53,409 bases of DNA from Acrocarpospora corrugata (lineage in GTDB: Bacteria; Actinomycetota; Actinomycetes; Streptosporangiales; Streptosporangiaceae): positions 173,987-227,395 of the forward strand of contig NZ_BLAD01000037.1 in the NCBI RefSeq assembly GCF_009687845.1, written 5' to 3'. Of this stretch, positions 1 to 53,409 are shown one piece after another. Within the stretch, counting starts at the first letter, position 1; every line of letters begins with the position of its first letter. The translations under genes and the position numbers were made by a program. Below the pieces are notes generated by a model, which worked only from the letters and a program-made list of their open reading frames with translations, had not been told where the DNA came from and did no database searches.

Positions 1-383
1 TGCACCACGTCCACGCCGACGACGTCGCCCAAGCCTTCGAACTGGCCATCCAACACCGGGACGCGGCGGCGGGCCAGGACTTCAATATCGTCGCTCCTAC
101 CGCGCTGAACGTTCGCGGCTTCGCGCACCAGGCGGCCGCATGGTTCGGGCAGACCGCGTCGCTGGAACAGGTGACTTGGGAGGAGTTCCGCCACAACACA
201 CCCCCGGAGCACGCGCAGGCGAGCTGGGAGCACCTCTACCGCAGTCATTTCTGCTCCATCGAGAAGGCTACGGCCCTCCTCGGCTACGCACCGAGCCACC
301 AACCGCAGGCCGCCGTCCTGGAGTCCGTCCGCTGGCTGATCCACCACGACGAGCTGAAGGTGGCCGGCCCGCTCATCGCCTGA
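1..383 (+). CDS. NAD-dependent epimerase/dehydratase family protein, C-terminal part
   Basis: Open from the left edge in the frame starting at base 3, so the N-terminal Rossmann part lies outside the window. The visible 126 residues begin HVHADDVAQAFELAI, the motif late in extended SDR sugar-nucleotide epimerases where a conserved His-Val-Asp stretch precedes the substrate-binding lobe. FNIVAP follows, then a C-terminal lobe containing LLGYAPSHQPQAAVLESVRWL, the usual end in which a modified residue is followed by a helix before the stop. Substrate cannot be told without the N-terminus. Nothing gene-like lies between its stop and the next gene (about 117 bases). Confidence 0.75.
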   Translation, partial: HHVHADDVAQAFELAIQHRDAAAGQDFNIVAPTALNVRGFAHQAAAWFGQTASLEQVTWEEFRHNTPPEHAQASWEHLYRSHFCSIEKATALLGYAPSHQPQAAVLESVRWLIHHDELKVAGPLIA

Positions 384-500
384 GATGGCGGAACACCTCT
401 GAGCATCAATCGCCGACATAGACTCGGCAGGAAGATCGCTGGCGGGCGTGCCGCTCATCGGATGGTCGCCGCACAGCCGCCGAATCAGCGCCGTAGGTCG

Positions 501-927
501 TCAGTTGTTGGTGAAGATGGGGCCGAACTGCGTGTCCAAAGACGGCTGGCAGGCGACTGAGAAGTCGTCGACCTGCCGGCAGAAGTCAGCCCTGTGGTCG
601 CCGTTGAAGTCGGCCCATGAGGTCCCCGCCGGCCCAGACGCCGGCGCCGAAGCCGCTGCCGGTGGACAGCAGGCACCTCATGACGTTGAAGATGTCGACC
701 AGGCAGCTGTCGGCGCGGCCGTCGCCGTTGAAGTCCGTCCAGGCGGCGCTGCCCTGGATGTTGTGGAACCCGGGGACGGTGGCGTGCGCGGGTTTGCCGC
801 CGCCGGTGAACATCGTCGCCGAAGCGGCGAGGACGATCGCGAGCGCCCGCCCGACGCGTACGGACAGGTGCCCTCGGCGGCGCGCGGCCGTGGTCGGGCG
901 GTATGACTTCCCGGCATGGAACCTCAT
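501..927 (-). pseudogene. secreted FG-GAP/VCBS-repeat protein, frameshifted
   Basis: An ATG preceded by AGGGGGAA opens a protein with a basic N-terminus and a hydrophobic signal segment (about residues 25-48, ending PAHA). The mature part has the calcium-loop motif DFNGDGRAD. The frame is lost at a run of four C on the + strand (624-627). Removing one base restores a clean continuation, TSWADFNGDHRADFC, with a second calcium loop and an end at ...FGPIFTNN-stop, giving a 141-residue protein. FG-GAP/VCBS repeats normally form beta-propeller blades; two alone are a fragment-sized domain. Function unknown. Either a recently broken gene or a sequencing error in a homopolymer. Confidence 0.6.
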
Positions 928-1147
928 GACGGTTCCCCCTTTTCTTGGCGTTGGTTGGTTTATTCGCGTCCGCGCTGCGGGCAGCGCAATGGAATAGGCG
1001 ACGGATCGTAAGAAGAAATGCCGGCGGAAGACGAAGGCTTGATGTCACCGCTTTCCGGTCCCCGGATGATTGGGTGTCATCGTGAGGTGGAAGGCAAAAG
1101 CCTCGATAGGGTAATTCTGCGTATTTCCTGGGCGGTACGGTCGGGGA

Positions 1148-3940
1148 TCAGGACGGCAGGAAGGGGGTCAGGCGCAGGGCCAGCGCGGTGCGGTTGGGGC
1201 ATCCCATCTTCTGGAGCAGCCGCTCGACGTGCTTGTCGATGGTGCGCGGGGACAGGAACAGATGCTGCGCGATCTCGCGATTGGACAGGCCGCGGATGAC
1301 GAGCCCGGCGACCTCGAGCTCTCTGGCGGTCACCCCCGCCGCCTTGAGATCGAAGGGTACGCCCGCCCGGGGAGCCGCCCTCGTGGCGTGCGCGGCCGAT
1401 GTGCCCGCGCAGGCCTGGGCGAGTGTGCCCAGCGCGGCGGCTTCGAAGAACCCCCGGGCGTGCTGGAGGTAAGGAGCCAGCTCGGGCCAGGCCGGGCCGA
1501 CGTCGGACGCCGCCACATGGCGTACGGTCACCGCCTGAAACCAGGGGGTCGCGGCCAGTGTGCCGAACGCCTCCCGCAGCAGCACGTTCGCGCGGGCCCG
1601 GTTTCCCTGCCGGGCTTCCCGGATGGCGCACGCGGCCAGGGCAGGGCCGCGTGCCGCGGCGTGGGAAAGCCGATCGGGGTCCTGGAGCAGGGTCCGCACC
1701 GTCTCGTGGTAGTCCTCACCGGCCACGACCGACAGGAGGGTCAGCAGCCCCGGCACCGGGCTGTGGTGCGGGTCGGGGATCTGCATGAGGCCGTGGGCGT
1801 GCCGCAGCGCCAGCCGGGCCGCGTCGGAATCGTCCCGGTTGATGGCGGCGACGGCGTAGCAATGCCCCCAGATGAGGCTGGACCACTCGGGATCCGCCTT
1901 CAGCGCCTCGGGGACGTGCCGCAGCAGCTCCTCGACCGCGGAGATGTCGTCGCCCCGGGAGGCGGCGACCGCGGCACGGGCGATGGACGCCGCGTACTCC
2001 AGCGGCCCCATCCGGTGGCGGTGCGCGAGGTCGAGCAATTCGGCGGCGCGGCTCTCGGCGCGGTCGAGCTCGTGCCGGAACAGATGCAGGACCACGAGGT
2101 TGAACTGGGCGACGGTGCCCGCGACCACGGCCCCGATGGCGAAAGCCTGGCCGCGGGCTTGTTCCAGCGCGTCCGGCGTCCCATTGCGCAGCAGGTCGAG
2201 CGTGCCGATCTCGTTCAGTGATCCGGCGATCAGGTCCGGCATGGAACGTCGCTCGGCGAAGGCGAGCGCCCGCGCGAACGCGTCGCGGGCGCGGTCGGCG
2301 TCGTTCGGCCGGCGCGCCCGCCCGAGGATGAGCAGCGCCTCGCCGGCCAGCGGATGTTCGGGGTCGGTGTCGAAGGCCGCCTGCGCCAGCCGTTCCGCTT
2401 CCCGGTGCCGGTCGCGGCCGATGGCGATGTCGGCGCGGATCAGGTCGATCTCCTGGCGGAGGCGGCCCCGCGGGTCGAGACGCCTGGCCTGCGCGGCGTT
2501 CGCGGCGGCCTGCTCCCATCGTTTGGCGCCGAGGTGGGCCCGCGCGACGGCCAGCTGGATCCGGGCGCGCCGCTCGGGTGGCGCGTTGCCGGCCTCCAGC
2601 CGGAGCGCGAGATGCCGGCCCAGTTCGACGGCCTGGTCCAGGCGGCTCACGTGCACCCGGACCAGGCTGCCCCGGGCCCGCCAGGAGGCGAGGACGGCGA
2701 GCGTCTCCTCGTCGATCTGATCGATCGTCTCCGGATCCACGGCCAGCTCGCGTGCCCGGGTCAGCGCGATCTCCGCCGGGGCCGGCGCGCCGCACGCGCG
2801 GGCCCGCCGCGCGAAGGTCAGCAGCACGTACGCGCCGCGGGCCGGCTGGCGCGCCAGCGTGGCCAGCCCGGCCATGCTCTCCGCGATGTCGCCCGACTGC
2901 GCCTCAGCGCTTTCCAGGACGGTCAGCGCGGCTGACGCCAGAAGTTCGCGTTCGCCCGCGGGCAGGGAGGTGAGCACCGCCTCGCGGGTCAGCGTATGGC
3001 GGAACTCGACCGTCCCGTGCCGCTCCACCAGCAGGTACGCGCTGGACAGCCGGGCGACCAGGTCGGCCAGCCGGTTCTCCGGGAAGCCGGAGACCAAGGA
3101 CAGCAGGCTCAGGGCGCTCCGACGGCCGAGCGCGGCCGCCACGGACACCACCCGCCGTTCGTCGGGGCCGAGTGCCGCCAGGCGACGGGTGACCGCCGTG
3201 CCGAACGCCCCCGGAATCACGAGCGCCGGCAGTTCGCCGGCCACCCACACGCCGTCCACCTGGCGCAGCCCGCCCGATGACAGGAGCGTGCCGAGCAGTT
3301 CCTCGACCAGGCGGGGAATCCCGTCCGCGTAGTGGCGGACGTAGTCGCCCACCGCGGCCGGCGCGCCGCCGAGGCACTCGTCGCAAATCCGCGCGATGTC
3401 GGGGCCGGACAGGCGGCCGAGGTCCAATCGGTCGACCGCGTGCCGGGCCGCCAGCCGTTGGACCATGTCCTGGGCAGGGCTCGCCTCCTCGGCGCGCAGG
3501 GCGGCGACGACGAGCACAGGTTCACGCGCGAGGCTGTCGGCGAGATATTCGACGCTGGCGAGGGTCTGCTCGTCCGCCCAGTGGAGATCTTCGAGCACCA
3601 GGATCCCCGGCCCGCCGCGGCCGGCCCGGTCGCGTAACACGCGAAGCACCGTCTCCCCGGCGACGATCGGGCTGAGCAGCGGGTCGAGCGTGCGCCCGGC
3701 CGACGCGGCGCCCGCGCGCTCCACCGCCATCAACGCCTCGGCGAAGGGCCGGTAGGGCACGGGGTGGGAGGCAGGGACGGCCCTGCCGATCAAGGGCTGT
3801 GCGGCGGTGAGAGCCTCTCCGACGAGCCGGGTCTTGCCGATGCCGGCCTCGCCCTCGATCACCAGGACCCGGCCCTCACCCCGTGCCGCCTGAGCGGCCG
3901 CGTCAAGAATCGAGCGCACCTCTTCGTCGCGACCGATCAT
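1148..3940 (-). CDS. LuxR-family regulator of the LAL type (AAA ATPase, TPR-like, C-terminal HTH)
   Basis: A 930-residue protein if it starts at the ATG giving MIGRDEEV, the usual N-terminus for LAL proteins. A GTG at 4051 would add 37 residues of no family likeness. Walker A GEAGIGKT lies at about 30-37 and Walker B LVLEDLHWAD at about 114-123, identifying an STAND/AAA-type NTPase. A long alpha-helical repeat region follows. The last 60 residues form a GerE/LuxR helix-turn-helix (TARELEVAGLVIRGLSNREI, then LFLSPRTIDKHV). LAL proteins are large activators, often of secondary metabolism or sugar use, whose ligand is sensed by the helical region. It diverges from the SGNH hydrolase gene across about 240 bases with an AT-rich patch near 4052-4075, so that gene is a possible target (inference). 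Confidence 0.9.
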   Translation of the reverse strand: MIGRDEEVRSILDAAAQAARGEGRVLVIEGEAGIGKTRLVGEALTAAQPLIGRAVPASHPVPYRPFAEALMAVERAGAASAGRTLDPLLSPIVAGETVLRVLRDRAGRGGPGILVLEDLHWADEQTLASVEYLADSLAREPVLVVAALRAEEASPAQDMVQRLAARHAVDRLDLGRLSGPDIARICDECLGGAPAAVGDYVRHYADGIPRLVEELLGTLLSSGGLRQVDGVWVAGELPALVIPGAFGTAVTRRLAALGPDERRVVSVAAALGRRSALSLLSLVSGFPENRLADLVARLSSAYLLVERHGTVEFRHTLTREAVLTSLPAGERELLASAALTVLESAEAQSGDIAESMAGLATLARQPARGAYVLLTFARRARACGAPAPAEIALTRARELAVDPETIDQIDEETLAVLASWRARGSLVRVHVSRLDQAVELGRHLALRLEAGNAPPERRARIQLAVARAHLGAKRWEQAAANAAQARRLDPRGRLRQEIDLIRADIAIGRDRHREAERLAQAAFDTDPEHPLAGEALLILGRARRPNDADRARDAFARALAFAERRSMPDLIAGSLNEIGTLDLLRNGTPDALEQARGQAFAIGAVVAGTVAQFNLVVLHLFRHELDRAESRAAELLDLAHRHRMGPLEYAASIARAAVAASRGDDISAVEELLRHVPEALKADPEWSSLIWGHCYAVAAINRDDSDAARLALRHAHGLMQIPDPHHSPVPGLLTLLSVVAGEDYHETVRTLLQDPDRLSHAAARGPALAACAIREARQGNRARANVLLREAFGTLAATPWFQAVTVRHVAASDVGPAWPELAPYLQHARGFFEAAALGTLAQACAGTSAAHATRAAPRAGVPFDLKAAGVTARELEVAGLVIRGLSNREIAQHLFLSPRTIDKHVERLLQKMGCPNRTALALRLTPFLPS

Positions 3941-4181
3941 GACAGGACATCGGGGAGTCCTCGCCCACCTGCTGTGCCGCACGTTCGGCCCCCTTCGGAG
4001 GCGTGCCACACCACCAGGTGGAGGGTAACTCCGCCGGGAAGACGCCGCCACATATTACTTTTTACTTTTCCATGATCACGCACCCGGCGAATACGTAGTT
4101 CTGCCCTACCGGCGCCGTCGCCGCCCCGCTCAGGATGAGTCGCGCCACGAAACAACGACCATTCCAGAACGGGGAAAAGAA

Positions 4182-5654
4182 ATGAAGGCAGGAATTCGGG
4201 CACGACGGCTGTTCGCGCTGTCGTTGCTGGCATTACCTCTGACGGGCTGGACACAGCTCGTCCTGAGTCCGTCCGCGTCGGCGGATCCCGTCCGGCGGAC
4301 CACCACCATCGTCTCGATGGGCGATTCGTACGCCGCCGGCGAGGGCTCCCCGGGCCCGGGGCGGACCTGGCAGGACCCGCTCTGCCACCGATCGTCCAAC
4401 TCGGCGCTCAATCTGGGGATAAACGCGTTGCGGGCCGCCAGCCCATTCGCGGATCCGTACGTTCAGCTCAATGTCACCTGCGGCGGCGCGAAAATCGACG
4501 TCACGGACGGTGCCAGCGGAGGAATCCTGTCGCCGCAGCGCAATTTCGCCTCGGACCCGAACGCGGAACGGCCCGCGCAGATCGACCAGGTCGAACAGTG
4601 GTGGAACGACAACCAGCTGGGGATCGACGTCCTGACCATCGGCGCGGGCGGCAACGACGCGGGATTCGAGAACCTGGTGCGGGCGTGTGGCGTCCCGTGG
4701 AATCTCGACAGCTGCGACGGCTTCATGCAGGACGACCTCGACGCCGGCCTGGCGGCCATGCGCGGCCACTGGGCCGAGCTGATCAAGGCCATCCAGGGCG
4801 ACGGGCAGGGTGGTTCCCGGAGACTGCACGCTCCGGTTCGCGACATCTACGTCACGATCTATCCGGACCCGACCTCCAAGCTGGTCAACGGCCAGCGGGC
4901 GTACTGCGACCGGCAGCCCCTCACTGACCCCGTGATGGGTTCGGTGACCGGCCGCGAATCGCAGTGGCTGTCGACGGTGGCCGTCGCCGGCATGAACCAG
5001 GTGGTCCGCGACGTGGTGAACGACGCCAACCACCAGGCCAGGGACGTCTACCCGGCGTGGCACGTCATCGAGCCGCCGGACTGGAGCAACCACGGATGGT
5101 GCGCGGCCCAGCCGTGGACCAACACCTACCTGCGCAGCCAGAGCATCCAGGGTGACGAGTGGGGCACCGCGCATCCGAACCTCGCTGGATACTCGGCGCT
5201 GGGCTCGGAGATCCAGGGCGCGCTGTACTACCTGAACAACGGGGTCAGGGACGCGAGTATCCGGACCACCATCTCCGCCGCGCACAGCAACCTGCCCCTG
5301 CAGATCCTGGCACCGGGCCAGGGCATGCCCGTCATGCAGGGCGGACCGTTGGACTACGAGCAGTTCACCTTCCACGCGAGCGGCACCACCGTGCAGGTCC
5401 GCTCGGAACGAAGCGGCAAGTGCCTGGTGAACGACCCGGCCAGGCCTCCGTTCGAGCCGGGCGCGGGGATCGTGCTCGGGGACTGCGCCAGCCCGTCTTC
5501 CCGCTGGGACGCGCGGCCGGCTCCGTACGGCGCGTGGGTCTTCACCCGCGGATTCCGGATGTGCTGGGACATCTGGCTGGCGACCACGGCCTGGAGCGCG
5601 CCGCTCATCCAGTACCCCTGCCATTTCGCCAACAACCAGAGATGGTGGATCTGA
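4182..5654 (+). CDS. secreted SGNH/GDSL hydrolase with C-terminal ricin-type domain
   Basis: Starts at an ATG 8 bases after GGGGAAAAG. Residues 1-34 form a Sec signal peptide ending SASA. GDSYAAGEG (Ser about 49) is block I with the catalytic serine; a CGGAK stretch follows; IGAGGNDAG is the Asn-bearing block III; GTAHPNLAGY carries the catalytic His of block V. This matches the actinobacterial secreted lipase/esterase-like SGNH group. After about residue 365 comes a beta-trefoil-like tail with SGKCLVN and NQRWWI, typical of ricin B lectin repeats, suggesting carbohydrate targeting. Many paired cysteines fit an extracellular protein. Substrate unknown: ester-linked acyl or acetyl groups on a glycan are plausible given the lectin tail. 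Confidence 0.88.
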   Translation: MKAGIRARRLFALSLLALPLTGWTQLVLSPSASADPVRRTTTIVSMGDSYAAGEGSPGPGRTWQDPLCHRSSNSALNLGINALRAASPFADPYVQLNVTCGGAKIDVTDGASGGILSPQRNFASDPNAERPAQIDQVEQWWNDNQLGIDVLTIGAGGNDAGFENLVRACGVPWNLDSCDGFMQDDLDAGLAAMRGHWAELIKAIQGDGQGGSRRLHAPVRDIYVTIYPDPTSKLVNGQRAYCDRQPLTDPVMGSVTGRESQWLSTVAVAGMNQVVRDVVNDANHQARDVYPAWHVIEPPDWSNHGWCAAQPWTNTYLRSQSIQGDEWGTAHPNLAGYSALGSEIQGALYYLNNGVRDASIRTTISAAHSNLPLQILAPGQGMPVMQGGPLDYEQFTFHASGTTVQVRSERSGKCLVNDPARPPFEPGAGIVLGDCASPSSRWDARPAPYGAWVFTRGFRMCWDIWLATTAWSAPLIQYPCHFANNQRWWI

Positions 5655-5664
5655 CATCGTGTCC

Positions 5665-5700
5665 ATCGCCCGTGTCCCCGCCAGGGGGCGCGGGCGATGC
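5665..5700. terminator. bidirectional hairpin terminator between convergent genes
   Basis: CATCGCCCG ... CGGGCGATG forms a perfect 9-bp outer stem. The inner TGTCCCC/GGGGGCG extends it to about 16 bp with two wobble pairs around a GCCA loop. It lies 10 bases after the hydrolase stop and 18 bases from the permease stop, as expected for a shared terminator. No U-tract, which is normal for actinomycetes. Confidence 0.8.
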
Positions 5701-5718
5701 CTGCTGGACTTGGTCACT

Positions 5719-6366
5719 TCACTCGCGTGCCAGCACCCGGGCCGGCGGCAGTCGCTGGACGAGGATCGCCGGGGCGACTGAGGCGAGGGCCGCCAGCAGT
5801 ACCGCGACCGCCCCGGCCACCAGAGCCCCCACGGCGACGGCGGCTCCGGCGGTCCCGGTGACGGCGAGTGTGACGGCCAGTCCCACGCCCGCGCCGACGA
5901 CGGCGCCGAGCACGCCCACGCCGACGCCTTCGGTCACGATGAGCCGGGCCAGGGCCGTCAACGGCCAGCCGGACGCCTTCAGGGCGGCGAGTTCGCCGTC
6001 GCGTTCACGGACGCCGAGGTAGAGGACGTCGGCCACGGCCAGGGCGGCGAGCGCGAACATCAGACCGATCGCCACGTAGTCGACGGCCCGTGCCTGCAGG
6101 ACGATCGCGTCGCCGAGGAGCGATCCCACGACCCGGCCGCGGAAGCCGTACGTCACGCCGAGCAGGATGGTGAGGGCGACCACCGCGATCGCGAGCGTCG
6201 CCGCGCCGAGCAGGGAACGGCCGGGGGCGTGCTCGCGGTCCCGGTCAGGACCGTGAATCCGGTGGCCGCCACGACGATGCCCAGCAGCAGGACGAGGGCG
6301 CGCCCGGCCCGGTGCCGCAACTGGCCCCACGCGAGCCGGGTCCTCCGATCCGGCCGATCCGGTCCA
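5719..6366 (-). pseudogene. ABC transporter permease (FtsX/MacB-like), collapsed by an internal deletion and frameshifted
   Basis: Two pieces in different frames make up what is left. The N-terminal piece (about 6346-6228) reads [20 protein letters not shown] then [18 protein letters not shown], the start of an actinobacterial FtsX-type permease with its first membrane helix. The C-terminal piece (about 6227-5719) reads [20 protein letters not shown] and continues through further hydrophobic helices and RERDGELAALKASGW, the FtsX C-terminal half, to ...PPARVLARE-stop. The large external domain and intervening helices that should separate them are missing; the join is at 6222-6228, beside a run of five G. 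Another one-base slip near 6345 separates the likely MDRIGRI start from the N-terminal piece. The partner ATPase reads into this region, so the transporter is very probably non-functional. Confidence 0.72.
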
Positions 6367-7051
6367 TGACGTCGTCGGACGGCACGACGGTCTGGTCGGC
6401 GACCACGCGCCCGTCGCGCAGCCGCACCACCCGGTCGCGGGCGGCGGCGACCTCGGGGTTGTGCGTGGCCATGACGAGGGTCATGCCGCGTTCCTCGCGC
6501 AGCCGCAGCATCAGGTCGACGATCTCCTCGCCGGTGGCGGTGTCGAGGTTGCCGGTCGGTTCGTCGGCCAGCAGCAGGGGCGGTTCGGCGACGAGCGCGC
6601 GGGCGATCGCCACCCGCTGCTGCTGGCCGCCCGAGAGCTCGCCCGGCAGGGACTTCTCCCGCCCGGAGAGCCCGACGGCCGCGATGAGGTCCCGGCCCCG
6701 CGCCCTGCGGTCGAAGCCCACCCGGTACGGCAGGACCGGCGCGAGCACGTTGTCGAGCACGCTGAGGGCGGGCAGCAGGTGGAAGCGCTGGAAGACGAAC
6801 CCGACCGTGCGCCGGTGCCGCTCCAGGCCGCGCCGCCGCAGCGTGTCGACGCGCTGCCCGCCCACGTGGACCTCGCCCCCGTCCGGGAAGTCCATCGCGC
6901 CGATGAGGTGCAGCAGCGTTGATTTGCCTGCCCCCGAAGGGCCGGTGAGCGCCACGGTGCCCCCCGCCGCGATCTCCAGGCCGACCCCGTCGAGGGCGAG
7001 CCCCGACGCGTACGCCCGGGTGACCGCCACGAGCCTGATCTCCACACTCAT
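6245..7051 (-). CDS. ABC transporter ATP-binding protein (LolD/MacB type)
   Basis: ATG start gives [10 protein letters not shown]. Walker [10 protein letters not shown] (about 36-44), Q-loop [17 protein letters not shown], signature [15 protein letters not shown], Walker [13 protein letters not shown] and H-loop ATHN are all present, so the NTPase fold is intact. This type works with FtsX/MacB-like permeases, usually in lipid, peptide or antimicrobial efflux. The last 25-30 residues, after about SDDVMDRIG, are abnormal: they read through the start of the permease gene in the wrong frame until a chance stop, which fits the damage seen in the permease. The gene diverges from a padR-type gene 54 bases away, the usual layout of a PadR-controlled ABC pump. 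Confidence 0.85.
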
Positions 7052-7060
7052 GAGCGATAA

Positions 7061-7071
7061 ATTGTCACAAT
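7061..7071. promoter_or_regulatory. palindrome ATTGTCACAAT, possible PadR operator
   Basis: A perfect 5+1+5 inverted repeat in the 54-base gap between the divergent ABC and PadR genes, 9 bases upstream of the ABC start. PadR repressors bind short AT-rich dyads and usually control both themselves and the neighbouring pump. Position and symmetry support an operator; assignment to this PadR is inference. Confidence 0.5.
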
Positions 7072-7105
7072 GTATGGGAAGTGCGGAAGCCCCTAGGATG
7101 ACCGC

Positions 7106-7675
7106 ATGCCGTTGAGCCACGCCGTACTGGCCCTGCTGTCGAGCGGCCCCAGCCACGGGTACGAGTTGAAGGGCCGCTTCGAGGCGGCCATCGGCCCCCA
7201 GTGGGGCGGGCTGAACATCGGGCACCTGTACCAGATCCTAGACCGGCTGGTCCGCGACGGCCACGTGACGAGGGACCACGTCTCCCAGAACGACCGCCCC
7301 GACAAGACGATCTACCGCCTCACCGACACCGGCCTCACCGAACTACGCGACTGGGCGGCCAGCCCCGTGGTGCGCGCCGGAGGCTTCCGCGACGAGCTCT
7401 TCCTCAAGCTGCTGGGCGTCGCCCGGCTCGGCCCCGAGGCGCTGGCCGCGTTCGTCGACCGGCAGCGCACCGCCTACCTGTCCGACCTGGCCGCGCTCAC
7501 CCGGCAGCGCCGGGAACAGCCCGACCCGCTGGTCGCCGTCCTGATCGACGCGGCGATCGCCCACACCAAGGCCGACCTGGAGGTCGTGACGGCAGCCGAG
7601 ACACGACTCGCCGAGCTGGCTGAGCGCTCGGGCCGATCCGGGCTTTCAGTCGGGGAACAGCGGTCAGTGGGCTGA
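7106..7675 (+). CDS. PadR-family transcriptional regulator
   Basis: A 189-residue protein. The N-terminal winged helix (about 1-85) starts [20 protein letters not shown] and contains [17 protein letters not shown] and [10 protein letters not shown], the classic PadR recognition helix and wing. The C-terminal part (about 95-175) is the helical PadR_C dimerisation domain with Leu-rich heptads. PadR proteins are usually repressors lifted by small toxic molecules. The divergent gene is the ATPase of an ABC pump, the natural target; since the pump permease is broken, this regulator may have lost its purpose. Confidence 0.9.
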
Positions 7676-7805
7676 CGAGAGCGTCCCGGCAGCCGGCCAG
7701 AACCCACGCGAATCGTCTTCGGCCGTGGCAGCTCGCTGGGGTTCCTATTGTGGTGTGATTGTCGCACCGTTGCTTTGGGACGGCCTGTCAGCAGCTGGAG
7801 GCGGG

Positions 7806-8866
7806 TTGAAGCGCAGGCGCGAATTGCTGACCGAACTCGCCATATCTCTGGCCAGTGGCGTCATTCTGGCGGTGGGCGCGAGTTTGCTGACGGTGGCGGG
7901 ATTACCGGGGGTCGCGGACGCGATTCCCACCTGGGTGCTGGTGGCGGTGGTGGCTGTCGTGGCGGCGCTCGTGGCCTTTCTGGTCGCGCGCCGGCTCGGT
8001 GGAGGCGGCGCCCAGGCGTTTGTCATGATCTCGGCATTCAGGACACGCTGGCTCGCGGATCTGCTCGCCGATCTGTCCCGGGTTCTCGATCGGCACGGAA
8101 TCGAGCTGGTCGTCAAACTTCCCGAGTACGACCACACCGGCCGGAGCCAGCTTGACTGCCTGGCCTCACTACGCCGTAAGCGACGGTCCTTTGTCGGCGG
8201 TTTCCTGGTCACCGACCATCTCGACCACGTCCAGGACGAGGTCACGGCGGCGTGCCATGCCCTCAGAAAGCCCGTGCTGTTTCTCGACACGTGCCCGTTC
8301 AACGCGGCGGACCTACCGCCCCAGACGGCGTACGTGAATTGTGATGCCGACGAGATAGGCGAGATGGCCGCGCGGTGGCTGGCCCACGAGATGACGGAAC
8401 GCGATATCGCCGATCCCGTGGTACTCGTTGTCGCGGGGGACGCGCAGCCCGGTCGGCAGAACCGTTTCAAAGAGCGATTTCACGAGCTGATGCCGTCCGC
8501 GAAAGTGGACATCAGTCCACATGGGCAGTTCGTGCGTGAGTGGGCCCGGGACATTGTGATGACTCATCTGTCCCGGCGGGGCAGCGCATCGACGCCATCT
8601 TCTGCACCAATGACGAGATGGCGCTCGGCGCGGTCGACGCGGTACAGAAACATTCAGGACCCAGCGATATCGTCATCATCGGAGTCGACGGAATCCCCGA
8701 AGCCCTCGCGACCATCGACACGGGAACGACGCACTTCCGGGCGACCATCGTGCAGAGCACCCGGCGCGCCGCCGAAGTCGCCGTCGACGCCCTGATGCGG
8801 ATGCGGGCCGGAGAGCGCGTCCCGGCCGAACTCACCTTGCCCGCCATCTGGCACCCCATGCGATGA
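7806..8866 (+). pseudogene. membrane-anchored periplasmic-binding-protein-like sugar sensor, frameshifted
   Basis: The best start is a TTG (LKRRRELL) 4 bases after GGAGG; an ATG at 7725 is in frame but has no clear ribosome site. Two membrane helices (about residues 8-32 and 40-60) lead into a type I periplasmic-binding domain of the LacI/ribose-binding class (GIELVVKLPEYDH, then FVGGFLVTDHLD, then VVLVVAGDAQPGRQNR). At GGGG (8578-8581) the frame is lost. Adding one G joins it to RIDAIFCTNDEMALGAVDAV, IIGVDGIPEAL and VAVDALMRMRAGERVP, the rest of the same fold, ending 353 residues from the TTG. The anchor replaces the usual cleavable signal or lipobox, and no permease is nearby, so a sensory role rather than transport is possible. 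Tail-to-tail with the lacI-type gene, 3 bases apart. Confidence 0.65.
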
Positions 8867-8869
8867 GCC

Positions 8870-9919
8870 TCACGGCACCCACTGCCGGTCGGCTGGGTTC
8901 TCGCGCAGGTTGCGCGGGGGAGTCGCGGTGGAGTCGCGGATGACCAGGCGGCAGGGGAGGCTGTGGATGCCGGGGGTGGCTCTGCCCTCGATGGCGGCGA
9001 ACAGGTGCTGGGCGGCGGTGTGGCCCAGGTGTTCGAGGTCGGGGTCGATCGTGGTGAGGGTGGGGCGGGTCTGTTCGGAGAGGACCTCCCAGTTGTCGTA
9101 GCCGACGACCGCGATGTCGTCGGGCACGCGCCGGCCGCGTTCCCTGGCCGCTTCGATGAATCCGGCGGCGGCCTGGTCGCTGCCGCAGAACACCGCGTCG
9201 ATTTTCGGTTCGGCCATCAGCAGCATTTCCGCGGCGAGGCGTCCCCAGCGCTGGGACCAGGAGCCGAATAACGTTTCCCCGACCTGCGGCAGCCCCGCCT
9301 CGGCGAGCGCCTGCCGTACCCCCTCGGCCCGGTCGGTGGCGGCTTTGTAGTCGCTGGGGCCGGTGACATGGGCGATGCGGGAGCGGCCGGTGGCGATCAG
9401 GTGGCTGACGGCGAGATGGGCGCCGCCCATGTCGTCGGGGACGAACGACACGTCCTCGGGGTCCTCGGAGGGGCCGTAGGCGTACACCACGGGGACGGGC
9501 AGGTCCTTGGTGATGGACGGGCGGGGGTTGGTGCTCTCGCCGACCACGATGAGGCCGTCGACCCGGCGGGAGAGCAGGGTGCGGACGTAGTGCTGCTCGC
9601 GGATCGCGTCGCCGCGGGCGTCGCAGAGCAGCACTGCCATCTCGCCTGTTCCGAAAGCGTTTTCCGCACCGAGCAGGACGGGGATGCCGAACCGGCCGAC
9701 CATGTCACTGGTGAGCAGGCCGACGGTGCGGGTTTGCCCGGAAAGCAGGTCCTGGGCCAACGCGTTGGGCTGGAAACTCAGCTGCGCGGCGGCGTTGAGG
9801 ACCAGCTGTCTGGTCGCCGCCCGGACATCGACACGGCCGTTGAGCGCCTTGGACGCGGTGGCGATGGAGACGCCCGCCAGGGCGGCCACGTCAGTAATGG
9901 TCGCACGCCTGGTCGTCAC
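8870..9919 (-). CDS. LacI-family transcriptional repressor
   Basis: I choose the GTG giving VTTRRATITDVAALAGVS, because LacI helix-turn-helix domains start this way and AAAGGG lies 8-9 bases upstream; an in-frame upstream start would add 18 residues. DNA-binding part: TITDVAALAGVSIATASKAL with the hinge helix PNALAQDLLSGQTRTVGLL. The effector domain follows, with VDGLIVVGES, DDMGGAHLAVSHLIATGRSR, IDAVFCGSDQAAAGFIEAAR and VPDDIAVVGYDN, ending in the typical RLVIRDST. LacI proteins are released by a sugar or oligosaccharide. It is divergent from the glycoside hydrolase operon across about 480 bases holding a promoter and palindrome, so it very probably controls that operon and itself. Confidence 0.93.
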   Translation of the reverse strand: MTTRRATITDVAALAGVSIATASKALNGRVDVRAATRQLVLNAAAQLSFQPNALAQDLLSGQTRTVGLLTSDMVGRFGIPVLLGAENAFGTGEMAVLLCDARGDAIREQHYVRTLLSRRVDGLIVVGESTNPRPSITKDLPVPVVYAYGPSEDPEDVSFVPDDMGGAHLAVSHLIATGRSRIAHVTGPSDYKAATDRAEGVRQALAEAGLPQVGETLFGSWSQRWGRLAAEMLLMAEPKIDAVFCGSDQAAAGFIEAARERGRRVPDDIAVVGYDNWEVLSEQTRPTLTTIDPDLEHLGHTAAQHLFAAIEGRATPGIHSLPCRLVIRDSTATPPRNLRENPADRQWVP

Positions 9920-9977
9920 ACCGAAAACCCTTTCTCCATGCTCTACCTGGTCGGACCTCATCATACGCAACAATCCG

Positions 9978-10007
9978 TTGACAAGTACCGCAGGTTTCTT
10001 CTACGTT
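9978..10007 (+). promoter_or_regulatory. putative sigma-70-type promoter of the glycoside hydrolase operon
   Basis: TTGACA (9978-9983) is a perfect -35. TACGTT (10002-10007), 18 bases on, fits the TAnnnT pattern of actinomycete housekeeping -10 elements. It points toward the hydrolase genes and lies just outside the lacI-type gene. Confidence 0.6.
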
Positions 10008-10017
10008 ACGAAAACCT
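9992..10017. promoter_or_regulatory. 26-bp dyad overlapping the -10, likely LacI-type operator
   Basis: AGGTTT at one end and AAACCT at the other are perfect inverted arms around a central ACGT. The central CG dinucleotide and 26-bp span resemble LacI-family operators. It covers the -10 and presumed start point of the promoter above, where binding would block transcription. That the adjacent LacI protein binds it is inference. Confidence 0.55.
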
Positions 10018-10065
10018 TTTAGGTGATTTCGGACGTTGTGCCGGGGGGTATCGGAAGGAGAGGCC

Positions 10066-10179
10066 ATGCAGCCACTTGTGCTGGTCAGTGCTGCCCTGGG
10101 AACGATCGGCGTCGCGCCGGTCGCAGGGCCCGACGGCAAAGAGCCCCCAGCTCAACGCCGAGTGGACAACCGTCTCTGA
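10066..10179 (+). CDS. small ORF (37 aa) at the head of the hydrolase operon
   Basis: ATG with a strong ribosome site (GGAAGGAGAGG, 2-3 bases upstream at its end). The product starts MQPLVLVSAALGTIGVAPVA, a hydrophobic stretch followed by a polar tail PDGKEPPAQRRVDNRL. It has the shape of a signal peptide followed by nothing. It may be a leader peptide, a small membrane or secreted peptide, or the remains of a lost secreted-protein gene. The 221 bases between its stop and the first hydrolase contain no convincing gene or hairpin; this leader is unexplained. Confidence 0.35.
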   Translation: MQPLVLVSAALGTIGVAPVAGPDGKEPPAQRRVDNRL

Positions 10180-10400
10180 ACCCCCCAGTCACGTTGCCGG
10201 ACGACGAGTCCCAGACGTTCCCGCAGCGCATGGTCATGGAGCGTGCCACGGCCCGTCCGACCGCAGGCCGTCCACGATGCCGACCAGCCGATTCGCCATC
10301 CCTCACCCGCCAGCCGCACGCGTTCCCGGCACCGACCCGTCACGGTCCGTGTGCGCCCGAGACCCGGCTTCACCCCCCATCTGGTACCAGGAGGAAGTTA

Positions 10401-13400
10401 ATGATTGCCAGACGCTTAGGCAGGGCGCCCACGTGGGCAGCTCTGACCGCGCTTACCGTGGCAGGCCTGGTCAGCCTGCCACCCGCCGCCCACGCCGACG
10501 GACCCGTTCTGCCCGGCAACGAGGGTGACGTGGGGGTTTACACCAACGGGCAGAGCCACGTCATGGACATCGGCGACCCGGTTTACGCCAACGTCGGCGA
10601 TGTCGTCAACCAGCTCAAGCCCGGCGTGCCGTACACCGCGTCGAACCTGCACCAGTCGATTTTCGACAAGGACTTGGCCGCGGGCGGTACGGACTACTAC
10701 CTCGACCGCGTGCTGGGCGTTCGCGGCGCGCTCGGGTCGACCGTGCTGATGACCCGTGGCCGCTCCGTGTACATGCGCGGCGCGAGCAACAACAACTTCA
10801 CCGTCATGGGCTTCGCCGGCAGCACCTTCGTCGGCGGTCCCAACAACCTCGGCAACCTGTACACCGTCACGGTGCCCGGGCAGACGGTGGCCGAGGTGAA
10901 CGCGAACCGGTTCAACGCGCCGAGCCACGCCAAGAGCCAGTACACGATCGGCACCACCGGCGTCACCGCCGATCTGACGAAGTTCATCACTTATGACAAC
11001 GTCGCGGTCACCGCGATCAACTTCAACAACCCCGGTGAGACGGCGGCGACCTTCACGGTCCGGGCCGCCTCGCCGCTGGCCACCCAGGCCGGAGCCACCG
11101 CGGCCGAGCTGACCGGCACCCGCGTCATCACCAGCGGCTCCAACAACGGGCTCGTCGACACCCCGTGGAACACGGTCAAGATCGACGTCACCGGTGCCGG
11201 CTTCACCCGCACCGGCGCCAACCTGGACCGCGAGGTCACTGTCCCCGCCGGTGGCTCGGTCTCGGTCTCCGTGGTCGGCGCGGTGTCCTCGGCCACGCTG
11301 CCGAAGACGGTGGAGAGCTACCACGACTACGCCGCGCTGGCGCCGGCCGTGGCGGTTCGCACCGGTATCACCGCGTTCAACCGCCAGTGGGCGCAGGACG
11401 TGCCGTACATCAACGTCCCCGACCCGGCGCTTGAGAAGGCCATCGTCTACCGCTGGTGGGGCGAGCGTTACAACACCCTGGACGCCAACGCGACCGGTCA
11501 CGTCTACCAGTACCCCACGACGATCGAGGGAGTGAACCTCTACCAGAACGCCGTGGCGCTGACCCAGCCGATGCACCTGCAGGACACCAAGTGGCTGCGT
11601 ACGCCTTACCTGCCGTACGGCCAGATCCTGAACATCGGCGAACTGTCCGGCTCCTCGGCCTTCCTCGACAGCCCGGGGCACACGAGCTGGAACAACCACT
11701 ACTCGCAGTACATCGGCACGGCAGGTCTTGAGGCCTACAACGTGCACGGCGGCGGCAAGGAGGTCGCCGAGAAGTTCGCTCACTTCTTCGAGGGCGACGG
11801 TGTCGGCCAGCTCCAGCACTACGACGGCAACAACGACAAGCTGATCGCTTACGACACCAACTACATGCCGGGCAACGACGCGGACGCCATCTCCTTCGGC
11901 TTCCCGAAGACCGGCGCCGGCGCGCCCGGCGCGCGGACGATCGAGCGTCCCGAGTCGGCGTACGTGTGGGGCGCCTTCGACGCCGCCAGGCAGCTGTACC
12001 AGATGTCCGGCGCGAGCCAGGCCAAGGTCGACCAGATGGCGACCAGCGCCAACGGCATCCGGGACGCGATCCTGGACAAGCTGTGGAGCCCCGACATGCG
12101 GATGTTCCTCGCCGCCACGTCGCACGGCGCCACCAGTGGGGCCAGCTCGAACGGAAAGGCCAACCCGCTGCCCGCGGCGGCTCGCGGCCTGGTCCCGGCG
12201 AAGGAGTCGAACCTCTACGACGTCTACGCCGAGAACCTCATCCCGTTCGACCAGTACCAGAAGTACGTCGACGGTTACCGCTTCCTGACCTACGGCGACA
12301 ACTTCCCGATCTTCCCGTTCTACACCGCCAACCAGTACGACCGGACGGCGTACGGGGTCGGCGGCTCGAACAACTTCTCCAACATCAACTTCACGGTGCA
12401 GTACCGCAGCGTGCGGGCGGCCCTGCGCCACTACGACCCGGAGCAGAAGTACATCACCCCGGCCTACGCCAAGCGCCTGCTTGACTGGATGGCCTGGAGC
12501 ATCTACCCGAACGCGGACATGCGGGTCCCGAACCAGTCGGAGTACTACTCCAACTGGAACGCGACCACCAAGACCTACAACCGCAACAACCCGAACCACG
12601 TGATGCTCGGCAACATGAACTACATCTTCGTCGAGGACATGGCCGGCATCCAGCCGCGCTCCGACGACAAGATCGAGCTCTGGCCGATCAAGTTCGGTTA
12701 CGACCACTTCATGGTCAACAACCTGCGGTACCACGGCCAGGACGTCACCATCGTCTGGGACCCGGACGGCACCAAGTACGGTCTGGGCGCGGGCTACAGC
12801 CTGTTCCTGAACGGCGAGCGCAAGGCCAGCGCCGACCGGCTCGGCAAGCTGACCTACGACCCGAAGACCAACCAGGTCCAGGCCGAGGCCGGCGTGAACG
12901 TCACCTTCACCGCCGCCACCGGGAGCGACTTCCCGACCGCGGTCAACACCCCGATCGAGGACGACCGCGTCGTCGGCTACCTGAAGACGGCCGGCATCGA
13001 CCTCACCGAGGACACCGCGAACCTGGCGAAGGGCGCCACCCTCGCCTCGTCCTACACCCAGCAGGGCACCCGCTCGACCCCGTGGCGGCAGTTCCACACG
13101 CCCGGCTACAGCACCACCTCGATGAACTACACGCCCGGCGCCATCAAGGAGACCGAGCAGGCCGTGACGCTGGCCGCCGTGAACGACGGCGTCACCGCCA
13201 ACGAGCCCTACTGGGGCAACTACGGCACGACCGACAAGAACGGCTACGTCGAGATCAATCTGGGCTCGGCCAAGTCGTTCGACAACGTGAAGGCGTTCTT
13301 CGTCAGCGACCGCCAGGCCGGCGGTTACCACGAGCCCGCCCGCTGGTGGGTGCAGGTGCCCAACGGCAGCGGCGGCTGGAAGGAAGTGCCGGGCCAGTTC

Positions 13401-15131
13401 AAGAACCCGTCGGTTCCTTCGGCGAAGTTCAACGAGGCGCTCTTCGACTCCGTCACCGCGGACAAGGTGCGCATCGTCTTCACCAACAACCCGACCTACT
13501 ACACCGCGATCTCCGAGATCCAGGTGTTCGACTCGGGCCGTGACGTGCCGGACGTCTCCAACCAGGCGCCCACCGTCACCGCCACCCGCGACGGCTCGGC
13601 GGACGGCAACCTGTCCACCAGGCTGGTCGGCAACGCGTCCGACGACGGCATCCCGTACGACGACGAGCTCACCTTCGGCTGGGAGACCGTCTCCGCGCCG
13701 CAGGGCGCGGGTGTCATCTTCACCGACTCCAAGGCGCTGTCGACCAGGGTGACCGGCACTGTCGCCGGTGACTACGTGTTCCGGTTCTTCGCCGACGACG
13801 GCGAGAAGCGGGCGACGGCGACCGTCTCGGCGACCCTCGCCAAGAAGGACGTCGTGGCGGAGTTCGGCTCCACCGCGACCGTCACCACCAGCGGCACCGC
13901 GTCGTGGGAGAACCACGCGCGGGTCAACGAGGCCACCACCCCGGCCAGCTCGAACCCGGGCTCCGGAACCGGCTGGGGCAACTGGGGCCAGCCGCGCAAC
14001 GGCACCAGCCCCGCGACCGAGGCGTGGATCCAGTACCAGTGGACCTCGCCGGTGCGGCTCTCCTCGACCGACATCTACTGGTATGACGACAACGGCGGCA
14101 CCCGCCGCCCGACGGCCACGACCTATGCCATCGAGACCTCCACGGATGGGACCACCTGGACACCGGTGACCCTGAACGGATCGACGTACGCCAACGGTCT
14201 GGCCACCAACGCCTACAACCGCTTCAACTTCGAGCCGGTGACGACCAACCGGATGCGGATCCGCATCTGGGGCCTGATGACCGGTGGCGCCGGCACCGGC
14301 GTGCTGCGCTGGCGCGCCAACGGCGAGACCGTCGACACGGTGCGCTCGCCGGTGCTCATCCGGACCGGCGTGGGCCAGGTGCCCACCCTGCCGGCCGCGC
14401 TCGACGCGGTGTACACCAGCGGTGCCCGCGGCACCGTCGGGTTCAAGTGGCAGACGATCACGCCGGACATGGTCGCGGAGACCAATGTCGACCCGTTCGT
14501 GGTCTACGGCACCAACGACGCCTACGGCCTGATCGCCGAAGCCCGCGTCTACGTGCGGCCTGAGATGTCGCAGGACGGCATCTCGATTCAGGGCGCCGAG
14601 TCGTTCCAGCAGCACGTCGAGATCGGCGAGCTGCCCTACCTGCCCAACAAGGTGGAGGTCTCCTACAACGACGGTTCCAGGGACAACCAGGCCATCGGTG
14701 TGAACTGGCGGTTCAACCCGGAGATCGTCAACACCGACGGCGCCTACACCGTCATCGGCGACCTCATCCTGCCCGAGTACGTCAGTGAGGCCGGCACCAT
14801 CCGGACCACGCTGACGCTCACCGTCGGCGAGGGTGGCCCGATCTGGGTGACCAACGTGGCGCCGCGCACCCAGTGCACCGGCACCAACGCCTACGTCACC
14901 CTCAACGTCCGCAACGACGACGACGTGCCGCTCACCATCGAGCTGATCACGCCGTACGGGTCGCGGACCGTGGCCAACGTGGCGCCCGGGAAGTTCGCCT
15001 ACCAGGCGTTCAACACCCGCGCCAAGTCGATCCCGGCCGGCACGGCGACGGTGAAGGTCACCGGAACCGTTGACGGCACGCCGGTCACCGTACCGGTGGA
15101 AGCGCCGTACGGCGCGCTCAACTGCGGCTAA
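10401..15131 (+). CDS. very large secreted multidomain glycoside hydrolase ((alpha/alpha)6-barrel-like) with two discoidin domains
   Basis: ATG preceded by GGAGGAAG; 1576 residues. Signal peptide 1-33 (ends AHA). An N-terminal beta-rich domain (about 34-335) precedes an aromatic-rich helical region (about 340-840) with YRWWGERYN, ESAYVWGAFDAARQLYQMSG, NLYDVYAENLIPFDQYQKYV and NFPIFPFYTANQYDR, resembling (alpha/alpha)6-barrel hydrolases such as GH63 or MGH1-like enzymes. I cannot fix the CAZy family. Then: a discoidin/CBM32-like domain (about 874-1045), an Ig/PKD-like domain (1052-1150), a second discoidin (1152-1310), a Big_4-type Ig domain (1314-1387), a linker domain and a C-terminal module (about 1485-1576) starting RTQCTGTNAYV and ending ALNCG. 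That last module recurs in the next gene. First large gene of a LacI-controlled operon; substrate probably an arabinose- or xylose-type polysaccharide, by association with the GH43 neighbour. Confidence 0.85.
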   Translation: MIARRLGRAPTWAALTALTVAGLVSLPPAAHADGPVLPGNEGDVGVYTNGQSHVMDIGDPVYANVGDVVNQLKPGVPYTASNLHQSIFDKDLAAGGTDYYLDRVLGVRGALGSTVLMTRGRSVYMRGASNNNFTVMGFAGSTFVGGPNNLGNLYTVTVPGQTVAEVNANRFNAPSHAKSQYTIGTTGVTADLTKFITYDNVAVTAINFNNPGETAATFTVRAASPLATQAGATAAELTGTRVITSGSNNGLVDTPWNTVKIDVTGAGFTRTGANLDREVTVPAGGSVSVSVVGAVSSATLPKTVESYHDYAALAPAVAVRTGITAFNRQWAQDVPYINVPDPALEKAIVYRWWGERYNTLDANATGHVYQYPTTIEGVNLYQNAVALTQPMHLQDTKWLRTPYLPYGQILNIGELSGSSAFLDSPGHTSWNNHYSQYIGTAGLEAYNVHGGGKEVAEKFAHFFEGDGVGQLQHYDGNNDKLIAYDTNYMPGNDADAISFGFPKTGAGAPGARTIERPESAYVWGAFDAARQLYQMSGASQAKVDQMATSANGIRDAILDKLWSPDMRMFLAATSHGATSGASSNGKANPLPAAARGLVPAKESNLYDVYAENLIPFDQYQKYVDGYRFLTYGDNFPIFPFYTANQYDRTAYGVGGSNNFSNINFTVQYRSVRAALRHYDPEQKYITPAYAKRLLDWMAWSIYPNADMRVPNQSEYYSNWNATTKTYNRNNPNHVMLGNMNYIFVEDMAGIQPRSDDKIELWPIKFGYDHFMVNNLRYHGQDVTIVWDPDGTKYGLGAGYSLFLNGERKASADRLGKLTYDPKTNQVQAEAGVNVTFTAATGSDFPTAVNTPIEDDRVVGYLKTAGIDLTEDTANLAKGATLASSYTQQGTRSTPWRQFHTPGYSTTSMNYTPGAIKETEQAVTLAAVNDGVTANEPYWGNYGTTDKNGYVEINLGSAKSFDNVKAFFVSDRQAGGYHEPARWWVQVPNGSGGWKEVPGQFKNPSVPSAKFNEALFDSVTADKVRIVFTNNPTYYTAISEIQVFDSGRDVPDVSNQAPTVTATRDGSADGNLSTRLVGNASDDGIPYDDELTFGWETVSAPQGAGVIFTDSKALSTRVTGTVAGDYVFRFFADDGEKRATATVSATLAKKDVVAEFGSTATVTTSGTASWENHARVNEATTPASSNPGSGTGWGNWGQPRNGTSPATEAWIQYQWTSPVRLSSTDIYWYDDNGGTRRPTATTYAIETSTDGTTWTPVTLNGSTYANGLATNAYNRFNFEPVTTNRMRIRIWGLMTGGAGTGVLRWRANGETVDTVRSPVLIRTGVGQVPTLPAALDAVYTSGARGTVGFKWQTITPDMVAETNVDPFVVYGTNDAYGLIAEARVYVRPEMSQDGISIQGAESFQQHVEIGELPYLPNKVEVSYNDGSRDNQAIGVNWRFNPEIVNTDGAYTVIGDLILPEYVSEAGTIRTTLTLTVGEGGPIWVTNVAPRTQCTGTNAYVTLNVRNDDDVPLTIELITPYGSRTVANVAPGKFAYQAFNTRAKSIPAGTATVKVTGTVDGTPVTVPVEAPYGALNCG

Positions 15132-15139
15132 CACCCCCC

Positions 15140-15170
15140 TGGTGGCGGCGCCTCCGCGGCGCCGCCACCA
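15140..15170 (+). terminator. intercistronic GC hairpin between the two hydrolase genes
   Basis: TGGTGGCGGCGC and GCGCCGCCACCA form a perfect 12-bp stem with a 7-base loop, starting 9 bases after the first hydrolase stop. The next gene starts 30 bases further on in the same direction, with no obvious new promoter. It may be a partial terminator or an mRNA-stabilising end that lowers expression of the downstream genes relative to the first. Confidence 0.6.
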
Positions 15171-15200
15171 ACCACCGCTGAGAGTAAGGAAAGCACCACC

Positions 15201-18200
15201 TTGAAGATCGCCGTGAGGCGCACCGCCGCCTCATCACCCCCCCGCCCCCGGTTACGCAGGACCGTCCCGGCGGCGGTCGCCCTCCTCCTGGCCGGCTCCC
15301 TCCTCGGAGTCCCCACCGCGGCCTACGCCGCCGACTCCATCACCTTCACCAACACCCGCAACCCGATCCTCGGTGACGGCGCCTACTACTCGGCGGACCC
15401 GGCGCCGGTCGTCATCCCGGCCGGAGCCCCCGGCAACACGAGCGGGAGCGACGAGCTCTACATCTACACCGGCCGGGACCAGGCCGGGCCGTCCACCAAC
15501 GACTTCACCATGAACGAGTGGGGCGCGTTCCGCACCACGAACGTGGAAGCCGGCGAGTGGACCCACTATCCGTCGCTGATGCGCCCGGAGACCGTCTTCT
15601 CCTGGGCGACGGCGGGCCGCGCGTACGCGGGCCAGATGATCCAGGGTGTGGACGGGCGTTACTACTGGTACGTCCCGGTCAGCGAGCGGGTGAGCACGGC
15701 GGCCGACAAGTTCGCGATCGGGCTGGCCGTCGCGACGACGCCGACCGGTCCGTGGACCGACTACGTGGGCGGGCCGCTGATCTCCCAGCGGGTGCCCTCG
15801 GCGAACACCATCCAGAACATCGACCCGACGATCCTGATCGACGGCGAGGCCCCCAACCAGCGGGTGTACGTCTGGTGGGGCACCTTCGGGAATCTGCGGA
15901 TGCTGGAATACCAGCAGGACATGAAGACCCCCATCGGCACGCAGCGCACCGTCACGGGCCTGACCGGGTTCTTCGAGGCGCCCTGGATCTTCAAGCGGAA
16001 CGGCACGTACTACCTGGCGTACGCCGGCAACAACGCCGGCCCGACCTCGCAGTGCACCCCGGCGAACTACCACGCGTGCATCGCGTACGCGACGGCCACC
16101 TCGCCCACGGGCCCGTGGACCTACCGCGGCACCGTGCTCCGGCCGGTCTCCTCGACCACCAGCCACCCGGGAATCCTGGAGTTCAACGGCAAGTGGTACA
16201 TCGCCTACCACACGGCCGACGCGGTCGGCGGCGGTCACTTCCGCCGTTCGGTGGCGATCGACCGGGTGGAGTGGGACGACACCCAGACCCCGCCGCGGAT
16301 GAAGCAGGTCACCACGACACCGGTCAAGGGACGTGACCTCACGCCCCGGCCGAACGTCGCCCAGGAGGCGAAGGTCGCCGTCTCCAACGAGCCCGTGCCC
16401 ACCCAGTACTGGGTGAAGGCGCTCAACGACGAGCTCGTCCGGTCCAACCCGCTCCCGCCGGACATGTGGGGCACCTGGACCGGCAGCAACCCGCCGCAGC
16501 AGTGGGTGCAGTACACCTGGGACCAGCCGATGCGGATCACCGGTTCGCAGATCGACTTCTGGAACGACCAGGCGCAGGGCACCGGCGTGGGCGTCGCCGC
16601 GCCCGCTCGCTGGCGTATCCAGTACTGGAACCTCGCCACCGCGCAGTGGGCCGACGTGCCGAACCCGAGCGGCTACCCGACCAGCACGTCGGGCCCGCAG
16701 AGCACCACGTTCGACGCGGTCACCACCACGCAGGTCCGCGCGACCTTCGACGCCTCCACCAACGGCAGCACCTACTCGGCGGTCGCGGTCGAGGAGTGGA
16801 AGATCCTCGCCGCGCAGCCGGAATCCGTCACCGCGCCGGCCATCACGGTCGAAGTGGGCGAGCGGGAACTGCCCGGCACCGTCCCCGTCGTCTTCGGCGG
16901 CGAGACGCTGCGGATCCCTGTCTTCTGGGACCCGCTGACCGCGGAGCAGGTCGCGCAACCCGGCACGGTGACCATCCAGGGCACCCTGCTCGGCTACGCC
17001 GCCGGCCGCGTCTCCGCGCAGGTCACGGTCCTCTCGCTGGACGACACCGAAGGCGACGAGACCGCGCCGACCCTGACGCTCACCCCGAGCGGCAGCGCGG
17101 GCAGCGCCGGCTGGTACCGCTCCGCAGTGCGGGTCCGCGTCGCCGGCACGGACGACCGCGGCGGCCGGCTCACCATCGAGTCGCGGGTCGACAGCGGCCA
17201 GCCGGTCATCACCAGGGACACCCGGCAGGCCGACGCCGACGTCTCCGGCGACGGCCAGCACACGGTCACGGCCACCGCGACCGACCGCGCGGGCAACGTC
17301 TCGGCGCCCGCGAACCTCGCCGTACGCATCGACGCCACGGCGCCGGTCAGCGTGGGCACCCTGAACACTGCCAACCGCACGGTCAAAGTGATGGCCGCCG
17401 ACGCCACGTCCGGTGTCGCCGGCATCGAGTACGCCATCGGCACCGGACCGTGGACCGCCTCCACCGGCGGCGTCATCGCGGCACCCGACGCCAATCGGCA
17501 CACCGTGTCGTTCCGGGCGACCGACGTGGCGGGGAACCTGGAGACGGCCAAGTCGGTCGTCATCCCGGCGGACCTGTCCGGGCCGCTGACCGGCAACATC
17601 GCGCCGATCGCGACCCCGACCGCCTCCTCCACGGCGGGCTGGAACAGCGTCACCGCCCTCAACGACAACGCCGACCCGGCCAACCCGAGCCAGGCCCAGA
17701 TCTGGGGCACCTGGTCCGGCAACCGCCCGGCGACCCAGTGGGTCCAGTACGAGTGGTCCCGCCCCGTACGGATCATCTCCTCGGAGCTGAAGTTCTGGCG
17801 GGACGCCAACCAGGGCACCGGCGACGGCGTCGCCCAGCCCGACGGATGGGTGCTCCAGTACTGGGACGAGGCCACCTCGGCCTGGGCCGACGTGCCCGGC
17901 GCGTCCGCGTACGGCACGAGCACGACCGCGTTCAACTCGGTCACCTTTACCCCGATCACGACGCCCCGGGTGCGGGCCACGGTCCGGGCCAACGGCAACG
18001 GCACCACCTTCTCCGCGGTCGCGATCACGGAGTGGCGGGTCTTCGCCGACGAGCCTGGCACCGAGCCGGTCAAGATCCCGGTCACGGTCACGGTGACGCC
18101 GCGCTGCATCGCCGGCAAGGCGTACCTGGGCGTGCAGGCGCACAACGACCACGAGTCGGCGGCGGCCATCACCGTGGAGACCGCGTACGGCGAGCGGGCC

Positions 18201-18362
18201 TTCCCGGGTGTCGCGCCGGGCGCCAACGCCTACCAGTCGTTCGCCACCCGGGCGGCCTCGGTCGCCGCGGGCTCGGTGACGGTCCGCGCCACCGGGACTG
18301 TGGACGGCGAGGAGATCACCACGGTCTACCCCGTCAGCCACCCCGCCCTCAGCTGCACCTGA
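15201..18362 (+). CDS. secreted GH43-family glycosidase with duplicated discoidin domains
   Basis: TTG start after AGTAAGGAAAG; no better start nearby; 1053 residues. Signal peptide 1-43 (ends AYA). GH43 five-bladed propeller (about 45-380): YYSADPAPV carries the catalytic base Asp (about 66), NIDPTILIDGE the pKa-modulating Asp, and FFEAPWIFKRNGTYYLAY the acid Glu. GH43 enzymes are arabinofuranosidases, xylosidases or galactosidases. Two copies of a discoidin-like domain follow (about 384-534 and 800-948), clearly duplicated: WGTWTGSNPPQQWVQYTW and WGTWSGNRPATQWVQYEW. Between them are a Big_4 Ig domain and Ig-like/OmpL47-like repeats with TATDRAGN and RATDVAGN. The C-terminal module (about 967-1053) starts TPRCIAGKAYLGV, ends ALSCT and matches the end of the previous protein. 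Confidence 0.9.
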   Translation: MKIAVRRTAASSPPRPRLRRTVPAAVALLLAGSLLGVPTAAYAADSITFTNTRNPILGDGAYYSADPAPVVIPAGAPGNTSGSDELYIYTGRDQAGPSTNDFTMNEWGAFRTTNVEAGEWTHYPSLMRPETVFSWATAGRAYAGQMIQGVDGRYYWYVPVSERVSTAADKFAIGLAVATTPTGPWTDYVGGPLISQRVPSANTIQNIDPTILIDGEAPNQRVYVWWGTFGNLRMLEYQQDMKTPIGTQRTVTGLTGFFEAPWIFKRNGTYYLAYAGNNAGPTSQCTPANYHACIAYATATSPTGPWTYRGTVLRPVSSTTSHPGILEFNGKWYIAYHTADAVGGGHFRRSVAIDRVEWDDTQTPPRMKQVTTTPVKGRDLTPRPNVAQEAKVAVSNEPVPTQYWVKALNDELVRSNPLPPDMWGTWTGSNPPQQWVQYTWDQPMRITGSQIDFWNDQAQGTGVGVAAPARWRIQYWNLATAQWADVPNPSGYPTSTSGPQSTTFDAVTTTQVRATFDASTNGSTYSAVAVEEWKILAAQPESVTAPAITVEVGERELPGTVPVVFGGETLRIPVFWDPLTAEQVAQPGTVTIQGTLLGYAAGRVSAQVTVLSLDDTEGDETAPTLTLTPSGSAGSAGWYRSAVRVRVAGTDDRGGRLTIESRVDSGQPVITRDTRQADADVSGDGQHTVTATATDRAGNVSAPANLAVRIDATAPVSVGTLNTANRTVKVMAADATSGVAGIEYAIGTGPWTASTGGVIAAPDANRHTVSFRATDVAGNLETAKSVVIPADLSGPLTGNIAPIATPTASSTAGWNSVTALNDNADPANPSQAQIWGTWSGNRPATQWVQYEWSRPVRIISSELKFWRDANQGTGDGVAQPDGWVLQYWDEATSAWADVPGASAYGTSTTAFNSVTFTPITTPRVRATVRANGNGTTFSAVAITEWRVFADEPGTEPVKIPVTVTVTPRCIAGKAYLGVQAHNDHESAAAITVETAYGERAFPGVAPGANAYQSFATRAASVAAGSVTVRATGTVDGEEITTVYPVSHPALSCT

Positions 18363-18412
18363 CCCCCCATCCCTATCCTCATCCCCAGTAATCACGCAAA
18401 ATGGAGCATTAC

Positions 18413-19033
18413 ATGAAGAACCAGCACAAGTGGCTGCTCGCGGCGGCTGTCGCCATGACCGCGTCGGTGGCTCTGCAGGCGCCGGCGATGGCCGACCCCG
18501 GCGACAGCACCAGCGTCGCGGTGACGGTGGAGATCGAGCCGATCCGGGAGCCGGGCGTGCTCGCCATGTCCATCGCCGCCAACTCGGTCGCCCTGACCGA
18601 GGACGAGGCCACCCTGGAGACCCGCGAGTTCAACGGCACCCTGCCGACGGTGACCGTCACCGACACCCGCACGCTGGAGGAGGTGCCCGGCGGTGCGGCG
18701 TGGGCCGTTCTCGGCAACGCGACCGACTTCGCCGGCGACAGCGGCCAGGCGCCCATCAGCGCCGGCCACCTCGGCTGGAAGCCGAACCTGATCGACGGTG
18801 GCGAGACCGGCCTGGTCGCCGAAGGCGAGGAGGTCGTGACCGTCCTCGACGCGCCGACCCAGCCCGGCAACAACGTCGGCCTCGTCGACCAGGAGCTCCT
18901 GGTCTCGACCTTCGACTCCAGCGCCGTCACCGGTGGCGCGTACACCGTCAACGCCAACCTGTTCCTGCGCACGCCGCTGGACGTCGCCGCGGGTTCCTAC
19001 GCTTCGACGCTGACCCTGTCCCTGTTCGAATAA
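18413..19033 (+). CDS. small secreted WxL-like surface protein, partner of DUF916
   Basis: The start is the ATG giving MKNQHKWLL, with GGAG 6 bases upstream; an ATG 12 bases earlier sits on the ribosome site. Signal peptide about 1-31 (AMADPG). The mature part (about 175 residues) is beta-rich and acidic, without cysteines, with VAVTVEIEP near the start, a central TVTVTDTR, GHLGWKPNLI and a C-terminal ...YASTLTLSLFE. It has the layout of Firmicutes WxL proteins: an all-beta domain of similar size, next to a DUF916 gene, ending in an aromatic/aliphatic strand. A strict Trp-x-Leu pair is not visible, so the label rests on context and shape. It may be the wall-binding or scaffold subunit for the large hydrolases. 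Confidence 0.6.
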   Translation: MKNQHKWLLAAAVAMTASVALQAPAMADPGDSTSVAVTVEIEPIREPGVLAMSIAANSVALTEDEATLETREFNGTLPTVTVTDTRTLEEVPGGAAWAVLGNATDFAGDSGQAPISAGHLGWKPNLIDGGETGLVAEGEEVVTVLDAPTQPGNNVGLVDQELLVSTFDSSAVTGGAYTVNANLFLRTPLDVAAGSYASTLTLSLFE

Positions 19034-19041
19034 ACCCCCAC

Positions 19042-19071
19042 GGTGGGGGCCGCGGCTTCGCGGCCCCCACC
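19042..19071 (+). terminator. intercistronic GC hairpin before the DUF916 gene
   Basis: GGTGGGGGCCGCG and CGCGGCCCCCACC form a perfect 13-bp stem with a GCTT loop, 8 bases after the previous stop. As with the hairpin after the first hydrolase, the next gene continues in the same direction only about 40 bases on. Likely an mRNA end or attenuator setting stoichiometry rather than a full stop. Confidence 0.6.
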
Positions 19072-19111
19072 ACCCCCCTATGCCGGACCCGCTATGCCGG
19101 AGGATTTCGCC

Positions 19112-20146
19112 ATGATCCGAACATTGCCGCGGCTACTCGCCGTGCTGGCGGCGGTGCTTCTCGCCGTCCCGATCGCCCCCGCCATGGCGGAACCGGCAAA
19201 GCCCACACTCACCTGGTCGGTCCAGCCGGCCAGCCAGCAGGGCCCCGACGGCCGCCGGTGGATCGAGCTCACGCTCGACCCGGGCCAGAGCGTGACCGAG
19301 CACCTGGCCGTGCGCAACTTCAGCGACGGCGCCGCCGTCTTCGCCCTGAAGGCGGCCGACGGTTACCTCACCGACAAGGGCCGCTTCAACATGCTCCAAT
19401 CGGACCAGACGTCAGTGGACGGCGGCACCTGGGTCAAGGTTCAGAACGAGATCACCGTCGGGGCCAAGGAGACGAAGGTGGTGCCGTTCACCATCACCGT
19501 GCCCAAGGACGCCGCGCCGGGAGACCATCCGGCCGGCATCGCGGCTACCGTCACCAGCGCCCGCGGTACGGTCGCCGTCGAGAGCCGGGTGGGGTTCCGG
19601 GTCATGATGCGGGCCACCGGCACGATCAAGGCGGCGGTGGCCGTCAACGACCTCACCGCGTCGTACGAGCAGTCATGGAACCCCTTCTCCTCCGGCACGA
19701 TCCGGGTCAAGTACACCGCGAGGAACGACGGCAACATCGCGGTGACCGGCTCCGGCGGGGTGACGGTCAGCGGCCTGGCCGGCCTCGCGGGACGCGACGC
19801 CAAGACCAGCGTCGGGCAGATCTTCCCCGGCGACAGCCGCGTGGTCGAGACCCGCATCGCGGGCGTCTGGGCCCTGGGACCGCTCAGCACGAGCGTCACC
19901 GTGTCCCCCGCCGTCGAGGGCGGCGTCCCGGCCGGCACCGCGCTCGAACGCGCCGCGGCCGACGTGACGGTCTGGACTTTGCCCTGGCCGCAGTTGGCCC
20001 TCGCCGTGCTCCTCGGAGCCCTCCTCTTCTCCTTCCGGACCATCACCCGGCGACGCCGCCGGCGACTCGCGGACCTGCTCGCCCACGCCCGCGACGAAGG
20101 ACGGGCAGAGGCGACCATCGGCAGTCCCCGGACTTCCGGCGAATAG
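19112..20146 (+). CDS. DUF916 (WxL-interacting-protein-like) membrane-anchored protein
   Basis: ATG (MIRTLPRLL) with GGAGG 8 bases upstream; 344 residues. Signal peptide 1-26 (AMAEP). The DUF916 domain (about 30-160) has WSVQPASQQGPDGRRWIELT, LDPGQSVTEHLAVRNFSD and VPFTITVPKDAAPGDHPAGI, hallmark strands of the peptidoglycan-binding half of WxL-interacting proteins. A second Ig-like half (about 165-285) contains VKYTARNDGNIAVTGSGG. One C-terminal membrane helix (about 294-315, LPWPQLALAVLLGALLFSF) is followed by a basic RRRRRR tail inside the cell. In Firmicutes such proteins hold WxL proteins at the cell surface. Here it would anchor the small secreted protein, and perhaps the two hydrolases, on the wall side of the membrane. 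Confidence 0.85.
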   Translation: MIRTLPRLLAVLAAVLLAVPIAPAMAEPAKPTLTWSVQPASQQGPDGRRWIELTLDPGQSVTEHLAVRNFSDGAAVFALKAADGYLTDKGRFNMLQSDQTSVDGGTWVKVQNEITVGAKETKVVPFTITVPKDAAPGDHPAGIAATVTSARGTVAVESRVGFRVMMRATGTIKAAVAVNDLTASYEQSWNPFSSGTIRVKYTARNDGNIAVTGSGGVTVSGLAGLAGRDAKTSVGQIFPGDSRVVETRIAGVWALGPLSTSVTVSPAVEGGVPAGTALERAAADVTVWTLPWPQLALAVLLGALLFSFRTITRRRRRRLADLLAHARDEGRAEATIGSPRTSGE

Positions 20147-20151
20147 GACGG

Positions 20152-21117
20152 TCAGGCCGGCCGGTGTCCGGCGGCGGTGAGCATGTCGAGGGAGACCTGC
20201 CACAGCCGGGCGGCGTTGCCGGGGTCGAGCGCGTACGGCGCGACGCCCGTGGGGCTGGTCGAGGGAGTGGCGGACTCCAGGAGGGTCGCCTCGGCGCAGT
20301 TCTCGAAGTAGCGTCCGCCGATGCCGTCGAGCGCGGGGGACGTCGCGACGAGGACGCTGGTGGCGGCGCCCTGTTCGACGGTTTTGAGTATTGTGCCGTG
20401 GCTCGCGGCCAGGAGGGTGGCGAGCACCTCGGGGTCCATGTGGCGGGCGAGGTTGGTCTCGGTGATGACGCCCGGGTGGACGGCGTTCGCCGTGATGCCC
20501 TCGGCTGACCAGCGGCGGTTCGCTTCGACGGCGAAGAGGATGTTGGCGGTCTTGGACTGGCCGTAGGCGAGCATCGGGTCGTACGGACGGCCGGTGAAGT
20601 CGATGTCGTCGAAGACCACGGGGGAGCGCAGGTGGCCGCGGGAGCTGAGGGAGACGATCCGGGCGTTTCCGGCGGCGGCCAGGGCGTCGTGCAGGCCCAG
20701 GGCGAGGGCGAAGTGGCCCAGGTGGTTGGTGGCGAACTGCAGCTCGTGGCCTTCGGCGGTGAGGATGCGCTCAGGCAGGTTCATCACGCCGGCGTTGTTC
20801 ACCAGGATGTCCAGAGGGCCCTGCCAGTTCGCGGCGAAGGCGGCGACGGAGTCCAGGTCGGCGAGTTCGAGTGGCGCGACGAGCACGTTCTTGCCGCCGG
20901 TGCTCGCGTTGATCTCCCCGGCGACCTGATGACCGGCGTCAAGGTTGCGTACGGCCAGGGTGACTTCCGCGTGCGCGCCGGCCAGCGCCCGCGCGGTCTC
21001 GATCCCGATACCGGAAGAACCGCCGGTGACGACGGCGCGCTTGCCGGTGAGGTCGAGGCCGGCGATCACTTCCGCGGCGTTGGAGCGCGCGCCGAACGAG
21101 GTGGGGCTGTTGCTCAT
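20152..21117 (-). CDS. short-chain dehydrogenase/reductase (WWOX/retinol-dehydrogenase-like)
   Basis: A 321-residue classical SDR. The NAD(P)-binding motif is TGGSSGIGIETARAL (about 33-47), followed by LAVRNLDAG, which favours NADPH through the Arg after the second strand. NNAGVMNLP is the structural NNAG motif; the catalytic Ser is in IVSLSSRGH and the Tyr-x-x-x-Lys in AYGQSKTAN. The long insert with FDDIDFTGRPYDP and the ending ...LWQVSLDMLT fit the WWOX-like group common in actinomycetes. Substrate unknown. Divergent from a TetR gene across a 40-bp dyad, so probably TetR-repressed and induced by a small molecule. Confidence 0.9.
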   Translation of the reverse strand: MSNSPTSFGARSNAAEVIAGLDLTGKRAVVTGGSSGIGIETARALAGAHAEVTLAVRNLDAGHQVAGEINASTGGKNVLVAPLELADLDSVAAFAANWQGPLDILVNNAGVMNLPERILTAEGHELQFATNHLGHFALALGLHDALAAAGNARIVSLSSRGHLRSPVVFDDIDFTGRPYDPMLAYGQSKTANILFAVEANRRWSAEGITANAVHPGVITETNLARHMDPEVLATLLAASHGTILKTVEQGAATSVLVATSPALDGIGGRYFENCAEATLLESATPSTSPTGVAPYALDPGNAARLWQVSLDMLTAAGHRPA

Positions 21118-21151
21118 GATGACGCTGCTTTCTGCAGATACACTCGTAAGT

Positions 21152-21191
21152 GGAGCCGGGTCCGGAAACGACTATAAGCGGACCCTGCTCC
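21152..21191. promoter_or_regulatory. long inverted repeat between SDR and TetR genes, likely TetR operator
   Basis: GGAGCCGGGTCCG and CGGACCCTGCTCC are inverted arms with 12 of 13 positions matching and a 14-base spacer. The spacer holds CTATAAG, a possible -10. It lies between the two divergent starts, where a TetR dimer pair would shut off both genes. Confidence 0.6.
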
Positions 21192-21215
21192 GGTTTGCAA
21201 ACGAGGGAGTATGGC

Positions 21216-21803
21216 ATGGCAGCGGAGCGAGCTCGCCCGTTACGGGCGGACGCGCAGGCCAACCAGGACCGCATCCTGGAGGCGGCCGCGCGGGCGTTCA
21301 CCCGCGACGGCGCCGACGCGTCGCTGAAGGGGATCGCGCAGGAGGCCGGGGTCGGGATCGGCACGCTCTACCGGCGTTTCCCGACCAGGGAGGACCTGAT
21401 CGAGGCCCTCTACCGCAACCAGACCGCCGCGCTCTGCGACGCCGCGACCTCGCTGCTGGACGCGAATCCACCGGCGCTGGCACTCCGTACCTGGATGGAC
21501 CGCTTCGTCGACTACGTCGCGACCAAACACGGCATGGCCGAAGCGCTGCAAGCCGTCCTGGCCACCCACAACGACCTGCGCATGCGCACCCGAGGCATGC
21601 TCGGCGACGCCGTCGCGCGCCTCGTCCGGGCCGGCGTCGCCGCCGGCACCATCCGCGCGGACATCGACACCGCCGACGTCCTCATGGCACTCAGCGGCGT
21701 CACTCTCGTCGCCGGCGAACCCGCCCAGCGTGACCAGGCCGCCCGCCTGCTGGACCTGCTCATGGCCGGCCTGGAACCCCGGGGACCTCAGCCGGGCGAG
21801 TAG
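21216..21803 (+). CDS. TetR/AcrR-family transcriptional regulator
   Basis: Start chosen at the ATG giving MAAERARPLRADAQANQDRI, with GAGGGAG upstream; 195 residues. The helix-turn-helix (about 18-62) shows ILEAAARAFTRDGADASLKG and AGVGIGTLYRRFPTREDLIE, the standard TetR signature. The rest is the variable helical ligand domain, with the C-terminal AefR-like feature of bulky hydrophobics. It is divergent from an SDR gene and probably represses it and itself. The 3' end overlaps the convergent HxlR-type gene by 16 bases. Confidence 0.92.
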   Translation: MAAERARPLRADAQANQDRILEAAARAFTRDGADASLKGIAQEAGVGIGTLYRRFPTREDLIEALYRNQTAALCDAATSLLDANPPALALRTWMDRFVDYVATKHGMAEALQAVLATHNDLRMRTRGMLGDAVARLVRAGVAAGTIRADIDTADVLMALSGVTLVAGEPAQRDQAARLLDLLMAGLEPRGPQPGE

Positions 21804-22279
21804 CGCGCCCGCATGGCGGCGCTCGCGGCCGGGCCGTGGGTGAAGACGTAGGCCCCGCTGTCCTCCAGGCGACGGCCGGTCCTGGCGTCGACCACGACCG
21901 GTTCGACCTCCTCGCCGGTGACCGCGTCGACCAGGATCATGCTGCGCTGCTCCGGAGCGAGCCGCGCATTGCCCCAGGCCGCCATCGCGACCACGACCGG
22001 CCGCAGCGACCGGCCCAGCTCGGTCAGCACATACTCATGCCGGACCGGATTCGCCTGGTACGGCCGCCGCTCCAGAATCCCGTCCGCGACCAGATCCCTG
22101 AGCCGGCTGGTGAGCATGCTCGACGAGATCCCCAGATTCTCCTGGAACTGGTCGAACCGGGTGTACCCGTCGAAGGCGTCATGCAGCAGCAGCAGAGTCC
22201 ACCACTCCCCGACGTGCTCGATCGTCGTGGACAACGGGCATTCCCGATCCTCCTGCCTGGTACGGCCGGCCACGGTCAC
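21788..22279 (-). CDS. HxlR-family transcriptional regulator
   Basis: GTG start; 163 residues. The HxlR winged helix occupies about 12-105: RECPLSTTIEHVGEWWTLLL, then RFDQFQENLGISSSMLTSRL, RDLVADGILERRPY and HEYVLTELGRSL. The N-terminal Cys that begins HxlR domains and serves as a redox or aldehyde sensor in some members (HypR, YodB) is present (Cys about 14). The C-terminal tail (VDAVTGEEVEPVVVDARTG) is the usual actinobacterial extension. Divergent from an SDR gene with a long inverted repeat between, so probably its repressor or activator; a reactive aldehyde or quinone signal is plausible but not shown. Confidence 0.92.
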   Translation of the reverse strand: MTVAGRTRQEDRECPLSTTIEHVGEWWTLLLLHDAFDGYTRFDQFQENLGISSSMLTSRLRDLVADGILERRPYQANPVRHEYVLTELGRSLRPVVVAMAAWGNARLAPEQRSMILVDAVTGEEVEPVVVDARTGRRLEDSGAYVFTHGPAASAAMRARYSPG

Positions 22280-22289
22280 TCCCCTCAGA

Positions 22290-22336
22290 AGTCACTGCTA
22301 ATATCGCAGTCAGTTACTTTCATTTTAGCAGTAACT
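22290..22336. promoter_or_regulatory. long inverted repeat between HxlR and SDR genes, likely HxlR operator
   Basis: AGTCACTGCTAA and TTAGCAGTAACT are inverted arms matching at 11 of 12 positions, separated by 23 bases that contain a further GCAGTCAGTTACT. The block is markedly AT-richer than its surroundings and fills the gap between the two divergent starts. Confidence 0.6.
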
Positions 22337-22376
22337 CCAACCGGAAGGACATCCGGCCACCACACGGGGGAAGCGC

Positions 22377-23219
22377 ATGAAGACCTGGTTCATCACTGGA
22401 GGCACACCCGGCGGCTTCGGTATGGCCTTCGCCGAGGCCGCGCTGGAGGTCGGCGACCGCGTCGCACTGACCGCCCGCAGGCCCGGCGAACTGCGCGAAT
22501 GGGCCGCTCAGTACGGCGATCGGGTCCTGCTCCCGCGCCTCGACGTCACCGACGCCCAGCAGGTCCGCGACGCCGTCGCGGCGGCAGAAGCCCACTTCGG
22601 CGGCATCGACATCCTGGTCAACAACGCCGGCCGCGGCTGGTACGGGTCGGTCGAGGGCATGGCCGACGCCGCCGTCAGAGAGCTGTTCGAACTGAACTTC
22701 TTCGCCGTGCTGGCGGTCACCCGCGCGGTCCTGCCCGGCATGCGCGCCCGCCGCAGCGGCTGGGTCGTCAACATGTCCTCGGTGGCCGGCCTGCGAGGAG
22801 TGACCGGGTTCGGCTACTACACCGCCGCCAAGCACGCCATCGAAGGCATGACCGAGGTCCTGCGCCAGGAGGTCGCCCCGCTGGGAATCAAGGTCCTGGC
22901 CGTGGAACCTGGCGCCTTCCGGACTCGCGCGTACGCCGGTTTCGCCGGCGAGCCGATCGAGGAGAGCATCGAGGACTACCATCCGATGCTGGAGAACGTC
23001 AGAAACGCCATGATCGAACAGGACGGCCGCCAGCAGGGAGACCCGCACCAGGGCGCGCGTGCCGTCATCGCGGCGATCAACCAGAGCGACCCGCCCCACC
23101 GCCTCGTCCTGGGCGGCGGCGGATACGACGCGGTGACCGCCCAACTCCAGGCGACGCTCACCGAGATCCGCGCCCACGAGAAGGTCTCCCGCTCCGTGGA
23201 CTTCCCAGCGGGTCGATGA
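22377..23219 (+). CDS. short-chain dehydrogenase/reductase
   Basis: A 280-residue classical SDR. The cofactor motif is ITGGTPGGFGMAFAEAAL, a variant of TGxxxGxG with an extra Pro-Gly, followed by ALTARRP (Arg pair suggests NADPH). LDVTD binds the adenine; NNAGRGWYGSVEG is the NNAG motif; the catalytic Ser is in VNMSSVAGL and YYTAAKHA is Tyr-x-x-x-Lys. The C-terminal part (VEPGAFRTRAYAG ... HRLVLGGGGYD) matches the oxidoreductase group often controlled by HxlR or TetR proteins. Substrate unknown. It ends 4 bases before the remains of a convergent LAL-type regulator. Confidence 0.9.
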   Translation: MKTWFITGGTPGGFGMAFAEAALEVGDRVALTARRPGELREWAAQYGDRVLLPRLDVTDAQQVRDAVAAAEAHFGGIDILVNNAGRGWYGSVEGMADAAVRELFELNFFAVLAVTRAVLPGMRARRSGWVVNMSSVAGLRGVTGFGYYTAAKHAIEGMTEVLRQEVAPLGIKVLAVEPGAFRTRAYAGFAGEPIEESIEDYHPMLENVRNAMIEQDGRQQGDPHQGARAVIAAINQSDPPHRLVLGGGGYDAVTAQLQATLTEIRAHEKVSRSVDFPAGR

Positions 23220-23223
23220 CCGG

Positions 23224-25410
23224 TCAAGCGATAGCGTTCGCGGCCAGCTCCGCGGCCTCGGCCGCCGCCTCCGTCGCGGTCCGGCGATCACCGGCGGCGC
23301 ACCGGTCCTCGGCCATCCGGAACAGGCAGTAGGCCAGCGGGTACGGCTCCGCCGCGACGCGCCACGCGGCCACCGCGTCCGGCCACTCGTGCGTGGCCCC
23401 ATCGAGGCGGTCCGCTCCGCCGCCGTGGTCAACGCGTACCCGGTGGCGGCGGGGGTGAGCCTGGGCAGCGCGCCCGCGATCTCCGCCAGCGAGGCGAGGG
23501 CCGCGGGGGAGTGGCCGGCCGCGCGCCGGTCGCGGGCCAGCAGGGCGCGGTCGACCGCGATCCTGGTGCCCAGCCAGACCAGCGGCCAGGAGTAGCGGCC
23601 CAGCCAGAGGGTGCAGTCCAGGGTGAGCGCGTCCTGGATGATCGCGAGGCCGCCGTCCAGGTCGCCGGCGAGCCTGCGGGCCTCGGCCAGGCTGAAGGCC
23701 AGCGGCTGCAGGAACTGGGGGTCACCGGAGTCGATCACCAGGCTCTTGGCCCGCCCGGCCAGCCGGGCAGCCTCCTCCCGCCGCCCGGTCAGTACGGAGA
23801 TCTGGGCGAGCTGCTCCAGCAGGGTCGCCGCGAACACCCCTTCCGGCTCTCCCCGCAACGACTGCCCGGCCGTCTGCTCCGCCTCCCGCCAGCGACCGAG
23901 CCGGTACATGGCCTCGACGAGATTCCCGGCCAGGTAGGCCCCCCAGGTGCGGCTGGTGCCGGTCCGCCGGGCCAGCTCCAGCCCCAGGGCCGCCGTGTCG
24001 ACCGCCTCCTGGTGCCGGCCGAGCATCTCCAGCAGGTCGCTGGAGTTGTTCCTGGCCCGCATCACCGTCTCCACGGCCCCGATCCGCTCGGCCAGGGCCA
24101 GCCCTTCTGCCAGGGTCCGCATGCCTGTCTCGGTGTTGCCGACCGCCGCCTGCACGCTGCCCAGGGTGACCAATGCGTCGGCGTGCTCGGCGTGCGCCCG
24201 GACCGCTGCGGACACGGCGACCGCGCGTTCGGCGGTGGCCTGCACGTCCTCGTCGAAGTCGCCGCGCAGCTGGTTGCGGGTGAGCGAGGTCAGCAGCACC
24301 GCGTGGGCGTACTCCAGCGGCTCGGGCGGCATCAGATCCAGCGCTGACCGCAGCGCCTCGACGCTCTCCTCCAGCTGCCCGAGGTCGCGCAGCGTCTCGG
24401 CCCAGCGGGCCATCAGGAGCGCCCGCCTGGCGACGGGACCGGACCCGTCGGATTCCGCCAGCGCCAGCTCGAACAGCGCGCGCGAGCGATCCACAGAGCC
24501 GGTCCGCCAGGCCGCGTCCCCGGCGGCGGTGAGCACTCCGACCAGGTCGGTGCCGGTCAGGGCGGCGGCGTCCGGCACCCGGGGCCAGATCTCCAGCGCC
24601 CGTTCCAGATGCCATGACTCTTCGGCGGGGGCGTACGCGGAGGAGGCTCGCGCGGCGGCGAGCAGCGCGGGAAGGGCGGCGGGCAGGTCGAGCGCGGCGA
24701 ACCAGTGGTGGGCCAGCTGCGCCCACACGCTTGAGGCGTCGGTCAGTTCGGGGCCGGCCGACAGCGCCCGCGCGTACGCCACATGCCACTGCGCCCGTTC
24801 GCCGGGGAGCATGTCGTGGTAGACGGCGTCCCTGGCCAGGGCGTGGCGGAAGGCGTACCCCTGCCCGCCTTCGTCCACCAGCAGCAGATGGTTCTCGACG
24901 AGCTCGCGCAGCGCCTCGAACAGCGCGGCCGACTCCAGGTTCGCGACCGCGCCGAGCAGCCGTTCCGGCACCTGCCGCCCAGGTCCACGGTCTCGCCTCG
25001 GGCGCGCGCCCGAGGATGGCGGCCAGCTGGACGGCGACCTCGTCCCGCTCGAATCTGGACAGTTCCAGGCGGCGCACCTCGCGCATCCGCTCCCACCCGC
25101 TGAGCAGCGGCCGGAGCGGGTGCCTGCGGTGGATCTCGTCGGAGCGGTAGGTCCCCACCAGCAGCACGGGCACGTCCCGCAACGTCCTGACCAGGTAGGC
25201 GAGCAGCCCGAGGGTGGACTGGTCGGCCCAGTGCAGATCCTCCAGGATGAACATCAGCGGCCGGTCGCCGCTGAGGCGTTCGATCATCCCCAGCACCAGT
25301 TCTGGCAGTTGCGCGGCGTGGCCGGACGGTTCTGCCACGGGTTCCAGGATGGGCAGCACCAGTTCCTCCCGCCGTCCGACGAAGACCGGGCTCGCGACCA
25401 CCGCGCGCAT
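23224..25410 (-). pseudogene. decayed LAL-type regulator (ATPase plus TPR), several deletions and a frameshift
   Basis: It begins MRAVVASPVFVGRREELV, a normal LAL start, then jumps directly to LPELVLGMIERLSGDRPLMF and Walker B ILEDLHWAD. The Walker A region that should lie between is gone. After AAILGRAPE (about 25010) the frame and roughly 40 or more expected residues are lost, resuming at VPERLLGAVANLESAALFEA in another frame. A long TPR-like region is intact to AERTAS. At CCCC (23397-23400) one base is missing; restoring it gives ATHEWPDAVAAWRVAAEPY and an end at ...ELAANAIA-stop, where the LuxR-type DNA-binding domain should follow but does not. Without ATP site and HTH it cannot act as a normal activator. 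Confidence 0.75.
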
Positions 25411-25558
25411 GCTCGTCACACTCGCACTCCGCGTGGGTTCCGTACAGATCTGAGGTACGGCGGACGGCGCAAATAGGTCTACTGCCCGAAGTGGCGTGCC
25501 CGCCTTAGTGAATAACGTCCATTTCATCAACCAAACCACTCCAAAAGGAGTAAGTGAA

Positions 25559-26074
25559 ATGTTCAGAAACTCCGTCAAAAAGGCGGCCGTCGTCGGCGCC
25601 CTGTCCGCCGCGGGCCTGCTCGCCACCCTGCCGAGCCCCGCCCAGGCGGCCAGCGGATTCACCGTCCGGGTCGAGCCCGAGTCCAACCCGTTCCTGTTCC
25701 TCGACGTCAACGGCGGCGCGACCGGCGACGGCGCCCAGATCATCCAGTGGAGCCTGTCCGGGGACAACCAGATCTGGACGTTCCAGCCGAGCGGCTCGCA
25801 CTACCAGATCGTCAACCGGCGCAGCGGCAAGTGCATCACCAGCGACGGCCTGCCCGGCACCCCGCTCTACCAGTGGCGCTGCAAGGGCACCGCGCTGCAG
25901 CAGTGGGACACCTCGCTGACCCCGAGCACCGGCCTGGCGTACTCGATCAGGAACGTCGGCAGCGGCCTCTTCATGGAGGTCTCGGGCGACAGCGGCGCGC
26001 AGGGCACGGCCATCGACACCTGGTACTGGAACGGTGGCTTGAACCAGTACTTCCTCGGCACGACCGCCTACTGA
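25559..26074 (+). CDS. secreted ricin-type beta-trefoil lectin protein
   Basis: ATG (MFRNSVKKA) 8 bases after AAAAGGAG; 171 residues. Signal peptide 1-31 (ends AQAAS). The whole mature chain is one ricin-B/CBM13-like trefoil: QIIQWSLSGDNQIWTF, IVNRRSGKCITSDG, LYQWRCKGTALQQWDT and the final WYWNGGLNQYF carry the repeated Gln-x-Trp motifs and one Cys pair. No enzyme domain is attached, so it is a free carbohydrate-binding protein, an unknown lectin, or the targeting part of a split enzyme. Confidence 0.85.
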   Translation: MFRNSVKKAAVVGALSAAGLLATLPSPAQAASGFTVRVEPESNPFLFLDVNGGATGDGAQIIQWSLSGDNQIWTFQPSGSHYQIVNRRSGKCITSDGLPGTPLYQWRCKGTALQQWDTSLTPSTGLAYSIRNVGSGLFMEVSGDSGAQGTAIDTWYWNGGLNQYFLGTTAY

Positions 26075-26111
26075 CGCACGGGCTCCGCACCCCCTCCCGC
26101 GGAGCCACCGC

Positions 26112-27005
26112 ATGCCGGGCATGCGGCACGATGGGAGGGTGAGGAACGCGGGGCCGGGCTCGGCCGGGGAGCTGGCGAGGTTGGTGGGCGCGGGCGGTGT
26201 GGTCGTGCTGAGCGGGGCGGGGCTGTCGACGGAGTCGGGTATTCCCGACTATCGGGGGCCGACCGGGCGGGGGCGGCGCGCCGAACCCATGACCTACCAG
26301 AAGTTCGCGGGGAGCGCGGAGGCGCGGCAGCGGTACTGGGCGCGCAGCCACGTCGGCTGGCGGGAGATCAACCGGGCCGCGCCCAACGCGGGGCACCAGG
26401 CGGTGGCCGAACTGGAGGGCCACGGGCTGGTTGAGGCGATCATCACCCAGAACGTGGACGGCCTGCATCAGGCGGCCGGGGCCCGGCGGGTGACCGAGTT
26501 GCATGGCGGGCTGGACCGGGTGGTGTGCCTGGGCTGCCGGGAACGCAGCCCGCGCGCCGACCTCGACCTGCGGCTCCGCGCGGCCAACCCCGGGTGGGAG
26601 GCCACCGCCCACCAGTTCAACCCCGACGGGGACGCCGTGCTGCCGGATGAGCATGTCGCGGCCTTCCGGGTGGTGAACTGCGACGGCTGTGACGGCCTGC
26701 TCAAACCCGACGTGATCTTCTTCGGCGAGAACGTCCCCCGGCCTCGGGTCGACCTGTGCTTCGCCCAGGTGGCCACGGCTCGTTCGCTGCTTGTCCTCGG
26801 CTCGTCGCTCACCGTCCGTTCCGGCTATCGGTTCGTGGCACGAGCGGCGGCCCTCGGCATCCCGATCGCCATCGTCAACCAGGAGGAGACGGCCGGGGAC
26901 GACCTGGCCCTGATCCGGCTGGACGCTCCGCTCGGCCCCACCCTCACCGCCGTCGTCGACGCGACACCGGTGGGTGAGGCGAGTGCTCCAAGGGCGAGAT
27001 CGTAG
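26112..27005 (+). CDS. Sir2-family NAD-dependent protein deacylase (sirtuin)
   Basis: Shown from the first ATG; a GTG at 26139 (VRNAGPGSAGELARLV) fits family starts better. NAD-binding GAGLSTESGIPDYRGP, TQNVDGLHQAAG and catalytic His in ELHGGLDRV are all intact. Two Cys pairs, VCLGC and NCDGC, bind the structural zinc. FFGENVP, GSSLTVRSGYRFV and IAIVNQEET complete the Rossmann fold. It would remove acyl groups from lysines using NAD. The final residues after LGPTLTAVVDA are not family-like and are read from DNA that is also the antisense end of the sugar dehydrogenase gene, suggesting the native stop was lost. Confidence 0.88.
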   Translation: MPGMRHDGRVRNAGPGSAGELARLVGAGGVVVLSGAGLSTESGIPDYRGPTGRGRRAEPMTYQKFAGSAEARQRYWARSHVGWREINRAAPNAGHQAVAELEGHGLVEAIITQNVDGLHQAAGARRVTELHGGLDRVVCLGCRERSPRADLDLRLRAANPGWEATAHQFNPDGDAVLPDEHVAAFRVVNCDGCDGLLKPDVIFFGENVPRPRVDLCFAQVATARSLLVLGSSLTVRSGYRFVARAAALGIPIAIVNQEETAGDDLALIRLDAPLGPTLTAVVDATPVGEASAPRARS

Positions 27006-28375
27006 GCGAGGATCGAACCAGGATGCTGGAGGTTCAGGGTCGGTGAGCCGTCCGCGTCGCGGGTGTAGCCCGCGCGGTCGGTGGCGATGAAGACGGTCTT
27101 GCCGGTGGGGTCGAGGGCCGTGTCGCGGTAGCGGTCCGTGGTGTCGGCGACTCTGCTGGGGGTGCCGGTCTTCTTGCCTTCGGCGGTCAGTGGGATGCGG
27201 TGGAGGGAGCCGTCCTTGAGGGAGGTCGCCAGGAGGAATCCCGCCGGGTGGACCTCCAGGCTGGAAAGGGCCAGGGTCGGCCAGCAGATGAACTCCGTGC
27301 CGGGGTCGAGGCAGTCCGAGGCGGCGCGGAAGTTGAAATCGTTCTCCACTGTTTCGAAGGTGACGAGTGGGGGCGCGAAATCGGGGTCGTCCCAGTCGCT
27401 TTCCTTCGTCTGCGGGACGCTCAGGGGAATGTCGTAGTCGCTGTAAGTTTCAGCGCGGCAGCCGTTCCTGGCTTTGGCCCACTCGGCGTAGACGTACGCC
27501 TTGTCGTCCTGGTAGCCGGCCACATTGGGCCAGCCGTAGTTCTTTCCGGGGCGGATGAGGTTGACCTCGTCGTCGGTTTTGGGGCCCTGGTCGGTGCCGT
27601 ACAGGAGACCCGAAGGGGCGAACGCCAGCCCCTGGGCGTTTCGGAAGCCCATCGCGTAGAGGTGGCTGCGTACGCCGTTGAACTCCGGATTGTCGTCGGG
27701 GATCGAGCCGTCGAGGTTGAGGCGAAGGATTTTGCCCCGGTAGGCGCTCCAGTCCTCCTCCTTCACCTGTACGGCGGAGGGAAGCGTCTGTGCCTCAATC
27801 GACTCGCAGTAGAGCGCGAACTGGTTGGCCCCCTGGTCCCCGATCGTGTAGTAGAGCTTGGCGTCGGGGCCGAATCTCAGCTTTCCCGACTGGTGGTCGA
27901 CGCCGCCGGCCAGGCCGGTGATGAGGTCGACGGGCGATCCCAAGACCTGCTTGTCCTTGTCGTAGGTGTATCGGACGATCTTCGTGCGGTAGTCCTGTTC
28001 CTCCAGCTCAGTCGCCGCGTCGTAGGTGTGGGAGACATAGACGTAGTCATGGCCGTCGCCCTTGAGCAGGTCGGGATGGAGCGCCAGGCCAAGGACGCCG
28101 TCCTGCCCGCCCGCCGTGTGGACGGCGTCTTCGATCGTGAGCGCCGTGATCTTCCGCCCGTTCGCCGGATCGATCCGGGTGACGCGTTTGCCGGTCTTCT
28201 CGGTGGCCCAGATGAACCCATCGGGACCCCAGACGATTTCGTACGGATCGGCGAGCCCCGTGGCAACCACCCGGAGCACGCTGTTCCCCGCTTGGTCATC
28301 TGATTCCGTCGAACTACACGCGGACGCCAGCGCGAGCGAACAGACGACGGCGAGCACGGCCGGGAAGCCCCTCAT
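26825..28375 (-). CDS. PQQ-dependent sugar dehydrogenase-like lipoprotein
   Basis: Start taken at the ATG giving MRGFPAVLAVVCSLALASAC. The lipobox LASAC makes it a lipoprotein; a TTG 24 bases upstream is possible but spoils the signal. The body is the soluble glucose dehydrogenase (GdhB) beta-propeller: TGLADPYEIVWGPDGFIWAT, GGQDGVLGLALHP, DHQSGKLRFGPDAKLYYTIG, YAMGFRNAQGLAFAPSG, DEVNLIRPGKNYGWP and a late HPAGFLLATSLKDGSLHRIP. These proteins oxidise aldose sugars with PQQ; the catalytic His is the one in VDHQSG. The family normally ends near NLQHPGSILAYD. Here about 60 further residues of low-quality sequence follow, antisense to the sirtuin gene. Confidence 0.85.
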   Translation of the reverse strand: MRGFPAVLAVVCSLALASACSSTESDDQAGNSVLRVVATGLADPYEIVWGPDGFIWATEKTGKRVTRIDPANGRKITALTIEDAVHTAGGQDGVLGLALHPDLLKGDGHDYVYVSHTYDAATELEEQDYRTKIVRYTYDKDKQVLGSPVDLITGLAGGVDHQSGKLRFGPDAKLYYTIGDQGANQFALYCESIEAQTLPSAVQVKEEDWSAYRGKILRLNLDGSIPDDNPEFNGVRSHLYAMGFRNAQGLAFAPSGLLYGTDQGPKTDDEVNLIRPGKNYGWPNVAGYQDDKAYVYAEWAKARNGCRAETYSDYDIPLSVPQTKESDWDDPDFAPPLVTFETVENDFNFRAASDCLDPGTEFICWPTLALSSLEVHPAGFLLATSLKDGSLHRIPLTAEGKKTGTPSRVADTTDRYRDTALDPTGKTVFIATDRAGYTRDADGSPTLNLQHPGSILAYDLALGALASPTGVASTTAVRVGPSGASSRIRARSSPAVSSWLTMAIGMPRAAARATNR

Positions 28376-28586
28376 GCCGGTAAATGTCAGCACAAACAAG
28401 ATACGGGCACAATCCCGCCGGAACCCAGCGCGAACATTATTACCAGACGAGACGGTCAGCCCACCGTGGGATCTGCCGTTCTTTACCTACTTCCCGAAAG
28501 CTTTGCCCAGATTCGGGACGTTGTGGGCAGATTTCGGGGTTTTCTCAGCCATAGAGGGGTGAGTAGCCTCACGTTCGGGGAGTCAG

Positions 28587-29987
28587 ATGTTGAGATGGGA
28601 CCGATCATCGTTTCGGGCCCGTAGGACAGCGGTGACCGGGATTCTCGCGGCACTGGTGTGCATCGGGGTCAGCGTTCTCTTCCTCCTGTTCGCGGGCAGC
28701 AAGGAAGCCGACAAGGCGCAGGCGCAGGCCATCGGCGCCTGGAACCGGGTCGTGCCCCTGATCAGGCAGGGTCCGCTGCCGTCCGTGCTGCCGGCCAGCG
28801 AGGGCGAGGCGATCCAGGTCCTGAACGCGCACGGCGTCCCGGTCGCGTCGACCGCGCAACTCGCCGGCAAACCGCCGATGGCCGCTTTCGTCTCGTCCAG
28901 CACCAGCGTGCGCGTCGCCCGGGTGCTCTGCCCGCCGACCGGGCTGAAAGGCTGTATGACCGTCGTGTCGTACAAGGTCTACCAGCCCGACGGCGTCTGG
29001 CCGCTCTACATCGCCGTCCCCGTCGCCCCCTGGTACGGCGACACCACCGCGCTGCTGCTGGCCATCGGCGTCTCCATCCTGGTGACCGGGACGATGACCG
29101 CCTGGGCGTTCCGCGACCTCACCCAGGCCGTGCAGCCGGTGAACGACATACGCTCAGAACTGGCCGAGATCACCGCCACCCACCTGGACCGCCGCGTCCC
29201 CGTGCCCCGCAAGTACCGCACGTACGAGGAGATCAAGTTCCTCGCCGAAACCGTCAACGACACCCTGGACCGCCTGGAGGGCGCCTACCAGCAGCTCCGG
29301 CAGTTCACCTCGGACGCCTCGCACGACCTGCGCAGCCCGCTGACCGCCATGCGGGTCCAGCTGGACGAGGCGCTCATGTACCCCGAGGAGACCGACTGGC
29401 CGAAGATGACGGCGGCCGTGCTCGCCGGCGTGGAACGGCTCCAGGCCATCGTGACCGACCTGCTGGCCCTCGCCCGGCTGGACGCGCACGCCCCGCTCAG
29501 CCGCAATCCCACCGACCTGAGCCAGCTGGTCTGCGCCGAGGTGGACCGCCGCGCCTACCGGGTGAACATCGTCAAGAACCTCCAGCGGAACGTCTTCGTC
29601 GAATGCGACCAGCTCCGGATCACCCGGGTGCTGGTCAACCTGCTCGACAACGCCGAACGCCACGCCAACTCCCAGATCACCGTCAGCGTACGGGCCGACG
29701 GCCCGACGGCGACCCTGGAGGTCGTCGACGACGGCGCCGGAATAGCCCCAGAACACCGCGAACTGGTCTTCGAACGCTTCGCCCGCCTGGACGCCTCCCG
29801 CGAACGCGACTCCGGCGGCACCGGCCTCGGCCTGGCCATCGCCCGGGAGATCGCCGAAGCCCACGACGGCACCCTGACCATCGAGGACAGCGACTGCGGC
29901 GCCCGCTTCGTCCTCCGCGTCCCGGTGTACGACCGCGTCCGGCTCGAATACTCCGACCTCGCCCTGCGCTCCGGCCGGACCCTTTGA
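28587..29987 (+). CDS. sensor histidine kinase (orphan)
   Basis: ATG after GGGGAG; 466 residues. Two membrane helices (about 15-35 and 150-172) flank a roughly 115-residue extracytoplasmic sensor with a Cys pair (VLCPPTGLKGC). A HAMP linker (about 173-225) follows, then the phospho-accepting H-box SDASHDLRSPLTAMR (His about 248), N-box LVNLLDNAERHA, G1 DDGAGIAP, F-box FERFAR and G2 GGTGLGLAIA. A complete class I kinase. No response regulator is adjacent, so its partner is elsewhere. Signal unknown. Confidence 0.92.
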   Translation: MLRWDRSSFRARRTAVTGILAALVCIGVSVLFLLFAGSKEADKAQAQAIGAWNRVVPLIRQGPLPSVLPASEGEAIQVLNAHGVPVASTAQLAGKPPMAAFVSSSTSVRVARVLCPPTGLKGCMTVVSYKVYQPDGVWPLYIAVPVAPWYGDTTALLLAIGVSILVTGTMTAWAFRDLTQAVQPVNDIRSELAEITATHLDRRVPVPRKYRTYEEIKFLAETVNDTLDRLEGAYQQLRQFTSDASHDLRSPLTAMRVQLDEALMYPEETDWPKMTAAVLAGVERLQAIVTDLLALARLDAHAPLSRNPTDLSQLVCAEVDRRAYRVNIVKNLQRNVFVECDQLRITRVLVNLLDNAERHANSQITVSVRADGPTATLEVVDDGAGIAPEHRELVFERFARLDASRERDSGGTGLGLAIAREIAEAHDGTLTIEDSDCGARFVLRVPVYDRVRLEYSDLALRSGRTL

Positions 29988-30602
29988 TCAGAGGAGTGAA
30001 CTCCAGTAGTCCCAGAACCGGATCGTGATCAGTGTGACGATCAGGAGGAACCACGCGGTCAGCGCCACGGCGTGATAGTCGGCCAGCAGGCGGCCTGCGC
30101 GGGTTCGTCGCAGGTTGACCGTGGTGACGTAGGCGAACAGTGGAATCGTGACCGCCCAGACCACCATGCAGTACGGGCACAGAGCGCCGATCGCATAGAG
30201 GCTCTGCCAGACGAGCCAGTGCACGAACAACACGCCGAAGGTGACGCCCGCCTGGAGCCCGGCCCAGAACCACGGGCGGAACTCCGCACCGGCCAGCATC
30301 GCCGCGCCGATCGCGGCCACCACGGCGAACGCGGCCATCCCGATGAGCGGATTCGGGAACCCGAACACCTCCGCCTGCGGCGTCTTCATCACCGAGCCGC
30401 ACGACAGGACCGGATTGATGCTGCAGGACGGCACGTAGTCGGGATTCTTCAGTAGCGCGATCTTCTCGACCGTCAGCGTGAACGCCGCCGCGAATCCGAC
30501 CAGCCCGCCGACGAGAAGCAGCCACGGAAGCGCCCCCGGGAAAGGCCGTCCGTCCGTCTCCTCGTCGCCGGCCGGGCTCAGCTCAGCTGTTGAGTGCCGC
30601 AT
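29988..30602 (-). CDS. vitamin K epoxide reductase (VKOR) family membrane protein
   Basis: 204 residues with four to five membrane helices. The redox motif ALCPYCMVVW (CxxC) sits at the external end of a helix, and the loop Cys pair is in SCSINPVLSCGSVM followed by PNPLIGMAAF. This is the VKOR layout, which reoxidises the thioredoxin-like disulfide donor using menaquinone. The start overlaps the end of the DsbA-like gene by 20 bases, so the two are translated together as an electron-relay pair, as in Mycobacterium. It ends flush against the convergent histidine kinase gene. Confidence 0.93.
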   Translation of the reverse strand: MRHSTAELSPAGDEETDGRPFPGALPWLLLVGGLVGFAAAFTLTVEKIALLKNPDYVPSCSINPVLSCGSVMKTPQAEVFGFPNPLIGMAAFAVVAAIGAAMLAGAEFRPWFWAGLQAGVTFGVLFVHWLVWQSLYAIGALCPYCMVVWAVTIPLFAYVTTVNLRRTRAGRLLADYHAVALTAWFLLIVTLITIRFWDYWSSLL

Positions 30603-31320
30603 CGATGGCCGCCTTCATCTGCTCCTCGGACTCGATCTGCAACGCCTGGCCGTTCAGGAAGAAACTCGGCGTCCCCGACACACCGAGCGCCTTACCGTCG
30701 GCGACGTCCTTGTTCACCCGCGCCAGCGTCGCCGGATCGTCGTACGCCTTCTCCCAGGCGGCCATATCCAGGCCGAGCCCCTGCGCCAGCCCGCGGAAAT
30801 AGTCGTCGGCCGGGGTCCGCTGCTCACCCCACTGCGTCTGGGTCCGATACATCTGCTGGTACATCTCCTCGAACTTGTCCTGCTGCGCGGCGGCCTCCAC
30901 CGCCCGGGCGGCCCGTTCGGCATTGAAATGACCCGGCAGCGGGAAATAACGCACCACGAAGCTCACCCGCCCCTCGTATTCCGTGCGCAGCTTTTCCACC
31001 AGCGGAAACGCCGCCTTGCACGCCTCACATTCGAAATCGAGGAATTCCACCAGGGAGACCTTGCCGTCGGCGGCCGTGGTGAGCTGGTGACTGTCGGCCC
31101 GCACGTACTGGGACTCGCCCGCCGCCACCGCCGTGCCGTCCGGCTCGGAACCGCGCCCCACCATCAGGAAAACGCCTATGACGATGGCGAAAACCCCGAC
31201 CAGGCTGACCGCGATCGTGACGTTCCGTTTCCGCACGGCTTGGCGCCTGTCCCTGGCACGGGCGGCATCGAGTTTGGTGCGCGCATTGTTCACGCGTGCC
31301 TTGGACGATTTGGACGCCAC
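30583..31320 (-). CDS. membrane-anchored DsbA-like thiol:disulfide oxidoreductase
   Basis: 245 residues. A basic cytoplasmic N-terminus (KSSKARVNNARTKLDAAR) leads to one membrane helix (about 33-53, NVTIAVSLVGVFAIVIGVFL). The external thioredoxin fold has active site FLDFECEACKAAFP (C-E-A-C), cis-Pro loop GVSGTPSFFLNG and the DsbA helical insert. It forms disulfides in exported proteins and is recharged by the overlapping VKOR. The many Cys-containing secreted proteins in this window are possible clients. Confidence 0.93.
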   Translation of the reverse strand: MASKSSKARVNNARTKLDAARARDRRQAVRKRNVTIAVSLVGVFAIVIGVFLMVGRGSEPDGTAVAAGESQYVRADSHQLTTAADGKVSLVEFLDFECEACKAAFPLVEKLRTEYEGRVSFVVRYFPLPGHFNAERAARAVEAAAQQDKFEEMYQQMYRTQTQWGEQRTPADDYFRGLAQGLGLDMAAWEKAYDDPATLARVNKDVADGKALGVSGTPSFFLNGQALQIESEEQMKAAIDAALNS

Positions 31321-31393
31321 GATCGCTCCTTGTTCACGGTTCGGCTGTCGACCGCTTTAACGTAGCGACGGGCTTATGTGATCGATGTAAAGC

Positions 31394-31417
31394 GCGTGAC
31401 GCCTGATCAGGCGCACG
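31394..31417. promoter_or_regulatory. near-perfect 24-bp inverted repeat of unknown function
   Basis: The core CGCCTGATCAGGCG (31400-31413) is a perfect 14-bp palindrome. It is flanked by CGTG on the left and CACG on the right, offset by a single A. It lies in the roughly 300-base gap between the divergent DsbA-like and GH12 genes, about 75 bases upstream of the DsbA start and about 200 bases upstream of the GH12 start. The rest of the gap shows nothing except the CebR box. Confidence 0.45.
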
Positions 31418-31586
31418 TAAATCCTTATGAGTCTGTTTCATCAGCGGATGGGCAGCCGGGCCGCGAGGACGGCGTCCCGGTTCACGCGGCTGTAACTTTC
31501 AGCCTGGTAGGCGGTGTTCCAGCAGGTGGACACGGAACCGCGTCCCGGGCTCGTAGGAGACTGGCCCGCCCCGATCTAGCGTCTGC

Positions 31587-31600
31587 TGGGAGCGCTCCCA
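31587..31600. promoter_or_regulatory. CebR operator (TGGGAGCGCTCCCA)
   Basis: A perfect 14-bp palindrome identical to the CebR consensus known from Streptomyces cellulase genes, 19 bases upstream of the GH12 start and just downstream of a possible -10 (TAGCGT). CebR, a LacI-family protein, represses cellulose-degradation genes until cellobiose or cellotriose appears. The CebR gene itself is not in this window. Confidence 0.92.
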
Positions 31601-31619
31601 ACGCCCCCCAGGAGGACCA

Positions 31620-32981
31620 GTGAACCGTCTTAAAAGCATAGGGTTGACCGTCGCCTTACTCCTCGGCACGGTCGTCGCCGTCGCCACTCCCGCCAATGCC
31701 GCCCCCGTCATCTGCGAAACGTTCGGCGCCACCAACATCCAGTCCGGCCGCTTCACCGTGATGAACAACGTCTGGGGCGCGAGCACACCCCAGTGCATCG
31801 ACGTGAACCAGGCGGGTGGCTTCACCATCCAGTCGGCCGGCCACAACAACGCCACCAACGGCGCCCCGGCCGCCTACCCGGCGATCTACGCGGGCTGCCA
31901 CTACGGCAACTGCACGACCGGCAGCAGCCTGCCCATGCAGGCCAGCAACCCGGCGTTCAACAACATCCGCAGCAGCGTGAGCTACACCTACCCGAGCAGC
32001 GGCACCTACAACGCCTCCTATGACCTCTGGTTCGACCCGACCGCGCGGACCAACGGCCAGAACACCGGCGCCGAGATCATGATCTGGCTCAACCGGCAGG
32101 GCCCGGTCCAGCCGTCCGGCTCGCAGGTGGCGACGGTCACACTCGCGGGCACGACCTGGCAGGTCTGGTTCGGCAACATCGGCTGGAACGTGATCTCCTA
32201 CGTCCGGACCACGGTCGGCAACACGCTCGACTTCAACATCAACTCGTTCTACACCGACGCGGTGAACCGCGGCTACGCGCAGCGCAGCTGGTACCTGACC
32301 AGCGTGCAGGCCGGCTTCGAGCCCTGGGTCGGCGGCGCGGGCCTGACCCTGAGCAACTTCACCTACACCACCACCGGTGGCGGCGGCGACACCAGCCCGC
32401 CCACCGCCCCCGGCGGCCTGACCGCGTCGGGCACCACCGCGAGCGGCACGAACCTGTCCTGGTCCCCGTCGTCCGACAACGTCGGCGTCACCGGATACAC
32501 GATCTTCCGCCGCCAGGGCACCACCGGCACGTTCACCAACGTCGGCACTTCGACGGGGACGACCTTCGCGGCGACTGGCCTGTCGGCGTCCACCCAGTAC
32601 CAGTTCTACGTGGTGGCCCGGGACGCGGCCAACAATCAGTCGCCGCAGTCCAACACCGTCTCGGTGACCACCACCGCGGGTGGCGGCGGCACCGGGACCT
32701 GCACGGTCCACTTCGACGCCTGGAACGTCGGCTACGTGGCGCAGATCACCGTCGGCGGGCCGCGTACCGGCTGGTCGTTCGCCTTCACGCTGCCGGCCGG
32801 TCACGCCATGACCGGTAACTGGAACGCCCAGTTCACCACCAGCGGCTCCAACATCACCGCGACCAACCAGTCCCACAACGGCAACCTGACCGCCGGGCAG
32901 ACCACCGGCATCGGGTTCCAGGCCTCCCGGCCGAACGGCAACACCCAGCTGCCGACCATCCCCGGCTGCACGGTCGTCTGA
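31620..32981 (+). CDS. secreted endoglucanase, GH12 catalytic domain + FN3 + CBM2
   Basis: GTG start with GGAGG 5 bases upstream; 453 residues. Signal peptide 1-27 (ANA). GH12 domain (about 28-255): nucleophile Glu in NTGAEIMIWLNRQG, acid/base Glu in AGFEPWVGG, plus VMNNVWG and YASYDLWF-like stretches typical of actinobacterial GH12 beta-jelly-rolls. After a Gly-rich linker comes a fibronectin type III domain (about 258-345, PPTAPGGLTASG ... VVARDAANNQS), another linker, then a CBM2 cellulose-binding domain (about 359-453) with the terminal Cys pair, WNAQFTTSG and HNGNLTAGQTTGIGF. It hydrolyses beta-1,4-glucan. A CebR box lies directly upstream. Confidence 0.95.
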   Translation: MNRLKSIGLTVALLLGTVVAVATPANAAPVICETFGATNIQSGRFTVMNNVWGASTPQCIDVNQAGGFTIQSAGHNNATNGAPAAYPAIYAGCHYGNCTTGSSLPMQASNPAFNNIRSSVSYTYPSSGTYNASYDLWFDPTARTNGQNTGAEIMIWLNRQGPVQPSGSQVATVTLAGTTWQVWFGNIGWNVISYVRTTVGNTLDFNINSFYTDAVNRGYAQRSWYLTSVQAGFEPWVGGAGLTLSNFTYTTTGGGGDTSPPTAPGGLTASGTTASGTNLSWSPSSDNVGVTGYTIFRRQGTTGTFTNVGTSTGTTFAATGLSASTQYQFYVVARDAANNQSPQSNTVSVTTTAGGGGTGTCTVHFDAWNVGYVAQITVGGPRTGWSFAFTLPAGHAMTGNWNAQFTTSGSNITATNQSHNGNLTAGQTTGIGFQASRPNGNTQLPTIPGCTVV

Positions 32982-32996
32982 CCCGTCCAGCCCCTG

Positions 32997-33027
32997 GGCC
33001 CGCGCCTTCGACCTCCAGGCGCGGGCC
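32997..33027. terminator. bidirectional terminator between GH12 and ABC-2 permease genes
   Basis: GGCCCGCGCCT and AGGCGCGGGCC form a perfect 11-bp stem with a 9-base loop, and the outer CTG/CAG adds further pairing. It lies 15 bases after the endoglucanase stop and directly abuts the convergent permease stop codon. Confidence 0.8.
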
Positions 33028-33681
33028 TCAGGCCGGATTCCGCCTGGCGGTGAAATACCAGGCGGTTACGGTCATCGCCGCCGCCAGGGCGAGCAGGATC
33101 TCCACCTCCGCCGACTGCAGGATCCACAGGTTCTCCGCGGTCCACTGGGACACCGCATCCGACCGCTTGCGCAGCCCTTCGGCGATGAACTGGCTCGCGG
33201 CGACACCGAAGAACGACGCCGCCATCGCCGCCGTGGTCCAGCGCGTGATCGCGCTCCACATCAGCCCCGTCGCCACCGCGAAGACCCCCCACGCGTACGG
33301 CACCGCCCCCGTCAGCGGATACATCACACTGTCCACGGTCAGGGTGAACGACGGCGTGATCAGCCCGACCACCGTGCCGAGGTAGGCCGTGGTCGCCAGC
33401 GCCAGCCCCATCGCCACCACGGCCTGCCACCAGAACCACTGCGACCGGGAGAAACTCTGGGTCCAGGCGAACTGATGGGTACCGCGCTCGAACTCGCGGG
33501 AGACGACGGGCGCGCCCAGGAACACCCCGAAGACCAGCGGGACGTAGGCGAAGAAGACCGCCGACATCCCGGCCAGCACCGGCGAGTACGACTCCATCCC
33601 CGCCAGACCGCCCCAGAGAACGACGATCAGCCCCATCCCGATCATCCGCCCTCGATGCTGGCGGAACGCGAGCCAGCTCAT
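33028..33681 (-). CDS. ABC-2 type transporter permease
   Basis: 217 residues with about five to six membrane helices, starting MSWLAFRQHRGRMIGMGLIV. FLGAPVVSREFERGTHQFAW is the ABC-2 amphipathic motif before helix 2, with the Glu-Arg that contacts the ATPase; further helices end at TVTAWYFTARR. It overlaps the upstream ATPase gene by 4 bases (ATGA), so the two are translationally coupled. Its short length suggests a homodimeric pore with one ATPase dimer. Exported substrate unknown; YtrA-regulated systems often respond to cell-wall stress. Confidence 0.88.
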   Translation of the reverse strand: MSWLAFRQHRGRMIGMGLIVVLWGGLAGMESYSPVLAGMSAVFFAYVPLVFGVFLGAPVVSREFERGTHQFAWTQSFSRSQWFWWQAVVAMGLALATTAYLGTVVGLITPSFTLTVDSVMYPLTGAVPYAWGVFAVATGLMWSAITRWTTAAMAASFFGVAASQFIAEGLRKRSDAVSQWTAENLWILQSAEVEILLALAAAMTVTAWYFTARRNPA

Positions 33682-34565
33682 GCGACATCGTCCCTCTCTG
33701 CGAGTACGGGCGGCGGGAAGTGCGTGCTCATGGGGGAGCGCATGTAGCCGAGGACGACGTCCGTCAGCGACAGCTCGTGCGCCGTCCAGCGGGGGTCGGG
33801 GATCGGCTCACGTAATCGGGCGAACAGGCTGGTCTGCCGTTCGGTCCGGTCCTCGCCGATCACCTCGTACGCCCCGCCGGGCATCATCCCGGCGGGCCCG
33901 GTCAGCATGCGGTGCGCCCGCAGGATGTCCTCGATGTCCCCGGCCACCTGGACCCGCCCCCGGGACAGCAGCACCAGGTGATCGCAGACCTCGTCGAGTT
34001 CGGCGACGACGTGCGAGGAGAGCAGCACGGTCAGGCCGGTCTCGGCGACCGCCATCATCAGGCCCCGCATGACCTCGTGCCGGGCCAGCGGATCCAGGCT
34101 GGCGAGCGGCTCGTCCAGGACGATCAGGTCGACGCGTTTCGCCACCGCGAGCGTGATCGCCAGCTGGGCGCGCTGCCCGCCGGACAGCTGGTGCACCCGG
34201 GCCCGGCCCGGGATGTTCAGGTCGGCCAGCCGATCCCGGGCCCCGGCGAGGTCGAACCGCGGGTTGAGATGCCGGCCCACGTTCAGCATCTCGTTCACGG
34301 TGAACTCGTCGTAGAGGGGTTTGTCCTGGGCGACGTACGCGACCTGGGCGAGGGCCTCGCCGTAGGGTTCCGCGCCGAACACGCGCAGGTGGCCGGTGGT
34401 GGGGCGGTGCAGGCCCACGGCCAGGCGCATCAGGGTGGTTTTGCCGGCGCCGTTGGGGCCGACCAGGGCGACGACCCGGCCGCGGGGGACGCTCAGGAAG
34501 ACCTCGCGGAGTGCCCAGGTGTCGCGGTAGCGCTTGCCGAGTCCGGTGGCTTCCAGCGCGGTCAT
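33678..34565 (-). CDS. ABC transporter ATP-binding protein
   Basis: Start at the ATG (MTALEATGLGKRYRD) that overlaps the GntR stop as ATGA; 295 residues. Walker A GPNGAGKTT (about 39-47), Q-loop VAYVAQDKPLYDEFTV, signature LSGGQRAQLAITLA, Walker B LIVLDEPLASLD and H-loop SSHV are present. A C-terminal extension of about 80 residues (after QVAGDIEDILRAHRMLTGP) is typical of YtrB-like ATPases. It powers the downstream ABC-2 permease. Three genes (gntR-ATPase-permease) form one coupled operon. Confidence 0.92.
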   Translation of the reverse strand: MTALEATGLGKRYRDTWALREVFLSVPRGRVVALVGPNGAGKTTLMRLAVGLHRPTTGHLRVFGAEPYGEALAQVAYVAQDKPLYDEFTVNEMLNVGRHLNPRFDLAGARDRLADLNIPGRARVHQLSGGQRAQLAITLAVAKRVDLIVLDEPLASLDPLARHEVMRGLMMAVAETGLTVLLSSHVVAELDEVCDHLVLLSRGRVQVAGDIEDILRAHRMLTGPAGMMPGGAYEVIGEDRTERQTSLFARLREPIPDPRWTAHELSLTDVVLGYMRSPMSTHFPPPVLAERDDVA

Positions 34566-34951
34566 GCCGTCTCCCGTTGGCCGGGGGAGAGCGCGAATTC
34601 CAGTAGGGAGCGCATGTCGTCGTCGCCCAGACCGGCCGCGCGGGCCGTCGCGACCCACGCCCCCAGCGCGGCCTCCAGCTCCGGATCGTGCGGCGCGACC
34701 AGAGAGCGCCGGACGAAGGTCCCCAGACCGGGCATGGCCTCCACCAGCCCGCGCGACTCCAGCTCGCGGTAGGCCCGCAACACTGTGTTCGGGTTGATGG
34801 CGAGCCTCCCAACCACCTGTTTGGCCGTGGGCAGCTGATCGCCTGGCATCAGCAACCCGAGCCGCAACGCATGCTCCACCTGCTGGATCAACTGCGCGTA
34901 TGTAGCCGTACCCGACTTCCGGTCGAGCGTGAAATCGATCAAACACGTCAC
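34562..34951 (-). CDS. GntR-family regulator, YtrA subfamily
   Basis: GTG start; 129 residues, the short size typical of YtrA. The winged helix (about 10-75) has TYAQLIQQVEHALRLGLLMP, GDQLPTAKQVVGRLAINPNT, VLRAYRELESRGLVE and GLGTFV. The C-terminal part is only a small helical dimerisation tail, without a large effector domain. YtrA regulators repress their own ABC operon and respond to wall-active antibiotics in Bacillus; the signal here is unknown. A perfect palindrome lies just upstream of the start. Confidence 0.92.
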   Translation of the reverse strand: MTCLIDFTLDRKSGTATYAQLIQQVEHALRLGLLMPGDQLPTAKQVVGRLAINPNTVLRAYRELESRGLVEAMPGLGTFVRRSLVAPHDPELEAALGAWVATARAAGLGDDDMRSLLEFALSPGQRETA

Positions 34952-34959
34952 CTCATTCC

Positions 34960-34973
34960 ACTAATGCATTAGT
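34960..34973. promoter_or_regulatory. perfect palindrome ACTAATGCATTAGT, likely YtrA-type operator
   Basis: A 14-bp perfect palindrome, strikingly AT-rich for this genome, 8 bases upstream of the GTG start of the gntR-type gene. Autoregulation through such a site is the rule for this subfamily. The same block could also serve the divergent TctC-like gene, whose start is 90 bases away. Confidence 0.7.
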
Positions 34974-35063
34974 TAATCGACGATTGCCAGCCCGGTCAAC
35001 CCGACGATGTGACGTTATGTACCGAGATGTACTCTTAGCGTCATATGGGAAGAGAGGTGTGGT

Positions 35064-36008
35064 TTGCGACGTCGCCGGTTTCTCGAGTGGGGAGTGGGGA
35101 TGGTCGTTCTCGGCACCGGCTGCGGTTCGCGGCGGGAACCGGCGGTCGCGGGCCCGCTCCTGCTGTACGCCCCCGAACCCCCCGGTGACCCGTTCTGCCG
35201 GACCTTCCAGACCGTGGTGGAGCACCGCCACCTCACGAAGGTCATGCTCTCGCCGTGCGGCGGCGGCCCCGGCACGATCGCCCAGTTCGCCCGCAGCGAG
35301 CGCCCCGACCACCTGATGGTGGCCGGTCCCACGCTGGTCCAGGCCGCCGCCACCGGCGACGCGGACGCGCTGATCGCCAGCACCACGCCGCTGGCCCGGC
35401 TGGCGGGGGAGTGGCTGCTGTTCGTGGCCTCGCCGCGCGCCGCCTTCCGCGACTTCGACGGCCTGGCCAGGGCGCTGGTCCGGGACCCGGCCTCGGTCGA
35501 GATGGCCGGGCGCGCCCAGGGCAGCCCCGACCACGTGCTGTACGGCCTGACCGCGCGCGGCCTCGGCGCCGACGCCCGCCTGCTCAGGTACGCGGCCTAC
35601 GCCGACACCCCCCAGGTCGTCGCCGCCCTGCTGGACGGCCGGATCTCGGTCGGCATCGGCGGCTACCGCGACCTCGCCCCCCGGCTGCGCGCCGGCACGC
35701 TCCGGGCGCTCGCGGTGTCCTCCCCGGACCGGATTCCCGGCGTGGACGCGCCGACCCTGATGGAATCGGGCGCGCGGCACACGTACGCGAACTGGCGGGG
35801 GCTGCTCGCGCCCGGCGCGCTGGCCGACGGGGACCGGGCCGCGCTGCTGGACCTGACCCGCGAGATCGGCGACTCGGCCGCCTGGCGGCACGCGCTGCTG
35901 CGGGAGCGGTGGGCCCCCATGTATCTGGCCGACGCCGACTTCCGGGACTGGCTGGCCACCGAGGCGCGCAGGGCCCGGGACGTACTGGCCGATCTCGGTG
36001 TCCTTTGA
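35064..36008 (+). CDS. tripartite tricarboxylate transporter (TctC/Bug) substrate-binding lipoprotein
   Basis: TTG start after GAGAGG; 314 residues. Basic N-terminus and lipobox VLGTGC (Cys about 20) indicate a lipoprotein. The Bug fold is seen in GGGPGTIAQFAR, HLMVAGPTLVQAAATGDADA, LARLAGEWLLFVASPRAAF, GSPDHVLYGLTARGLGADA, TPQVVAALLDGRISVGIGGY, LRALAVSS and YANWRGLLAPG. Such proteins bind carboxylates for TctAB permeases, but no tctA or tctB is present, so it either serves a remote permease or acts as a sensor. Its stop lies just upstream of the nrd regulatory region. Confidence 0.8.
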   Translation: MRRRRFLEWGVGMVVLGTGCGSRREPAVAGPLLLYAPEPPGDPFCRTFQTVVEHRHLTKVMLSPCGGGPGTIAQFARSERPDHLMVAGPTLVQAAATGDADALIASTTPLARLAGEWLLFVASPRAAFRDFDGLARALVRDPASVEMAGRAQGSPDHVLYGLTARGLGADARLLRYAAYADTPQVVAALLDGRISVGIGGYRDLAPRLRAGTLRALAVSSPDRIPGVDAPTLMESGARHTYANWRGLLAPGALADGDRAALLDLTREIGDSAAWRHALLRERWAPMYLADADFRDWLATEARRARDVLADLGVL

Positions 36009-36009
36009 G

Positions 36010-36057
36010 ACACAACCTGTTGGGGTTGCCACGCCGTGCGCCACTAGATGTAGGATT
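36010..36057. promoter_or_regulatory. tandem NrdR-box-like dyads
   Basis: CAACCTGTTG (36013-36022, within ACACAACCTGTTGGGG) and CTAGATGTAG (36044-36053, within CCACTAGATGTAGG) both resemble the NrdR-box pattern of C-(A/T)-A around a central ATG/TG step. Their centres are exactly 31 bp apart, three helical turns, the spacing known for NrdR binding. They bracket the -35 and cover the -10 of the nrd promoter. NrdR itself is not in the window. Confidence 0.65.
36026..36056 (+). promoter_or_regulatory. putative nrdAB promoter
   Basis: TTGCCA (36026-36031) and TAGGAT (36051-36056) are plausible -35 and -10 elements with 19-base spacing, immediately upstream of the riboswitch and interleaved with the NrdR-like boxes. 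Confidence 0.5.
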
Positions 36058-36063
36058 CCCGAC

Positions 36064-36232
36064 GTTGCTGGTTCACCCCGTGGAGGGTGTGAAAAGGGAA
36101 CCCGGTGGGAATCCGGGACTGCCCCGCAGCGGTGAGCGGGAACGACCGCCGTCACAGGCACTGGGCGCGCACGCGCCTGGGAAGCGACGGCCAGTAGGAC
36201 GCCCGCGAGTCCGAAGACCTGCCAGTGGCCGA
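36064..36232 (+). promoter_or_regulatory. cobalamin (adenosylcobalamin) riboswitch upstream of nrdAB
   Basis: The conserved core is clear: AAAAGGGAACCCGGTG, GAATCCGGGACTGCCCCGCA, GCGGTGAGCGGGAACGACC, and the B12 box AGTCCGAAGACCTGCC (36208-36223). In actinomycetes this riboswitch turns off the class Ia ribonucleotide reductase when B12 is plentiful, because the B12-dependent class II enzyme (NrdJ) can then make deoxynucleotides. Transcription runs from the promoter just upstream into nrdA. Confidence 0.95.
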
Positions 36233-36233
36233 C

Positions 36234-36253
36234 GCGCGGGCCGATGCCCGCGC
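36234..36253 (+). promoter_or_regulatory. hairpin after the riboswitch, probable expression platform
   Basis: GCGCGGGC and GCCCGCGC form a perfect 8-bp stem with a CGAT loop, directly after the B12 box. GGGCC...GGCCC further on (near 36276-36293) and CTCGCGAG overlapping the ribosome site (36351 region) offer alternative pairings. Whether control is by termination or by masking the ribosome site cannot be decided by eye. Confidence 0.45.
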
Positions 36254-36359
36254 CGGGTTGTGCCGGGCCTCGTGGGAGGGCCCGCCGACGGGCCGCTTTC
36301 GCGTGCTCCGACGCGTGCCTCGACGAAGGTCCGGGTCGAGCTCGCGAGGGAGAGAGCAC

Positions 36360-38495
36360 ATGAGCGATCGATGGGCGCTGATCGAGGCCGCGGCGGCGGG
36401 GGTGATCACCGATCCGGAGAACTCGAAGCGGGCGGCCCGGCTGCTCGGTGAGCTGATCGCCGACGAGGCCGAGGCCGAGGGGGTGCGCACCTTCGCCGAC
36501 TCGATCGCCGCCAGCCACCGGGCCGGGCTGATCCAGGACCGGCTGGCCGATTTCGTGGCCGCGCACGCCGACAAGCTGAACGAGCTGATCGGCGGCGACG
36601 ACCGGTTCGAGTACTTCGGGCTGCGCACGGTCTACGACCGCTACCTGCTCCGCCACCCCGGCACCCGCCGGGTCCTGGAGAGGCCGCAGCACTTCTTCCT
36701 CCGGGTCGCCTGCGGCCTGGCCGAGACCGTGGCAGACGCGGACGAGCTCTACCGGCTGATGGCCGGCTTCGCCTACCTGCCCAGCTCGCCCACCCTGTTC
36801 AACTCCGGCGCGCGGCGGCCCCAGCTGTCCTCGTGCTTCCTGCTCGACTCGCCGCGGGACGACCTGGACGGCATCTACGAGCGGTACGCCCAGATCGCCC
36901 GGCTGTCCAAGTACGCCGGCGGCATCGGCGTCTCATGGAGCCGGGTCCGCTCCCGGGGCAGCCTGATCCGGGGCACCAACGGTCACGCCAACGGCATCGT
37001 GCCGTGGCTGCGCACCCTGGACGCCTCGGTGGCCGCCGTCAACCAGGGCGGCAGGCGCAAGGGCGCGGCCTGCGTCTACCTGGAGACCTGGCACGCCGAC
37101 ATCGAGGAGTTCCTGGAGCTCCGCGACAACACCGGCGAGGACGCCCGCCGCACCCACAACCTGAACCTGGCCAACTGGGTGCCGGACGAGTTCATGCGCC
37201 GCGTCGAAGCCGACCAGGACTGGTCCCTGTTCGACCCCAAGGAGGTCCCCGAACTCACCGACCTGTACGGCTCCGCCTTCGACACCGCCTACCGCGCCGC
37301 CGAAGCGGCGGGCCGCCGCGTCAGGCAACTGCCCGCCAGAACCCTGTACGGCCGAATGATGCGCACCCTGGCCCAGACCGGCAACGGCTGGATGACCTTC
37401 AAGGACGCCGCCAACCGCGCCTCCAACCAGACGGCGCTGCCCGGCAACGTCATCCACCTGTCCAACCTGTGCACCGAGATCCTGGAGGTCACCACCGACC
37501 GGGAGACCGCCGTCTGCAACCTCGGCTCGGTCAACCTGGCAGAACACCTCACCCCGGACGGCGTCGATCTGGACCGGCTCCGCGCCACCGTCCGCACCGC
37601 CGTACGGGTGCTGGACCGCACCATCGACCTCGGCTTCTACCCCACCCCGGAAGCCGAGGCGGCCAACCGCAAGTGGCGGCCGATCGGGCTCGGCGTGATG
37701 GGCCTGGCCGACGTGTTCTTCGCGCTGCGGCTGCCGTTCGACTCGCCGGAGGCCGCCGCGCTGTCCACCCGGCTGGCCGAGGAGATCGCGCTGGCCGCGT
37801 ACGCGACCTCGGCCGATCTGGCCGAGGAACGCGGCGCCCACCCCGCCTACGCCGACACCCGGGCGGCGCGCGGAGTACTCCATCCCGACCATTTCGACGT
37901 CCCCCGCAGCGCGGAGTGGGAGCGGCTGCGGGCCAGGATCGCCGAGACCGGGCTGCGCAACTCGCTGCTCGTCGCGATCGCCCCCACCGCGACCATCGCC
38001 TCCATCGCCGGCTGCTACGAGTGCATCGAGCCGCAGGTCTCCAACATCTTCAAACGGGAGACCCTGTCCGGCGAGTTCCTCCAGGTCAACCGCTACCTGG
38101 TCCGCGACCTGGCGGCCCGCGGCCTGTGGACGCAGGCCACCAGGGACGCGATCAAGCGGGCCGACGGCTCGGTGCAGGACATCCCCGGCCTGCCCGCCGA
38201 CCTGAAGGTCCTCTACCGCACCGCGTGGGAGCTGCCGCAGAAGGCGCTCATCGACCTGGCGGCGGCGCGGCAGCCGTACATCGACCAGTCGCAGTCGCTC
38301 AACCTGTTCATGGCCGCGCCGACCATCGGCAAGCTCTCCTCGATGTACGCCTACGCCTGGAAGAGCGGCCTCAAGACCACCTACTACCTGCGCTCCCGCC
38401 CGGCCACCCGGATCGCGCAGACGACCGTCGCGGCAGTGGAGACCGCGGTCGCCTGTTCGCTTGAGAACCCCGAGACCTGTGAGGCGTGCCAGTGA
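36360..38495 (+). CDS. nrdA: class I ribonucleotide reductase, large (alpha) subunit
   Basis: ATG after GAGGGAGAGAG; 711 residues. It reduces ribonucleoside diphosphates with NrdB. LSSCFLLDSP carries the first redox Cys, HLSNLCTEIL the radical Cys with the Asn, VCNLGSVNL the second redox Cys; KTTYYLRSRP holds the Tyr-Tyr radical relay, and CEACQ at the very end is the C-terminal thiol pair recharged by thioredoxin. THNLNLANWVPDEFM places it with class Ia NrdA rather than NrdE. The N-terminus lacks the usual ATP-cone start (Val-x-Lys-Arg-x-Gly and about 90 residues), so dATP feedback inhibition of the usual kind may be absent. Overlaps nrdB; controlled by riboswitch and probably NrdR. Confidence 0.95.
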   Translation: MSDRWALIEAAAAGVITDPENSKRAARLLGELIADEAEAEGVRTFADSIAASHRAGLIQDRLADFVAAHADKLNELIGGDDRFEYFGLRTVYDRYLLRHPGTRRVLERPQHFFLRVACGLAETVADADELYRLMAGFAYLPSSPTLFNSGARRPQLSSCFLLDSPRDDLDGIYERYAQIARLSKYAGGIGVSWSRVRSRGSLIRGTNGHANGIVPWLRTLDASVAAVNQGGRRKGAACVYLETWHADIEEFLELRDNTGEDARRTHNLNLANWVPDEFMRRVEADQDWSLFDPKEVPELTDLYGSAFDTAYRAAEAAGRRVRQLPARTLYGRMMRTLAQTGNGWMTFKDAANRASNQTALPGNVIHLSNLCTEILEVTTDRETAVCNLGSVNLAEHLTPDGVDLDRLRATVRTAVRVLDRTIDLGFYPTPEAEAANRKWRPIGLGVMGLADVFFALRLPFDSPEAAALSTRLAEEIALAAYATSADLAEERGAHPAYADTRAARGVLHPDHFDVPRSAEWERLRARIAETGLRNSLLVAIAPTATIASIAGCYECIEPQVSNIFKRETLSGEFLQVNRYLVRDLAARGLWTQATRDAIKRADGSVQDIPGLPADLKVLYRTAWELPQKALIDLAAARQPYIDQSQSLNLFMAAPTIGKLSSMYAYAWKSGLKTTYYLRSRPATRIAQTTVAAVETAVACSLENPETCEACQ

Positions 38496-39490
38496 TGCTC
38501 CTGGACCCCGGCATGGACCTGACCCTCCGCCCGATGCGCTACCCGCAGTTCTACGAGCGCTACCGGGACGCGATCCGCAACACCTGGACGGTGGAGGAGG
38601 TCGACCTGCACTCCGACCTCGCCGACCTGGCCAGGCTCGGCCCCGGCGAACGCCACCTGATCAACCGCCTGGTCGCGTTCTTCGCCACCGGCGACTCGAT
38701 CGTCGCCAACAACCTGGTCCTCAACCTGTACCAGCACCTCAACGCCCCCGAAGCCCGCCTCTACCTGAGCCGGCAGCTGTTCGAGGAGGCCGTGCACGTC
38801 CAGTTCTACCTGACCCTGCTGGACACCTACCTGCCCGACCCGGACGAGCGCGCCAAGGCGTTCGCCGCCGTCGACCACATCCCGTCCATCCGCGCCAAGG
38901 CCGAGTTCTGCTTCCGCTGGATCGACTCCATCGAGGGCCTGTCCCGGCTGGAGACCCGCGCCGACCGCCGCGCCTTCCTGCTCAACCTGGTCTGCTTCGC
39001 GGCCTGCATCGAGGGGCTGTTCTTCTACGGCGCCTTCGCGTACGTCTACTGGCTGCGCTCCCGGGGGCTGCTCAACGGCCTGGCCGGGGGCACCAACTGG
39101 GTGTTCCGCGACGAGTCCATGCACATGGAGTTCGCGTTCAGCGTCGTCGACACCGTACGCGCCGAGGAGCCTGAGCTCTTCGACGGCGAGTTCGCCGCCC
39201 AGGTCACCCAGATGATCGAGGAGGCGGTCGCCGCCGAGTTAGCCTTCGCCCACGACCTGTGCCGCGACGGCCTCTCCGGCCTGACCGCCGAGCAGATGGG
39301 CGGCTACCTCGAATACGTCGCCGACCAGCGCCTGACCCGCCTCGGCCTGCCAGCCCGCTACGGCACCGCCAACCCGCTCCCGTTCATGGAACTCCAGGAC
39401 GTCCAGGAACTGGCCAACTTCTTCGAACGCCGGGTTTCCGCCTACCAGGTCGCCGTCTCCGGCGACGTCAGCTTCGACGAAGCCTTCTAA
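38495..39490 (+). CDS. nrdB: class I ribonucleotide reductase, small (beta) subunit
   Basis: Several starts are possible (GTG 38486, GTG 38492, ATG 38495); I take the ATG overlapping the nrdA stop as TGATG, with GAGG 10 bases upstream. 331 residues. Metal ligands are visible in order: Asp in TGDSIVANN, Glu and His in FEEAVHVQFY, Glu in CIEGLFFYG, Glu and His in RDESMHMEF. The Tyr four residues after the first ligand His (HVQFY) is the radical tyrosine, so this is a conventional Fe-Tyr enzyme. It supplies the radical to NrdA. No nrdI or nrdH is nearby, which argues against class Ib, and no nrdS follows as it does in Streptomyces coelicolor. Confidence 0.95.
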   Translation: MLLDPGMDLTLRPMRYPQFYERYRDAIRNTWTVEEVDLHSDLADLARLGPGERHLINRLVAFFATGDSIVANNLVLNLYQHLNAPEARLYLSRQLFEEAVHVQFYLTLLDTYLPDPDERAKAFAAVDHIPSIRAKAEFCFRWIDSIEGLSRLETRADRRAFLLNLVCFAACIEGLFFYGAFAYVYWLRSRGLLNGLAGGTNWVFRDESMHMEFAFSVVDTVRAEEPELFDGEFAAQVTQMIEEAVAAELAFAHDLCRDGLSGLTAEQMGGYLEYVADQRLTRLGLPARYGTANPLPFMELQDVQELANFFERRVSAYQVAVSGDVSFDEAF

Positions 39491-40128
39491 ACCGGGCGAA
39501 TCGTGCCGCCGATCTGATCGAAAAGGGCGTCCTTGCCGGTCAGGTCGGTGCTGAAGGTGACCACGCAGGTGCGGCCCCGGTCGGAGGGCGCGTAGTACTG
39601 GGTGCCGTGCACGATCGTCTGGCCGAGCGGGAGGGTGTAGCGGATGCGGACGCCGCTGCCGTTGCCGAGCGGGATGGCGGTGGCTTCGGTGACCTCGGCC
39701 TTGACGCTGGTGAGCTGCTGCTTGGCCAGCTCGATCAGGGCGTCGGCCGAGCCGCCGACGCTCGGCTGGCAGAAGCCGTTCAGGTTGGTGACGAACTTCT
39801 GCGGGGACTCCTCCTGGGAGCCCGGGTCCATCGCGTAGATGGCCTTGTTCTTCTGCAGGGCGCGCAGGCTCGTCTTGGCCTGCTCCAGCGCGGTGCCGGA
39901 CAGGCCGCTGGCCGCCAGCTCCGCCTCGAAGTCCGTCTTGGACAGGTCGACCGAGCGCCAGCCGGACGGGATGGCCATGACCACGCCGTTGGACAGGCCG
40001 CCGATCCGGGTGAACCCCTCCGGGATCGGCAGCGAGGAGGGGCGGCTCACCGGTGGTGAGTCGCCGCCGCAGCCGGTCAGCAGGAGCGCGGCGGCGAGCA
40101 AGGCGGCGGAGGCGGGTACGCGCGACAC
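39487..40128 (-). CDS. uncharacterised lipoprotein
   Basis: 213 residues. Signal with lipobox LLTGC (Cys about 20), then a Pro/Ser-rich linker (GDSPPVSRPSSLPIPEGF). The body contains VVMAIPSGWRSVDLSKTDFE, an all-helical stretch LEQAKTSLRALQKNKAIYAM, a lone pair of Cys (FCQPS and RTCVVTF) and a beta-rich end IRYTLPLGQTIVHGTQYY. This looks like the PsbP/LpqN-like group of small surface lipoproteins, but I do not recognise the family with certainty. Its 3' end overlaps nrdB by 4 bases, convergently. Confidence 0.75.
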   Translation of the reverse strand: MSRVPASAALLAAALLLTGCGGDSPPVSRPSSLPIPEGFTRIGGLSNGVVMAIPSGWRSVDLSKTDFEAELAASGLSGTALEQAKTSLRALQKNKAIYAMDPGSQEESPQKFVTNLNGFCQPSVGGSADALIELAKQQLTSVKAEVTEATAIPLGNGSGVRIRYTLPLGQTIVHGTQYYAPSDRGRTCVVTFSTDLTGKDALFDQIGGTIRPV

Positions 40129-40332
40129 CCCGCGAGCTTAACCCAACCCCCCGCCGCGGCCCGGCCGTCTCAAGGCCGCTGTAAGGAGGCTTTACCGCGC
40201 CGTGAGGCCGCTCTTGATCAGGAAGGTAAACAGCCCGGGCCGTAAGTCATTAGATTTCCAACTCAGCTTCCTTTCGGCCTCCAAACAGGCATAAACCGGA
40301 TTCTGGGTGGTACTCACCAGATGAGGTGTGAG

Positions 40333-40932
40333 ATGGTCCAGAATCCTGTTTCGCGCGGTCCCGTCACCCGGCTCGTCCGCTGGCTGGGGCTCGACCGCAA
40401 CCCGCTGCGCCGCCGCAGCGACCGGGTGGAGGCGGCGATCCGGCTGCTGTCCGTGATCGGCCTGCTGGTCTCGGTCGTGTTCGGCGTGCTCTTCGGCGTA
40501 CGGACCTATCAGGACGGTCTCCGCGTCGAAGCCGACCAGCAGCGGACCAGGCACCCCGTCGACGCCACCCTGCTGGAGACGGTGGGGCCGAAACTCTCGG
40601 TGACCTCACCCGCGGCGGGACCGGCCATGGCCACCTGGAAGTCGCTCAACGGCGTTCCGCACCAGGGCCTCATCCACGCGCCCGCACTGTGGAAGAAGGG
40701 CCAGACCGTGCACGTCTGGATCGACGACCGCGGCGAGATCGTCCCCCGCCCGAGGGACCGGGAGACCACCCTGATCTCCGGGATGACCGTCGGCGTCGGC
40801 ACCCCGATCCTCACCGGCGTGCTGGCCGGCCTGATCCTGCTGACCACCAGGCTCGTGGTGGCCCGCCGGGCCCGCCGGGTCTGGGCCGCCGAATGGACGA
40901 TCATCGAACCCACCTGGCGCATCAACGACTAA
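40333..40932 (+). CDS. Rv1733c-like two-helix membrane protein
   Basis: Start at the ATG (MVQNPVSRG) with GAGG 6 bases upstream; an ATG 12 bases earlier overlaps that site. 199 residues. Two membrane helices, about 39-60 ([20 protein letters not shown]) and 146-169 ([20 protein letters not shown]), enclose an external domain with [18 protein letters not shown]. This is the actinobacterial Rv1733c layout; function unknown. Convergent with glgC, overlapping it by 4 bases. The roughly 200 bases upstream, between two divergent starts, show no clear element. Confidence 0.8.
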
Positions 40933-42155
40933 CGGTCCAGGATCTCGTTCTTGCCGATCACCACGATGCCGCCGCGGGTGACGGCGAAACGTTTGCGGTC
41001 CTCCTCCAGGTCGAAGCCGATCCGCGCGCCGTCGGGGATGACCACGTTCTTGTCGATGATGGCGCGGCGGATGATCGCGCCCCGGCCGACCTTGACGCAG
41101 CCCATCAGGACCGAGTCCTCCACCTGCGCGTGCGAGTGCAGGATCACGCCGGGGGACAGGATCGAGCGCAACGCCGTGCCGCCGGAGACGATCACCCCGG
41201 CCGAGACCAGGGAGTCGATGGCGTGGCCGATCCGGTCGCCGTCGTTGTGCACGAACTTGGCGGGCGGCAGCGGGTCGTGGCCGGTGTAGATCGGCCAGCG
41301 GTCGTTGTAGAGGTTGAAGACCGGGTGCGGGGAGATCAGGTCCATGTGGGCGTCGTAGTAGGCGTCCAGGGTGCCCACGTCGCGCCAGTAGCCGCGGTCC
41401 CGCTCGGTCGAGCCGGGGACCACGTTGTCGGCGAAGTCGTACACCTCCGCGCCGCCGGCCTTGACCATCATCGGGATGATGTTGCCGCCCAGGTCGTGCT
41501 TGCTGGACGGGTCCATGGCGTCCTCGCGGAGCGCCTCGATCATCGACTGGGTCTTGAAGACGTAGTTGCCCATCGACGCGTACACCTGGTCGGGCGCGTC
41601 CGCCAGGCCGACCGCGTCGGTGGGCTTCTCGCGGAAGGCGACCACGCGGCGGCCGGACGGGTCGGTGTCGATCACGCCGAACTGGTCGGCCATCGACAGC
41701 GGCTGCCGGATCGCGGCCACGGTCACGTCCGCGCCCGAGTCGATGTGCTGCTCCACCATCTGCCGGGGGTCCATCCGGTAGATGTGGTCGGCGCCGAACA
41801 CGATCACGTGGTCCGGCAGCTCGTCGTAGATCAGGTTCAGGTTCTGGAACAGCGCGTCGGCCGACCCGGCGAACCAGCGCGGGCCGAGCCGCTGCTGCGC
41901 GGGCACCGGCGTCACGTAGTTGCCCAGCATGGCCGACAGCCGCCAGGTCCGCGAGACGTGCCGGTCCAGGCTGTGGCTCTTGTACTGGGTCAGTACGACG
42001 ATCTTCAGATAATGGCCGTTGGCCAGGTTGGACAGGACGAAGTCGATCAGGCGGTAGATTCCGCCGAACGGCACGGCCGGCTTGGCCCGGTCGGCGGTGA
42101 GCGGCATCAGACGCTTGCCTTCACCACCGGCGAGCACGACTGCGAGGACCCTCAT
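40929..42155 (-). CDS. glgC: glucose-1-phosphate adenylyltransferase (ADP-glucose synthesis)
   Basis: Shown from [16 protein letters not shown]; an ATG two codons upstream is equally possible. About 408 residues, full length. The nucleotidyltransferase domain has [46 protein letters not shown] and [16 protein letters not shown]. The C-terminal left-handed beta-helix (about 300-408, [20 protein letters not shown]) is present. It makes ADP-glucose, the donor for the divergent glycosyltransferase 50 bases away. This head-to-head arrangement is also found in Mycobacterium (Rv1213/Rv1212c). Confidence 0.97.
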
Positions 42156-42205
42156 GGCCATGACCTTAACCCGTCAAAAGGGTCGCAAACACTAGGCTGA
42201 CCCGT

Positions 42206-43372
42206 ATGCGTGTCGATCTGCTCAGCCGCGAGTACCCGCCCGAGGTTTACGGGGGCGCCGGAGTCCACGTCGAGTATCTGGCGCGCGAGCTGCGCCGCCT
42301 GGTGGAGGTGCGGGTCAGGTGCTTCGGCGCCCCCCGCGAGGACGCCGACGCCTACCGGATCCCGGCCGGGCTCGAATCGGCCAATCCGGCCCTGCAGACG
42401 CTCGGCGTGGACCTGGAGATGGCGGCCGGCTGCGCGGGCGCCGACCTGGTGCACAGCCACACCTGGTATGCCAACTTCGCCGGTCATGTCGCCAAGATGC
42501 TGTACGGCCTGCCGCACGTCGTCACCACCCACAGCCTGGAGCCCCTCCGCCCGTGGAAGGCCGAGCAGCTCGGCGGCGGCTACACCCTCTCCTCCTGGGC
42601 CGAACGCACCGCCCTGGCGTCGGCGGACGCGATCATCGCGGTCTCGGCGGGCATGCGCGCCGACGTCCTCACCGCATACCCCGAAATATCGCCCGACAAG
42701 GTGACCGTGATCCACAATGGCATCGACACCGGCGAGTACGCTCCCGCCCCCGGAGCCGCCGCCCTCACCCGGCACGGCATCGACCCGGACCGCCCGTACG
42801 TCGTCTTCGTCGGCCGCATCACCCGCCAGAAGGGCCTCGCCCACCTGCTCCGCGCCGCCGCCGCCTTCGACCCGGCCGCCCAGCTCGTGCTCTGCGCGGG
42901 CGCGCCCGACACCCCGGAGATCGCTGCCGAGGTGACCGCGCTGGTCGAGGAGCTGTCGGCCGCCCGCAAGGGCGTCATCTGGATCTCCGAGATGCTGCCG
43001 CGCCCCGAGGTCATCGAGATCCTCACGCACGCCACCGTCTTCGTCTGCCCGTCGGTGTACGAGCCGATGGGCATCGTCAACCTGGAGGCGATGGCCTGCG
43101 AGACCGCCGTGGTGGCCACCGCCACCGGCGGCATCCCCGAGGTCGTCGCCGACCAGGAGTCCGGCCTGCTGGTCCCGATCGAGCAGGGGCCCGACGGCGA
43201 GCCGCTGGACCGGGAGGCGTTCGCGGTCGCCATCGCGTCCCGGGTCAACGCGCTGCTGTCCGATCCCGGCCTGGCCGCCGACATGGGCCGGGCGGGCCGC
43301 CGCCGCGCGGTCGGGCACTTCTCCTGGGCGCGCATCGCCGAACGCACCCGGGAGCTCTACGCGTCGCTCTGA
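42206..43372 (+). CDS. glgM: GT4 glycosyltransferase, glycogen synthase / maltose-1-phosphate synthase
   Basis: 388 residues, full length for the actinobacterial GlgA/GlgM group. N-terminal Rossmann domain: LLSREYPPEVYGGAGVHVEY, VHSHTWYANFAGH, THSLEPLRPWKAEQLGGGY. C-terminal domain: VIHNGIDTGEYAP, VVFVGRITRQKGLAHLLRA, and the GT-B EX7E stretch VCPSVYEPMGIVNLEAMACE. It uses ADP-glucose. The mycobacterial orthologue (Rv1212c) mainly makes alpha-maltose-1-phosphate for the GlgE pathway, so glgM is the better name, though classic glycogen synthase activity cannot be ruled out. Its end overlaps the convergent alcohol dehydrogenase by 16 bases. Confidence 0.93.
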   Translation: MRVDLLSREYPPEVYGGAGVHVEYLARELRRLVEVRVRCFGAPREDADAYRIPAGLESANPALQTLGVDLEMAAGCAGADLVHSHTWYANFAGHVAKMLYGLPHVVTTHSLEPLRPWKAEQLGGGYTLSSWAERTALASADAIIAVSAGMRADVLTAYPEISPDKVTVIHNGIDTGEYAPAPGAAALTRHGIDPDRPYVVFVGRITRQKGLAHLLRAAAAFDPAAQLVLCAGAPDTPEIAAEVTALVEELSAARKGVIWISEMLPRPEVIEILTHATVFVCPSVYEPMGIVNLEAMACETAVVATATGGIPEVVADQESGLLVPIEQGPDGEPLDREAFAVAIASRVNALLSDPGLAADMGRAGRRRAVGHFSWARIAERTRELYASL

Positions 43373-44394
43373 AGCCAGGGGTCGATCATGGTGACGCCGG
43401 GGGTGGAGCCGCCCGTCAGGGCGGCGACCGCCTCGTCCAGCGAGATGGTCCTGGTGATCAGCGCCTCCGGGTGGAGGCGGTCCGCCGCGATCAGGTCCAG
43501 CATGGGCGGGTAGGCGTGCGCGGGCATGCCGTGGCTGCCCAGGACGTCCAGCTCGTAGCCGATGACGCGGCCCATCGGCAGGTCGGCGCCCTGGGGGAGC
43601 AGGCCGATCTGCACGTGCCTGCCGCGTCTGCGCAGGCTGCTGATGGACTGGGCGCAGGTGCCGGGGTCGCCCAGCGCGTCCAGGGACACGTGCGCGCCGC
43701 CGGAGGTCAGCTCGGCGATCCGGCCGGGGAGGTCGCCGGAACCGGCGAGTAGGCCCTCGGCCGCGCCGAAGCTCCTGGCCAGGGCGAGGGCCTCCGGCGC
43801 GGTGTCGATCGCGATCACCCGGGCTCCCGCCGCCGCCGCGATCATGACCGCGGACAGGCCGACGCCGCCGCAGCCGTACACGGCGACCCATTCGCCGGGC
43901 CGTACCGCCGCGCGCTCGACGATCGCGCGGAACGCGGTCGCGAACCGGCAGCCGAGCCCGGCCGCCGTGGCGAACGCCATGCCCTCGGGCAGCCGGATCA
44001 GGTTCACGTCGGCGTGGTCGATCGCGACGTAACCGGCGAACGATCCCCAATGGGTGAAACCCGGCTGGGTCTGGTTCGCGCAGACCTGGTGGTCGCCCCG
44101 CGCGCAGTCCGCGCAGGTCCCGCACGCGCAGACGAACGGCGCCATCACCCGGTCGCCGGCCGTCCAGCCCCGGACCCCGGCGCCGACCTCGGTGACGACC
44201 CCGGCGAACTCATGCCCCGGCACATGCGGAAATTTCTGGATGTCGGCGTCGTGGCCCTGCCATCCGTGCCAGTCGCTCCGGCAGAGACCGGTCGCCTCCA
44301 CCCGGATCACGGCGCCCCCGGGCGGCGCACCGGGCTCGGGCACCTCACGGACCTCGGGAAGCTGCTGGAAACCGTCATAGACCACTGCGCGCAT
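43357..44394 (-). CDS. zinc-dependent alcohol dehydrogenase (MDR family)
   Basis: 345 residues. Catalytic zinc ligands: Cys in ATGLCRSDWHGW, His-Glu in VPGHEFAGVV and a later Cys in GLGCRFATAF. The structural-zinc Cys set is in CACGTCADCARGDHQVC. NAD-binding AVYGCGGVGLSAVMIAAAAG, with acidic IAIDTAPEAL pointing to NAD rather than NADP. SWxxW-like SDWHGWQGHD is typical of the formaldehyde/alcohol subgroup with broad alcohol substrates. A small helical protein gene lies 22 bases upstream in the same direction, so they may form a short operon. Confidence 0.93.
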   Translation of the reverse strand: MRAVVYDGFQQLPEVREVPEPGAPPGGAVIRVEATGLCRSDWHGWQGHDADIQKFPHVPGHEFAGVVTEVGAGVRGWTAGDRVMAPFVCACGTCADCARGDHQVCANQTQPGFTHWGSFAGYVAIDHADVNLIRLPEGMAFATAAGLGCRFATAFRAIVERAAVRPGEWVAVYGCGGVGLSAVMIAAAAGARVIAIDTAPEALALARSFGAAEGLLAGSGDLPGRIAELTSGGAHVSLDALGDPGTCAQSISSLRRRGRHVQIGLLPQGADLPMGRVIGYELDVLGSHGMPAHAYPPMLDLIAADRLHPEALITRTISLDEAVAALTGGSTPGVTMIDPWLQSDA

Positions 44395-44416
44395 CAGCCC
44401 AGCGTAATGTGCGTGG

Positions 44417-44704
44417 TCACGGCATCCGGGCCGAGATCTCCCTGGTGAGGTCGATCAGCACGCGGACGAGTTCCGGGCGTTCGGCCATGGCGTCCTGGAG
44501 CCGGACCCGCCACGTGCCGGACTCGGCGTTCAGCGCGTCCTCGGTCAGCATGTGCAGGCGGGTCTCGGCGAGCTTCAGCTGGTACATGACGCCCAGGTAG
44601 GTGCCGACCATGTCGCTGAGCCACCAGTACACGTCGGCGGTGGACGCGGCCACGATGACCCGCGCGGTGTCCCACGCCACTCGTTGAGGATGAATGACGT
44701 CCAT
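44417..44704 (-). CDS. small helical protein of unknown function
   Basis: 95 residues if started at the ATG giving MDVIHPQRVAW. Predominantly helical, with DVYWWLSDMVGTYLGVMYQL and LAETRLHMLTEDALN, followed by TREISARMP. No signal peptide or catalytic motif. I do not recognise the family. It is immediately upstream of the alcohol dehydrogenase gene, to which it may be functionally linked. Confidence 0.6.
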   Translation of the reverse strand: MDVIHPQRVAWDTARVIVAASTADVYWWLSDMVGTYLGVMYQLKLAETRLHMLTEDALNAESGTWRVRLQDAMAERPELVRVLIDLTREISARMP

Positions 44705-44804
44705 GGCCGGATGGTACGCCGTAAATGGTCTGTTTCCGAGAGAAAGATGGCGCATATCGGCAACGTGCTGGATTCTGGTGTGAATCGCGTGAAAGGAACG
44801 TGCC

Positions 44805-45296
44805 ATGCGCGTAATCGCCGGGCTGATCTCAGCCGTGATCCTCTTATTACCCGCCGCCCCCGCGCTCGCCGCGCCGGCCCCCGTCGCCTCCCAGACGGGC
44901 GAGGCCCCGCTGTACAAGGCCCGCAAGAACTGGGACCGCTACTCGCCCGGCAAGCGGGCGTACGCCAAGGGCACCCTGCTCGCCGGCAGCCTGACCACCG
45001 ACACCATCCCGCCGCTGGCCACCGTCAAGGTCACCGGCAAGGCCTACGACCTGACCAAGGGCAGCAGCTGCGGGTACGCGGTCTTCCGGATCACGTACAT
45101 GAAGGCCGACGGCTCGCTCCCGTTCAAGCACCGGACCATCCGCGACTGCACCTACAAGTCGGCCAAGGCGTTCACCTTCACCGACAAGCGCGTCTACCTG
45201 GTCGAACTCAAGGTGTGCAGCGAGGCCAAGCACACCAAGCCGTCGCTCAACTGCCTCTACGAGCAGGCCTGGAAGGTCCTGTACTCCACCCAGTAA
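44805..45296 (+). CDS. small secreted cysteine-containing protein of unknown function
   Basis: ATG after AAAGGAA; 163 residues. Signal peptide about 1-23 (ALAAP). The mature part is basic (many Lys), with SCGYAVFRITYMKADG, IRDCTYKSAK, LKVCSEAKH and LNCLYEQAW, giving four Cys that could form two disulfides. It is beta-rich and looks like a single compact extracellular domain. No known family recognised. An AT-rich hairpin lies 21 bases after the stop. Confidence 0.75.
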   Translation: MRVIAGLISAVILLLPAAPALAAPAPVASQTGEAPLYKARKNWDRYSPGKRAYAKGTLLAGSLTTDTIPPLATVKVTGKAYDLTKGSSCGYAVFRITYMKADGSLPFKHRTIRDCTYKSAKAFTFTDKRVYLVELKVCSEAKHTKPSLNCLYEQAWKVLYSTQ

Positions 45297-45317
45297 TCCC
45301 GTCGAAACGTACATAGG

Positions 45318-45346
45318 AAAAGATCTACCTAGTTTGTAGGTCTTTT
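45318..45346 (+). terminator. A/T-flanked hairpin, likely intrinsic terminator
   Basis: AAAAGATCTAC and GTAGGTCTTTT pair at 10 of 11 positions (one G-T-type mismatch) around CTAGTTT, ending in a T-rich run. It follows the stop of the small secreted protein by 21 bases and precedes the ABC exporter start by 15 bases. Unusually AT-rich for this genome; could instead be an operator for the exporter. Confidence 0.55.
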
Positions 45347-45361
45347 CACCCGGGGGATTTG

Positions 45362-47104
45362 ATGGGCGAGCTCGAACACCGGTATCGGGGCGAACACCCC
45401 ATCCGTACCCTCGCCTATCTCTACCGGGACCACCGGCGGCGGCTGCTGGTCGCGGTGCTCGCTTTCGTCGTGAAGCACAGCCCCACCTGGCTGCTCCCGC
45501 TGGTCACCGCCAACATCGTCAACGTGCTGGTGGAGCACCGCCCGGTCGGCGAACTCTGGGTCAACTCCGGGGTGCTCTGCCTGCTGCTGATCCTCAACTA
45601 CCCCTTCCACCTGTGCTACGTGCGCGCCCTCAGCGGCGCCATCCGGCGGGTCGGCACCGGGCTGCGCTCGGCGCTCTGCCGCCGGATGCAGGAACTGTCC
45701 ATCGGCTACCACTCCCGGGTCAGCGCGGCCGTGCTGCAGACCAAGGTGATCCGGGACGTGGAGGGCGTCGAGCAGATGACCCAGCAGGCCAGCGACATGG
45801 GCCTGGCCGCGGTCGTCACCCTGGCCGGCGGGCTCACCGTGATCGCCGTCAGGGTGCCCGCCGCCCTGCCGGTGTTCCTGCTGGTGGTGCCCGCCGCGGC
45901 CGTCCTGGTCATGAAGATGCGCGACCGGCTGCGCTCCAGCAACGAGAGCTTCCGCCTGGAGGTGGAGCGGCTCTCCTCGCGGGTGACCGAGATGACGCAC
46001 CTCATCCCGATCACCCGCGCGCACGGCCTGGAGAAGGACGCGCTGCACCGGGTCGACGGCACCCTGACCAAGGTGCTCCGCACCGGCCTCAAGGTGGACC
46101 TGGTCAACGGCAGGTTCGGCTCGCTGGCCTGGATCCTGCTGAACGTGCTCGGCGTGGCCTGCCTGGCCGGGGCCGCGCTGGTGTCCTACTACGGGGTGTT
46201 CGCGCTCACGCCCGGCGACGTGGTCATGCTCAGCACCTTCTTCACCACGCTGACCGCGTCGGTGACCACCCTGATGAGCCTGTCCCCGATCATCGCCAAG
46301 GGCCTGGAGTCGGTCCGGTCCATCGGCGAGGTCCTGCAGGCCCCCGACCTGGAGCAGAACGCCGGCAAGGCCGGGGTGGCGGCGGTGTCGGGGCGGCTGG
46401 ACTTCCAGGACGTCACCTTCGCGTACGAGACCGGGCGGGTCGCCGTGGACGGCCTCAACCTGAGCGTCGTGCCCGGCGAGACCGTCGCCCTGGTCGGCGC
46501 GTCGGGCGCGGGCAAGTCGACCGTGCTCAACCTGGTGATCGGCTTCCTGCGGCCGACCGGCGGCCGGATCCTGCTGGACGGCCGCGACATGGAATCGCTG
46601 GACCTGCGCAGCTACCGCAGGTTCGTCTCGGTGGTGCCGCAGGAGTCGATCCTGTTCGAGGGCAGCATCCGGGAGAACGTCGGCTACGGCATGCCCGAGG
46701 TGCCCGACGAGGTGGTCCGGCGCGCGCTGCGGGACGCCAACGCGATGGAGTTCGTGGAGCGGCTGCCGGACGGGCTCGACACCGTGGTGGGGGAGCGCGG
46801 CGCGCGGCTGTCCGGGGGGCAGCGGCAGCGGCTGGCCATCGCCCGCGCGCTGATCCGGGATCCGCGGGTGCTGATCCTGGACGAGGCCACCTCGGCGCTG
46901 GACACCCGGTCGGAGGCGCTGGTGCAGCAGGCGCTGGGGCGGCTGGTGGCGGGCCGTACCGTGCTGGTCGTGGCGCACCGGATGTCGACCATCCGGAACG
47001 CCGACCGGATCGTGGTGCTGGACGGCGGGCGGATCGCCGAGGTCGGCTCGCACGAGGAGCTGCTGGGCTCCGGCGGGGTCTACTCGGGGCTGCAGAGCGC
47101 GTGA
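45362..47104 (+). CDS. ABC exporter (fused membrane and ATPase domains)
   Basis: ATG start (MGELEHRYRG); a TTG one codon earlier is less likely. 580 residues. An ABC type-1 membrane domain with six helices (about 28-310: LLVAVLAFVV, LLLILNYPF, AAVVTLAGGLTVIAV, FLLVVPAAAVLVM, WILLNVLGVACLAG and a final helix near STFFTTL) is followed by an ATPase with Walker A GASGAGKST, Q-loop VVPQESILFEGSIRENV, signature RLSGGQRQRLAIARAL, Walker B LILDEATSALD and H-loop AHRMSTI. A half-transporter, so it works as a homodimer. Substrate unknown; lipid or peptide export is typical. Confidence 0.93.
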   Translation: MGELEHRYRGEHPIRTLAYLYRDHRRRLLVAVLAFVVKHSPTWLLPLVTANIVNVLVEHRPVGELWVNSGVLCLLLILNYPFHLCYVRALSGAIRRVGTGLRSALCRRMQELSIGYHSRVSAAVLQTKVIRDVEGVEQMTQQASDMGLAAVVTLAGGLTVIAVRVPAALPVFLLVVPAAAVLVMKMRDRLRSSNESFRLEVERLSSRVTEMTHLIPITRAHGLEKDALHRVDGTLTKVLRTGLKVDLVNGRFGSLAWILLNVLGVACLAGAALVSYYGVFALTPGDVVMLSTFFTTLTASVTTLMSLSPIIAKGLESVRSIGEVLQAPDLEQNAGKAGVAAVSGRLDFQDVTFAYETGRVAVDGLNLSVVPGETVALVGASGAGKSTVLNLVIGFLRPTGGRILLDGRDMESLDLRSYRRFVSVVPQESILFEGSIRENVGYGMPEVPDEVVRRALRDANAMEFVERLPDGLDTVVGERGARLSGGQRQRLAIARALIRDPRVLILDEATSALDTRSEALVQQALGRLVAGRTVLVVAHRMSTIRNADRIVVLDGGRIAEVGSHEELLGSGGVYSGLQSA

Positions 47105-47184
47105 ATCAAGCGCCGGTCAAGCGAGGTGCAGGCGGCCGGGTGCATAACTGAGGCGCCGCAGAAGAACCCCTCAGGAGCACCGCC

Positions 47185-47871
47185 ATGAACCGCACCCTGC
47201 TCGGCCTGGCCGCCGTCGCGATCGCCGGATTCGGCGTCACCGTCCCCGCCACGGCCGCCGCCGCGACCGCCGACTACGGCCCTGACACCTGCCGTCAGGG
47301 GTATGTGTGGCGGGCCGCCCGCCCCGCCGACCGGGTCTGCGTCACCCCCGGCAACCGGGACCAGACCGCGCTCGACAACAGCGTGAAGCGCACCCGCTGG
47401 ACCTCCGGCGCGTACGGCGACCACACCTGCCTGACCGGCTACGTCTGGCGCGGCGCCTTCGACGGCGACGACGTCTGCGTGCACCCGAAGGTGCGCGGTC
47501 AGGCCGCCGCGGACAACGCCGCCAGTCCCGGCCGCAAGGTCGCCGCCAAGGTGTGGATCTCCAAATACACGACCAGCTCCACCGGTACCACGGACGACAT
47601 CCCCAAGCTGAAGATCAACGGCAGTCACTTCAACTACGGCCAGATCAAGCTGTACGTCCGGTACAACGGCAGCAACCGGATCGCCTACCAGGTCCTGATC
47701 AACGGCACGAATCACCCCGGCTTCGACGGGGGCAGCTTCGGCCGCAAGACCGGCCTGTTCGACTGCTCGGGACCGGGCAAGCCCGCCAACGCGTACGCGC
47801 AGGCGCACGACCTCGTCTCCGGCCGGTGGTCGGCCCGGGTGCCGATCCGGATCGGCTGCGCCGTGCTCTGA
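47185..47871 (+). CDS. secreted protein with tandem Cys-containing GYVWR repeats
   Basis: ATG after AGGAG; 228 residues. Signal peptide about 1-28. Two tandem units of about 42 residues follow: YGPDTCRQGYVWRAARPADR with VCVTPGNRDQTALDN, and YGDHTCLTGYVWRGAFDGDD with VCVHPKVRGQAAADN. Each has a Cys pair, a Tyr-Val-Trp-Arg core and a closing Gln-x-Ala-x-Asp-Asn. The second half is a separate beta-rich domain (FNYGQIKLYVRYNGSNRIAY ... RIGCAVL) with its own Cys pair. The repeat is seen in other actinobacterial secreted proteins but has no assigned role that I know of. Confidence 0.8.
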   Translation: MNRTLLGLAAVAIAGFGVTVPATAAAATADYGPDTCRQGYVWRAARPADRVCVTPGNRDQTALDNSVKRTRWTSGAYGDHTCLTGYVWRGAFDGDDVCVHPKVRGQAAADNAASPGRKVAAKVWISKYTTSSTGTTDDIPKLKINGSHFNYGQIKLYVRYNGSNRIAYQVLINGTNHPGFDGGSFGRKTGLFDCSGPGKPANAYAQAHDLVSGRWSARVPIRIGCAVL

Positions 47872-47891
47872 GCCGATCCGGTCGTGTTTCG

Positions 47892-48587
47892 CTAGCGAAC
47901 CGGCTGGACCTCCGGCACGGCCGGCTCAGCCGTCAGGATCGCCTTCTGGCAGTCCAGGATGGCCCCGGTCAGCAGCTCCCTGAGCAGCCGGTCCGGGTCG
48001 GTCACGCACGCCTGGGCGATCCCGCGGACCGCCAGCTGAACCGTGTTCGGCGCCGCGTACCGGCGGAAACCCCGGCGGGAGACGTGCACGCCGCCGCGGA
48101 ATCCCCGGGCCCAGCGAGCCGCCTCCGGAACCAGATCCAGCGCCCGGCGGCTGGCCGGTTCCAGACCCGGCGGCCGGTTCTCCAGCTCGCCGAGCACGTG
48201 CTCGGCGGCCAGGACCGACACGGCGAGCGCCAGCTGCCGCTCCGCGGCCACCACGGGTAGCGCGGTGGTGGCGCAGCGCAGCGCGATGGCCACCTCGATG
48301 CGCGGATCGTCCCCGGTGAGCCCGATCACCGACGGGATGAGCGGCGTCAGCAGCTGCCGGTTCTCATCGGTGGTGTGGTCGTTGACCAGCCGGGCCAGAC
48401 CGGCGAGCAACGGATGGGTGCAGCCTGGGTGGTCGCTCCACTTCTCCCCGGCCAGGTAGGACGCGAACTCCATGAAGCACGCGCCCTTGCGTGGATTGCG
48501 GTGCTTTCCTCGGGACAGCAGCGGAACCGCCGCCGGTGGTTGGCCTGATGTGAGTCGTTCGGTGCGATTTCCCATGTGAAGTCCCAT
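47892..48587 (-). CDS. conserved actinobacterial protein of unknown function
   Basis: 231 residues from the first ATG (a second is four codons later). The N-terminus is poorly ordered. A conserved-looking block KGACFMEFASYLAGEKWSDH, PGCTHPLLAGLARLVND, then IPSVIGLTGDD and ALRCATTALPVVAAERQLAL, is alpha-helical and carries several Cys and His that could bind a metal. No signal peptide or membrane helix. Function unknown. The only thing between it and the previous gene is a TTCGCTAGCGAA palindrome covering its own stop. Confidence 0.7.
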   Translation of the reverse strand: MGLHMGNRTERLTSGQPPAAVPLLSRGKHRNPRKGACFMEFASYLAGEKWSDHPGCTHPLLAGLARLVNDHTTDENRQLLTPLIPSVIGLTGDDPRIEVAIALRCATTALPVVAAERQLALAVSVLAAEHVLGELENRPPGLEPASRRALDLVPEAARWARGFRGGVHVSRRGFRRYAAPNTVQLAVRGIAQACVTDPDRLLRELLTGAILDCQKAILTAEPAVPEVQPVR

Positions 48588-48628
48588 GCGATTTCGTCCG
48601 TGTTGTCACTTTCCAGTGTGCGCCTGGA

Positions 48629-49306
48629 TCACGCGGAGCGGAAGGGGCCCTCCAGCGCCGCCCACTGCAGCAGCATGATCGTCTTGGCGTCCGCGATCTC
48701 GCCACTCCTGATCATGGCGAGCGCCCGGTCGAAGGGCAGCTCCACGACCTCGATGTCCTCGCCCTCCTCGGCCACTCCGGCCCGGACCGCCCGGCGCGAG
48801 TCCGCCTGGTACGGCGCCGCGTAGAAATGCACGCACTCCGTCACCGAGCCCGGACTCATGAAGACATCGAATACATGCTCGATCGAGCCGATGGTGAAAC
48901 CTGTCTCCTCCTCCACCTCGCGGCGGACGGCGGTTTCGGCGTCATCGGTGTCGAGCAGGCCGCCCGGCGTCTCCAGCAGCATGCCGTCCGGGTGGCCGTT
49001 CACATACACCGGGTAGCGGAACTGCCGGGTCAGCAGGACCGTGCGCCGGTCTGGGTCGAACAGCAGCATGGTCGCGCCGTTGCCCCGGTCGTAGGACTCC
49101 CGGTGCTCGACCGACCAGTGGCCGTCGGCGTGCCGGTAGTCGAAGGTGGTCTTGAGCAGCACATACCAGCTGCAGGAGAGCAGCTCCACGGCGCGGACCC
49201 GCACCCGCGGGTTTCCGGCCAGATCGCGGCCGGCCTGGTCGAGGCCGGTCCGGCCGCGACCGTCCGGAACGTCGATCCCCGGAATCCCGGTGATCTGGGT
49301 GGTCAT
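48629..49306 (-). CDS. Nudix hydrolase, NudK-like (nucleoside diphosphate sugar type)
   Basis: 225 residues. The Nudix box is GGLLDTDDAETAVRREVEEE followed by TGF, with Asp where the first box Glu usually is, the same kind of variation as in NudK (GDP-mannose hydrolase, AGLLDNDEPE). Other NudK-like features are LLTRQFRYPVYVNGHPDG before the box and VFDVFMSPGSVTECVHFYAA after it. It would cleave a diphosphate in a nucleotide sugar or similar compound; substrate by likeness only. Its start overlaps the stop of the DUF5302 gene as ATGA, so the two are co-translated. Confidence 0.88.
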   Translation of the reverse strand: MTTQITGIPGIDVPDGRGRTGLDQAGRDLAGNPRVRVRAVELLSCSWYVLLKTTFDYRHADGHWSVEHRESYDRGNGATMLLFDPDRRTVLLTRQFRYPVYVNGHPDGMLLETPGGLLDTDDAETAVRREVEEETGFTIGSIEHVFDVFMSPGSVTECVHFYAAPYQADSRRAVRAGVAEEGEDIEVVELPFDRALAMIRSGEIADAKTIMLLQWAALEGPFRSA

Positions 49307-49548
49307 CAGCCGCCGCTCTTGCGGCGGAACGACCGCTTGCCACCCACCACACTGTGCGTGCCGTGGATCTTCGAGGAACCCTTGCCGCCGCCCTGCGCGT
49401 TCCGGTCGGCCTGCGACTGGCGCTTGCGCTCCAGCGCCTCCCGGAACTTGCGCTTCAGCTCGTCCTCCCCTTCTTCCCCTTCGGCCACGGCGATATCGGC
49501 CGGGTCCTGCTCGGGATCGGGGGTGGGCTCTGTCGTGCTCTCAGACAT
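49306..49548 (-). CDS. DUF5302 family small protein
   Basis: Start at the ATG giving MSESTTEPTPD, with a strong ribosome site AGGAGGTTCC; an upstream in-frame ATG has none. 80 residues. Acidic N-terminal half (DPEQDPADIAVAEGEEGE), then a basic helix ELKRKFREALERKRQSQADR and a Gly/Lys-rich tail with GKGSSKIHGTHSVVGGKR, the DUF5302 signature. Role unknown; the composition suggests a nucleic-acid- or ribosome-associated protein. Coupled to the Nudix gene. Confidence 0.88.
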   Translation of the reverse strand: MSESTTEPTPDPEQDPADIAVAEGEEGEDELKRKFREALERKRQSQADRNAQGGGKGSSKIHGTHSVVGGKRSFRRKSGG

Positions 49549-49596
49549 CGGAACCTCCTGATCACCCACCCTACCGTGCCGGTTCAACCGAGATTT

Positions 49597-50175
49597 TCAG
49601 GTGACAGGTTCCCGCCACTGCGGGATCAGGTGCAGCGGCAGCACCGGCTCCCTGGCCGGGCGGGTGTCGGCGTCGGTGACCGGGGGGACCACCCGGGGGC
49701 TGAAGATCTCCTCGACGTACAGCAGGGGGGTGTCGCCGAGCATGATGACGTAGCTGCGGCTCGCGCTGGTCCGGCTGTCGGAGGCCCAGCCGTTGAACCA
49801 GCGGGTGCCGGTCCGCAGCAGGATCCGGTGGTGGCCGGGCACGTGCTCGTCCAGCAGGCGCCCGAGGGGGACGTCGCCGCCGTCGAAGATGCGCTCGATG
49901 ACCGGGTGGCGGTCCGGCATCATCACGACCCGGTTGACCGAGACGGTGGTGCCGCTGGCCCGGACCAGCTCGGAGTAGCGGACGATGACGATCTGCTCGG
50001 CGGTGACGCGCAGGTGCGCGCGGACCTCGGCGGCGAGCGCCAGACCGGCCTGGATGTGTTCCTGGCGGCCGATCCTGACCCGCAGCGGCTCGCCCAGGAG
50101 GGCGGACAGGATGCGGGTGGTCGAACCGTCGTGGCCAAGGATCATTCGCGTCAGCGCTTCCGGCGCGATGTTCAT
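49597..50175 (-). CDS. chorismate pyruvate-lyase-like protein (Rv2949c/DUF98 type)
   Basis: 192 residues. LTRMILGHDGSTTRILSALL, EHIQAGLALAAEVRAHLRVT, IVIVRYSELVRASGTTVSVN, LGRLLDEHVPGHHRILLRTG and SASRSYVIMLGDTPLLYVEE align in order with the mycobacterial chorismate lyase Rv2949c (start of domain, central strand, substrate-binding Arg, and the closing Glu-containing strand). That enzyme turns chorismate into 4-hydroxybenzoate and pyruvate. It is the last gene of a DAHP synthase-exporter-lyase operon, 13 bases after the exporter, which strongly supports the role. Product use beyond 4-hydroxybenzoate is unknown. Confidence 0.78.
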   Translation of the reverse strand: MNIAPEALTRMILGHDGSTTRILSALLGEPLRVRIGRQEHIQAGLALAAEVRAHLRVTAEQIVIVRYSELVRASGTTVSVNRVVMMPDRHPVIERIFDGGDVPLGRLLDEHVPGHHRILLRTGTRWFNGWASDSRTSASRSYVIMLGDTPLLYVEEIFSPRVVPPVTDADTRPAREPVLPLHLIPQWREPVT

Positions 50176-50188
50176 ATCGGTTGTCCCT

Positions 50189-51859
50189 TCAGGAGGTGTG
50201 AGCGCGGTGGCGCGAAGGCGGTTTAGGCGGCGCCTGCTCGTTTACGGCGTGCTGCGAGAGCACGGTGTCGGCCGCCTCGGCCACCCGCCCGGCCGCCTCG
50301 TAGAGCGCGATGAGCGAGGTGACGGGGACCTGAGGCCGGCTCGGCTGGCTGGGAGGTGAGGGAGGGGGTTCGGGGGCGGTCCTGCGGGGTGGCGGATCGC
50401 GGCGGACGAGCACCGGGACCACCCGTTCGGCGGGCTGCGGCGCCGGCGGCGCCGGCTGTTCGGCGGGCTGCGGCTTCTTGACCCTGGCGGGGGCGAGGAA
50501 CAGCCCGAGCACGCCCGCCAGGGCCGCCATCAGCAGGCAGGTCAGCACGCTGGAGCTGTAGCCGGGCATCGGGCCCGACACGATCGGGTGGTCCATCAGC
50601 ACGGCGGCGCAGGCCACGCCCAGGGCGGCCCCGACCTGCCGGGCCGATTGGCTGGCGCCGACCGCGGCCGCGTACCGCTCGGGGCCGCCGGACAGCGCGG
50701 CCGCCGCCGAGATGGCGGTGCTCAGCGCGCCCAGGCCGAGGCCGAAGACCGCGCTGGCGGGCAGCCACACCTCCAGCAGCCGGGGCGGCCCGTCCTGCAT
50801 GCCCTGGGTGATCAGCCAGACGCAGGCCGTGGTGACCAGCAGCGCGCCGGTGTAGATCACCGGCCGGGGGCCGTGCTTCTTGGTCAGCTGCCCGGAGATC
50901 AGGCCGGAGACCAGCACGCCCAGCGAGATCGGGGCCAGCCCCGCCCCCAGCAGGGCGGGGTCGTCCGGCCACATGTCCCGCAGGTACATCGGCGCCATCA
51001 CCAGCATCGGGAAGGCGATCAGGCCGTACAGCACCGAGAGCAGCCCGGCCAGGGCGAACATCGGCGTCCGCCACAGGCCCAGCTCCAGCGCCGGGACCGG
51101 GTGGTTCGAGGACCGCCGCACGGCCACCAGCAGCAGCACCAGACCGGTGCCAAGCGCGGCCGCCAGCTGGGTGCTCCAGCCCCAGGTGGGGCTCTGCACG
51201 ATGGCCCAGACGATCATCGACAGCGAGCCGAACAGCAGCGCCGTGCCGAACGGGTCGGGGAGCCGGCCGGCCAGCCGCTTGGTGTGCGGCAGGGCCAGCG
51301 CGGCGCACAGCAGCAGCGCTCCCACGATCGCGCTCGGCATGAAGTAGGCGCGCCAGCCCAGGTCCTGGCCGAGCCAGCCGCCGGCCGCGTGCATCAGCGC
51401 GCCGCTCAGCCCCGGCGCGGCGCTCCACGCGCCGATCGCGGCGGCCCGGCGCTCGTCGGGGAAGCCGGCCAGCATCAGCGCCAGCGACGACGGCACCATC
51501 GCCGCCGTGCCCACGCCCTGAATCGCCCGCGCCGCCAGCAGCAGCGGGAAGGAGTTCACCGTGATCGCCACCGCGGCGCCCGCGGTGAACGCGCCGAGCC
51601 CGAGCACCAGCAGCCGCCGGTGCCCGACCAGGTCGGCGATCCGCCCCGCGGTCGGCAGCAGCGCCGCGTACGGCACCGCGAACGCGGTGATCACCCACTG
51701 CAGGTCGGTGCGTTCCAGGCCGATCGCGATGGTGGTGTTGGTCATGACCGGGACGGCGAACGTCGCCCCGATCGAGTCGGCCATGGACAGCGCCATCACG
51801 CCCATGCACACCAGGAGGGTCAGCGCGGTCCGGCCGCGCTGTGCGGGGAGAGCGGTCAT
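50189..51859 (-). CDS. MFS drug/metabolite exporter, 14-helix (DHA2) type
   Basis: 556 residues. Helices 1-14 fill about 1-460, with motif A GRIADLVGHRRLLVLGL and motif C-like GLSGALMHAAGGWLGQ, typical of proton-driven efflux pumps. The last about 100 residues form a Pro-rich linker (RRTAPEPPPSPPSQPSRPQ) and a short helical tail (VTSLIALYEAAGRVAEAADT), an unusual cytoplasmic extension. Lies between DAHP synthase and chorismate lyase genes, so it probably exports a chorismate-derived aromatic. Confidence 0.92.
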   Translation of the reverse strand: MTALPAQRGRTALTLLVCMGVMALSMADSIGATFAVPVMTNTTIAIGLERTDLQWVITAFAVPYAALLPTAGRIADLVGHRRLLVLGLGAFTAGAAVAITVNSFPLLLAARAIQGVGTAAMVPSSLALMLAGFPDERRAAAIGAWSAAPGLSGALMHAAGGWLGQDLGWRAYFMPSAIVGALLLCAALALPHTKRLAGRLPDPFGTALLFGSLSMIVWAIVQSPTWGWSTQLAAALGTGLVLLLVAVRRSSNHPVPALELGLWRTPMFALAGLLSVLYGLIAFPMLVMAPMYLRDMWPDDPALLGAGLAPISLGVLVSGLISGQLTKKHGPRPVIYTGALLVTTACVWLITQGMQDGPPRLLEVWLPASAVFGLGLGALSTAISAAAALSGGPERYAAAVGASQSARQVGAALGVACAAVLMDHPIVSGPMPGYSSSVLTCLLMAALAGVLGLFLAPARVKKPQPAEQPAPPAPQPAERVVPVLVRRDPPPRRTAPEPPPSPPSQPSRPQVPVTSLIALYEAAGRVAEAADTVLSQHAVNEQAPPKPPSRHRAHTS

Positions 51860-51879
51860 GGGGTTCTCCTGTCCGAGCC

Positions 51880-51906
51880 GCGGACGCCGGGGAGTGGCGT
51901 CCGCGT
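51880..51906 (-). terminator. intercistronic hairpin between aroF-type and MFS genes
   Basis: CGCGGACGCC and GGCGTCCGCG form a perfect 10-bp stem with a 7-base loop, 8 bases after the DAHP synthase stop and 20 bases before the exporter start. Probably a partial terminator or mRNA-stabilising end inside the operon. Confidence 0.6.
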
Positions 51907-51914
51907 GTCGAGTC

Positions 51915-52973
51915 TCAAGCGCCGACAGGCACCCGGGGTGCGTGCCCGGCCAGCGTCAACGGGGAGATCGCGGGGATTCTGTTCATCAGCGGGGCGAAGG
52001 AGGTCAGCGTCCCGGCCAGCTCGCGGAGATCGTCGCGGACCAGCGCCTGCGCGCCGTCGCAGAGCGCGCGCTCCGGCCGCGGGTGCACGTCCACGATGAT
52101 CCCGTCCGCGCCGACCGCGATGGCCGCCCGGGACAGCGGCAGCACCAGGTCGCGGTGGCCGCCGGAGTGCGAGGGATCCACCAGCACCGGCAGGTGGGAC
52201 AGCCGCTGCGCGACCGGCACCGCCGAGATGTCCAGGGTGTTCCTGGTGGCCGTCTCGAACGTCCTGATGCCGCGCTCGCACAGCACCACCCGCAGGTTGC
52301 CCTGCTGGGCGATGTACTCGGCCGACAGCAGCCAGTCCTCGATCGTGGCGCTCATGCCCCGCTTGAGCAGCACCGGGCGGCCCGACCTGCCGACCGCGCG
52401 CAGCAGCGTGAAGTTCTGCGCGTTGCGGGCGCCGACCTGCAGCATGTCGGCGTAGGAGGCGACCAGTTCGACGTCCCTGGCGTCCACCACCTCGGTGACC
52501 ACCGGCATCCCGGTCTCCGCGCCGACCTCGGCCAGGATCTTCAGCCCGGCCTCGCCGAGCCCCTGGAACGCGTACGGCGAGGTGCGCGGCTTGAACGCGC
52601 CGCCGCGCAGCAGCACCGCGCCGGCCTCCCTGGCCATCTGGGCGGCCTCCAGGGTCTGCTGCGGCGACTCCACCGCGCACGGCCCGGCGATCAGCGTCAG
52701 CGTGCCAGGGCCGATCGGCACCGGGCCGACCCAGACGGTGGACCGCTCCGCGTGCCCCTCCCGGCTCACCAGCTTGTACGGCGCGGACACCCGCCGCACC
52801 TCGTCCACCCCGCGCAGCTCCAGCGAGCCGACCTGGTCGACCGCCCCGGCGAGCGCGATGACGACCCGGCTGACACCCTGGCTGACAAAGGCTTCGCAAC
52901 CGCGCGCGGTCACGGTGTCGACGACGGAGGCGATGTCCTCGGCAGTGGCCCCAGGCCGCATCGAGATGATCAT
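51915..52973 (-). CDS. aroF: DAHP synthase, T. maritima-type (class I beta, with N-terminal regulatory domain)
   Basis: ATG giving MIISMRPGATAEDI, coupled by ATGA to the upstream gene; 352 residues. The N-terminal ferredoxin/ACT-like domain (about 1-75) ends in VSAPYKLVSREGH, which in T. maritima binds Tyr or Phe for feedback. The TIM barrel has LIAGPCAVESPQQT, GGAFKPRTSPYAFQGLGE, VGARNAQNFTLLRAVGRSGR, VLLKRGMSATIEDWLLSAEY, LCERGIRTFETATRNTLDIS and PVLVDPSHSGGHRDLVLPLS, i.e. the metal- and PEP-binding residues are all present. It makes DAHP from PEP and erythrose-4-phosphate. Actinomycetes usually rely on the unrelated class II enzyme for amino acids, so this copy may feed a special aromatic product. 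Confidence 0.93.
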   Translation of the reverse strand: MIISMRPGATAEDIASVVDTVTARGCEAFVSQGVSRVVIALAGAVDQVGSLELRGVDEVRRVSAPYKLVSREGHAERSTVWVGPVPIGPGTLTLIAGPCAVESPQQTLEAAQMAREAGAVLLRGGAFKPRTSPYAFQGLGEAGLKILAEVGAETGMPVVTEVVDARDVELVASYADMLQVGARNAQNFTLLRAVGRSGRPVLLKRGMSATIEDWLLSAEYIAQQGNLRVVLCERGIRTFETATRNTLDISAVPVAQRLSHLPVLVDPSHSGGHRDLVLPLSRAAIAVGADGIIVDVHPRPERALCDGAQALVRDDLRELAGTLTSFAPLMNRIPAISPLTLAGHAPRVPVGA

Positions 52974-53409
52974 CGCTGCGCCCGCCGCGCCGGGCCCGGC
53001 CACAGGACGCCGCCCTGGTTCTCGATGGCCGCCTCCAGGGCGGACATCAGCTGCATGGTCTGCTGCCTGAGCTCGCGGACCGCCGCCACCATGTCGGGGG
53101 ATAGCGAACCGCGGGACCGGTTCTCCAGGCCGGCCGCCGCGGTTCGCAGCTTCAGGTGCATCTCGTAGGCGATGTCGGCCTCCGCCACCGGCGCGGCCAG
53201 CATCTGCTGCATCGGCTGGCGGGGCTGCGGGATGGAGTGGCCGACCGCGGGGAGCACGTCGGTGTCGGCCTCCTCGGCGGGCAGCCACCCTTGCCATGGC
53301 TGCACCCCCACCGGCATCGGGCGGGCGTGCCGGCCCTGGACCGGGCGCTGGCCGGTGACCGCCTCGGGGGGGTCGTCCGCGTAGGGGTCGGGGGCCGGGG
53401 GAGTGGGGT
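52970..53409 (-). CDS. Pro-rich protein with helical C-terminus, partial at the right edge
   Basis: The frame stays open to the window edge, so the real start may lie outside; an ATG at 53317 (MPVGVQPWQGW) is possible. Upstream residues are Pro/Asp-rich (PAPDPYADDPPEAVTGQRP). The C-terminal 70 residues are helical: ADIAYEMHLKLRTAAAGLEN and MVAAVRELRQQTMQLMSALE. Size and shape vaguely recall a chorismate mutase-like helix bundle, but no catalytic Arg/Lys set is evident. It overlaps the DAHP synthase start by 4 bases, so it is co-translated with that gene. Confidence 0.6.
   Translation of the reverse strand, partial: PTPPAPDPYADDPPEAVTGQRPVQGRHARPMPVGVQPWQGWLPAEEADTDVLPAVGHSIPQPRQPMQQMLAAPVAEADIAYEMHLKLRTAAAGLENRSRGSLSPDMVAAVRELRQQTMQLMSALEAAIENQGGVLWPGPARRAQR

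Follow-up and report, generated by a model that had tools for sequence, protein, structure and literature searches.

The window analysed here is a 53,409-nucleotide stretch of Acrocarpospora corrugata DNA (GCF_009687845.1, contig NZ_BLAD01000037.1, positions 173,987-227,395 of the forward strand; all coordinates below are those of the window). Between 8870 and 20146 it carries five open reading frames, all present where the original prediction had placed them. A LacI-family regulator with PF00356 and PF13377 (Peripla_BP_3) matches (8870..9919, minus strand, likely start GTG at 9919) is the divergent neighbour of four plus-strand genes for secreted proteins, none of which contains an LPxTG motif. 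The first encodes a GH121 beta-L-arabinobiosidase-like enzyme with F5/8C, PKD-like and Big_4 domains (10401..15131); its frame is open from 10023, but the likely start is the ATG at 10401. A GC-rich plus-strand hairpin at 15140..15170 (folding energy of the intergenic RNA, -32.6 kcal/mol) separates it from a GH43 enzyme with F5/8C, Big_4 and Big_13/OmpL47-type domains (15201..18362). Both hydrolases end in the same domain of about 95 residues, hereafter the tail, at 14844..15128 (E 5.3e-42) and 18075..18359 (E 6.6e-43), in each case of a Cys...Cys, putatively docking, type; the original prediction did not mention it. There follow a small gene for a secreted, stand-alone WxL-related domain (18401..19033, start at 18401 or 18413), a second GC-rich plus-strand hairpin (19042..19071; folding energy of the intergenic RNA, -40.1 kcal/mol) and a gene for a DUF916 (WxLIP_PGBD) protein with a signal-like start, a C-terminal membrane helix and a basic end (19112..20146, start at 19094 or 19112).

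The original call of GH43 for the second hydrolase holds (PF04616, E 2.5e-28, 99.7 bits against a cut-off of 32.2), and its D-P, D-P and E-A-P motifs at residues 64, 206 and 258 are presumably catalytic. The first hydrolase, earlier described as an "(alpha/alpha)6-barrel-like enzyme", can be identified as GH121 by its match to PDB 6m5a (E 6.5e-101). It also matches the NCBIfam HypBA2 model NF041578 with an E value of 2.8e-164, although its 548.8 bits lie far below the curated 3200 bits. In the alignment to 6m5a, its Glu502, Asp619 and Glu840 fall on the catalytic Glu383, Asp515 and Glu713 of HypBA2, as given in PMC7263609. Judged from its sequence, it is a HypBA2-like GH121 enzyme with the catalytic residues kept. 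GH121 is described as occurring mostly in bifidobacteria and Xanthomonas (PMC7263609), and homologues in other actinomycetes have been mentioned earlier (PMC6085000). A fourth tail carrier in this genome, unlinked to the window locus, is a GH127 enzyme. By family assignment, this genome has all three members, GH127, GH121 and GH43, of the enzyme set known to act on hydroxyproline-linked arabinans.

A LacI operator common to the GH127 gene and the window promoter was considered and rejected, as the two share words of only 10-12 bases and no palindrome; no palindrome with at most one mismatched pair was found upstream of the GH121 gene. The regulator had been predicted to be part of the system. 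However, a LacI-like match was present in only 2 of 9 related GH121 loci (first 2.6 kb) and in none of four other Acrocarpospora loci, and it is probably local control outside the conserved system.

Membership in that system is instead defined by the overlooked tail. In 137 of 139 reading frames the tail ends at most 12 residues from the C-terminus, while the other two proteins end 18 and 33 residues after it. Both cysteines are present in 131 of these 139 tails, one in a single tail and neither in seven; the GH127 tail of this genome comes without both cysteines. AlphaFold2 models the tail of the GH43 enzyme with seven strands (pLDDT 97.0). The domain is probably a beta-sandwich, usually closed by a putative disulfide. 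The 43 tail proteins that were scanned are unrelated upstream of the tail and include glycoside hydrolases of families GH20, 29, 30, 31, 43, 95, 98, 121, 123 and 127, as well as PhoD, purple acid phosphatase, 5'-nucleotidase, M14, M6 and S8 peptidases and oxidase-like proteins.

Family searches of Pfam and NCBIfam led us to reject the tail as a known domain. The window tail matched no family in either database at E <= 10, and the other 67 tails gave scattered weak matches, the best at E 0.0028 and 0.0015 among the matches listed (for Pfam, 25 of 45 families). Weak NCBIfam matches included a putative C-terminal anchoring domain (one tail, E 0.011) and a choice-of-anchor domain (one tail, E 0.085). 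A fold search with the tail returned no match at E <= 0.001. A WxL2 domain was likewise rejected, as profile comparison gave 0.3% for the tail against WxL and 0.6% for the tail against the small protein.

The small protein had been called WxL-like, and profile-profile comparison bears this out: hhalign gave 97.6% and E 2.8e-12 against seven actinobacterial WxL proteins (six PF13731 matches at E <= 0.001, four of them above the cut-off, plus one neighbouring reading frame). It matches no Pfam family at E <= 0.01, and PF13731 is absent from the 15 families matched by 48 small-protein members at E <= 10. The motifs D-x-R, W-x-V and Y-xxx-L-T-L-S-L occupy the WxL motif positions. Instead of two Trp-x-Leu motifs, W-x-V is found in 48 of 48 members and L-S-L replaces the distal W-x-L. 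Intermediates carry D-x-R-G...G-W-x-L. By homology, the small protein is thus a divergent WxL domain and a member of the WxL superfamily. A pilin was rejected, as Foldseek against the PDB gave no match at E <= 0.001 and the pilin matches were weak. WxL domains bind peptidoglycan by themselves, according to PMC5817068.

The DUF916 protein, predicted with a membrane helix, is confirmed by a PF06030 match above the cut-off (34.2 bits against 27.3) and a C-terminal hydrophobic stretch, with the highest 19-residue hydropathy of the last 150 residues (1.74) at residue 313. No DUF3324 match follows DUF916 at E <= 0.1 in sequence-family searches. For Firmicutes, the literature places DUF916/WxL partners on the cell surface, and in an AlphaFold2 model a WxLIP strand fills a gap of WxL (PMC10599100).

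We looked at recurrence in an order-wide sample of 150 genomes, using all 115 tail matches and 56 of the 84 listed matches to the small protein. The remaining 28 (E >= 1.4e-12) were set aside as distant WxL-like matches that lie mostly in large reading frames; counting them too would raise the number of genomes with a small match to 40 of 150, of which 17 lack a tail. Without them, 23 genomes have both a tail and a close small match, two (G007 and G036) only a tail, none only a close small match and 125 neither, as raw co-occurrence that ignores shared ancestry. With one exception among 37 full-length cases, the small gene follows a tail gene directly, at a distance of 33-186 bp. The same adjacency is seen in 73 of 79 named loci, the small gene being immediately preceded by one whose product ends in the tail, although linkage figures from this set are inflated by its selection for closeness of the small protein (the closest 79 of 153). 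DUF916 is directly downstream of the small gene in 54 of these 79 loci. Counting only the 77 with room, it adjoins in 53 and does not in 24, and DUF916 was found elsewhere in 8 of 8 tested genomes lacking a local copy. Hairpins also recur 3' of the small gene, with a perfect stem of at least 9 bp within 90 bases in 46/79 loci versus 0/79 shuffled; DUF916 may thus be transcribed separately.

Thus the small gene, a tail-bearing secreted protein and DUF916 recur far beyond the genus, and in this respect the predicted conserved unit stands, but LacI and the fixed hydrolase pair drop out of it. These two hydrolases are not obligatory, as GH121 and GH43 both occur in the fetched stretch of only 32/79 loci, in 31 of which both lie upstream in the same orientation. 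The finding that the original prediction named as speaking against it, small genes regularly without hydrolases, is therefore seen in part: they do occur without GH121 and GH43, but mostly beside other secreted enzymes.

Tails also occur away from small genes; 55 of 115 have no small gene within 5 kb, some of these at contig ends. One genome of Oerskovia and two of Cellulosimicrobium, holding 36, 65 and 50 tails, each have small and DUF916 genes together without local cargo, with one close small gene per genome. Small proteins from different loci of the same genome share a mean identity of 92%, a value inflated by the choice of loci, compared with 54% for the adjoining tails (38 pairs, five genomes), as expected of a common platform with differing clients. 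Locus-by-locus pairing of tails and small proteins was rejected, since their within-genome identity rank correlation is -0.01 (38 pairs); over all 2628 pairs it is 0.58.

In our best reading, the hydrolases are interchangeable cargo of a display system. We give a probability of roughly 60% to the tail being a C-terminal docking tag by which secreted enzymes would be held at the cell surface, on a platform of WxL and DUF916 proteins. This draws on domain sharing, gene adjacency, co-occurrence, WxL homology, cysteine covariation and cargo diversity. Secreted enzymes would bear the tag at their extreme C-terminus, and it would be recognised and physically bound by a platform built from two proteins, the small WxL-related one and DUF916 with its membrane anchor. 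The small protein would be a probable peptidoglycan binder, with a presumed stoichiometry in its excess, and the DUF916 protein would probably donate a strand completing the WxL fold. The tag could act both in cis, on cargo encoded beside the platform genes, and in trans, on cargo from distant genes. Here the cargo would be GH121 and GH43, with the unlinked GH127 as third carrier; as all three are tagged, the complete set would sit on the cell surface, where it might strip arabino-oligosaccharides from plant hydroxyproline-rich glycoproteins, the putative substrate.

The tail could also bind an actinomycete wall polymer by itself, with the WxL-related and DUF916 proteins merely co-regulated for an adjacent job such as wall organisation. 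This would suit the capacity of WxL domains to bind peptidoglycan alone (PMC5817068), the 55/115 tails remote from a small gene, and two genomes (G409 and G495) with tails but no small match detected, either among the seven candidates scored per genome or near the tails read; such absences are soft, as the first whole-genome searches score only part of the candidates. However, a small gene 33-186 bp after the tail gene in 36/37 cases is closer than a general wall binder needs, and 0/150 genomes have a close small match but no tails, so we consider this explanation unlikely. Somewhat less likely still is a role of the small protein in helping tail-bearing proteins to fold or be secreted, after which it would be released; DUF916 would be its membrane partner, and the enzymes would be left free in the medium. 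Hairpins after the small gene could indeed yield more small protein than DUF916. At the level of fold, with nothing at E <= 0.001, the small protein also weakly resembles pilins, whose subunits depend on strand donation. Yet in Firmicutes DUF916/WxL partners have been described at the cell surface (PMC10599100), and very similar small proteins serve unrelated cargo sharing just the tail.

That unrelated cargo also makes it highly improbable that the locus is an ordinary plant-glycan operon with the tail as a carbohydrate-binding module. Glycoside hydrolases that also have other binding modules are indeed common among the scanned carriers, but phosphatases, a nucleotidase and peptidases carry the tail too, it sits C-terminally, and CBM_35 matches only 8/68 tails weakly (best E 0.017). 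If the tail is instead a docking tag, this would explain how these actinomycetes retain large multidomain enzymes at the surface without LPxTG. As a marker, the tail would allow the displayed enzymes of a strain to be listed just from its sequence, and it would be a ready tag for enzyme surface display. WxL/DUF916 proteins would gain a job outside Firmicutes, and GH121 would be placed in a probable surface system of actinomycetes beyond bifidobacteria. More tentatively, and with slightly more doubt than confidence, we propose a general, undescribed actinomycete display machine, in which any tagged secreted protein would plug into a stand-alone WxL-type receptor layer with DUF916 membrane anchors, with dozens of different enzymes per cell (65 tags in one genome), as a wall-bound counterpart of the cellulosome.

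In cohesin-dockerin cellulosomes, a small C-terminal tag on many enzymes meets one receptor platform. The system proposed here would share the single small C-terminal tag, the diverse enzymes and the one platform. In contrast, the window tail has no Pfam family, dockerin included (E <= 10), nor is dockerin among the 25 of 45 families listed for the other 67 tails. The small protein has no cohesin family at E <= 0.1, and a cohesin-like module ranks only 20th (E 0.08) in its fold search. For the cargo, the closest comparison is Bifidobacterium longum HypBA1 (GH127), HypBA2 (GH121) and HypAA (GH43), as described in PMC7263609. The enzyme families are identical and the GH121 catalytic residues kept, with GH43 likened by family; however, GH127 is unlinked here, and HypBA2 ends in a FIVAR-membrane segment where our GH121 ends in the tail.

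Locus L008, in the same genome as the window, encodes a metallophosphatase ending in a WxL-like domain, followed by DUF916. It resembles the Ang-2 neighbourhoods that contain a metallophosphatase and DUF916 (PMC12537917), and is of the large-WxL type, its cargo ending in a WxL-like domain and not in the tail. The Csc/WxL clusters of Lactobacillales and Bacillales comprise CscA (DUF916/WxLIP), CscB (small WxL), CscC (large WxL) and CscD (LPxTG) (PMC1534035, PMC9772566, PMC10599100). They share with our system a DUF916 protein with a membrane helix, a stand-alone small WxL-related protein and large secreted proteins that have their C-terminal domain in common, all in one gene neighbourhood and in several copies in some genomes. 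Unlike in Csc, DUF3324 and LPxTG are missing from the window's secreted proteins within the searches above, the small protein has W-x-V as its first motif and lacks the Trp of the second, and cargo is also encoded in trans. Furthermore, the Csc large protein ends in WxL2, whereas the cargo here ends in the unrelated tail. By sequence, the window system is thus related to the Firmicute Csc/WxL clusters, with a cargo tag that is not a WxL domain.

The five ORFs of the original prediction, in bases 173987-227395 of contig C37 (whole genome 9.27 Mb), were borne out together with their coordinates. The first of the two large hydrolases, P0002 (10401-15131 by its likely start, + strand), belongs to GH121 (NCBIfam HypBA2 model, E = 2.8e-164; PDB 6m5a, E = 6.5e-101). 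In the alignment to 6m5a, its Glu502, Asp619 and Glu840 align with Glu383, Asp515 and Glu713 of HypBA2, which are reported to be conserved and required for activity (PMC7263609). Homologues of this type have been mentioned before for actinomycetes, Streptosporangium and Micromonospora among them (PMC6085000). The second hydrolase, P0003 (15201-18362, +), is a GH43 protein whose nearest PDB entry is 3qef (E = 2.3e-40). A small secreted protein (18401-19033, +) follows, and then P0005 (19112-20146, +), which scores above the Pfam DUF916 cut-off. Among the flanking genes are those for a short-chain dehydrogenase, an ABC transporter ATPase and a PadR regulator.

P0002 and P0003 share their final ~95 residues, which form one domain (14844-15128 and 18075-18359; 37% identity between the two), here called the tail. 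Its AlphaFold2 model has seven strands (pLDDT 97.0). The window tail matched no Pfam or NCBIfam family at E <= 10, its model matched no solved structure at E <= 0.001, and profile-profile comparison found no relation to WxL (0.3%) or to the small protein (0.6%). In the named loci, both cysteines are present in 131 of 139 tails and both absent from seven, and the sole tail with a single cysteine has an aberrant end; this sequence pattern is as would be expected of a disulfide. A profile built from nine copies found four tails in the genome: those of P0002 and P0003, one on contig C75 in an LVIVD-type protein (a label taken from its close relative in locus L136) immediately 5' of a second small/DUF916 pair, and one on contig C45 in a GH127 protein with LamG, where both cysteines are absent. 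GH121, GH43 and GH127, all families of the bifidobacterial HRGP system, are therefore all tail-bearing here. Two linked tails plus one on a separate contig also occur in five genomes of the same order (G033, G052, G095, G101 and G103). In the C75 pair, the DUF916 gene breaks near its membrane helix into parts lying in two frames (L007:8574-9734 and 8696-8902), which is a frameshift, either of the genome or of the assembly.

The tail is closely linked to the small gene. A search of 150 genomes from the order listed 37 full-length close relatives of the small gene, and 36 of them have a tail ending 33-186 bp 5' on the same strand. The 37th (G136) is on a contig without a tail, and that genome's one listed tail lies at another contig's first bases. 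Tail and close small gene occur together in 23 genomes, the tail only in 2, the close small gene only in none, and neither in 125 (Fisher 4e-25, ignoring shared ancestry). With distant WxL-like matches counted too, a match is present in 40 of the 150 genomes, and 17 of these lack a tail. Of 115 tails, 45 are at most 1 kb from a small gene, a further 15 are at most 5 kb away, and the other 55 are elsewhere.

We also examined 79 loci obtained with the small protein as query, among the 80 top-scoring relatives out of 153, in genera that we take to belong to Streptosporangiaceae, Micromonosporaceae, Microbacteriaceae and Cellulomonas relatives. A tail lies directly 5' of the small gene in 73/79 and anywhere in the stretch in 76/79; in L096, L102 and L103 tails are solely 3' of the small gene or on the opposite strand. 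The genomes of the tail-less loci L085, L090 and L091 hold 36, 65 and 50 tail matches, and each has one close small gene and one distant WxL-like match. These three loci have the small/DUF916 pair in similar surroundings with no local cargo; by eye, the pair lies 3' of small TadE-like genes. DUF916 directly follows the small gene in 54/79 loci (53/77 with room), and all eight genomes tested from loci without a local copy have DUF916 above the cut-off elsewhere. In L168 a single small gene has six tail genes nearby (two directly 5' on its strand, four divergent), and in L167 a small/DUF916 pair is preceded by three and followed by one; one platform can thus be common to several cargo genes. By eye, L167 also has, directly after DUF916, a gene (7692-8321) for a further secreted protein, rich in Gly, Asn and Pro, that has a membrane-like stretch at its C-terminus. 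In L136 (6702-14876; G001), two cargo-plus-small units (LVIVD-type and M14 peptidase) stand in tandem with one DUF916 gene in the stretch.

In a phylum sample of 396 genomes, tails were found in six and small-type matches in nine (four of them close). In two genomes, G409 and G495, tails were found but no small match; this speaks against a strict requirement, though only seven candidates were scored per genome. The whole module also occurs on a plasmid of Cellulosimicrobium protaetiae (NZ_CP052758.1; L169), where the small protein is annotated as hypothetical, DUF916 is present and tails sit on GH43, LamG and GH53 proteins. Clavibacter phaseoli plasmids likewise carry tails on GH43 proteins.

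The cargo is diverse. Of the 139 tail ORFs in the 79 loci, 137 stop within 12 residues past the tail, and a crude rule assigns a signal-like start to 127 of the 139. A Pfam scan of 43 selected tail proteins (representatives and some from further genomes) gave a family at E <= 0.001 in 41: glycoside hydrolases (GH20, GH29, GH30, GH31, GH43, GH95, GH98, GH123, GH127), phosphatase types (5'-nucleotidase, endonuclease/exonuclease/phosphatase, purple acid phosphatase, PhoD), peptidases (M14, M6, S8), and DUF6351 tannase-like, ThuA with galactose-oxidase-like, glucose/sorbosone dehydrogenase, LVIVD and CBM35 proteins. GH121 carriers were recognised by similarity to P0002; GH121 and GH43 both lie within the fetched stretch in 32/79 loci, upstream on the same strand in 31/79. 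In L134, 5' of the GH127 gene (8370-11771, -) and close to its start, a LacI-type-operator-like palindrome, TGTTAACGCTAACA, was noticed by eye.

The small protein, originally predicted to be WxL-like, indeed proved a WxL relative (hhalign 97.6%, E = 2.8e-12, against seven actinobacterial proteins: six PF13731 matches, of which four pass the cut-off, plus one neighbouring ORF). Its family has D-x-R and W-x-V in 48/48 and ends in Y-xxx-L-T-L-S-L; at the matching position WxL proteins have Y-xxx-(L/I/V)-T-W-x-L, according to PMC5817068. Intermediates, such as those of L127-L131, bear D-x-R-G...G-W-x-L and terminate in L-T-L-T-L-S. The AlphaFold2 model is middling (pLDDT 80.7). Between loci within one genome (38 pairs, 5 genomes), mean identity is 92% for small proteins vs 54% for adjacent tails, the former inflated by choosing loci for small-protein similarity. 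Of 296 Actinomycetota genomes, 10 have PF13731 WxL proteins at E <= 0.001 (four over the cut-off), with two side by side in G330 and G438. L139 (1866-4743; G001) is an actinobacterial large-WxL cluster, in which DUF916 adjoins a large protein whose C-terminal domain is WxL-like (D-x-R-G...W-S-L; PF13731 E = 0.087).

The 38 bp gap between P0003 and the small gene has no notable fold (-1.4 kcal/mol), and a strong hairpin (-40.1 kcal/mol) lies 3' of the small gene. A perfect stem of at least 9 bp occurs within 90 bases 3' of the small gene in 46/79 loci vs 0/79 shuffled controls; the same rule finds one in 3/73 of the gaps that separate a tail gene from the small gene, and behind 18/51 of the tail genes located further upstream. 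We read this hairpin as a means of making the small protein in excess of DUF916. It could also be a terminator and so imply separate transcription of the parts, which the original prediction had named as an outcome that would speak against it.

The best reading is that the tail is a docking tag received by a WxL/DUF916 platform. Tail-small contact, small-DUF916 contact here, wall binding, surface location and the substrate are putative. The anchoring role would follow by analogy from Firmicutes WxL/DUF916 work (PMC10599100, PMC9772566, PMC1534035), and from the end of B. longum HypBA2: that enzyme has FIVAR and a membrane segment at the place where the enzymes here end in the tail (PMC7263609).

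More than 91% of WxL sequences belong to Firmicutes, according to PMC9772566. Among the papers listed in the literature searches, judged mostly by title and abstract start, none was seen to deal with a WxL/DUF916 system of actinobacteria or with the tail, save PMC12537917, which reports DUF916 as a neighbour of Ang-2. A second cluster type in the genome (L008:6302-10706, contig C49) resembles the Ang-2/metallophosphatase/DUF916 neighbourhoods of that paper; its first protein has a signal peptide that seems to end before His (AHG...), and is followed by a metallophosphatase with a WxL-like domain at its C-terminus and then by DUF916. Three defining features of WxL/Csc clusters, namely DUF3324, two WxL motifs and WxL2 on the large protein, were looked for and not found here. 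We therefore class the system not as a member but as a variant of the WxL/Csc type whose cargo domain is unnamed.
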